A stretch of DNA of 31,689 nucleotides from a virus, in IMG/VR virus record IMGVR_UViG_3300030105_001108, positions 559 through 32,247 of that record. One strand, 5' to 3'. The position numbers and the translations under genes are program-made. The notes under the pieces are model-generated. The model was given only the letters and a program-made list of their open reading frames with translations. It did no database searches and was not told the DNA's origin. Below, one piece after another: positions 1-31,689 of this stretch; positions within the stretch are counted from its first letter, which is position 1; each line of letters begins with the position of its first letter.

Positions 1-7
1 ACGTCCA

Positions 8-718
8 TTATTCAATTCCTATTCCTAGTTTGGTCTTGTTAATAAGATAACTACGAACAAAACCAGAGCGAACAATGTCGCCTATGGTAAATTCTGTACA
101 ATTAAATTCTTCCATCTCTTCTAAGATACGTAGAAAGTCGTGTAAACCATTTTTCTCATTTGTCTTTTGTAAATCAGACTGAGCGAAATCACCACAAAAT
201 ACAATTTTAGAATCTTGACCAACTCTTGTGATGATTGTATCTAGCTCATGAAAATTCATATTCTGACATTCATCTACAATAATAATACTATTGTCAAATG
301 TCAATCCCCGTAGGAATGAAGTTGACAGAAAATACAATGAGCCCTGTGCTTTTAACCTATCATATAGAGAATTGAACTGTTGTTCGTTAGGCATTTCAAA
401 CATGAATTGTACCATGTTCTGATAAGGCACTTGATACAGTGCAGATTTATCTTCTTCATCGCCTGGCAGAAAACCAATCTCTCTGGTAGGAATAAGAGAG
501 CGAACTAATACCACTCTGTCATATTTTGTTTTTAAATCAAAAATATCTTGTAGTGCTAGATACAATGATACAAAGGTCTTACCTGTACCAGCACAACCAA
601 AAAGAAATTGGTTATCTCCTTTTTTCCAAGTTGAAAAAACCAGTTTCTGATTGTCAGTGATAGGTTTAATAGTAGTTAAACTACTGTGATTGATTTCTTT
701 ATTTTTCTTTGCGGCCAT
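8..718 (-). CDS. phoH: PhoH-like P-loop ATPase
   Basis: This 236-residue protein is a PhoH-family ATPase, common in marine phages. The Walker A motif GCAGTGKT is at residues 41-48. A Walker B strand ends in VDEC at 148-151, followed by QNM as in PhoH/helicase-like P-loop proteins. The family binds ATP and is linked to phosphate stress or RNA metabolism, but its role in phage infection is unsettled. The ATG follows an AGGATATATC leader downstream of a hairpin. The stop codon forms a TAATG overlap with an ATG at position 8, so another gene probably starts there and runs off the left edge. Confidence 0.95.
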   Translation of the reverse strand: MAAKKNKEINHSSLTTIKPITDNQKLVFSTWKKGDNQFLFGCAGTGKTFVSLYLALQDIFDLKTKYDRVVLVRSLIPTREIGFLPGDEEDKSALYQVPYQNMVQFMFEMPNEQQFNSLYDRLKAQGSLYFLSTSFLRGLTFDNSIIIVDECQNMNFHELDTIITRVGQDSKIVFCGDFAQSDLQKTNEKNGLHDFLRILEEMEEFNCTEFTIGDIVRSGFVRSYLINKTKLGIGIE

Positions 719-741
719 GATATATCCTATTTAAAATGAGT

Positions 742-777
742 GGGGAGTGCTAATTGGAGCTCTCTATAACACTCCCC
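742..777 (-). terminator. Hairpin upstream of phoH
   Basis: On the minus strand GGGGAGTG pairs perfectly with CACTCCCC. The stem extends by T-G, T-A and A-T to about 11 bp around a loop of about 14 bases. It is followed by ACTCATTTT, a poor U-tract. It may attenuate or terminate transcription from the upstream gene, or shape or protect the 5' leader of phoH. It overlaps the stop codon of the 31-residue ORF. Confidence 0.5.
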
Positions 778-859
778 TTGGTGCATGGGCGGATTGACTT
801 CCAAGCTTACGTAGATACTGTGCATCTAATGCTGAAGTTTGATGTCTCGCCCGCACCAT
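764..859 (-). CDS. Possible 31-residue protein before phoH
   Basis: A 31-residue reading frame starts with ATG two bases after the stop of the FmdB-like gene and ends inside the hairpin before phoH. The peptide (MVRARHQTSALDAQY... ending SQSAHAPRGVL) has a normal mixed composition with no low-complexity run, unlike random AT-rich frames. No Shine-Dalgarno sequence is visible, so translation would depend on coupling to the preceding gene. Function unknown. It fills what would otherwise be a 143-base gap. Confidence 0.45.
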   Translation of the reverse strand: MVRARHQTSALDAQYLRKLGSQSAHAPRGVL

Positions 860-861
860 AA

Positions 862-1182
862 TTATTTAGTAACTAAAGGGTTCTTTTTTTGGTGTTTTCT
901 AACTATTTCTTTAGCCTTTAATTTTTTATGAGATTCACCAGTTTTGTACCTATCAGCCAAATGAGAATTAGGATGAGCAGATGCAATTTGACTCATACGT
1001 TCTTTCCATCCCTCATCATTCTTAGGGCCGACACCCATAATATGATCTCCTGTATAAGCAAACATTACAGGGACTTGTGTAATATTGGAGTTTGCTTTTA
1101 AGTATTTTTCTCTCTCACTGAAAGACAGAAATTCATCAAACACTTTACCTGTATTTGTATCTTTAAATTTATACGTTGGCAT
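862..1182 (-). CDS. FmdB-like small protein
   Basis: A 106-residue protein beginning MPTYKFKDTNTGKVFDEFLS, which resembles the N-terminus of FmdB-type putative regulatory proteins often annotated in T4-like marine phages. Cellular FmdB proteins carry a CxxC...CxxC zinc ribbon; this protein has no cysteine, so any zinc-ribbon fold would be degenerate. The C-terminus is very basic (KKLKAKEIVRKHQKK). The central VMFAYTGDHIMGVGPKNDEGW segment resembles other phage members. The function is unknown; possibly nucleic-acid binding or virion associated. Confidence 0.7.
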   Translation of the reverse strand: MPTYKFKDTNTGKVFDEFLSFSEREKYLKANSNITQVPVMFAYTGDHIMGVGPKNDEGWKERMSQIASAHPNSHLADRYKTGESHKKLKAKEIVRKHQKKNPLVTK

Positions 1183-1194
1183 TATGTTGTTCTT

Positions 1195-1392
1195 TCATTT
1201 GAAAAGTTCCAATTGTTTATCTTTGACATATTGTAATTCTATTATACTATTGTAAGCATTTTGTAATTGTTCTTGAAGTTCTCTTACATTATTACGAAGT
1301 ATTACATTTTCTTCTAATAGGTTTAAAGAGTTATCTGTTTTTGATTCTTGCATCATTCTAAGTATGTAGTTCGACCGGCTTTCCCTTTGCAT
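1195..1392 (-). CDS. Small coiled-coil protein
   Basis: A small protein of up to 65 residues, dominated by a heptad-like region (LNLLEENVILRNNVRELQEQ) that predicts a parallel coiled coil. Two starts are possible. The ATG at 1392 has a strong AGGAG six bases upstream and overlaps the preceding gene by 35 bases. The ATG at 1356 lies one base after that gene's stop and would give 53 residues. The strong ribosome site favours 1392. No family is recognised. Confidence 0.6.
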   Translation of the reverse strand: MQRESRSNYILRMMQESKTDNSLNLLEENVILRNNVRELQEQLQNAYNSIIELQYVKDKQLELFK

Positions 1393-1882
1393 TTGTTTCT
1401 CCTAAAAACCATGCTGGTGTTTCACGTTTAGACCACTTTGCAAAACCAGACTTCTCTCTTATATAGTATTTCTGATATGCAAGTACTGTATCCTCACCCT
1501 TACATTCTTCTGGCATACATTGTGGTGGATCAGTAAATTTACCCCCATAAGGAATGTTGGTAGGAGTTTTAGCAAGACACTCTTTCAATCGTTCAGTCGC
1601 ATGGGTTTTACCATAACGATGAGTATACTCTCTCATAAGAGCAGTCATATGTCTCCATAACCAAATGTAATTTTGAACACTAGAACGAGTCCAAATAGTA
1701 CTAGGATGGTTTTTGTGAGCCATCTTGTACATACCTTTGGAGTCTGCAATCTCATCACCATCAAGAACACGATGTGTACTACACAACATCTGAGCAGACT
1801 CAAGTATCATCTTCACAACGTGTTTATCACAACTCATTTGAGCTGCAACTATGGGGTCTTCATCAAGGTAGAAAATATTCAT
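1358..1882 (-). CDS. Conserved phage protein (MNIFYLDEDP family)
   Basis: A 174-residue protein with features of a family common in T4-like marine phages: an N-terminal MNIFYLDEDPIVAAQMSCDK, a KMILESAQMLCSTHRV helix, WTRSSVQNYIWLWRHMTAL, and a C-terminal WSKRETPAWF. I have seen relatives annotated as hypothetical and sometimes as pyrimidine-dimer glycosylase-like. I cannot confirm catalytic residues, so no function is assigned. Its ATG overlaps the stop of the 57-residue gene upstream (ATGA), indicating translational coupling. Confidence 0.8.
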   Translation of the reverse strand: MNIFYLDEDPIVAAQMSCDKHVVKMILESAQMLCSTHRVLDGDEIADSKGMYKMAHKNHPSTIWTRSSVQNYIWLWRHMTALMREYTHRYGKTHATERLKECLAKTPTNIPYGGKFTDPPQCMPEECKGEDTVLAYQKYYIREKSGFAKWSKRETPAWFLGETNAKGKPVELHT

Positions 1883-2052
1883 TCTTCTAATGCCTCTTTC
1901 ACTTTCTCTATAAGATTTTCATAGGTAGCATAACAACCACCTGTCCACTCACCATCTTCAAATTCACGAATATCAAGATTGCCTCCTGGCTTAGTTTGTC
2001 CATCAATAGACAATTCACCATCTTCCATAACTGATATTTCTATATGTTTCAT
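1879..2052 (-). CDS. Small acidic hypothetical protein
   Basis: A 57-residue frame, MKHIEISVMEDGELSIDGQT onward, ending in an acidic helix (VKEALEE). It is linked on both sides by overlaps: its ATG lies in a TAATG with the upstream oxygenase stop, and its TGA lies in an ATGA with the next gene. Composition is acidic with no membrane segment or cysteine pair. The layout strongly supports a real gene; the family is not recognised. Confidence 0.75.
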   Translation of the reverse strand: MKHIEISVMEDGELSIDGQTKPGGNLDIREFEDGEWTGGCYATYENLIEKVKEALEE

Positions 2053-2618
2053 TATGGATTCCTTTTACTGTGTGGTACATCAAAAACGAAAGTCAATCTA
2101 TCTACATCACCAATGTTTAGTGCTTTGTGATACTTCTTATTATTAAACCAAAAGAAAGTGCCAGGCTCAATGATGTGCATCTCGGCATTTGGATCATCTG
2201 GTGAGTCACCAACCCAATATTTGTATATACCCTGCAAAGATAAATGATACCTATCTCTTGACAGATAGTACTTTCCATCATCTATATGCCAACCAACTGT
2301 ATCGCCTGGCCTTAATCTAAAAAATGCAGCTCTAGAATGATTTTGACATTTATAACTTTTAAGAAATTTTCTTATCTGTGTATACTTTTCCCACAGTAGA
2401 GTCTTTTGTTGAAGTTGAGTATGTTTAGGATCACCAAAACCACCACGCATTGTGTTGTTGACTACTGCCATCATTAAAGGTAGGAAACCGTATGGTTGTA
2501 GATCACCAGCAGCACCTTTAATGCTACCAGCAACGTCCCAATCATTAGGATTATCTAACACTTGTTGGACAATATTTTTTACGTCCACATTGCGTTCAAT
2601 AAATCTAAAATTACTCAC
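2052..2618 (-). CDS. 2OG-Fe(II) oxygenase, Asp/Asn beta-hydroxylase-like
   Basis: A 188-residue protein with the jelly-roll signature of 2-oxoglutarate/Fe(II) dioxygenases of the aspartyl/asparaginyl beta-hydroxylase type. H111-x-D113 (GWHIDD) and H164 (KKYHKALN) would bind iron, and R174 (DRLTFVFD) would bind 2-oxoglutarate. The RYHLSLQG segment and PGTFFWFNN turn fit the family. Enzymes of this group hydroxylate protein side chains; the substrate here is unknown. Its start forms an ATGA overlap with the SleB-like gene. A second, unrelated 2OG oxygenase lies at 6687-7208. Confidence 0.85.
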   Translation of the reverse strand: MSNFRFIERNVDVKNIVQQVLDNPNDWDVAGSIKGAAGDLQPYGFLPLMMAVVNNTMRGGFGDPKHTQLQQKTLLWEKYTQIRKFLKSYKCQNHSRAAFFRLRPGDTVGWHIDDGKYYLSRDRYHLSLQGIYKYWVGDSPDDPNAEMHIIEPGTFFWFNNKKYHKALNIGDVDRLTFVFDVPHSKRNP

Positions 2619-3169
2619 CTAACTGGCCTACCTTTTTGTCCAATTTCCCAACGATAGAATATATGATCTTCAATTTCAACAGTCCTAGTTTTAGTTTCTG
2701 CCCATGCAGGGTTAACATAGTCAGCATGGTAGTGTGTAGCTCCATCTGTAATATCTATGAAGTTAACAGTATTATACACTATAGACTTAGCAATTGTCAA
2801 TAACCTTTGATAAGTTTTTTTATCTCTTGGTTCATCACCTCTACCATCACAATACCAAGAAAACTGGCAACGATGTTTTACAGGATAGAAAGTGGCATCA
2901 TTAGGATCAGGAGTTTGTCGAGTCTTCCAACTCTCTCTTGTTGGGCCTTGATACACAACTCCACAAATTGTATTTGGAAATCTCTTATCTTTTACTCTGT
3001 TCAAAACAACAGAAGATACACCAAGAAGTCCAGCACTACCTTGACCTCTGGCTTCATGGTACATATTAAGTGCAAGACACTCCACAGATGCACTTTTATC
3101 TTCTGGTATATCAGTAATTACTGGAGTGAACAACATCAGCCCTACTGAAACTAATTCAGTTAGATTCAT
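2615..3169 (-). CDS. SleB-type cell wall hydrolase (probable endolysin)
   Basis: This 184-residue protein matches the SleB/Hydrolase_2 family of lytic transglycosylase-like cell-wall hydrolases. Recognisable parts are CLALNMYHEARGQG (candidate catalytic Glu), VVLNRV, FPNTICGVVYQ, CQFSWYCDG, and THYHADYVNPAW near the C-terminus. I use the ATG at 3169, not an upstream in-frame one at 3199, because 3169 forms an ATGA overlap with a tiny upstream ORF. The start MNLTELVSVGLMLFTPVITD then looks like a signal or signal-arrest-release sequence, fitting an exported endolysin. The spanins lie far away at 18865-19585. Confidence 0.85.
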   Translation of the reverse strand: MNLTELVSVGLMLFTPVITDIPEDKSASVECLALNMYHEARGQGSAGLLGVSSVVLNRVKDKRFPNTICGVVYQGPTRESWKTRQTPDPNDATFYPVKHRCQFSWYCDGRGDEPRDKKTYQRLLTIAKSIVYNTVNFIDITDGATHYHADYVNPAWAETKTRTVEIEDHIFYRWEIGQKGRPVR

Positions 3170-3258
3170 TTTAGAGCCACCATCCACATAAAAAACCATA
3201 TGGCAAATACTAAAATTCCAAAAACAAACATCATTAATTCATCATCAATGTTTTTCAT
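3166..3258 (-). CDS. 30-residue single-span membrane peptide
   Basis: A 30-residue ORF starting MKNIDDELMMFVFGILVFAI and ending WMVALK, with one predicted transmembrane helix over most of its length. Its TGA overlaps the ATG of the SleB-like gene (ATGA), and its ATG directly follows another tiny ORF. It lies immediately upstream of the lysin, so a small holin-like or lysis-modulating role is possible, but that is inference from position only. Confidence 0.55.
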   Translation of the reverse strand: MKNIDDELMMFVFGILVFAIWFFMWMVALK

Positions 3259-3259
3259 T

Positions 3260-3331
3260 TTAGAACGCTACTAATGCAGCATAACCCATTCCAAAAATAA
3301 GAACAATACCAATAACATCATCAAGTTTCAT
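3260..3331 (-). CDS. 23-residue possible membrane peptide
   Basis: A 23-residue frame, MKLDDVIGIVLIFGMGYAAL plus three residues, almost entirely one hydrophobic helix with a charged start. It ends one base before the ATG of the next mini-ORF. Such a short frame could arise by chance. The amphipathic start, clean TM composition and tight spacing are the only support. Confidence 0.4.
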   Translation of the reverse strand: MKLDDVIGIVLIFGMGYAALVAF

Positions 3332-3336
3332 ATTTC

Positions 3337-3684
3337 TCACTTTAAGTAACAAGCTCCTGTCCAATTAATTGCATAACTACCTTCAAGGATGTTTCCACGA
3401 GCACCATTACGAGCAGGGGCACTATATCCAGCAGGCATCAAAATGTCACCAAACTTAAACTTCTTATCATCTTCAACATTAACGATAAATGCTTTAACAC
3501 CATTATTTTTAGAAACAAGTTTGATATACTTATTACCAACTTTATATTCTAAACTTTCAGCATACTCTTCACACATTTTAAGATTAGTTGGCATGAAAGC
3601 ATTAAAGTCTTCTTTCATGGCAGCCATCATTTTGGTCATACCATCAACAATGGTTTCAGATTTTTCTTTTACAAAACTAGTCAT
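3337..3684 (-). CDS. Conserved hypothetical protein
   Basis: A 115-residue soluble protein. The N-terminal half (MTSFVKEKSETIVDGMTKMM onward) is helical and charged. The C-terminal half contains KYIKLVSKNNGVKAFIV, a beta-rich pattern, and ends in a Gly/Ala/Asn-rich PARNGARGNILEGSYAINW. Its ATG shares a TAATG overlap with the upstream gene. No catalytic motif is recognised. It is probably expressed from the promoters at 3942-3970 and 4037-4065. Confidence 0.75.
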   Translation of the reverse strand: MTSFVKEKSETIVDGMTKMMAAMKEDFNAFMPTNLKMCEEYAESLEYKVGNKYIKLVSKNNGVKAFIVNVEDDKKFKFGDILMPAGYSAPARNGARGNILEGSYAINWTGACYLK

Positions 3685-3908
3685 TACACTAACTCCAAAG
3701 CACGTTTCAACAATAACATTGCACCTTCATCGGTTTCAAAACCTTCCTCAGATGCAAAATCCATAGAACTAGAACCCATCATGGTCTTAGCAATTCCATA
3801 ATCGTACATGGCTTTTGCAACACCCTCTACGGTGTCAGACCAAACTGTTTTACCGTTTTTGGTAGTCATCTCAATTCCACCATTCACTGCATCTACATAA
3901 TTAATCAT
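3684..3908 (-). CDS. Small hypothetical protein with two possible starts
   Basis: From the ATG at 3908 this is a 74-residue acidic protein (MINYVDAVNGGIEMTTKNGK onward, ending LLLKRALELV). I chose 3908 because a near-perfect sigma70 promoter ends 34 bases upstream and the purine run GAGAGAGAGA gives a ribosome site. The frame stays open to an ATG at 4007 with AAGGA upstream, giving about 107 residues from the second promoter at 4037-4065. In that longer form the inner promoter would itself be translated. Function unknown. Confidence 0.7.
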   Translation of the reverse strand: MINYVDAVNGGIEMTTKNGKTVWSDTVEGVAKAMYDYGIAKTMMGSSSMDFASEEGFETDEGAMLLLKRALELV

Positions 3909-3941
3909 AATATTTTCTCTCTCTCTCTTGATTATATTATT

Positions 3942-3970
3942 AGTATACCATACAAAATAAGGTTTGTCAA
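3942..3970 (-). promoter_or_regulatory. Sigma70-type promoter
   Basis: The minus strand reads TTGACA, a 17-base spacer, then TATACT, with predicted start near 3935. It shares a 22-base core (spacer end through -10) with the promoter at 10230-10258, including the small dyad GTATGGTATAC. It would drive the genes at 3684 and 3337 and probably onward. Confidence 0.85.
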
Positions 3971-4036
3971 CAGTTAATTTCACTTTTTTTGAAATTAATT
4001 TAAGCATAACGAATCCTTTATTTCTGATTATTACTA

Positions 4037-4065
4037 ATAGTAACACACTTAGAGAGGATTGTCAA
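4037..4065 (-). promoter_or_regulatory. Sigma70-type promoter
   Basis: TTGACA, 17-base spacer, TACTAT on the minus strand, with predicted start near 4030. It lies just after the gene ending at 4074 and before the AAGGA and ATG at 4007. It lacks the GTATGGTATAC dyad of its downstream neighbour. Confidence 0.75.
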
Positions 4066-4073
4066 GTAAAAAA

Positions 4074-4547
4074 TTAACGAGTGGCCTGACGATCTTTCTG
4101 AGGATAACCTTCAACTTTCATATACTTTTCATCCCAATCAAATGCTTCTTTGACTACATTATCAGAAAGACCTTTGAACTTACGATGCAATTGTTTATTC
4201 TTTGCAGCAACAAGCACTTCAGCATCAGTCTCATGCAACCCCTCTAGTAACTGAACGAACATACTTTCACGTTTGTTCTGGTTCAAGTCTGAATTACCAC
4301 CCTCTAGATAGTGAAATAACTTTCGTGCCTCAGCATGAAGGTTAGTGTGTTCTGTACCTTCTGGAGCTTCATTCTTCTTGTAAGGAACTTCGCCATCTGG
4401 AAGAGCCCATTTAATTTTAGGGTCAAAAGATGATTTGATTACCATGCGTAGTGCATCGGAATCATAATATTTTAGAAAAGAAACCTTCTCTTTTTTTGTT
4501 TTAATCTTAGAAACTTTATCCAAGATTTCAGCTATTAGTAAGTCCAT
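4074..4547 (-). CDS. Conserved T4-like phage protein (DUF6433-like)
   Basis: A 157-residue soluble protein beginning MDLLIAEILDKVSKIKTKKE, with a central IKWALPDGEVPYKKNEAPEG and a charged helical C-terminal half. This pattern belongs to a conserved T4-like family I know as DUF6433; I hold the number tentatively. No enzymatic residues stand out. It follows the RNase H gene with a one-base gap, so it is probably co-transcribed and may relate to replication or late transcription. Confidence 0.75.
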   Translation of the reverse strand: MDLLIAEILDKVSKIKTKKEKVSFLKYYDSDALRMVIKSSFDPKIKWALPDGEVPYKKNEAPEGTEHTNLHAEARKLFHYLEGGNSDLNQNKRESMFVQLLEGLHETDAEVLVAAKNKQLHRKFKGLSDNVVKEAFDWDEKYMKVEGYPQKDRQATR

Positions 4548-4548
4548 G

Positions 4549-5412
4549 TCAAAATTCTCCTATGGATTCTGTGAGATTCTTCAATCTCTTCTTTGTAAAA
4601 TAATTTAGTAGTTTGCTACGGTCACCTTCTGGAGCATCTTGATACTCCTTTATACAAGCAGTAAAAATCTCTGATGGTGTTTTAGACAAGTCAATCAACT
4701 TTTGATTTCTTTGAAAATTACGTTTAATTTCACCGTCAGGTATAGCCATCTCAACTGGTACAAGAATTTCTCCTGTCCATTCTTCAATCTTCTTTTTGCC
4801 TAGCGGTTTTTGTCGTATCCCATCAACGAAGGTATTGTCTGGTGATAATACATTTGGAACTCCATCACTAGAGTCACCTTTAAGAATGTGTTCATCCAAG
4901 TATTTATGGGGATCAATACCATTCATCATCTTCTTAGTGATGGGGCTATATTGAGATACATTCTTAAATCTATGTAACTGAATAAAGTCTTTATCGCCAG
5001 AAAGGATTAATGTCTTTCCATTATCATATTCAAGTTCAAGACATAATGCTGCAATTACATCGTCAGCCTCTGCACCATACACCTCAACAAATTTGTATGG
5101 GAAAACATCTTTTAGTTCTTGTTTAATCTCATTGAGACAACCAAAGATTGCATCCCAATCTAACTTAGAACTTTCTCTACTCTTCTTACGATTAGCCTTG
5201 TAGTTTGGAAAGTGGTCACGCCTCCAGTAATGACGAGAATCAAAACAGAGAACTAACTCTCCAAACTCTTGTTTAAATCTACTACGATACATTCTTAGAG
5301 AATTAAGTATCATGTGACGCACCATATTTTCATCTGGTTTGGTGGTCTTATTCATATTCAGATGCATCATCATACTTGCTAATGATATCTGACTCACATC
5401 AACTAAAATCAT
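4549..5412 (-). CDS. rnh: RNase H, FEN-1-type 5'-3' exonuclease
   Basis: A 287-residue homologue of T4 RNase H, which removes RNA primers and flaps from lagging-strand DNA. The metal-binding acidic residues sit in MILVDVSQ (D5), LCFDSRHYWRRDHFPNYKANR, YGAEADDVIAAL, and LILSGDKDFIQL. The RRDHFPNYKANRK segment is typical of the 5'-nuclease substrate arch. The helix-hairpin-helix area follows at GDSSDGVPNV. Its start overlaps the preceding stop (ATGA). Together with the gp61-type primase at 15789-16826 it marks a T4-type replisome. Confidence 0.95.
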   Translation of the reverse strand: MILVDVSQISLASMMMHLNMNKTTKPDENMVRHMILNSLRMYRSRFKQEFGELVLCFDSRHYWRRDHFPNYKANRKKSRESSKLDWDAIFGCLNEIKQELKDVFPYKFVEVYGAEADDVIAALCLELEYDNGKTLILSGDKDFIQLHRFKNVSQYSPITKKMMNGIDPHKYLDEHILKGDSSDGVPNVLSPDNTFVDGIRQKPLGKKKIEEWTGEILVPVEMAIPDGEIKRNFQRNQKLIDLSKTPSEIFTACIKEYQDAPEGDRSKLLNYFTKKRLKNLTESIGEF

Positions 5413-5780
5413 GTTGGGTCTTTTTCCTCACTCTTTAAAAAATTTATTACACTTTCTATTTTATTATAATCCAAATAAAAATGTTTTTCACTATTGACAT
5501 ATTCAATACCACATAAAAGAGATACAACATCTTGAAATGGATGGTTTATATTATAGTTATTATAAGTTGCTGCTTTTAGTAACTCTGTTAAAAACATAAT
5601 GTATGTAATGCTTTCATCATTAGGATCATCTGGTGCAATACCACTTTCTACAAGGTTTTGTAAAACAGCAATTGTACAATCACTTACTATACGATCACAT
5701 TCAGCAAGTACTTGAGCTGCTTCAAGTTCATCTGCTGTTGAGTTCTTAACCCAAGGTCCATTTATAATATCAGCGGTCAT
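5409..5780 (-). CDS. Hypothetical protein
   Basis: A 123-residue acidic, mostly helical protein. Recognisable segments are DELEAAQVLAECDRIVSDCT, ESGIAPDDPNDESITYIMFL, and FLKSEEKDPT at the end. No motif identified. It is joined by four-base overlaps to the gene upstream and to rnh downstream, so it belongs to the same translational unit. A role as a small replication or late-transcription accessory factor is possible from position only. Confidence 0.75.
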   Translation of the reverse strand: MTADIINGPWVKNSTADELEAAQVLAECDRIVSDCTIAVLQNLVESGIAPDDPNDESITYIMFLTELLKAATYNNYNINHPFQDVVSLLCGIEYVNSEKHFYLDYNKIESVINFLKSEEKDPT

Positions 5781-6373
5781 TTTTTATTCTTTCTTTTCTT
5801 TGGGGAATCAACAGTAATACCATTTTCTTCATTATACATCTCTTGTGTATATGTAGTTCCTAACATTGGATAGAAAACACCGACATCAAATTTTGGTTCA
5901 CCTTTTTTGCGACCAGACCAATAGTATGCTTGAGCAACACATTTTCTACTAGTCTTTTTTTCTTGATACTCTCCATAGAATGGATCAACGTAATCACCAT
6001 CTCGTAAATATTTAACAAGGTTACGAACATATCCTTCATGATCAGATTGTCTCGCATATGCACCTTTAACACCTTGCTTGTCAGCTCTACGTTCTGATGC
6101 AGCAAGTTCCTTTTGTGTTTTAATCCACTTTCTAACTTGTTTTGGATGGGCACGATGATCTTCTGGAAGAATACGCAAACTTTCATGAACACCAGACATA
6201 CCATAATCTGGATTCTTTTCTGCACGTTTTGCCCTTGCCTTTTCAAGACGAGCAACTGCGGCGTCTTTCTGTTCCTCAGTCATGGGTTTACGTGCTTTAC
6301 GAACCTTTTTTCTTTTAGGTTCTACCCATCCACTATTATCAGTAGTCGCTTTAATATTCTTTCTTTTAACCAT
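5777..6373 (-). CDS. Basic conserved phage protein
   Basis: A 198-residue, very basic protein. Residues 1-50 are Lys/Arg rich (KPMTEEQKDAAVARLEKARA). The conserved core contains YGMSGVHESLRILPEDHRAH, KQVRKWIKTQKELAASERRA, EGYVRNLVKYLRDGDYVDPF and YGEYQEKKT. This pattern is familiar from conserved hypothetical proteins of T4-like marine phages. The basic tail suggests nucleic-acid binding, but no function is established from sequence. It is coupled to its downstream neighbour by overlap. Confidence 0.8.
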   Translation of the reverse strand: MVKRKNIKATTDNSGWVEPKRKKVRKARKPMTEEQKDAAVARLEKARAKRAEKNPDYGMSGVHESLRILPEDHRAHPKQVRKWIKTQKELAASERRADKQGVKGAYARQSDHEGYVRNLVKYLRDGDYVDPFYGEYQEKKTSRKCVAQAYYWSGRKKGEPKFDVGVFYPMLGTTYTQEMYNEENGITVDSPKKRKNKK

Positions 6374-6678
6374 TATCTTACCTCTATCATCCAGTGTACG
6401 ATACCATTTAGGAAAATTGCAACTGCAACTGCATTTACAATTATAAGAGCTCTGTCATTCCATATGATAGAAACCCACAACCAACCAGCAACACCCACAG
6501 TCTGTAAAAACATATTCCAAGGATATAGATTATTGGTTGTTGCAATCATAGCAAAAATTAAAACAATAGAAGAAGCCCACTTCAAATACCAACTTAAAGG
6601 ATGATCGTCCTTTAATGGTGTTGAGGTTTTAGAAGGGTTTTGATAATCCTCTAACTCTTGTAGTTCTTCAGTATCCAT
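6373..6678 (-). CDS. Three-span membrane protein
   Basis: A 101-residue inner-membrane protein with an acidic cytoplasmic-type N-terminus of about 28 residues. Three hydrophobic segments follow near 31-48 (WASSIVLIFAMIATT), 54-73 (MFLQTVGVAGWLWVSIIW) and 77-97 (LIIVNAVAVAIFLNGIVHW). No family is recognised with confidence. Its stop shares a base with the next start (TAATG-type overlap). Its role is unknown; SWEET- or holin-like resemblance is only topological. Confidence 0.75.
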   Translation of the reverse strand: MDTEELQELEDYQNPSKTSTPLKDDHPLSWYLKWASSIVLIFAMIATTNNLYPWNMFLQTVGVAGWLWVSIIWNDRALIIVNAVAVAIFLNGIVHWMIEVR

Positions 6679-6686
6679 TTAATCCT

Positions 6687-7208
6687 CTATAGATAATTAA
6701 TGTTAACATTTACTCTTCTTTTTACATCAGTAGTAGAAGTGCTATGGTGAGGTTGAGTAGGATCAAAAAACAATATCCTGTTAGCAACGCTATCAAACTT
6801 TTCATTTCCAATAATGGTTCCCCCATCGCAAGCGTTTAATGAGAATAAAGCACCCATGTGTTCTTGTTTCATATCCACATGATCTGGATGATGAACTATC
6901 TCTGGAGTTCTACCATAAAGATTTATTTTAGCTCTCATGAGAAGTTTAAAGTCTGGTAGTTTCTCAAAGAGAGGCTCAAAGAAATGATAGTAGTCACTCT
7001 GTTTAGGTGGTGGAGGCATTGTTCCATCTTTCGGCATCTCTGCAAGTCCCATGTATAACATATGTATGAAATACATATCGCTCTCTTCTTCAGAACCGTC
7101 AGCAACACTGTAACTGTAGTGCCAATCAATATCTGGACCACTAACAGCATCTATTATCTTTTTAAAATCTTCTTTTGGTAAGAAATTATCAACTGTATAC
7201 GGTTTCAT
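6687..7208 (-). CDS. 2OG-Fe(II) oxygenase
   Basis: A 173-residue 2-oxoglutarate/Fe(II) dioxygenase of the prolyl-4-hydroxylase-like type common in cyanophages. The iron ligands are H110-x-D112 (HPDHVD) and H154 or H155 (QPHHST). R164 or R165 in VKRRVNVNINYL is the 2OG-binding arginine. The N-terminus MKPYTVDNFLPKEDFKKI resembles phage members. The likely target (protein, nucleic acid or small molecule) cannot be read from sequence. It starts in a TAATG overlap with the bS21 gene. Confidence 0.85.
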   Translation of the reverse strand: MKPYTVDNFLPKEDFKKIIDAVSGPDIDWHYSYSVADGSEEESDMYFIHMLYMGLAEMPKDGTMPPPPKQSDYYHFFEPLFEKLPDFKLLMRAKINLYGRTPEIVHHPDHVDMKQEHMGALFSLNACDGGTIIGNEKFDSVANRILFFDPTQPHHSTSTTDVKRRVNVNINYL

Positions 7209-7411
7209 TAGTACCCTAATTCTTCAAGTCGTTTTTGTAGTGTCTTTGATTCTCTACGAACTGCGGCTGCTCTTGATTTTCTACCTTTTTCACCTTTAGT
7301 CATGAAAAATTCGCGGTCACGTAGTTCGTTGAAGATACCTTCTTGTTGAAGTTTCTTTTTTAAAATTCTTATTGCCTTCTCGACATTATTATTTCTAACT
7401 TCTACTCTCAT
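7208..7411 (-). CDS. rpsU: Ribosomal protein bS21, phage-encoded
   Basis: A 67-residue homologue of ribosomal protein bS21: MRVEVRNNNVEKAIRILKKK, then KLQQEGIFNELRDREFFMTK, and a basic tail GRKSRAAAVRRESKTLQKRL. bS21 sits on the small subunit near the anti-Shine-Dalgarno end and affects initiation. Phage copies may compete for host ribosomes, which is inference here. I start at the ATG at 7411, two bases after the stop of a mini-ORF; an in-frame GTG at 7426 would add five residues. It lies in the same transcript as the tRNA-containing ORF. Confidence 0.92.
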   Translation of the reverse strand: MRVEVRNNNVEKAIRILKKKLQQEGIFNELRDREFFMTKGEKGRKSRAAAVRRESKTLQKRLEELGY

Positions 7412-7413
7412 AT

Positions 7414-7491
7414 TTAAATAATCCACATGATCAAATTAACTGCTAAGTTTGCAGCTACGATCCCACCCAAAATTGTTAATCCTAAAATCAT
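7414..7491 (-). CDS. 25-residue single-span membrane peptide
   Basis: A 25-residue ORF, MILGLTILGGIVAANLAVNL plus five residues, almost wholly one transmembrane helix. Its ATG forms an ATGA overlap with the stop of the tRNA-containing ORF, and its stop lies two bases before the bS21 ATG. An AGGA precedes it, but very close to the ATG. The coupling on both sides supports expression; function unknown. Confidence 0.55.
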   Translation of the reverse strand: MILGLTILGGIVAANLAVNLIMWII

Positions 7492-7844
7492 CTTCCTATA
7501 TCCTTTATATTATCTTTACTGATTACTTGATATGCACCCTTGTTATAAGCTGGTGCAATTGTGAAATTATGATCTAACACTTTTTTCTTTGGTGCTACTC
7601 CTACTGGAATAACATTAGAAAGCGGTGCCAGATCGGGTTGGTGGAGACAGGCGGGTTCGAACCGCCGACCTTCTGCTTGCAAAGCAGATGCTCTCCCAAC
7701 TGAGCTATGTCCCCGTACACCCATTTTTTTTAGATACTTTATATGTCTAATCTCTGCTTCTAGAAGAGACTTCGATTTATTAGATTTCTTGCGTTTACGA
7801 GTACTAGTTGTACTAAAATAAACTGGTAATAGATGCATTGTCAT
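7488..7844 (-). CDS. Hypothetical protein ORF with an embedded tRNA gene
   Basis: A 118-codon open frame that contains a complete tRNA-Ala gene in its middle. Residues 1-41 are basic (TSTRKRKKSNKSKSLLEAEI). Residues 44 to about 69 are the translation of the tRNA (GHSSVGRASALQAEGRRFEP). The C-terminus reads FTIAPAYNKGAYQVISKDNI. Both flanks look like real coding sequence, and the TGA overlaps the next ATG. From memory, similar marine phage proteins also carry tRNA-derived peptide segments; I cannot verify this. The predicted transcription start falls on the A of this ATG, so a leaderless mRNA is likely. Alternatively the frame is open by chance. Confidence 0.6.
   Translation of the reverse strand: MTMHLLPVYFSTTSTRKRKKSNKSKSLLEAEIRHIKYLKKMGVRGHSSVGRASALQAEGRRFEPACLHQPDLAPLSNVIPVGVAPKKKVLDHNFTIAPAYNKGAYQVISKDNIKDIGR
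7639..7714 (-). tRNA. tRNA-Ala (anticodon UGC), CCA encoded
   Basis: A 76-base tRNA on the minus strand. The acceptor stem GGGGACA pairs with TGTCTCC, including the G3-U70 wobble that specifies alanine. The D arm contains AGCTCAGTTGGGAGAGC. The anticodon stem TCTGC/GCAGA holds the loop TTTGCAA with anticodon TGC. The T arm GGCGGTTCGAACCGCC is canonical. Discriminator A and a templated CCA end it. All conserved positions are present, so it should be functional. It lies inside the 7488-7844 reading frame on the same strand. Confidence 0.97.
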
Positions 7845-7850
7845 ATTATA

Positions 7851-7879
7851 AATATACTACAGTGAAGAAGATTTGTCAA
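7851..7879 (-). promoter_or_regulatory. Sigma70-type promoter with start on an ATG
   Basis: TTGACA, 17-base spacer, TATATT on the minus strand. Counting seven bases from the -10 end puts +1 at 7844, exactly the A of the tRNA-containing ORF's ATG. It would transcribe the tRNA, the mini membrane ORF and bS21, and separates this group from the lipoprotein cluster upstream. Confidence 0.8.
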
Positions 7880-7887
7880 GAGCTATT

Positions 7888-8439
7888 TTAATAAACATTT
7901 TTCATAACCCAGACTTTATTTTCTAAACAAGCAGTACCTCTCAATTTTCGAAACTCTTTTCCGACAGCAACATTAGATATAAATTCTCTACAGTTACCTT
8001 TTGTAGCAACAGGGCCTTGTGTTACAGTAAACCCTTTTTGTGGATTTGTCCAAGTAGACATTTGTCCATTACTATTATTATGTAGGGTTTGCCTCAAAAG
8101 CAATGTAGCGTGTATTTGATCTACTTTATCAAAGTGATCTCCTACTGTATAACCAACAGCCATTCCAGCAACAGAGAATACTGCTGCAACAGCAGGACTT
8201 TTACTTGATCCTATCATTGCACCAACACCAGCACCAGCAAGAGCGCCGATCTTTGCTTTAGTAATTCCATTACTTTTAGGAGCCCAAACTCCCTTGCCTG
8301 GAATGTAATAATCTTTGGCTGTACATCCAGTTATTGAAGAACACCCTAGAGTGGGGTTTATAGCAGAAGGCATAGACCCGCCACCTAAACACCCACTCAG
8401 AGAGAGAATTAAAGCACTACTAAGTAGAAGGTTGTTCAA
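7888..8439 (-). CDS. Lipoprotein, 17-kDa surface antigen / glycine-zipper type
   Basis: A 183-residue predicted outer-membrane lipoprotein. The signal peptide MNNLLLSSALILSLSGC ends in a lipobox with Cys17 followed by Leu, favouring outer-membrane sorting. Residues near 62-100 form a glycine zipper (IGALAGAGVGAMIGSS, then AGMAVGYTVGDHFDKVDQ). The C-terminal part has WTNPQKGFTVTQGPV and CREFI, as in the rickettsial 17-kDa surface antigen family. Its start overlaps the LPP20-like gene by 20 bases. It is last in a cluster of envelope genes; a role in altering the host surface is inference. Confidence 0.85.
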   Translation of the reverse strand: MNNLLLSSALILSLSGCLGGGSMPSAINPTLGCSSITGCTAKDYYIPGKGVWAPKSNGITKAKIGALAGAGVGAMIGSSKSPAVAAVFSVAGMAVGYTVGDHFDKVDQIHATLLLRQTLHNNSNGQMSTWTNPQKGFTVTQGPVATKGNCREFISNVAVGKEFRKLRGTACLENKVWVMKNVY

Positions 8440-9097
8440 CTGTCACTTTCCGATTCTTTTTGATTACTTTTTCAAGATTCATTAGTGATTGACCTTCATC
8501 CTTCTTTTCAGAAGAATTGACTTCATCATCAAGTTCTTTCCACGCTTCTGTGGAACGTAGTCGAGAATAAACTAAACGATCTTTACGTAAACGATTGAAG
8601 ATGATCTTAGATGCTTCTTTATCAGAATACTCTAGAAGTACAAATGCACGAAACTGAGTACCAGCTTCAAAAACATCTACTTTAACAGGACTATAACCAG
8701 CGACATCAACATTAGCAATTATGTTCTTTGCAACCTTTTCAATCTCTGTCATAACACGAGCATCTATATCAGACTGACCAAACTTTGCAATCCATGATTT
8801 AGTCATTGCCTTGAGTTTACCGTTGATACGATCTGCAAGAACAACTTTACCATTCAATGTTGCAATGTCAACTGCAAGTTGTAAGTCTGGTGCAGTTGCA
8901 GAACCAACTGTAAAGATAGAGCCTTTCTTTTCAGGCATCTCGTTATACCAAGATGGTATGATAGAAACAGCACGTGCTACTTTTGCAGTCTGGTAACGAA
9001 TCTCTGGTGTTTCTACCATAGATTTGGGTTGATTGGCACTACAGGCGCCAAGGGTTAATGCAGCCATAGATACGGTTGCGAGTAGTTTGGTATTCAT
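8420..9097 (-). CDS. LPP20-family lipoprotein
   Basis: A 225-residue lipoprotein. The signal peptide MNTKLLATVSMAALTLGAC has its lipobox cysteine at residue 19. The mature part has the LPP20 pattern: IPSWYNEMPEKKGSIFTVGS, then APDLQLAVDIATLNGKVVLA, and later TEIEKVAKNIIANV and QFRAFVLLEYS. LPP20-like domains occur in outer-membrane lipoproteins and periplasmic flagellar or adhesion proteins. It starts in a TAATG overlap with a small membrane ORF. A charged C-terminal tail (SSEKKDEGQSLMNLEKVIKK) is overlapped by the next gene. Confidence 0.85.
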   Translation of the reverse strand: MNTKLLATVSMAALTLGACSANQPKSMVETPEIRYQTAKVARAVSIIPSWYNEMPEKKGSIFTVGSATAPDLQLAVDIATLNGKVVLADRINGKLKAMTKSWIAKFGQSDIDARVMTEIEKVAKNIIANVDVAGYSPVKVDVFEAGTQFRAFVLLEYSDKEASKIIFNRLRKDRLVYSRLRSTEAWKELDDEVNSSEKKDEGQSLMNLEKVIKKNRKVTVEQPST

Positions 9098-9240
9098 TAT
9101 TTAATCTCCTTCAATGTATTTACCAACGAATCTCTTGCGCCACCTGACTCAAGAAACATTTCTTTTGCAACTGGAAAGACTGATGGGTAATAATCACACA
9201 TCATAAATCCAATTACTATTCCAATTACAATTTTAATCAA
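9097..9240 (-). CDS. 47-residue membrane-anchored protein
   Basis: A 47-residue ORF likely starting at TTG at 9240, where the TTG overlaps the upstream gene's stop. A hydrophobic N-terminus (IKIVIGIVIGFMMCDYYPSV) forms a single membrane span, followed by a short soluble tail ending DSLVNTLKEIK. Its stop forms TAATG with the LPP20 gene, and GAAGGAG inside its end is that gene's ribosome site. An ATG at codon 12 is an alternative, which would lose the span. Function unknown. Confidence 0.6.
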   Translation of the reverse strand: MIKIVIGIVIGFMMCDYYPSVFPVAKEMFLESGGARDSLVNTLKEIK

Positions 9241-9418
9241 CTGTCTTTGTCTCTTCAACTGACTCATCAGAGTCAATAGAGGGGTTTATAAAATCAGACA
9301 CCACTTGACGTTTTTGTATAATATCTGTTTTAAATCCACTCATTGTGTTTCCACAACCAGATAAGCTAACCATCAACATTGTTGATAAACAACTAACTAC
9401 TAAAATTCTCATTCTCAT
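9233..9418 (-). CDS. Small lipoprotein
   Basis: A 61-residue lipoprotein. From the ATG at 9418 the signal peptide RILVVSCLSTMLMVSLSGC ends in a lipobox LSGC (Cys22), followed by Gly. The mature tail is short and acidic (INPSIDSDESVEETKTVD). An in-frame ATG at 9439 would add seven residues and overlap the preceding gene. I prefer 9418, which has GTGAGA just upstream and lies right after the previous stop. Its size resembles small phage exclusion lipoproteins; no homology is claimed. Confidence 0.7.
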   Translation of the reverse strand: MRMRILVVSCLSTMLMVSLSGCGNTMSGFKTDIIQKRQVVSDFINPSIDSDESVEETKTVD

Positions 9419-9422
9419 ATTC

Positions 9423-9887
9423 TCACTTTTTTTCATCACAACTTAATATTCTAACTTTCTGTTTTCCAAAACCTGATACTTCTGCATCAATTAATACTAC
9501 TCTACACGATTTCTTAGGACTTGTCAAGTCACATTTCAAGTTTTTTTCACTTTTTAATGTTTCGGGTATGATAGCTCTCATAACTTTGGTTTTTGCACGA
9601 TTTTCTGCTAGACTACAAGCGTCTATTTCAGACATGTCGGGCCCAAAGATATAACTTCCTGTAGATGGATACCACTTACTCTTTATAAGAGCTTCTATGT
9701 TCATTGAACATTTGCGAGTATCTTCTACATATTCTTTTACGTCTTTCTTGATTACACGTACAGACTCTATATTGCCCTCATATACAACCTTAGTTTTGGT
9801 TTTATAATCGCAAGGTGTTTCAGTTGCTAGGGCAGTAGAGGTTAATAGTGTACAAAATAACGTAACTATTTTATTTGGGGATTGCAT
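9423..9887 (-). CDS. Secreted, cysteine-containing protein
   Basis: A 154-residue exported protein starting MQSPNKIVTLFCTLLTSTAL with a probable signal-peptidase site after ALA. The mature protein has spaced cysteines (PCDYK, RKCSMN, DACSLAENRAK, LKCDL, KSCRV, LSCDE) that could form periplasmic disulfides. The ACSLAENRAKTKVMRAIIPE segment resembles the helix of LPP20/FlgT-like domains. An upstream ATG at 9938 lacks a signal peptide at its start, so 9887 is preferred; this gives a 17-base overlap with the upstream gene. Function unknown. Confidence 0.75.
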   Translation of the reverse strand: MQSPNKIVTLFCTLLTSTALATETPCDYKTKTKVVYEGNIESVRVIKKDVKEYVEDTRKCSMNIEALIKSKWYPSTGSYIFGPDMSEIDACSLAENRAKTKVMRAIIPETLKSEKNLKCDLTSPKKSCRVVLIDAEVSGFGKQKVRILSCDEKK

Positions 9888-10107
9888 CTTTTGTTGCTTT
9901 TTTGATAATTTCAGAAATAGGAATAATATCGACTTCACCGTATTTATCTACTCTGGTGCGTATTAGTCCTGATTTTTCTAGATTTTCTAGAGTGCGGCCA
10001 ACTATATTTTCAATTATCTCTCTAGATCGAAAATGACCACCTAGCAAATAAGCACAGAGGAGTGATCCTACAGCTAATAAAGTATGCGTGTATTCGTTTA
10101 ATTCCAT
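9871..10107 (-). CDS. Small membrane-anchored protein
   Basis: A 78-residue protein with one membrane segment at about residues 9-23 (TLLAVGSLLCAYLLGGHF), then a charged soluble part: SREIIENIVGRTLENLEKSG, VDKYGEVDIIPISEIIKK. It is the first gene of the envelope-protein cluster, 30 bases downstream of the predicted start of the nearer tandem promoter. No family recognised. Confidence 0.75.
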   Translation of the reverse strand: MELNEYTHTLLAVGSLLCAYLLGGHFRSREIIENIVGRTLENLEKSGLIRTRVDKYGEVDIIPISEIIKKATKDAIPK

Positions 10108-10143
10108 AATATTATTTATCCACTCAATTCATCATATATTATT

Positions 10144-10172
10144 ATAATAGACTATAAAAGGAAGTTTGTCAA
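10144..10172 (-). promoter_or_regulatory. Sigma70-type promoter (nearer of tandem pair)
   Basis: TTGACA, 17-base spacer, TATTAT on the minus strand, predicted start near 10137. It lies directly upstream of the six-gene envelope cluster, 86 bases downstream of another strong promoter. Confidence 0.8.
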
Positions 10173-10229
10173 GGCCTTTTTTGGCATTTAACAAATTATT
10201 TTTAATCCTTCTTTTTCTGATTATATATT

Positions 10230-10258
10230 AGTATACCATACAAAATATACTTTGTCAA
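10230..10258 (-). promoter_or_regulatory. Sigma70-type promoter (farther of tandem pair)
   Basis: TTGACA, 17-base spacer, TATACT on the minus strand, predicted start near 10223. The spacer end through -10 and beyond matches the promoter at 3942-3970 over 22 bases, including the dyad GTATGGTATAC. It should transcribe the envelope-protein cluster. The ~50-base leader before the second promoter has no convincing gene. Confidence 0.85.
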
Positions 10259-10282
10259 GAAGAAAATTAACAAAAATGAACC

Positions 10283-10438
10283 TTAACGAAACCTACCAGC
10301 GTTTCTTAAAAATTCTGAGTATAGACGTTGGCCTTCAGTATATCCAAACTCAGTCTGGTAATACGTTTGCATACCTGAGTTACCACTAGAAATTTTAGAT
10401 GTTAGACAGTCTAAGAACGCTGCAAAAAAGTTTATCAC
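10283..10438 (-). CDS. Small hypothetical protein
   Basis: A 51-residue protein beginning at GTG (10438), chosen because GGGAG lies six bases upstream. An in-frame ATG at 10471 lacks such a site. The sequence runs INFFAAFLDCLTSKISSGNS, then MQTYYQTEFGYTEGQRLYSE, ending FLRNAGRFR. The start is hydrophobic but short for a membrane span. It is separated from its neighbours by AT-rich gaps with a promoter on its downstream side. No family recognised. Confidence 0.55.
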   Translation of the reverse strand: MINFFAAFLDCLTSKISSGNSGMQTYYQTEFGYTEGQRLYSEFLRNAGRFR

Positions 10439-10507
10439 TTTTTTCTCCCTATATAATGAAATGTTATACAAATATATATAAGGTATTTTTATAAAAATGT
10501 TATGTCT

Positions 10508-10536
10508 ATTATACAGAGTAGGTATGTAAAAATAAC
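10508..10536 (-). promoter_or_regulatory. Weak candidate promoter
   Basis: A perfect TATAAT lies at 10508-10513 on the minus strand, in an AT-rich gap upstream of the GTG gene at 10438. The hexamer 17 bases upstream (GTTATT) matches the -35 consensus poorly. It could be used with an activator, or be chance in AT-rich DNA. Confidence 0.3.
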
Positions 10537-10547
10537 AGGCCTAAATT

Positions 10548-11099
10548 TTACTTCCTCATATTTGCCAATGGATTTTCCAAAGCCTTTTTGATCTTGTTAT
10601 TTATCGTATTCTTCAAAGTTTTCATATCTGATTTGTTTCTAGTTTCCATAGCGTCCATATCATTTCGTGTCTGTTCTCTACGTTTATCAAAACGATCTGT
10701 TGCATCAGATACCATCTTACGTACTTTAGAATCATTCGTTTCAATACTTTCTCGTACTAAAGCAAAAGCATCCTTGCCACGTTGTTCTACACTATCTACT
10801 TGTTTTTCAATACGACCAATATCTTTCTTTAGATCGTTTTTAATATCTCTAGTATAATCTACACCTTCTGTTACACTTGATTGTACACCATCCATTTTTT
10901 TATCTAGGACTGCAATTTCTTTACGAATCCCACTTAGGTCTGGTGCAGTATATCTTGAAATCTTTTCTTTCATATTTGTGTAATCTTTATATATTTCAAA
11001 TGCACCATAAAGGCCACCAACAAGAGTTGATAGTGCCATAACAACAGCAATCATCTTGCCACCTTTAAATTTTATTCCAGCAAATTCTACTTCTGCCAT
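10548..11099 (-). CDS. Membrane-anchored coiled-coil protein
   Basis: A 183-residue protein with a short cytoplasmic start (MAEVEFAGIKFKGGK), one membrane helix around residues 15-33 (MIAVVMALSTLVGGLYGAFE), then a long charged coiled coil (for example IAVLDKKMDGVQSSV and ETRNKSDMKTLKNTINNKIK). The MAEVEFAGIKFKGGK start is typical of a family I recall from marine T4-like phages, function unknown. It follows the 510-residue secreted protein gene by two bases, so the two are co-transcribed. Confidence 0.8.
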   Translation of the reverse strand: MAEVEFAGIKFKGGKMIAVVMALSTLVGGLYGAFEIYKDYTNMKEKISRYTAPDLSGIRKEIAVLDKKMDGVQSSVTEGVDYTRDIKNDLKKDIGRIEKQVDSVEQRGKDAFALVRESIETNDSKVRKMVSDATDRFDKRREQTRNDMDAMETRNKSDMKTLKNTINNKIKKALENPLANMRK

Positions 11100-11101
11100 G
11101 T

Positions 11102-12634
11102 CTATCTCCTATATTGACTTTCTGTCAATAAATCGTGTGATGCATCAGCTCCTCCAAATAAAAAATATGATGTATAGTTATTGTCTGATATGTTACTATC
11201 GGGTATTGTTGTATTGCTAAAGAAATTAGGCGTATCCACTAATGTTGTTTGAGCATTAAAGAAACTTCTGGTGTTACCTAACACTTGCATAATAACAAGT
11301 GTTTTTACTTGATTGGTATCAGAGTATTTTTTGTTGCCCATTTTCTTAACTGCTTTATTTCCAGCCTTGGACCTAGCCTTCTTCTTTACCGCAGCCTTCT
11401 GTTTAACAGTAGTCTTTTTTCCTTTTGACTCAGCTCGTGGTTTTGCGCTTGGATTAGAACTTCCAGATTTTTTGGGCTCAACATTTGAAACTTTGAGTTT
11501 CGTATTTTGTTTTTCTCGAGCAACTTGTGGTTTAACTTCTGGTTCTGGTTCTGCTTCTGTTTCAACCTCAAGGGACGCTGAGACTGATTCTGATTCCACG
11601 GATGATCCTGTATCAGATGTGTTGGTTGTATCATTTGTTATCTCCGATATTTGTGATATTTCAGCAACTTCTAAAGTAGTTTCTACTGAGGCAACGACTG
11701 TGGGTAATGGTGCAACTACAACAGGTGCAGCTATTATTGTTTCTGTTACGCTTGTATCACTAACAACATCAATTGTTCCTGTAGCAATTGCATCTACAAT
11801 TGTTTCTACAACAACACAAGTTTCCAACACCTCGCAACTAACTTGAGTAATGAGTGTTTCATATGCCAATGAAGTTGTTATAGAATCTTCTATACTATTA
11901 TATAAAAAAGTGGCAAATACATCATTAATGAAAGGCCCATACCGCCAATCACCATTGAGAGCTGTATTTCCATATAGAGTTAATACACCAGTATTAACGA
12001 CATCACCAGAATCTATATCTAATGTACCAGTTTTAATAGTTGGGGCAAATATTACCGTACTACCAATTTCAGTGCTACCCAATGATGAATTATCTGAATC
12101 AAACAATTCTAATTTTATTGACCAAGTATCTGCTCGATTATTGTCAGCTTGATTATTATCTACTTCTCCACCAAAAGAAAATGTCATTCCTTGTGCTTCT
12201 TCTGTCGAATCAATTGCATCTGGAAAAAGGTCAGACTGACTATATGTCTGTGTTATCGTACCACCGTTGCCTGCCATAAATCCATTACTAGGACTAAATG
12301 CACAACCGCCGGGGCAAGTTGAGATAGACCAACCACTACTTGAACCACCACCTACGTTATTTGTAAAAGTAGGGTTTGTTACAACATTAGGAACTTCAGT
12401 TTGAGTAACATTTTTCGTAGTTGTAGTTGTTGTAACTGGTGTTGTCTGAGTAGTAGTGGTTGAGTTATCATCGTTAGTAACAGTAACACTACTGGGAGTA
12501 CCACTTGATGTACTATTTGTAGATGACCCATCTATAATTGTATTTGAGTTTACACCATCCCCTGCATTAGAGTAAGAAGGGAGGAATACCAAATAACATA
12601 CCAACAATGCTAAGGGCAACACTCCCTGTGACAT
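11102..12634 (-). CDS. Large modular secreted protein
   Basis: A 510-residue exported protein starting at ATG 12634 after GTGGAG. The signal sequence (QGVLPLALLVCYLVFLPSYS) ends at a likely SNA/GD cleavage site. Next come a Ser/Thr-rich linker (TTTTQTTPVTTTTTTK), a beta-sandwich-like domain that starts VVTNPTFTNNVGGGSSSGWS and contains CPGGC, and a long acidic Val/Thr-rich region. A strikingly basic Lys/Ala segment follows (KKTTVKQKAAVKKKARSKAG), then a C-terminal tail ending FLFGGADASHDLLTESQYRR. Possibly a virion or surface adhesin; function not established. An ATG at 12697 is an alternative start that hides the signal peptide. Confidence 0.75.
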   Translation of the reverse strand: MSQGVLPLALLVCYLVFLPSYSNAGDGVNSNTIIDGSSTNSTSSGTPSSVTVTNDDNSTTTTQTTPVTTTTTTKNVTQTEVPNVVTNPTFTNNVGGGSSSGWSISTCPGGCAFSPSNGFMAGNGGTITQTYSQSDLFPDAIDSTEEAQGMTFSFGGEVDNNQADNNRADTWSIKLELFDSDNSSLGSTEIGSTVIFAPTIKTGTLDIDSGDVVNTGVLTLYGNTALNGDWRYGPFINDVFATFLYNSIEDSITTSLAYETLITQVSCEVLETCVVVETIVDAIATGTIDVVSDTSVTETIIAAPVVVAPLPTVVASVETTLEVAEISQISEITNDTTNTSDTGSSVESESVSASLEVETEAEPEPEVKPQVAREKQNTKLKVSNVEPKKSGSSNPSAKPRAESKGKKTTVKQKAAVKKKARSKAGNKAVKKMGNKKYSDTNQVKTLVIMQVLGNTRSFFNAQTTLVDTPNFFSNTTIPDSNISDNNYTSYFLFGGADASHDLLTESQYRR

Positions 12635-12692
12635 AAACTCCACTTTCTGGAGCTTCTGTAATTCGTTCTTCAGTTGAGTAATCATCAGGCAT
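12567..12692 (-). CDS. 41-residue membrane ORF, possible -1 frameshift extension
   Basis: The frame runs MPDDYSTEERITEAPESGVY then a hydrophobic helix (VTGSVALSIVGMLFGIPPFL). It overlaps the start of the large secreted protein in another frame. It is open in the -1 frame back to a run of nine A at the end of the preceding gene, so it could be read as a C-terminal extension. No ribosome site is seen before its ATG. Either a small separate gene or a frameshift product; its overlap with the signal peptide of the next gene lowers confidence. Confidence 0.45.
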   Translation of the reverse strand: MPDDYSTEERITEAPESGVYVTGSVALSIVGMLFGIPPFLL

Positions 12693-12703
12693 ATCATATT
12701 CGA

Positions 12704-13165
12704 CTACCCGTTGTTCTTCGTTACTTTTTTTTTAACGTACATACTTTCTGAAGGAGCATCTTCTGGATTTTCTAACCATGCAGCTTGAGCAGCATCACCA
12801 ATTCGACCTTTATACGGACAAGGTGTTCCAGCCATCCACATTGCATCAAACACTCTTGCGTCCTGACATAACAATGAAACACCAGCAACCTTCATCCCCA
12901 TTCCATACATACTACGAGCAAGTTTAAGTCTTTCGCAATTTTCATCAGTAATAGTAATGCCTGAAGCAAATCCAAGTATCTGTGTTTGGATTGCCGCACT
13001 GGCCGCACTCTTACATACATCGCTATTATTAATAACGATTGATGGGGCAGATGCTGTTGGTGGTGCTTTATCAGTCACTACTGTAGACGATGTGTTAGTG
13101 TCAGCAGCAAATAATGTAGAAGGATAAAACAGCACCAAAGCAAGTATTATTGCTTTTAGTTTCAT
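12704..13165 (-). CDS. Secreted phage protein, cysteine-containing
   Basis: A 153-residue exported protein. The signal peptide MKLKAIILALVLFYPSTLFA is followed by a Thr/Ser-rich stretch. A conserved core contains SDVCKSAASAAIQTQILGFA, ITDENCERLKLARSMYGMGM, SLLCQDARVFDAMWMAGTPC and PYKGRIGDAA. Its four cysteines could form two disulfides. I recall similar proteins in marine T4-like phages; function unknown. A late promoter and AGAGGAAA lie just upstream. Near its 3' end a run of nine A could allow -1 slippage into the 12567-12692 frame, giving about 199 residues. Confidence 0.8.
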   Translation of the reverse strand: MKLKAIILALVLFYPSTLFAADTNTSSTVVTDKAPPTASAPSIVINNSDVCKSAASAAIQTQILGFASGITITDENCERLKLARSMYGMGMKVAGVSLLCQDARVFDAMWMAGTPCPYKGRIGDAAQAAWLENPEDAPSESMYVKKKVTKNNG

Positions 13166-13184
13166 AGTTTTCCTCTTCTATTAC

Positions 13185-13192
13185 TATTTATA
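13185..13192 (-). promoter_or_regulatory. T4-like late promoter (TATAAATA)
   Basis: An exact TATAAATA on the minus strand, 20 bases upstream of the ATG at 13165 with AGAGGAAA in between. T4-type late promoters need only this -10 element, recognised by gp55-type sigma. It would drive the secreted proteins at 12704 and 11102 and the coiled-coil gene after them. Confidence 0.65.
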
Positions 13193-13220
13193 ATAAAATG
13201 TAGGTAATATCTTGTTAAGA

Positions 13221-13571
13221 CTATTTATTATATTTATGAGAGTCGTTATGCAGTTTTACAAAGTATTCTGCATCAACTACAACTAATGGTTTTTGATTGT
13301 TGCGTTTAATAAAAACCACTGGTTCATAGTCTCCAGAGTTTGACTCTGCTTGCTCATAAGACTTCCACACATTAAGAGATTCTTGGTTCTTACATTCTAT
13401 AGAGTATGGAAACTTCTCTCTTGCAGCACGAGCCATGATGAGGTCTTCACCACCAGCACCCATACTACGAGATTCAACATCTTCTGGATGTACATCCAAC
13501 TCCTCTATGAGTTGGTCACGAACCCACTGTTGAAATCTTCTACCTTTTGCTTTTGCACTTTGTGTTTTCAT
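13221..13571 (-). CDS. PDDEXK-like nuclease
   Basis: A 116-residue protein from ATG 13571, preceded by AGAGAAG. It starts MKTQSAKAKGRRFQQWVRDQ and has the pattern of a small restriction-endonuclease-like fold: an N-terminal helix with conserved K/R, GGEDLIMARAAREKFPYS with a catalytic Asp, then IECKN (ExK), followed by a Q-containing helix (WKSYEQAES). Phage enzymes of this type are Holliday-junction resolvase-like or DNA-repair nucleases; the exact substrate is unknown. Longer starts up to 13643 exist. It overlaps the zinc-ribbon gene upstream by 32 bases. Confidence 0.7.
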   Translation of the reverse strand: MKTQSAKAKGRRFQQWVRDQLIEELDVHPEDVESRSMGAGGEDLIMARAAREKFPYSIECKNQESLNVWKSYEQAESNSGDYEPVVFIKRNNQKPLVVVDAEYFVKLHNDSHKYNK

Positions 13572-13722
13572 AATCTTCTCTAAATATAACCTGTCTACAA
13601 TCTTCATCACTAATACCATAAATTTTTTTGTGACATCCACCACATGATGCAGCCCCAGATGATTTTGGTATTATGTCAACTATTTCTCTATCGCACCACT
13701 TACAAGTTTCATTGGTCTTCAT
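13540..13722 (-). CDS. Small zinc-ribbon protein
   Basis: A 60-residue protein from ATG 13722 with two cysteine pairs: CKWC near residue 7 and CGGC near residue 27, a zinc-ribbon arrangement. The tail (GISDEDCRQVIFREDYENTK) is charged. GAGG lies immediately upstream, and its start overlaps the stop of the next zinc protein by 14 bases. Upstream in-frame ATGs exist at 13728 and 13743. Such small ribbons in phages may bind nucleic acid or RNA polymerase; no specific role can be read. Confidence 0.65.
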   Translation of the reverse strand: MKTNETCKWCDREIVDIIPKSSGAASCGGCHKKIYGISDEDCRQVIFREDYENTKCKSKR

Positions 13723-13867
13723 CCTCATCCCATTCCATATCATCTTCTAATTCATTAGAAAGGTCTGCACCACAAAAAGTACAATGAAGAACAATATAAT
13801 AAGTCTCGTTCAGATTATGTTTTATTTGATACTCTGCTTCACACGATTCACATACTATTAATTTCAT
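13709..13867 (-). CDS. 52-residue zinc-ribbon protein
   Basis: A 52-residue protein, MKLIVCESCEAEYQIKHNLN onward, with CESC at residues 6-9 and CTFC at 29-32, a clear four-cysteine zinc ribbon. It ends in an acidic tail (ELEDDMEWDEDEDQ). It sits four bases after the RNR stop and overlaps the second zinc-ribbon gene. Similar small ribbons occur in T4-like marine phages. Two consecutive zinc-ribbon genes beside the RNR and a nuclease suggest a DNA/RNA metabolism role, by context only. Confidence 0.75.
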   Translation of the reverse strand: MKLIVCESCEAEYQIKHNLNETYYIVLHCTFCGADLSNELEDDMEWDEDEDQ

Positions 13868-13870
13868 ATG

Positions 13871-15796
13871 TTAAATCTCACATCCACCAGCAACACAAGC
13901 TAATTCTTGAGCCCCGATTGTCATATCAGTTTTTTCATAGTCTCCAAGTTTAGACCAATCAATTTCCTTGGGCATTTTTTTCAATAGCATCTCAAACTCT
14001 TCTTTCTCAACATCTTGATACGGTGCTTGTTTATATGTATGTTCCGAAAATGGAAGGAAACTCACGCCACTCATCATGTCAAAGTTATCGTATACCCATG
14101 CACCAACTTCAAGCCACTCATTCTCTTTAACAGAGATAGTTACAGAGGGCTTGTGTTCACACCAGTTTTCCTGATAAACTTTCCACAACTTCAATTGGTC
14201 AATCGCACTCATGTCTGTACGAAAGACTGCATCCTTATGAACACTCATAGGAAAAGAAAATACTGCTGTGTGGCTAGGATTCATCACATCATCTTCTACA
14301 GGGAACCCCATGTCAGTCATCATCTTAGTAAGAGGGTCTTTCTTATCTCCACGCACTGTACGAACATAAAAAGGATTGTGCCGTGCATGAATACCAGAAG
14401 CTGCGTCTACTAGTTGACTTACTGTACCAGAAGGTTTAACACAAGTAACTGCTACAGATTGATTGATACCAATTTTCTTTGCAAACTCTTCATTAGTTTT
14501 AACTGCTTGATCTTTTAAACTTTGTAGTAGAGATTCTAATGCTCCTTCTGAAGATGAAGTTTTATTATTGAGAAGTTTGTTGTCCATAATACCAGTAAGA
14601 GAGACTCCTAAAAGTCTCTCTTCTTCGCAATTATTTCTCCAGACTGATGATACGTACTTGAAATTCACAAGAGTTGATTGAATTGTACCAAGAATAGTAG
14701 CAAGTCGCACTTTCTCCATAAGTGTTTCTTTAGTGTCAGTAGAACGCACTACAACTTCTGAAAGATTACAAAACTCTCTACTACGCAAAATAATTTCTGA
14801 ACATGGGTTTGTTCCAAAGTCCTGTTCTGCATCTCTACGACCATTCTTTGCAGCTTGCTTCATCGCACTTTCACGATTAAAGATACCACGCTCACCAGAC
14901 TTTGATTCGTATAGTGCTTTCCATTCATCCATAAATGTACCGATATCTGGTTTCTCTGTGTAACAAGCAGAGTTATTTGCCAATGCACGTTGTGGTTCTG
15001 TATTCCACCACTGACCCGACTTAGCGGCTCTCATACGGTCATCTGAGAGGTTAGAGAGGCTTATGAGAGCGCTTCTTCGCACACCTCCTACCACAACAAC
15101 CTCTGCAATCTTACAAACAAGATCATGACATTCAATAGAAGAAAGTTTCCGGCCGGGTGCATTTTTAAAGATATTTACAGCAAAATTGAATAATGACTCT
15201 AGTGGTTCTGGACCTGACGCTCGACCACCAAATGTTTTAAGAGGAGCTCCAGCAGGACGAATCTTAGATAAATCCCAACGAGGAATCTGACCGATATACA
15301 ACATACCGACAAGTTCTTTAAGTCCCTTTGCCCACCCAAGCTTGGAATCAGAAATCGTGATAGTAGTGTCTGTATGATGAAAGTCATCTGCAACGTGTGG
15401 TAGTTGTGCAACGTGCTGACGTTCTACACTAAATCCTACACCAGTGCCATTCATTAGAATGTAAAGGATTTCATCGAAAGCATGAACACGATTTACTGCA
15501 ACATAAGAACAATTGTATCCAGCAATGTTTTCACGTTTTAATGCTTCACCGGCAGTCATAAGACAACGCATAGAAGGCATCACACGCAAATCTAATACAG
15601 CATCCTCTAGTTCTTTTCTTAGACTGTCACTTAAATTAAATTCATGTAAATCTTTTAAATGACCTTTGAAAAAATCAAAGTATCTTGCAACTGTTTCATC
15701 CCAAGTTTCTCTTCTTCCTTTATCTGGCAACCAACGTGAATATCTTGATAGGTGAATAAATTCTTGGTATGGTGTAGGTAGATAGTTGCTAGTCAT
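13871..15796 (-). CDS. nrdJ: Adenosylcobalamin-dependent (class II) ribonucleotide reductase
   Basis: A 641-residue monomeric class II ribonucleotide reductase of the Lactobacillus leichmannii RTPR type, making dNTPs for phage DNA synthesis. C96 (AGYNCSYV), C332 (TNPCSEIILR) and C343 (EFCNLSEV) match the RTPR redox/thiyl cysteines C119, C408 and C419, with the same 11-residue spacing between the last two. N330 and E334 match the catalytic Asn and Glu. The C-terminal redox pair is C634 and C639 (CVAGGCEI). It is shorter than the 739-residue bacterial enzyme. It needs host cobalamin. It overlaps the primase gene by eight bases. Confidence 0.95.
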   Translation of the reverse strand: MTSNYLPTPYQEFIHLSRYSRWLPDKGRRETWDETVARYFDFFKGHLKDLHEFNLSDSLRKELEDAVLDLRVMPSMRCLMTAGEALKRENIAGYNCSYVAVNRVHAFDEILYILMNGTGVGFSVERQHVAQLPHVADDFHHTDTTITISDSKLGWAKGLKELVGMLYIGQIPRWDLSKIRPAGAPLKTFGGRASGPEPLESLFNFAVNIFKNAPGRKLSSIECHDLVCKIAEVVVVGGVRRSALISLSNLSDDRMRAAKSGQWWNTEPQRALANNSACYTEKPDIGTFMDEWKALYESKSGERGIFNRESAMKQAAKNGRRDAEQDFGTNPCSEIILRSREFCNLSEVVVRSTDTKETLMEKVRLATILGTIQSTLVNFKYVSSVWRNNCEEERLLGVSLTGIMDNKLLNNKTSSSEGALESLLQSLKDQAVKTNEEFAKKIGINQSVAVTCVKPSGTVSQLVDAASGIHARHNPFYVRTVRGDKKDPLTKMMTDMGFPVEDDVMNPSHTAVFSFPMSVHKDAVFRTDMSAIDQLKLWKVYQENWCEHKPSVTISVKENEWLEVGAWVYDNFDMMSGVSFLPFSEHTYKQAPYQDVEKEEFEMLLKKMPKEIDWSKLGDYEKTDMTIGAQELACVAGGCEI

Positions 15797-16826
15797 TTAT
15801 TTTTCTCCATGTTGCAAACCTAACTGACGCTGATGCAGATTGGTATGTATTGTTTTTAATTATCTTCTGTACTTCATCTTTGGTGTATCCACCTAAAATC
15901 ATATCATTGATATCTTTATATTTCATAGTTTCTGGCCAAAGACAAATCTTGGCTCCACCTTTAATTGTTTTTTCTATTAATTTACATATCTCCTTGTTTC
16001 TTGGTTCATTATCAAATACTACTGTAAAGTCACAATTTAAACTAGGCATATCTGCACCAGCAACTGCTATGCAATTATCTAAGAATAAACTATCAAGGGG
16101 GCCTTCAACTACATAAACTTCTTCTTTTTTATTCACTCTTTCCAAACCAAAAATCTTATCTCTATCTTGTAATTTGATAGTTAGATATTTTGGTTGTTCA
16201 TTCCCAAAGGCTCTACCTTGATATGCAAATATTTCCCCCTCTTCATCTCTAAATGGTATCAACAGCCTTGGATGATCGCCATCTAAGGAAGGAAACTTAT
16301 TTGGTATTAATTTGTTTGTAAAGTTGTAAAATTCGGAACAGAGAAATAAATCTTTGTAAGAGTTTTTAGGTAGTTTTCTTTGTTCAACAATTTTTCTAGC
16401 GGGATGTTCAATGGGAAGTTCTGATATTGATTTGAGTGTTTTGACAATTGACTCAGAACTGCGAACCACCTTTGTCCCTTTTGAAGATTTATTTTTGTTG
16501 AATACTGGTGCATTAAATTTAAACTCTGGCTTTGGAGTGATCGTATCACTCCCTGTTTTATATCTCTCCATTATATAGTCTTTGTAAGTATTCAAGTCTA
16601 GGTACTCAATTAACTTACCAAGTGTAGCACCAACACCACAATTATGGCATTTATAGAATAGATCATTCTTCTTACGAAACACGAAACCTCTAGCCTTCGT
16701 GCGGTTCTTTTTAGAGTCACCACAATAAGGACAACGGAAGTTCCAAAGAAAATCACCCTTCTTCTTAAATTGCTGAAGATAGGGTGATATAAGACTCACG
16801 TACTTTGTATCAATATAACTTTGCAT
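15789..16826 (-). CDS. 61: DNA primase, T4 gp61 type
   Basis: A 345-residue primase. The N-terminal zinc-binding domain has FRCPYCGDSKKN and, after a basic loop, FYKCHNCGVGATLG. The TOPRIM core includes EEVYVVEGPLDSLFLDNCIA with the catalytic Glu, and TVVFDNEPRNKE with the acidic motif. IPFRDEEGEIFAYQGR is typical of DnaG/gp61-like enzymes. With a helicase it primes lagging-strand synthesis, and rnh at 4549 would remove those primers. The promoter at 16833-16861 places +1 on the A of this ATG, so a leaderless mRNA is predicted; no ribosome site is seen. Confidence 0.92.
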   Translation of the reverse strand: MQSYIDTKYVSLISPYLQQFKKKGDFLWNFRCPYCGDSKKNRTKARGFVFRKKNDLFYKCHNCGVGATLGKLIEYLDLNTYKDYIMERYKTGSDTITPKPEFKFNAPVFNKNKSSKGTKVVRSSESIVKTLKSISELPIEHPARKIVEQRKLPKNSYKDLFLCSEFYNFTNKLIPNKFPSLDGDHPRLLIPFRDEEGEIFAYQGRAFGNEQPKYLTIKLQDRDKIFGLERVNKKEEVYVVEGPLDSLFLDNCIAVAGADMPSLNCDFTVVFDNEPRNKEICKLIEKTIKGGAKICLWPETMKYKDINDMILGGYTKDEVQKIIKNNTYQSASASVRFATWRKIND

Positions 16827-16832
16827 TATAGT

Positions 16833-16861
16833 ATCATATACTACTCAATGGTAAATGTCAA
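16833..16861 (-). promoter_or_regulatory. Sigma70-type promoter with start on the primase ATG
   Basis: TTGACA, 17-base spacer, TATGAT on the minus strand. Seven bases beyond the -10 is 16826, the A of the primase ATG. The -35 TTGACA contains the TGA stop codon of the preceding gene. It would drive primase, RNR, the zinc ribbons and the nuclease. Confidence 0.7.
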
Positions 16862-17292
16862 CCTCCTATTACCATATATTTTTGTACCACAAATCCTACA
16901 ATAATAGAACCACCTATGATGAGCCATCTCCAGCGTTCTAGAACACCTACCCTGTTACTCAATTCTTCTCTTATTTTTTGAATTTCCTTGTTTTGTGATT
17001 CGTGTTGTGCAGCTGCAGAAATCATAATTTCTTTTGTATTTGTTGTAACTCTAGAGTGTAAATCCTCTATTTTAGATAAAACTTCTGTTCTACGTTTCTC
17101 TATCTGATGTTCCAAATCTACACTCGAATCTTCCTGTCTTGAAAGTTTTTCTTCGTGAACTGCAAGCATACGATTAATGCAGTTGGAAACATCGGTTAAC
17201 TTATCAATGGCCACATCAAGTCTACCATGAATAGATTTGATATCCTCTATGTCACGTTTGATTAGTTGAACCTCTGTTTCCAAATCTGCCAT
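16858..17292 (-). CDS. Coiled-coil protein with C-terminal membrane anchor
   Basis: A 144-residue protein. Residues 1-115 are a long charged coiled coil (for example EVQLIKRDIEDIKSIHGRLD and EHQIEKRRTEVLSKIEDLHS). A single transmembrane helix lies near the C-terminus (WLIIGGSIIVGFVVQKYMVI). It follows a 55-residue membrane protein by one base. Tail-anchored topology next to other small membrane proteins and the spanins suggests a lysis or envelope role, possibly holin accessory, but this is by position only. Confidence 0.75.
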   Translation of the reverse strand: MADLETEVQLIKRDIEDIKSIHGRLDVAIDKLTDVSNCINRMLAVHEEKLSRQEDSSVDLEHQIEKRRTEVLSKIEDLHSRVTTNTKEIMISAAAQHESQNKEIQKIREELSNRVGVLERWRWLIIGGSIIVGFVVQKYMVIGG

Positions 17293-17293
17293 A

Positions 17294-17461
17294 TTAATTA
17301 TCCTTAAAGATAGACCAAATGCCCCACGCTAGAGCGCCCCAAACAACTACTTGTGCTAGGGGGATTGCAAACCAAATAACCGCAACTGCAGCTGCAACTA
17401 CGATTGTACCTTGGTGACTTGACGCTTCTTTAATTCGTCTAGATATCCAATTAGCTATCAT
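17294..17461 (-). CDS. 55-residue membrane protein
   Basis: A 55-residue protein, MIANWISRRIKEASSHQGTI then a long hydrophobic stretch (VVAAAVAVIWFAIPLAQVVV and WGALAWGIWSIF), long enough for one or two spans. The N-terminus is basic and amphipathic. Its ATG forms an ATGA overlap with the upstream gene's stop, and it ends one base before the next ATG. Size and topology resemble small holins; no homology is claimed. Confidence 0.7.
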   Translation of the reverse strand: MIANWISRRIKEASSHQGTIVVAAAVAVIWFAIPLAQVVVWGALAWGIWSIFKDN

Positions 17462-17712
17462 TTCTTTTTCTCCTTTTCTAGTTTCTTTAATCTGGCTTCT
17501 AACTTTCCAATTCTTAGCGCTACATTAGGATACTTTTTCTTCCAATCCTCTTCATCTTGTAGTACCTTCAAACCCAACTTTTTAGAAGCCCATGTCGAAA
17601 CATCGTCAACTTTCTTATAGAACCACATACCTAGTTTAGTTTGTGAAAACCAACTGTCAGCAGCATTTCCTAAAACACTTCCTGCTATCGCAGATATTAA
17701 CCAGAACCACAT
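17458..17712 (-). CDS. Small membrane-anchored protein
   Basis: An 84-residue protein from ATG 17712, with a perfect GGAGG five bases upstream. It has an N-terminal hydrophobic helix (MWFWLISAIAGSVLGNAADS), then WFSQTKLGMWFYKKVDDVST, and a charged coiled-coil tail (KLEARLKKLEKEKKK). I recall similar proteins in marine T4-like phages, function unknown. It lies in a run of small membrane proteins between DUF1353 and the tail-anchored coiled-coil gene, a plausible lysis or envelope cassette. Confidence 0.75.
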   Translation of the reverse strand: MWFWLISAIAGSVLGNAADSWFSQTKLGMWFYKKVDDVSTWASKKLGLKVLQDEEDWKKKYPNVALRIGKLEARLKKLEKEKKK

Positions 17713-17713
17713 T

Positions 17714-17812
17714 TTAACCTCCAAAAATCATTAAGTATTTAATGATAAAAGAGCAACCAGAAGTAGATAAAATTACTAATCCTAGTGCAGTTATTCTACA
17801 CAACATTCGCAT
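17714..17812 (-). CDS. 32-residue mini-lipoprotein
   Basis: A 32-residue ORF with GGAGA eight bases upstream of the ATG. It reads MRMLCRITALGLVILSTSGC, ending in a lipobox-like STSGC, then only 12 residues (SFIIKYLMIFGG). It ends one base before the next ATG, and its last codons form that gene's GGAGG. Minimal lipoproteins of this size can act as lysis or entry-exclusion peptides; that is inference. Confidence 0.55.
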   Translation of the reverse strand: MRMLCRITALGLVILSTSGCSFIIKYLMIFGG

Positions 17813-17824
17813 GATTTTTCTCCG

Positions 17825-18286
17825 TTACTTTGCAGACCAACTACCAAATAAACGAACAGCCCAATAGGCTGGATACATTTTCCAGAAAGGTACTTTTGGA
17901 TCAGCAGACTTCATACCCAACAAAAATATTTTGTCAGATAGAACCTTTGCAGCTTTCCATTTCCAATACCAATTACTATTCATACCATGATTTGAACTAT
18001 AATATTGTCTAAGTTTTGCATAAAGATGATCGTGAATAATAGCAGCACGAGCAACATCCCAAGGTGAAATGACTGCCCATAAAATCCTTGGAGTAGATGC
18101 AAGGTCTGTTCTCATTCCCTTTGTGCAAGTAATCATACCAGAATTTTTGATGTTTGCTCCAACACCTCTAAGAAGTTCAACCTGATCTTTAGTAAGCTTA
18201 CCCTCTCTAAATCCTAAGTCCTCTTCTAATTTCCATGTCTTAGGTGGAGTGAACTCCGCTGTTATTTTGTTAGTAAAACTTCCCAT
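17825..18286 (-). CDS. DUF1353 family protein
   Basis: A 153-residue protein of the DUF1353 family found near phage lysis genes. Diagnostic parts are CTKGMRTDLASTPRILWAVI, SPWDVARAAIIHDHLYAKLR, and a C-terminal FWKMYPAYWAVRLFG. The conserved D/H residues in TDLAS and IIHDHLY suggest a metal-dependent hydrolase, and the family has been proposed to be peptidase-like, but activity is unproven. Its neighbours are a His-rich protein upstream and mini-membrane proteins downstream. Confidence 0.85.
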   Translation of the reverse strand: MGSFTNKITAEFTPPKTWKLEEDLGFREGKLTKDQVELLRGVGANIKNSGMITCTKGMRTDLASTPRILWAVISPWDVARAAIIHDHLYAKLRQYYSSNHGMNSNWYWKWKAAKVLSDKIFLLGMKSADPKVPFWKMYPAYWAVRLFGSWSAK

Positions 18287-18295
18287 AAATTTCTC

Positions 18296-18868
18296 CTATA
18301 ATTGTTTATTCAGTTCTGCAATCATATGAGCTTTAGTTTTTCTTCTATCTAAGATAATACCTCTTTCTTCTGCCCACTTATCTAAAGCTTTCTTTGACAT
18401 CTTTTTAAAATTTGGATGTTCTTCTTCATGCTTTTCTTGTTTGTTATTAAATACCTCGACAGGAATAATAGACTCTTCTTCATGATCGTGTGAATGTTCT
18501 TCATCATGAGAATGTGGATGAGAATGAACAGTACCATCATCGTGTTCATGTTCATGTTCGTGTGCATCAGGATCAATATCCAAATCTAATTCTGGTTCTG
18601 GCACTCCCAAACTTCCCATATATTTTTCAAAGCTAGTTTGCTCTTGAGAAAATGTCCCCCATTCAGTTATGGTACAATCTCCCTTTTCAATATCAGATTT
18701 AATCACAGAATCTACTACTTTTGCAACGATAGATTTTCTATCTGCTCTTTTATTTCTAATTTCAACTCCATTATCTAAAGCCATCTGAATTAGATATTCA
18801 TTATCATATTTAGCATCACTATTCCATTTTTCGATAATATTCCATTTTACTTTTGCATAACTTGTCAT
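18296..18868 (-). CDS. Histidine-rich protein with C-terminal HeH/SAP-like helix pair
   Basis: A 190-residue protein in three parts. Residues 1-85 are a charged helical region. Residues 91-132 are an acidic, His-rich segment with 11 histidines between 103 and 129 (HEHEHEHDDGTVHSHPHSHD), resembling zinc- or nickel-binding His-rich loops of metal transporters and chaperones. Residues 157-190 (MSKKALDKWAEERGIILDRR onward) match the helix-extended-loop-helix/SAP-like pattern seen in phage head and Rho-like N-terminal domains. Function unknown; metal binding plus a nucleic-acid-type module is unusual. It overlaps the o-spanin gene by four bases. Confidence 0.75.
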   Translation of the reverse strand: MTSYAKVKWNIIEKWNSDAKYDNEYLIQMALDNGVEIRNKRADRKSIVAKVVDSVIKSDIEKGDCTITEWGTFSQEQTSFEKYMGSLGVPEPELDLDIDPDAHEHEHEHDDGTVHSHPHSHDEEHSHDHEEESIIPVEVFNNKQEKHEEEHPNFKKMSKKALDKWAEERGIILDRRKTKAHMIAELNKQL

Positions 18869-19257
18869 TTCATAATCTCCTTTTCATCTCTTGGTTTAGC
18901 GGCTTCTTCGTAGTATATGATAATCTCTTTCTGTTGTTCAATGTATCTTTTTATTTCTGCCATGTTTAATGCAAGTGTTTCATAGTCTCTTACACTCAAT
19001 ACATATGCAACTAATGGATCACCATTCTCTTTTTGAAACTTCTCTTTAAACTCTTTAAAATTCTCTTCCGTAACAACCCACCATTTCATAGTGGTGTTCA
19101 TTGTAATAGGTTGAGGACGATTCTGTATAGGTATATTTCTTTCTACCTCTACCGTCTGAACTTCAATTTGTGTGAGTTTAGGCCAAGAACTACAACTACT
19201 TAGTACTAGGGTAAGCAGTAATAGACTCGAAATCTTCAAGCACTCTCTTAGATGCAT
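18865..19257 (-). CDS. o-spanin, Rz1-like outer-membrane lipoprotein
   Basis: A 130-residue lipoprotein. The signal peptide has a lipobox with Cys22 (LLLLTLVLSSCSS). The mature part contains NIPIQNRPQPI and ends in a charged helix (YIEQQKEIIIYYEEAAKPRD). It overlaps the 3' end of the membrane-anchored coiled-coil gene by 62 bases in another frame, the overlapping Rz/Rz1 layout. Spanins fuse inner and outer membranes at the end of Gram-negative lysis. It is longer than lambda Rz1 (60 residues), as in many T4-like phages. Confidence 0.8.
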   Translation of the reverse strand: MHLRECLKISSLLLLTLVLSSCSSWPKLTQIEVQTVEVERNIPIQNRPQPITMNTTMKWWVVTEENFKEFKEKFQKENGDPLVAYVLSVRDYETLALNMAEIKRYIEQQKEIIIYYEEAAKPRDEKEIMK

Positions 19258-19585
19258 TGTTTATCTTCCTTTCCCAAACTGCTGGTTCTTCTGCACTCAA
19301 CTTACTAAGATTTATCTTTCTTAACTTACTTAATAGTTGGTTCTTATATTTATTTGCATTAACCAACTTAGTTTGTAATTCATTATTCAATTCTGCAAAT
19401 TTTGCTGCATCAGCCTGTAGAGTATCAATAGTATTTTTCTGCATCTTTGCAGCAGTTTCTAGTTTTGCACTGTTCACTGTCAACGTCTGAATACGTGATT
19501 GGGTGTCCTTGTAGTAATAGTATCCACCATAGACAACACCACCGACAAGACCAAGTACAACTATGAGCATATAAACTTTTAACAT
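19196..19585 (-). CDS. i-spanin, Rz-like membrane protein
   Basis: A 129-residue protein with an N-terminal signal anchor (MLKVYMLIVVLGLVGGVVYG) and a periplasmic coiled coil (SAKLETAAKMQKNTIDTLQA and NELQTKLVNANKYKNQLLSK). This is the i-spanin topology, partnered with the overlapping o-spanin lipoprotein. The C-terminal part WERKINNASKRVLEDFESIT would meet the o-spanin. A GGGAG precedes the ATG. Confidence 0.82.
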   Translation of the reverse strand: MLKVYMLIVVLGLVGGVVYGGYYYYKDTQSRIQTLTVNSAKLETAAKMQKNTIDTLQADAAKFAELNNELQTKLVNANKYKNQLLSKLRKINLSKLSAEEPAVWERKINNASKRVLEDFESITAYPSTK

Positions 19586-19597
19586 ATCGCTCCCTAT

Positions 19598-20842
19598 TTA
19601 TCCTAATGCAATCGCTAGTGCTGTTGCTTCTCCAGCAATATCATCTGTCGTTGCAACAGTTCCAGTTGTACTTCCTAAAGTAAGAGTAACATCTGCCGTA
19701 GAGGCTGGGCCTATCAGGGTTACTTTATTTGTTCCGTTATTACTATCCTCAAAAAATTCTATGAAACCAGCAGAGGTTGCACCATTCTTCACAGATAGTC
19801 CAACACTATGCACATCTTTTTGTGAGAGTGTGGCCACACCATCTGAAGCAATAGCAATTGAATCTGTATCAGAAGTGTGTCCTATATTTGCACCATTAAT
19901 TATAATGTTGTCTACAGTAAGTGTGGTTAGTGTACCAACACTAGTTATATTTGCTTGAGCTGCGCCAGTAACAGTTGCAGCCGTACCAGATGCGTTTCCT
20001 GTTACGTTTCCTGTTAAAGCACCAACAAATCCTGTAGCAGTTACTACACCAGTGCTTGGATTGTATGTTAAAGTACCATCTGATTCTAGTCCAACATCCC
20101 CACCATCAACATCCCCACCAGCAGTAAAGATTAGGGCATTATCTTCATCTGTAGATTCGTTGTCTGTAATGGTAACAGTTGTTGCTAGTGTGGCTAGTGC
20201 TACTGCAATATTGGCACTACCGTCAAAAGAAGTACCACCAATAGTTCTTGCGGTTGCTAGTGCAGTTGCGGTTGTAGAATTACCAGTTAAAGCACCAACA
20301 AGCGCAGTGGATGTTATACTTGTTGCTCCAGTAACCACGCCGGCGTCAACAACAATAGTTCCATCAAGGACAATCTGTTGTCCCGATAGTGGTGTAATTG
20401 TTAAGTCCGTACCAGCTGTACTTGTAATTGCATTACCATTAATATTAATGTTGTCTACTTGTAATGCAGTTAGTGTACCTAGTGATGTAATATTTGTTTG
20501 AGCAGCAGTTGTTAGTGTAACGTCTGCGATATAAGTTTTAATTTGAGAAGCATTAACTTTCTTTTCAGTTCCAGCATCTGATATAGCAAAGTCATCAGTA
20601 TCTCCGATAGTAATACTTGAACCATCAGTCATATTATCAATGTTTAGAATTGCTTCTACACTGCCAAACTCAAGAGCGCTTGCTCCACTGTTAACTTTTA
20701 AAACTTGACCAGCACTACCTATTGATAACGATGCACCAATACCACCATGAGTTAAACCTATAAATTCGCCAGACTGATATTCTGCAAGTCCTGTAGCGGT
20801 ACTTCCATCAAAAACTGTCCTAATTGGAACTTTTACTGCCAT
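19598..20842 (-). CDS. Tail-fibre-like repeat protein
   Basis: A 414-residue Gly/Ala/Thr-rich fibrous protein. It begins MAVKVPIRTVFDGSTATGLA, and the body carries beta-rich repeats. The unit AQ(T/A)NITS(L/V)GTLT(A/T)L followed by VDN(I)xING occurs twice, near 118 and 296. VGALTGN also occurs twice (181 and 274). It ends with TLTLGSTTGTVATTDDIAGE. This pattern is typical of marine phage tail or structural fibres that bind the host; trimerisation is inferred. It follows the 392-residue structural gene by 14 bases. Confidence 0.8.
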   Translation of the reverse strand: MAVKVPIRTVFDGSTATGLAEYQSGEFIGLTHGGIGASLSIGSAGQVLKVNSGASALEFGSVEAILNIDNMTDGSSITIGDTDDFAISDAGTEKKVNASQIKTYIADVTLTTAAQTNITSLGTLTALQVDNININGNAITSTAGTDLTITPLSGQQIVLDGTIVVDAGVVTGATSITSTALVGALTGNSTTATALATARTIGGTSFDGSANIAVALATLATTVTITDNESTDEDNALIFTAGGDVDGGDVGLESDGTLTYNPSTGVVTATGFVGALTGNVTGNASGTAATVTGAAQANITSVGTLTTLTVDNIIINGANIGHTSDTDSIAIASDGVATLSQKDVHSVGLSVKNGATSAGFIEFFEDSNNGTNKVTLIGPASTADVTLTLGSTTGTVATTDDIAGEATALAIALG

Positions 20843-20856
20843 TTTTTATTACCTAT

Positions 20857-22035
20857 CTAAAATTCAAATAATTCTACTGATTTATCAGCTCTAGCATCAC
20901 CATTACTTAGTATAAATGTATGACCACTGTTCGTAAAAACAGAACGGTTTGTTAATGTCTTTGCGAATGAGAATGTTGCAGCCGCAGTAGTTAAACCACT
21001 CGACTGTGTAAATAAAGAAACACTTTTTGATGACTGGCCAGTTAAAACCCCTGTACTACTTGTTTCAGCAGTGGCAACTAAAAGTTCTTTACCAGCGGTA
21101 TCTTTAGAACCAACAGGAAAAATAGCACCTTCAGCTGAAATTGTAATTTGACCAGAACCATCTGATTTAATTGTTGCACCATCTAAATCAATAGTATCTG
21201 CTAACAAGAAAAGACTACCAAATCGTTTTGTTGGGGAACCTAAATCATACACACCATTTCTATTTGGTACAATTGCTGAGGAAAGTTCTTGTAATACTGT
21301 GTAGTCAAAATCTCTTGGTCCGTTAACACCATCTTCTAAAACTATCTCATCACCAGCATCTGTACTAGAAGAATCAGTACCAGAAAGTTCTAAATGATCT
21401 CCAATATTTGAAGAAGAACCATCTGTACCGTCCATCAATAGTCTGAGACTTGTTACTGAAGGTTCTGAAGATACATATTGTCCTGTTGTAGCATTGTATT
21501 TAAGAATAAATCCATCTGCTTGGCCATCAATATTAACATCTTCAGCATCAATAATTTTGGCAATACCACCGCCGCCGCCACTTGCAAAACCTACGGTATG
21601 TAGATGTTCGTTTATTTTCTTTTTAAATTCTTCAAGTTCAGCATTAAGAGCTGGTTCTGTTTTGAAAGGTGTAGTCCTAACTTCTCTTTCTGGTTCTTTT
21701 AATTGAGGAAGATACTTATCAATAACCTCTTCACGAACTGGATTCATATCCACTTCAGTTTTTGTACCAAATGCATTAGATAATGAACCAGTTATAAAGT
21801 CATCTCTTTTACGTTTAGTTTCTTCTCTAATTACTCTTTTTTCTTCTTTTTCTAATGCTCTAGCAAGTTTTCCTTCTTCAGCAATACGTGATAATTCCTT
21901 TTGATGTTCTCTACCTTTTCTCTCTTGAACTTCTTTATCTTCTGCACGTTTGAGTGATCCAAAAGTTATAGCTTTCCTTTTGGCTCTATGTTCTGGTTTT
22001 TCTGCTGAAGATATAAGTTCATTAAATTTTTTCAT
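20857..22035 (-). CDS. Virion structural protein with coiled-coil head
   Basis: A 392-residue protein. Residues 1-150 are highly charged and helical (RKGREHQKELSRIAEEGKLA). A Gly-rich hinge (FASGGGGGIAKIID) is followed by a beta-rich fibre-like domain with DGQADGFILKYNATTGQYVS, LLMDGTDGSSSNIGDHLELS and NRNGVYDLGSPTKRFGSLFL. The DGTDGSS motif also occurs in the 416-residue protein at 24989. YDLGSPTKRFGSLYL-type segments are typical of phage tail or neck fibres. Probable tail or neck structural protein; exact role unknown. Confidence 0.78.
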   Translation of the reverse strand: MKKFNELISSAEKPEHRAKRKAITFGSLKRAEDKEVQERKGREHQKELSRIAEEGKLARALEKEEKRVIREETKRKRDDFITGSLSNAFGTKTEVDMNPVREEVIDKYLPQLKEPEREVRTTPFKTEPALNAELEEFKKKINEHLHTVGFASGGGGGIAKIIDAEDVNIDGQADGFILKYNATTGQYVSSEPSVTSLRLLMDGTDGSSSNIGDHLELSGTDSSSTDAGDEIVLEDGVNGPRDFDYTVLQELSSAIVPNRNGVYDLGSPTKRFGSLFLLADTIDLDGATIKSDGSGQITISAEGAIFPVGSKDTAGKELLVATAETSSTGVLTGQSSKSVSLFTQSSGLTTAAATFSFAKTLTNRSVFTNSGHTFILSNGDARADKSVELFEF

Positions 22036-22040
22036 TAGAA

Positions 22041-22574
22041 TTACTCAACAACTTTATAACCCATTTTTTGATACTTTTTGAGTTCTCTTTCTGGAACATT
22101 CATGACTGTCATTGTGCCAGGCTTTTTCATTCTATAGTATTCACCAGAATTTTTATCTGTAAATATTTTAGGTTTGCCGATGCGACCCTTATCAAAATCT
22201 CTTAGTTTTTGTAATGGAGATTTTTTAGATTGAATATTTGCCATATCAGCTTGTGGTCTTACTGAACCGCCACTACCAATACCGTATGACATTTCAGACA
22301 TATCAGATACAATAGATTCTACAAACTTTCCTCTATTTTTTTTGTCCTCTACTCTTTTTAGTCTGGCTCTCTTCAGTTTCTCACGATGTTGTCTATATGC
22401 TTTAGTGCGACCATCAATAAGAGCTTGCATATCTTTCTTTTTCTTTTTAGGATGTACGCCAGGCTCTCCCATTGGACCCACACCTATACCAGCAACACTT
22501 CCTGATCCAGCAGAATTTGTTGGAGCATCTTCTTCCATTCCAGTGAAGGGAGAAATTTCTGTCCATTTTCTCAT
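22041..22574 (-). CDS. Basic conserved phage protein
   Basis: A 177-residue basic protein. The start (RKWTEISPFTGMEEDAPTNS) leads into a Gly-rich VAGIGVGPMGEPGVHPKKKK, then a charged helix (YRQHREKLKRARLKRVEDKK). The C-terminal MKKPGTMTVMNVPERELKKY region ends YQKMGYKVVE. This arrangement is familiar from T4-like marine phages in the neck/tail gene block. Function not established. ATGA overlap with the upstream gene. Confidence 0.75.
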   Translation of the reverse strand: MRKWTEISPFTGMEEDAPTNSAGSGSVAGIGVGPMGEPGVHPKKKKKDMQALIDGRTKAYRQHREKLKRARLKRVEDKKNRGKFVESIVSDMSEMSYGIGSGGSVRPQADMANIQSKKSPLQKLRDFDKGRIGKPKIFTDKNSGEYYRMKKPGTMTVMNVPERELKKYQKMGYKVVE

Positions 22575-23191
22575 TTTATGTCCTCCAAACTTACGTATAT
22601 CTCTTCTTTTGTTTTAAGGTGTACCACAGGAAAAATCTCAACACCTAGAATTGTGTCGATAGGTGGCTCATCCTTAAAGACTGCAACCTTATCACCTTTT
22701 TTTGCAGTTAACTCTTCTTCTTCTTTATTTAGAATATCGTTAATAAGAACGTACTCACCTTTGGGTAAAACTTCACCAAATCCTACAATCTCCTCATTGA
22801 TGCTGTCATCAATCTCATAACCTTGCTCTTTGAGATACTTCATAAATTCTTTCTCAAATACATCTGGGTCATCTACTGATTCCTTAAATGTATCCTTGAG
22901 TAAAAACAAAGCAGCAGCATAGGTTCCCAACTTAGTTCTAAGTCCAGGCACCTTCTCAAATATTTTTTTGATATTGAATACGAGTTTGTGAAGAATTGTG
23001 TATGAGTTTTTTTCTTCAGAAGTATTAAGTGAAGCTGGTTTGGTTTGACGTACTCCCCCTTTAGGTGGAGGCATTATACGATTACCCTTTTCATCAATAA
23101 CACCAAGTTTATAGGCATCTGTTTTGTCAAATGGTGTGACTAATAACTTTATAAATCTGTAAGTTACAAATAAGTCTATCGCTCTTCCCAT
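22571..23191 (-). CDS. Conserved phage virion-region protein
   Basis: A 206-residue protein starting MGRAIDLFVTYRFIKLLVTP, a strongly conserved phage motif with FDKTDAYKLGVIDEKGNRIM. The middle has SYTILHKLVFNIKKIFEKVP, and the C-terminal half is acidic (VGFGEVLPKGEYVLINDILN; KKGDKVAVFKDEPPIDTILG). I have seen this family only as hypothetical or structural in T4-like marine phages. It shares a base with the start of its neighbour. Confidence 0.8.
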   Translation of the reverse strand: MGRAIDLFVTYRFIKLLVTPFDKTDAYKLGVIDEKGNRIMPPPKGGVRQTKPASLNTSEEKNSYTILHKLVFNIKKIFEKVPGLRTKLGTYAAALFLLKDTFKESVDDPDVFEKEFMKYLKEQGYEIDDSINEEIVGFGEVLPKGEYVLINDILNKEEEELTAKKGDKVAVFKDEPPIDTILGVEIFPVVHLKTKEEIYVSLEDIK

Positions 23192-23553
23192 TACAGTTTC
23201 CTTAAAATATCTAAAACTTCTTGGTTTTCCTCTACGTCACTCAATTCGTTCTCTCTCATTATATTTAGGAATAATAAAAAAGACTTGAGTGTTTCCCAAT
23301 GCTCTCTTTGTATCTTAAAGAGAAGAAGGGTCACGCAAGCCTCAGGGCCGAACAAATTATTCAAAACAATAATGTGGTTTAGAAGCAACCTTTCTTTAAG
23401 TATGTTATGGTCTTTATATTTTCTCAAAAGACGTTTTACATATTTAAATCGCTTCATATCATCATGAAATTCTTTTTCTCCCTCACACTGAGGATTGTCA
23501 TAATGTTTAATTGCAAACATCATAACATTGTCAGAAGTTATATTTTCATACAT
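23191..23553 (-). CDS. Conserved T4-like phage protein
   Basis: A 120-residue helical protein with family-typical MYENITSDNVMMFAIKHYDN, then MKRFKYVKRLLRKYKDHNIL, LLLNHIIVLNNLFGPEACVT and LLLFKIQREHWETLKSFLLF. This small protein is widely conserved in T4-like marine phages with unknown function; I believe it has a DUF number but do not assert one. It is tightly packed between two structural-block genes with one-base overlaps. Confidence 0.82.
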   Translation of the reverse strand: MYENITSDNVMMFAIKHYDNPQCEGEKEFHDDMKRFKYVKRLLRKYKDHNILKERLLLNHIIVLNNLFGPEACVTLLLFKIQREHWETLKSFLLFLNIMRENELSDVEENQEVLDILRKL

Positions 23554-23984
23554 TATTCGATGTGAGCACGCAACCTACATTGGTTAGTTTCTGTCATTTC
23601 ATAACTAATATGTAGTGCAAGGCCACCTTCAATTTTATGAGAAATTCCATCATCATTGAGGAATTCATCATGAGGAGTATCAACATCTTTTCCAAATCTT
23701 CCACCATATGATGTTAGGGGAAGTGACATTTTACCACTGTTCTCTACCATAGAATCTTCATTAATAGCAGGAAATGATAAACCAAGATTTGACAACGATC
23801 CTCTAATCCTAGTAAGAGCAGCGTATGGGTCCATTTGATCTTCAATCACATAACTACCAATAATTGCATTAATCTTTCTTACAACAGCAGGATTATAACC
23901 TACGGCATATCTTCCAAAAGTTGCTTGTTGTCCACCGCCTGGGATTGGACCATTCTCTGCAATCATCTGCTTAAACTTTTTCAT
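23553..23984 (-). CDS. Hypothetical structural-block protein
   Basis: A 143-residue protein, MKKFKQMIAENGPIPGGGQQ onward, with YNPAVVRKINAIIGSYVIED, DPYAALTRIRGSLSNLGLSF and FLNDDGISHKIEGGLALHIS. No catalytic motif. Conserved-looking and between structural genes; probably virion associated or an assembly factor. It overlaps the upstream small gene's end by 14 bases. Confidence 0.75.
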   Translation of the reverse strand: MKKFKQMIAENGPIPGGGQQATFGRYAVGYNPAVVRKINAIIGSYVIEDQMDPYAALTRIRGSLSNLGLSFPAINEDSMVENSGKMSLPLTSYGGRFGKDVDTPHDEFLNDDGISHKIEGGLALHISYEMTETNQCRLRAHIE

Positions 23985-24120
23985 TTTTCTCTTCCTTCTC
24001 AGTAGGAACTTGATCTCTAATCTGTTCTTCCAACATCTCAGGTTTTTTAGTCAAAACTTTCTTAATTGAATCTACGGTATCTTTAACTTTACCATTTAAT
24101 ACTTCTGAAAGAACTTCCAT
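23971..24120 (-). CDS. Small charged helical protein
   Basis: A 49-residue protein from ATG 24120, with GGAG six to seven bases upstream. It reads MEVLSEVLNGKVKDTVDSIK, then KVLTKKPEMLEEQIRDQVPT and a Lys/Glu tail. In-frame starts at 24132 and 24153 are less likely because of the ribosome site and the hairpin upstream. Function unknown. Confidence 0.65.
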   Translation of the reverse strand: MEVLSEVLNGKVKDTVDSIKKVLTKKPEMLEEQIRDQVPTEKEEKNEKV

Positions 24121-24142
24121 TTTTTTCTCCATTAATAAAATA

Positions 24143-24164
24143 GTGGGGGGCACAAGGCCCCCAC
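24143..24164 (-). terminator. Terminator-like hairpin
   Basis: On the minus strand GTGGGGG pairs with CCCCCAC (7 bp, eight-base loop), followed by TATTTTATTAAT. It lies between the stop at 24178 and the next start at 24120, so it likely attenuates transcription after the 161-residue structural gene. The U-tract is interrupted, so termination may be partial. Confidence 0.6.
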
Positions 24165-24177
24165 ACCATAATTGACA

Positions 24178-24663
24178 TTAAGTAACGTCAATAGTCGTAA
24201 GACCAGTATAGTTGGTAACAGTGATGTTAGCTGCAATCGAAATAACAGCATAAGCAGCACCTGTCCAAAGAATGGTCAATGTCTCACCAACACCTTGGAA
24301 TGTGAATGTTACACCTTGTCCAAGAGTTGCAGTAAGGTCAAGGTCTACAGTATTTGTAATAGATAGTACTGCAAACATTTTGATTTGACCAACTGTAGTT
24401 GAGTTAGCTAGTGATGTTAATGCGTCAGCATCTGCACCGTCAAGCAAAGAAATTGCTTCTGTGAGAGCTACTGCACCATCGGCATCGTATGTCACAACAC
24501 TATTAAGACCCAAGAATGTTGGGATAGCATTGAAAATACTAGCAGTCGTAATTTTCTTGTTAATTGGTGTTCCTGCGGGATCATCAATTACGTGGAATAG
24601 GTCTGTGGAAGCAAGACTTCCACTGGCCAACTCGGTTAGAGCGGTAATTTTCTTATCAGCCAT
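24178..24663 (-). CDS. Virion-associated beta-rich protein
   Basis: A 161-residue protein, MADKKITALTELASGSLAST onward, with the DLFHVIDDPAGTPINKKITT start typical of phage fibre or head-decoration proteins. A Thr/Ala/Val-rich beta domain follows (VSIAANITVTNYTGLTTIDV type). It is flanked by hairpins on both sides, so expression may be tuned separately from neighbours, as expected for an abundant structural protein. Exact virion location unknown. Confidence 0.75.
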   Translation of the reverse strand: MADKKITALTELASGSLASTDLFHVIDDPAGTPINKKITTASIFNAIPTFLGLNSVVTYDADGAVALTEAISLLDGADADALTSLANSTTVGQIKMFAVLSITNTVDLDLTATLGQGVTFTFQGVGETLTILWTGAAYAVISIAANITVTNYTGLTTIDVT

Positions 24664-24684
24664 TTGGCTTCTCCTTTATCTAAA

Positions 24685-24698
24685 CCCCACTATTGGGG
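24685..24698 (-). terminator. Small hairpin between structural genes
   Basis: On the minus strand CCCCA pairs with TGGGG around a four-base loop, followed by TTTAGAT. It lies after the stop at 24712 and before the AAAGGAG of the gene at 24663. A weak terminator or processing site. Confidence 0.45.
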
Positions 24699-24711
24699 AA
24701 TGTTACTGTGG

Positions 24712-24930
24712 TTATTCATCCACATCACTTGAGTCAGAAACCAAGTCTGGCTCATCATCATATTCTTTAAGAAAAACATCGCATTGTTGTAAAGCTCCAG
24801 TTAGAGCATTTACCAATGCGGTGTCTTCCATTTTCTTTTGTTCATATTCAGCAAGTCTTAATTTAATTGTCTGAATATCATTTAACAATACTTCTTTTCG
24901 TTCGTCAATAGATTCTTTAGTAATCGTCAT
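24712..24930 (-). CDS. Small coiled-coil protein
   Basis: A 72-residue protein from ATG 24930, with GAGGTG just upstream. It is a helical coiled coil (DERKEVLLNDIQTIKLRLAE, YEQKKMEDTALVNALTGALQ) with an acidic tail (DDEPDLVSDSSDVDE). A TATAAATA late promoter lies 32 bases upstream. Function unknown; possibly an assembly chaperone or scaffold-like protein. Confidence 0.7.
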   Translation of the reverse strand: MTITKESIDERKEVLLNDIQTIKLRLAEYEQKKMEDTALVNALTGALQQCDVFLKEYDDEPDLVSDSSDVDE

Positions 24931-24961
24931 TTTCACCTCACATTTTCATAGTTTGTATAAT

Positions 24962-24969
24962 TATTTATA
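24962..24969 (-). promoter_or_regulatory. T4-like late promoter (TATAAATA)
   Basis: An exact TATAAATA on the minus strand in the gap between the genes at 24989 and 24930. It is correctly placed to start transcription about 25 bases before the ATG at 24930. Confidence 0.7.
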
Positions 24970-24988
24970 ACGCTTTTTATATCGTTTA

Positions 24989-26239
24989 TTATGCAGCAGC
25001 AACCGTAATTCCTGTCAACACAAATGCACTTCCACTTGTTGTACCAGCTTGTGAATATGAAGCAATACCAGAAGAGAAGTCTTCCAAGTCCAGAGTTGAA
25101 CCAGCATTAGTAGAGGAACCATCAGTACCATCTAGAATAATGTGACTTTCACCATCATTAGAGTCTGGTGTACCTGATTCTAGTAAGATGTTTCCACCCA
25201 ATGCATCACCAGACCTTGCAACCAAAGTTACGTCAGAACGTGTTGCAAATGTAGGACCAGCAACTACCAATGACAGAGAGTCTGCAAGGATTTCATCACC
25301 ACCATTTGTGGATGCAAGAAGTATAACATTGTTTGCAACAGTAATTGGTTCGCTAACTGTAACACTTGTTTGTGATGCAACAGCAGTAATGGTAAGTGTA
25401 TTATCTGACGAAAGTCCAGTACCACCATCAGCATCTGCAATAGAAGCAGGAATAGCTCCAACAACATCTGCTTGAACTGTGATAACCTGTCCAACAACAA
25501 GTGTACCTGTAACTGTATCTACAACTAGAGTTGTTGCACCAGACAATGCACCATTAACTGTTGCGACTGCACCAGCGGTAGCATTTAGAATAATACTATC
25601 TCCAAATGAAGGAGAAGCAGCAGTTCCAGCCTCTTGACGAAGACCAAGGGCAGAATTACCATCTTCTTCATCTAAAGCACTCGTACCATCAAAGATAATT
25701 CCTGTACTAAAAGCGTCATCACCAACACCAGAACCATTGAAACCAATAAATCCAGCAGCAGCGTTTGTAGTAACTCTACCACGGAACACTAATTGGTTAG
25801 TTCCAGAACCAGAGAAGTACTGAGCAGCAATTGTACTATCTTCTACCATATCTGTAACACCAAGACGAGAAAGTAAGATGTATGCTTTATTAGTAATCAC
25901 TTGAGAGTTTGTCCAAGCGGCAGATGTAACATCTACTGCCTCATCAAAAGTAACTGTAACATCGAACAATCCAACATTACCAACAGTAGCGTCTGTCCAA
26001 TCAATTCCAATAATAGAAGCGTTACCCATTGCTTCAGCAATGTTTTTAACGCAAACCAGAATTTCTGGATCAGCAGCAGTATTGTCGTTACCTGATGCAC
26101 CTAAGCCGGGCGCCAAGGCCCAACCACTTTTAGATGCAATAATATTTTCTCTTGCGCCTGAAGACCCTGCAGCATTACTATCTACCGGCAGGAACTTTGG
26201 CTTATCACCGTCAGCGGTTGTTAATCCCCATAAACCCAT
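24989..26239 (-). CDS. Major-type virion structural protein
   Basis: A 416-residue beta-rich protein starting MGLWGLTTADGDKPKFLPVD, with GSSGARENIIASKSGWALAP. I recall this N-terminus from structural proteins of marine T4-like phages. The body is Gly/Thr/Val/Asp-rich, and the C-terminal part contains ESHIILDGTDGSSTNAGSTL, a motif shared with the 392-residue protein. A dedicated TATAAATA late promoter and strong AAAGGAG suggest high late expression, fitting a head or tail decoration or sheath-associated protein. Exact identity unknown. Confidence 0.78.
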   Translation of the reverse strand: MGLWGLTTADGDKPKFLPVDSNAAGSSGARENIIASKSGWALAPGLGASGNDNTAADPEILVCVKNIAEAMGNASIIGIDWTDATVGNVGLFDVTVTFDEAVDVTSAAWTNSQVITNKAYILLSRLGVTDMVEDSTIAAQYFSGSGTNQLVFRGRVTTNAAAGFIGFNGSGVGDDAFSTGIIFDGTSALDEEDGNSALGLRQEAGTAASPSFGDSIILNATAGAVATVNGALSGATTLVVDTVTGTLVVGQVITVQADVVGAIPASIADADGGTGLSSDNTLTITAVASQTSVTVSEPITVANNVILLASTNGGDEILADSLSLVVAGPTFATRSDVTLVARSGDALGGNILLESGTPDSNDGESHIILDGTDGSSTNAGSTLDLEDFSSGIASYSQAGTTSGSAFVLTGITVAAA

Positions 26240-26277
26240 TTTTCTTCTCCTTTAATCATGTATGATTATGTTTTTTA

Positions 26278-26285
26278 TATTTATA
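26278..26285 (-). promoter_or_regulatory. T4-like late promoter (TATAAATA)
   Basis: An exact TATAAATA on the minus strand, about 39 bases upstream of the ATG at 26239, in the AT-rich gap after the nucleotidase gene. It should drive the 416-residue structural gene. Confidence 0.75.
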
Positions 26286-26293
26286 AGAATAGA

Positions 26294-26815
26294 TTACTTA
26301 AAACCTAGTTTCTTTAGTTCACTTATGGTCTTACCTACGTTTGTATGGTGAATACCAATTCCACCTTTTGCTTCCCACTCACCAATATTCTTTAGATGAT
26401 CATCTATTAGTACATTAGGTTTACCATTAGATAGTGCATATGCTTGTTTTTGTGAGCGTTGCACCAAATTAATTTTACTTCTCTTAAAGCTTGTGTTCTT
26501 TTTTAACCATTTCATCTTGCCAGGAATAGAGTTTGAATCACGACTTGTATATGCAGACAATATACTTGTATCATATCTAACTATAAAGTCATAAAGCCTT
26601 TTAGCACTAGGCATCCAATCCAAAGTTGGCCAGAAATTCTTGTCCTGATTAATAATCTCCCACCGTTTATTTTTATCCTTCATCCTCGCAAAACCATCAC
26701 CACCGACAGCATTATCTGCACCCTTCATAAATGCAACAAGAACTTGATCCATATCACAATAAATGGACGGTAGGTCACTTTTAGCAACCTCTGTCAGTTC
26801 TAACAAATTTCTCAT
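26294..26815 (-). CDS. HAD-family 5'-nucleotidase-like hydrolase
   Basis: A 173-residue HAD-superfamily phosphatase, best compared to 5'(3')-deoxyribonucleotidases. Motif I is IYCDMDQVLVAF (nucleophile D21, acid/base D23). Motif II is LSAYTSRD (Ser/Thr). A Lys-containing INLVQRSQKQAYA fits motif III, and VLIDDHLKNI is motif IV. Such phage enzymes may balance nucleotide pools. It sits four bases after the 267-residue gene's stop. Substrate is not readable from sequence. Confidence 0.85.
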   Translation of the reverse strand: MRNLLELTEVAKSDLPSIYCDMDQVLVAFMKGADNAVGGDGFARMKDKNKRWEIINQDKNFWPTLDWMPSAKRLYDFIVRYDTSILSAYTSRDSNSIPGKMKWLKKNTSFKRSKINLVQRSQKQAYALSNGKPNVLIDDHLKNIGEWEAKGGIGIHHTNVGKTISELKKLGFK

Positions 26816-26819
26816 AGTA

Positions 26820-27623
26820 TTACTTTTTCTTTTCCATAATTTTTGGATTCATCTCTACTGATGCAACCTTCTTACCTGTCATAGTTTTACCATCTTTTAC
26901 TTCTTTTGTCAAGTCCTTTTTACTTTCTTTCTTAAAGGGACTTTTACCTTCATCAAAACCCCAAACTTTTGCAAGGGTTTCTCTCATACTATCATTTTTA
27001 CCTTTTTGTGCAGAAATCCAATCACCATCTTGGCCAGGCGTTACATCCTCAGTGTGTTTACGTAACTTGTCTGTACCCCACTCAAGAGATTCAGTTTTAT
27101 GTGCAGGCTGAGACATATGTCCAGCAGACATATAGTTAGCCATAAGTGCTTTAACAGATTTTAAATCCAATCTCATAATCTTTGCAATTTCTTCAGCAGA
27201 TTTTTTATCTTTAATCAGCGAGTGCATCTGAGACATTTTGCCTTCTTTAACTTCAGTTTCTTCTTTTACTTCGTATGTTTTACCAGAAACAACAAAGGTC
27301 TTTTCACCCTTGTCTTTAGCAGCCTTTAGTGCCATTCCAAATGCATTACCTTCTTTCTTTGTAATTGCCTTAGAAACTGCCTTACGGCGTTTGTGAAGAT
27401 ACTTGTCAGAAGAATCTACATCACCATCGTTGTCAACATCTTTGTCTTTACGATCTTTGAACTTCTTCTTGACTGCTTTAGGTTGAACAGCGTCCAGACC
27501 ATCGCCATCATCAGACTTGTCATTCTTATTGGTTTCATCAATACTCTTAGCAGCCTCTTGCCACAACCCTAGAATTGATTGCTCAAGGCTACCTTCTTTT
27601 GTATCCAAATATTTGTTACCCAT
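26820..27623 (-). CDS. Head/scaffold-like protein with EF-hand-type loop
   Basis: A 267-residue, highly charged, Lys/Asp-rich protein. Residues near 60-75 carry DVDNDGDVDSSD, a perfect 12-residue EF-hand/dockerin-type calcium loop (acidic residues at 1,3,5,7,9,12; Gly at 6), followed by KYLHKRRKAVSKAI. This segment is familiar from marine T4-like phage head proteins. TFVVSGKTYEVKEETEVKEG follows. The C-terminus is basic. Gene overlap of eight bases with the polyprotein upstream suggests an internal head or core protein. Role inferred. Confidence 0.72.
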   Translation of the reverse strand: MGNKYLDTKEGSLEQSILGLWQEAAKSIDETNKNDKSDDGDGLDAVQPKAVKKKFKDRKDKDVDNDGDVDSSDKYLHKRRKAVSKAITKKEGNAFGMALKAAKDKGEKTFVVSGKTYEVKEETEVKEGKMSQMHSLIKDKKSAEEIAKIMRLDLKSVKALMANYMSAGHMSQPAHKTESLEWGTDKLRKHTEDVTPGQDGDWISAQKGKNDSMRETLAKVWGFDEGKSPFKKESKKDLTKEVKDGKTMTGKKVASVEMNPKIMEKKK

Positions 27624-29853
27624 TTTTAATCTCCTTGAGTTTTTTACTAACTTTATCTAAAATTGTGTTTTCTTTTAGTGCAGACAACATATCCTTATAG
27701 GACTTAGAAACTTTTGCTTGAAACTTCTCTTTGTCATTTGCTTTTTTCATAGAGTTATGTTTATTTTGCACTGCTTGAGCAATCTTTGCACTAACCTTGA
27801 CTTTCTTTTTGTCCGTAAACTCTACAGGAAAATTACCTCTTAGTGAAACGGACTTTCTCAGTTGCATAATGATGTTCTTAGATGCAGACTTTACATCGTC
27901 ATCAGATGCATCCGTATCTACATCAGCAGGATCAACTGTTTTACCTTTACGCATGGCCCTCATTGCATCAGCACGAGCAGACGCTTCTGCAAGGGAGTAA
28001 CCCTTGTTAAGATATTCTTTAGCATCCTTTTTGTCAATAACTTCAACCTTACCCTTCTTGACAACCATAACTTCCTTCTTGGGATTTTTTAATTGGCGGG
28101 CTTCATCAAGGTCAACTTCTTCTAACAAATCTTCAACATACTCTTGTGGACTTAAACTGATTCCAAAAGTTTGTAGTCTGCGGTCATCATCTAGTGTTTT
28201 TGCAAATTTCACCACACCAGACCTATCACCTTTCTTCAGCATAGCTGCAACTTTCAACATATCTTTTTTATCATTTTTATCAGAACCGTCAGACTCGACT
28301 GGGTTTTTGCTACGTTTTGCAGCGTTCTCAAGGTCTATTCCCTTTTTTACTAGGCCTTCATCAAGGTCAACTTCTTCTTTCATTTTAAGGCCTCTTGATA
28401 TTAGTTCACGTTTTGCTAATTTAAGCTGATTACCAAAAACAGGACTAACTGAATCCTCTGTGTCATTTTTACTAAGCCATGCTTTTAGTTTATCGTTGGA
28501 CATCTTTTTAAAATTTTCATCAAGTTCAACTTCTTCATCTTTCTTTTTAGGGTTCTCACCACGTTCTTTCTCAGAGATTGCAATTGCAGCTAGTTGAACC
28601 ATTGAAAGTGCCTCAACGTCTTTCTCTTCTACACTCTCTCCACGAACTTGTTTTGCAAGGTCAGAATCTGCCTTACCCCAAGTTCCAGCAGATTTAGTTA
28701 CAAAAGAGTTTACTCTTGCAAATGCCCATTGTTGTGAAGTTGTGCCAGGACGGTGACCTGTCTTATATGCAGCCATTCCTCTGTCGTATACTTTCTTTAG
28801 AATACCATATGGCATACCAGACTTCTTTGCCTTAGTTACAAGACCTTCAATCTTTTCATCAAGTTCAACTTCTTCTTTTTTCAGTTTTGGATATTTTTTC
28901 ATAATATCGTCTGCTGCTTTCTTAATGTTACCGTCATGTTTTTTTAACATGTTACGTACAAGTGTATCTCCTTGCTCACCAAGTCTCCAACCGTTTTTAC
29001 TTAAAATATCAAAAACTTTTTTATCATCACTACCAGCATAGTTTTTCATCATTTTTCGATATTCGGGAGTACCTTCATCAAGTTCAACTTCTTCTTTAAC
29101 GATATCTGTCATTTTTACTCCACTTGGAGTGCGAGAGAAATCATGTTTAACAGTGATTTTGTCTCCATCAATTTTTATAACTTCGCCTTTTTCTATATAT
29201 TCTCTACCTTTACGGCGAAGTCTTACCTTTATATTATCACCAACCTTTACTGCTTCATCAATGTCAGATTCTTCTTTTTTGGGTTTCTCACCACGTTCTT
29301 TCTTAGAGATTGCAATTGCAGCCTGTTGAGCCATTGATACTGCCTCAACAACAACTTCCTCTACTTTTGCATCAAGGTAATCTGCCATACCATCCAGTTT
29401 ATCAACTGCGACTGCGACTTTATTAGTCCACCATGAAGGCAGTGAATCTTCTGCATTTAATTTGGTAAGTTCACCAGACATCTTTGTAAGTGCAGACATT
29501 GCAACTTTTACGTTGGTTTGTGCAGATGCAACATCAGTATGGCCATCTTCATCAAGGTCAACTTCTTCATAACTAGACTTAATCTGTTTCATTGCAAGGG
29601 ACTGTAGTTTCATGATTTGTGATTTACTACCACTATTAATCATCTTTTCAATAGATTTCTTGTTCTTTGGATTAACGGCATTATAAACAGCCATGATTGC
29701 AGATGCAGTAAACGAATCCATCTGTAGTTTACCGTCTTTCATCTTAATGGTTTGGTTTGCACCACCAGCAGCCTTCTTCATCAAGGCCATGTTGTCCTCA
29801 CCAAGATAAACTTGCATTATTGATTCTGTCATGCTTCGTTTATAATTTGCCAT
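27616..29853 (-). CDS. Head-associated polyprotein with repeated cleavage-like motifs
   Basis: A 745-residue protein built of small charged domains separated by seven acidic motifs ending at residues 102, 200, 260, 333, 446, 499 and 584 (six EEV(D/E)LDE and one EESDIDE). Each ends in (L/I)xE, the consensus cut by T4-type prohead protease gp21, so cleavage would release pieces of about 53-161 residues. AAIAISxKERGExPKK occurs twice (178-193, 422-437). Residues 203-250 look like a small beta-barrel/KOW-type domain. The first motif also resembles a calcium loop. Probably packaged inside the capsid; processing is inference. Confidence 0.72.
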   Translation of the reverse strand: MANYKRSMTESIMQVYLGEDNMALMKKAAGGANQTIKMKDGKLQMDSFTASAIMAVYNAVNPKNKKSIEKMINSGSKSQIMKLQSLAMKQIKSSYEEVDLDEDGHTDVASAQTNVKVAMSALTKMSGELTKLNAEDSLPSWWTNKVAVAVDKLDGMADYLDAKVEEVVVEAVSMAQQAAIAISKKERGEKPKKEESDIDEAVKVGDNIKVRLRRKGREYIEKGEVIKIDGDKITVKHDFSRTPSGVKMTDIVKEEVELDEGTPEYRKMMKNYAGSDDKKVFDILSKNGWRLGEQGDTLVRNMLKKHDGNIKKAADDIMKKYPKLKKEEVELDEKIEGLVTKAKKSGMPYGILKKVYDRGMAAYKTGHRPGTTSQQWAFARVNSFVTKSAGTWGKADSDLAKQVRGESVEEKDVEALSMVQLAAIAISEKERGENPKKKDEEVELDENFKKMSNDKLKAWLSKNDTEDSVSPVFGNQLKLAKRELISRGLKMKEEVDLDEGLVKKGIDLENAAKRSKNPVESDGSDKNDKKDMLKVAAMLKKGDRSGVVKFAKTLDDDRRLQTFGISLSPQEYVEDLLEEVDLDEARQLKNPKKEVMVVKKGKVEVIDKKDAKEYLNKGYSLAEASARADAMRAMRKGKTVDPADVDTDASDDDVKSASKNIIMQLRKSVSLRGNFPVEFTDKKKVKVSAKIAQAVQNKHNSMKKANDKEKFQAKVSKSYKDMLSALKENTILDKVSKKLKEIKNG
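28102..29568 (-). repeat. Dispersed coding repeat encoding EEV(D/E)LDE
   Basis: A 21-base coding repeat (GAAGAAGTTGA(A/C)CTTGATGAA, with small changes) occurs at 29548-29568, 29074-29094, 28855-28875, 28516-28536, 28357-28377 and 28102-28122, with another at 31409-31429 in the neighbouring gene. Conservation of the DNA as well as the peptide suggests recent duplication or recombination between modules. Confidence 0.8.
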
Positions 29854-29857
29854 ATCT

Positions 29858-31689
29858 CTAACCCTTCATTAAATCCGTAACTGATTTTGTAGACCAAAAC
29901 TTACAGGACCAGTATCCTGCTGTTGTTTTATCTTTCTTTTGATCGCAATTGTGTCTTGCTCGAAATGCTTTTCTACGTGCTGGATCATCTCGTTTGATAG
30001 ACATATTTGGATCACCAAACTCGACTTTTACCACATTTCCCTTGTCATTTTTGACATAAACCTTGTATTTCTTTACATCGCCTTTTGTAGGATTATTTAG
30101 TTCTTTTCCACTCTTATCATCTTTTTCTGTGACTTCGCCCCACTCATTTAACTCTACTTCTTCTTGCATCTCTTTTGTTTTCTTCTTCATCTTGTCGATG
30201 TATGTGCGAAAAACTGATGCTTCAGAAGTTTTACCCATCTCTTTTGCACGTTGTTCCATTGCAATTGCAGCCTGTATCTTGTGTGCATGAGGTTTACCAC
30301 TACCAATAATCTTCTTTACACTTGCCTTTGCAGTATCTACGTCCTTAAAACCTAAACCTTGAATTGTTCCTTTTGGATTTTCATCCGTATATAAGTCAGA
30401 GTGTTTATCACTTCCTGCTGGTTGACCTTTCTTACGAGGTATTCTGGGCTCCTCATTCTTAGGAACACAGTTTGGAACCATTCTACCACTTTTCTTCTTC
30501 ATACCAACTTGTTTGTGTGTATCCCAGCAAGGAGCATCTTCATTCTTTGAAAGATATGCAGCGATAGCCATCTCTCTACGTTTCTCTTTAGACTTACCCT
30601 TGAACTGTGGTGCATCAGACTTCTCAAAGTCATCTATGTAATCTTTTTGGCTTGCACTATCTGGAAGTACCTCACCAAACATCTGTTTGAACTTCTTGGT
30701 GTGAACAGATGGTTTTGTCTTTGCGTCTGCATCGCCAGGAGCAGGGCCTGACTTCTTCTTCCTAAAGTGTGCATCTCTCTTGTCTTTAGTAGACTTTGCC
30801 ATATCACCAGCATAATACTTTGCAGGCTGTGTGCCCTTCTTGTCATCAATATCTTTGTCTTGTTTAACTTCTTGAATTGAATCTACAAAATCTTTAAACG
30901 ACAGAGTTTCATTTTGTGATTTATACTCTGCTTTTAATTCTTTTGGAAGTTTACCTTGTTTTACCAAATCGTTTATATAATCACGGGCCATTCTATCAGT
31001 AACATCTGATATACTCTTAGTAACATCATGAATGATATTCATCGGGTTTGGAGTTTTCCCTGCATTTTGTTGTTTTGCAAATTCAGTGGCAACTGTTATA
31101 GCAAGTTTATTCATTCCTTTTTTGTGAGTTTTTGTGAAAAGATAACTCTTTGCCTTTTTGAGCCACGGATATTTATCCAGTAAATCCTCATCTATCTCTC
31201 GTAACCGTGGTTCTCTACGATTCTTGGATGGGTCTTCGTTTCTTAGATTATCAGGCTCATTGTTCATTGGGTCATTGTCTTTGTGGCCAACGTCCATACC
31301 TACCTGAGTCTTGTCTCCCATAACTCTACGAGCTTTGTTTCGTGAGGAACGTCTTTCAATCTGTTCTGGTTTACCTTGATAGTTTGCATACTCTTTTTTA
31401 TAGTTGCGTTCATCAAGGTCAACTTCTTCATCATAAGGTGAACGCTGCCATCCTCTGGATTCTAAATCTTTAATTTGTTTTTTATCGCTTGCATCTACAG
31501 TTTTTATATCCTTTGGATTCATATTCCTTCGCATACGATCATAGGCAGTGGGTTGTTTATTTTTGAAAAGAGTAATTGTTTTTTTCTCATTAAGTTCAAT
31601 CTCATGCAACCATGCCTTATGTACTTTACCGTCCTCATCTACAAATGAGAGATAGTTTGTACCCTTGCGAACAACCTCACCTGTAACAC
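29858..31689 (-). CDS. Head polyprotein with HNH-like segment, 5' end outside window
   Basis: The frame is open from the right edge, so this gene is partial (at least 609 residues). Numbering from the TTG at 31609, (L/I)xE motifs end at 8, 67, 141 and 489. Residues 78-133 (PEQIERRSSRNKARRVMGDK; VGHKDNDPMNNEPDNLR) resemble the phage HNH-type HKDGN..NN...NLR pattern, bracketed by motifs 67 and 141. Later parts recall widespread phage head segments: KYYAGDMAKSTKDKRDAHFR, SDAPQFKGKSKEKRREMAIA, GMKKKSGRMVPNCVPK, and FGDPNMSIKRDDPARRKAFR with FRARHNCDQ. The edge part (GEVVRKGTNYLSFVDEDGKV) is KOW-like. Structural/internal role inferred. Confidence 0.72.
   Translation of the reverse strand, partial: VTGEVVRKGTNYLSFVDEDGKVHKAWLHEIELNEKKTITLFKNKQPTAYDRMRRNMNPKDIKTVDASDKKQIKDLESRGWQRSPYDEEVDLDERNYKKEYANYQGKPEQIERRSSRNKARRVMGDKTQVGMDVGHKDNDPMNNEPDNLRNEDPSKNRREPRLREIDEDLLDKYPWLKKAKSYLFTKTHKKGMNKLAITVATEFAKQQNAGKTPNPMNIIHDVTKSISDVTDRMARDYINDLVKQGKLPKELKAEYKSQNETLSFKDFVDSIQEVKQDKDIDDKKGTQPAKYYAGDMAKSTKDKRDAHFRKKKSGPAPGDADAKTKPSVHTKKFKQMFGEVLPDSASQKDYIDDFEKSDAPQFKGKSKEKRREMAIAAYLSKNEDAPCWDTHKQVGMKKKSGRMVPNCVPKNEEPRIPRKKGQPAGSDKHSDLYTDENPKGTIQGLGFKDVDTAKASVKKIIGSGKPHAHKIQAAIAMEQRAKEMGKTSEASVFRTYIDKMKKKTKEMQEEVELNEWGEVTEKDDKSGKELNNPTKGDVKKYKVYVKNDKGNVVKVEFGDPNMSIKRDDPARRKAFRARHNCDQKKDKTTAGYWSCKFWSTKSVTDLMKG

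Follow-up and report, generated by a model that had tools for sequence, protein, structure and literature searches.

The locus at 27616..29853 raises the question of why a single phage protein should carry seven closely similar acidic heptamers, and whether these mark the places at which it is taken apart. The window, that is, the whole stretch of 31,689 nucleotides analysed here, comes from a 32,247-base viral fragment without head genes. A combined ORF and motif scan places a 745-aa polyprotein ORF with eight modules, p1 to p8, on the minus strand at 27616..29853; the plus-strand reading of 27616-29853 was ruled out because of its many stops. As the preliminary description had stated, the protein contains six EEV[DE]LDE heptamers, starting at residues 96, 254, 327, 440, 493 and 578, and a single EESDIDE starting at residue 194. 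Recomputed, cuts after all seven would yield pieces of 102, 98, 60, 73, 113, 53, 85 and 161 aa, in agreement with the eight pieces of 53-161 residues given there, but the spacing, described as regular, is uneven, with motifs 53-113 aa apart. The motif [DE][LI][DE]E occurs seven times versus 0.2 (maximum 3) in 5,000 shuffles, and [LI]xE occurs 15 times versus 6.9 in shuffles (P ~0.002); the shuffles exclude a chance origin of the heptamers. Across all ORFs of the window, the linker motif is confined to the polyprotein and the adjoining upstream ORF 29858-31687. Further candidate sites in the polyprotein are MTE10, LGE19, VVE170, LAE623 and, near the C-terminus, KLKE741. KDVE414 was also considered as a cut site and dropped, as the residue two before the E is not hydrophobic. 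The features are as follows.

29858..31687, minus strand: upstream sister ORF, truncated at the end of the record, with linkers DEEVDLDE and QEEVELNE
27616..29853, minus strand: polyprotein ORF, 745 aa, modules p1-p8
29824..29853, minus strand: N-terminal MANYKRSMTE, residues 1-10, capsid-targeting-like propeptide (aromatic 4, hydrophobic 8, E10)
29548..29853, minus strand: p1, residues 1-102, high-confidence alpha/beta domain in the model
29548..29568, minus strand: linker 1, EEVDLDE, residues 96-102
29254..29547, minus strand: p2, residues 103-200, DGHTDV...WWTNKVAVAV module and AAIAISKKERGEKPKK tail
29254..29274, minus strand: linker 2, EESDIDE, residues 194-200
29074..29253, minus strand: p3, residues 201-260, small SH3/Tudor-like barrel, from fold matches
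29074..29094, minus strand: linker 3, EEVELDE, residues 254-260
28855..29073, minus strand: p4, residues 261-333, rare helical module
28855..28875, minus strand: linker 4, EEVELDE, residues 327-333
28516..28854, minus strand: p5, residues 334-446, DUF5824 (PF19141) and a second AAIAISEKERGENPKK tail
28516..28536, minus strand: linker 5, EEVELDE, residues 440-446
28357..28515, minus strand: p6, residues 447-499, orphan module
28357..28377, minus strand: linker 6, EEVDLDE, residues 493-499
28102..28356, minus strand: p7, residues 500-584, helical module with distant relatives
28102..28122, minus strand: linker 7, EEVDLDE, residues 578-584
27616..28101, minus strand: p8, residues 585-745, basic (+18)
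26820..27623, minus strand: downstream ORF containing IDE and FDE sites
23553..23984, minus strand: small gene starting MKKFKQMIAE|NGPIPG, the best T4-like targeting N-terminus of the window

DUF5824 is the sole Pfam match of the polyprotein, covering residues 341-395 of p5 (PF19141; E 3e-15, 56.8 bits at a curated cut-off of 25), and Pfam gives no peptidase domain. The Pfam scan, a single-protein HMM search that distant members could escape, found no MPTase, ParB-like or large-polyvalent-protein domain, and a pattern scan found no relative of p6. One iterated profile matches both p1 (29548-29853) and p8 (27616-28101), which look like diverged copies. Of the further candidate sites, VVE170|A lies inside p2 and LAE623|ASARAD inside p8, and a site like the latter also stands before the p8 module in relatives; the C-terminal KLKE|IKNG is similar to the ends of full-length relatives. 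As to the neighbours, the piece of the sister ORF 29858-31687 directly after DEEVDLDE weakly resembles HNH_3 (E 0.0012, below the Pfam cut-off) and also matches a PHROG HNH family, and the end of this ORF is DUF5754-like. The ORF at 26820..27623 resembles a 251-aa Melnitz ORF in the same position (L059:16479-17234), and the product of 23553-23984 is, from its N-terminal sequence, a candidate head-targeted protein. Two overlapping ORFs at 18865-19585 on the minus strand both match Rz-like spanin families.

The sequence identifies the contig as part of the genome of a T4-like marine phage akin to HTVC008M and Melnitz. Its isolate-phage protein matches are to Methylophilales phage Melnitz, Pelagibacter phage HTVC008M and phage C48C1, all under Kyanoviridae, and the cluster occupies the same position in those isolates, flanked by the primase-helicase on one side and by the DNA primase and ribonucleotide reductase on the other. 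The cytidyltransferase/DUF5824 proteins there (HTVC008M gp130 and Melnitz ORFs 18-21) make up the homologous cluster at this position and likewise have IDE or LDE before DUF5824, but they have fewer modules and fewer linkers and are annotated merely as hypothetical or cytidyltransferase. The p2 module has 428 matching encoding stretches in IMG/VR and zero matches among 50,697 isolate phage records, and the polyprotein modules reappear in relatives in shuffled order. In unrelated phages, DUF5824 adjoins portal and capsid genes, which fits a head-associated role. Three such DUF5824 loci are L313:3132-3848, L316:3452-4495 and L317:2984-5503, where the domain is, in this order, flanked by portal and capsid genes, adjacent to a portal gene and part of a long protein that may contain a prohead-protease region.

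Where the motif stands relative to the modules was followed across viral contigs searched with the whole polyprotein and with profiles of p2, p5 (DUF5824) and p8; the profile scans gave 428, at least 597 and 188 encoding stretches, respectively, the best 80 of each were fetched, and the residues upstream of each module were tabulated over all distinct contexts. For p2 (best 80 of 428 stretches), [LIVMF]xE exactly abuts the module start at positions -3 to -1 in 57 of 57 distinct contexts, which share descent and hence are not independent events, whereas shuffled upstream sequences gave a mean of 2.0 and a maximum of 8. Position -1 is invariably E and -3 invariably hydrophobic, while -2 and the positions from -4 outward are unconstrained. 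For DUF5824 (best 80 of at least 597 stretches), a site falls within four adjacent edge offsets in ~101 of 109 contexts, 71 of them at one offset, and the p4 module, present on four other contigs, is bounded by hydrophobic-x-E at both edges in all four. In an unbiased test, broader but also noisier, 45% of BLAST alignment edges lay near a site versus 23% by chance, a low rate for which either the imprecision of BLAST edges or module edges without sites may account. As read from these contexts, the junction rule appears strong for p2, DUF5824 and p4 and less certain for module edges in general. A degenerate motif with free flanks at module edges looks like a protease recognition site. The specificity of the T4 prohead protease gp21 is described as L/I-x-E; as roughly one in four p2 junctions has V, M or F at P3, the specificity here must be somewhat broader.

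The modules p2 and DUF5824 also exist as separate small genes, the former starting with MRRFKSYIKE|DGHEDV or MKRFKSYMKE|DGHEDV and the latter with MIKFSQYITE|AD, MKTFNDFIVE|G or MITFKKYLEE. For comparison, the database record of T4 IPII annotates its start, MKTYQEFIAE, as a 10-residue propeptide. T4 internal proteins have the targeting sequence in common, not the mature domains, and within that sequence residues 4 and 7 count for targeting and residues 8 and 10 for processing (PMC9026906). The stand-alone marine N-termini fit the T4 propeptide at all four of these positions. The start of the polyprotein, MANYKRSMTE, fits the pattern with Y4, M8 and E10 but not with S7, full-length relatives start with MTTYRKSMSE, MTNYTKTMRE and MTRYTQSMAE, and a second N-terminal site of the polyprotein, YLGE, ends at residue 19. 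A scan of the ~218 kb of HTVC008M and Melnitz outside the cluster gave no T4-like targeting start, and all targeting-start matches in the annotated phages lie within the cluster. A P-loop kinase-like gene from L330:7185 onward (contig G018) has the very T4-like start MKSFLQYLDE|A, and the HTVC008M cluster contains a similar P-loop gene.

A protease of the type proposed is encoded by relatives. HTVC008M and Melnitz possess a gp21-type protease (Pfam Peptidase_S77, E ~1e-32) adjoining gp22 and gp23, and an S77 protease is found on 8 of the 10 relatives' contigs of at least 69 kb, including a contig with the p4 module; shorter contigs are mostly without one, as expected of fragments. In HTVC008M, Melnitz and three metagenomic relatives, the capsid protein retains L-x-E near the T4 gp23 cut position, shortly before a conserved region (FLGE|IA, FLSE|AA, MLNE|AI, MLHE|AA and YLKE|AA).

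We hypothesize that this T4-like marine phage encodes a capsid-targeted, prohead-processed cargo polyprotein, which is the best reading of the locus and one that we consider probable. By analogy with T4 (PMC9026906), we infer that its N-terminus would act like a T4 capsid-targeting sequence and direct the entire chain to the core of the prohead. There, the S77 (gp21-type) prohead protease would cut after hydrophobic-x-E, mainly in the EEV[DE]LDE linkers. Cleavage would release, within the head, some eight or more small folded domains, which would stay with the DNA and probably be ejected upon infection like T4 internal proteins. In evolution, the linkers may in addition serve as short common DNA seams for module exchange, again a mechanism that we infer.

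The linker DNA bears both on this last step and on a rival explanation. EEVELDE is encoded as GAAGAAGTTGAACTTGATGAA in 49 of 91 contexts versus 3.6 expected from codon use, and the linker leucine codon is CTT in 93% versus 31%. Such conservation points to exchange or to a recent spread of the linker as DNA, and it makes linker similarity alone weak evidence for cleavage. In one relative (L231:938-2959), a linker connects a truncated copy of the DUF5824 start with another sequence, behind which the intact DUF5824 module lies, an arrangement that is likely a trace of recombination at the linker. The polyprotein could be an uncut multidomain virion or early protein, with acidic LDE linkers that are flexible spacers kept as recombination seams, and the conservation of linker DNA beyond codon use together with the shuffling of modules among relatives speaks for this. 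However, a seam alone leaves the degeneration to hydrophobic-x-E with free flanks unexplained, and single-module genes end their N-terminus with the same residue in the same place as T4 propeptides, and we regard an uncut protein as unlikely. The case for cleavage is carried by the junction rule and the stand-alone forms. From its sequence, the linker DNA probably doubles as a seam at which modules are exchanged, a role that does not compete with that of a protease site in the proposed cargo polyprotein.

The preliminary description had suggested structure prediction as a check, and AlphaFold2 was applied to the whole chain (43 alignment rows, mean pLDDT 74). An alignment of module fragments to the full chain by MAFFT misplaced p1, p3 and p8 and gave way to one of full-length relatives. 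The model consists of folded modules with low-confidence stretches between them. All seven linkers fall in stretches of pLDDT<50, with 6-7 of 7 residues each, which none of 200,000 random placements equalled, and the linkers are predicted to be disordered. Assigning functions by fold was dropped, as p3 alone gave matches, to Tudor/SH3-like structures at a middling Z of ~8, which are suggestive at most and show no function; for the DUF5824 and p8 profiles, no solved relative was found by sequence. Inside modules, [LI]xE is depleted relative to shuffles in p2 (5 versus 23.7) and in p8 (8 versus 18.6), while the count inside DUF5824 (0 versus 3.4) is within the shuffle range and not significant. 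The scarcity of sites inside p2 and p8 fits cargo that survives the protease and speaks against a scaffold, that is, a core protein broken by gp21 into peptides that leave the head, like T4 gp22, gp67 and gp68. These T4 core proteins are indeed cut into fragments at several L/I-x-E sites (PMC9026906), and multiple such sites per chain are also found in the polyprotein. In contrast to the T4 scaffold, however, whose peptides mostly leave, the polyprotein has its sites between modules that are predicted to be folded, with few inside p2 and p8, and the relatives own a separate site-rich gp22 beside gp21 and gp23; a scaffold role is accordingly quite improbable. The prohead-protease polyprotein of the preliminary description is strongly supported by the placement of sites at module edges, the targeting N-termini, the S77 protease of relatives, the predicted disorder of the linkers and the depletion in p2 and p8, while targeting, cleavage, retention with the DNA and ejection would follow the T4 example, and the injected effectors suggested there are more conjectural still.

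Among known systems, the proposed cargo polyprotein resembles IPI, IPII and IPIII of T4, which likewise have an N-terminal sequence of ~10 residues ending in hydrophobic-x-E at positions 8-10 and unrelated small cargo domains behind a common targeting signal. This likeness concerns the proposed way of working, and we do not count the polyprotein among the T4 internal proteins by homology. Whereas T4 uses one gene and one cut per cargo, the polyprotein contains many domains with a cut signal at the joins. In the giant phages phiKZ and SPN3US, a prohead protease cuts packaged ejection proteins after x-x-E, and in SPN3US the propeptides undergo several cuts (PMC10052503). These ejection proteins share the head-protease processing proposed here, but each has a long propeptide and a single mature protein, and no multi-cargo string has been described for them. 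The polyvalent proteins of phages and conjugative elements are mosaic and multidomain like the polyprotein and are thought to enter with the DNA, and an analogy to polyproteins has been drawn by the authors who described them (PMC5512222); they are, however, released by embedded peptidases and consist of different domains, whereas release here is proposed to depend on the phage's own prohead protease. That the protein is a polyvalent effector-type protein delivered whole, with neutral linkers, is very improbable in view of the junction rule and of a Pfam result limited to DUF5824 with no peptidase, although proteins of this kind are often packaged and are mosaics of several domains (PMC5512222). 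Searches of the open-access literature gave no account of a cargo polyprotein cut by a prohead protease.

If the reading as a processed cargo polyprotein is true, a large number of marine phage genes that lack a name would have a common role as head-packaged cargo, and the LDE junctions would provide a simple rule for dividing such proteins into functional units, with which candidates for early host-takeover or counter-defence proteins could also be listed in T4-like marine phages. More generally, the T4-like phages of the ocean may possess an open cargo rack, in which the linkers are both protease sites and DNA seams and new head-delivered domains can be taken up or exchanged without a targeting signal of their own, an idea on which we are evenly divided. 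If the polyprotein reading holds, the T4 targeting idea would likewise reach beyond one cargo for each gene, with a single targeting signal serving many cargos, which suggests how a cargo repertoire could evolve fast.
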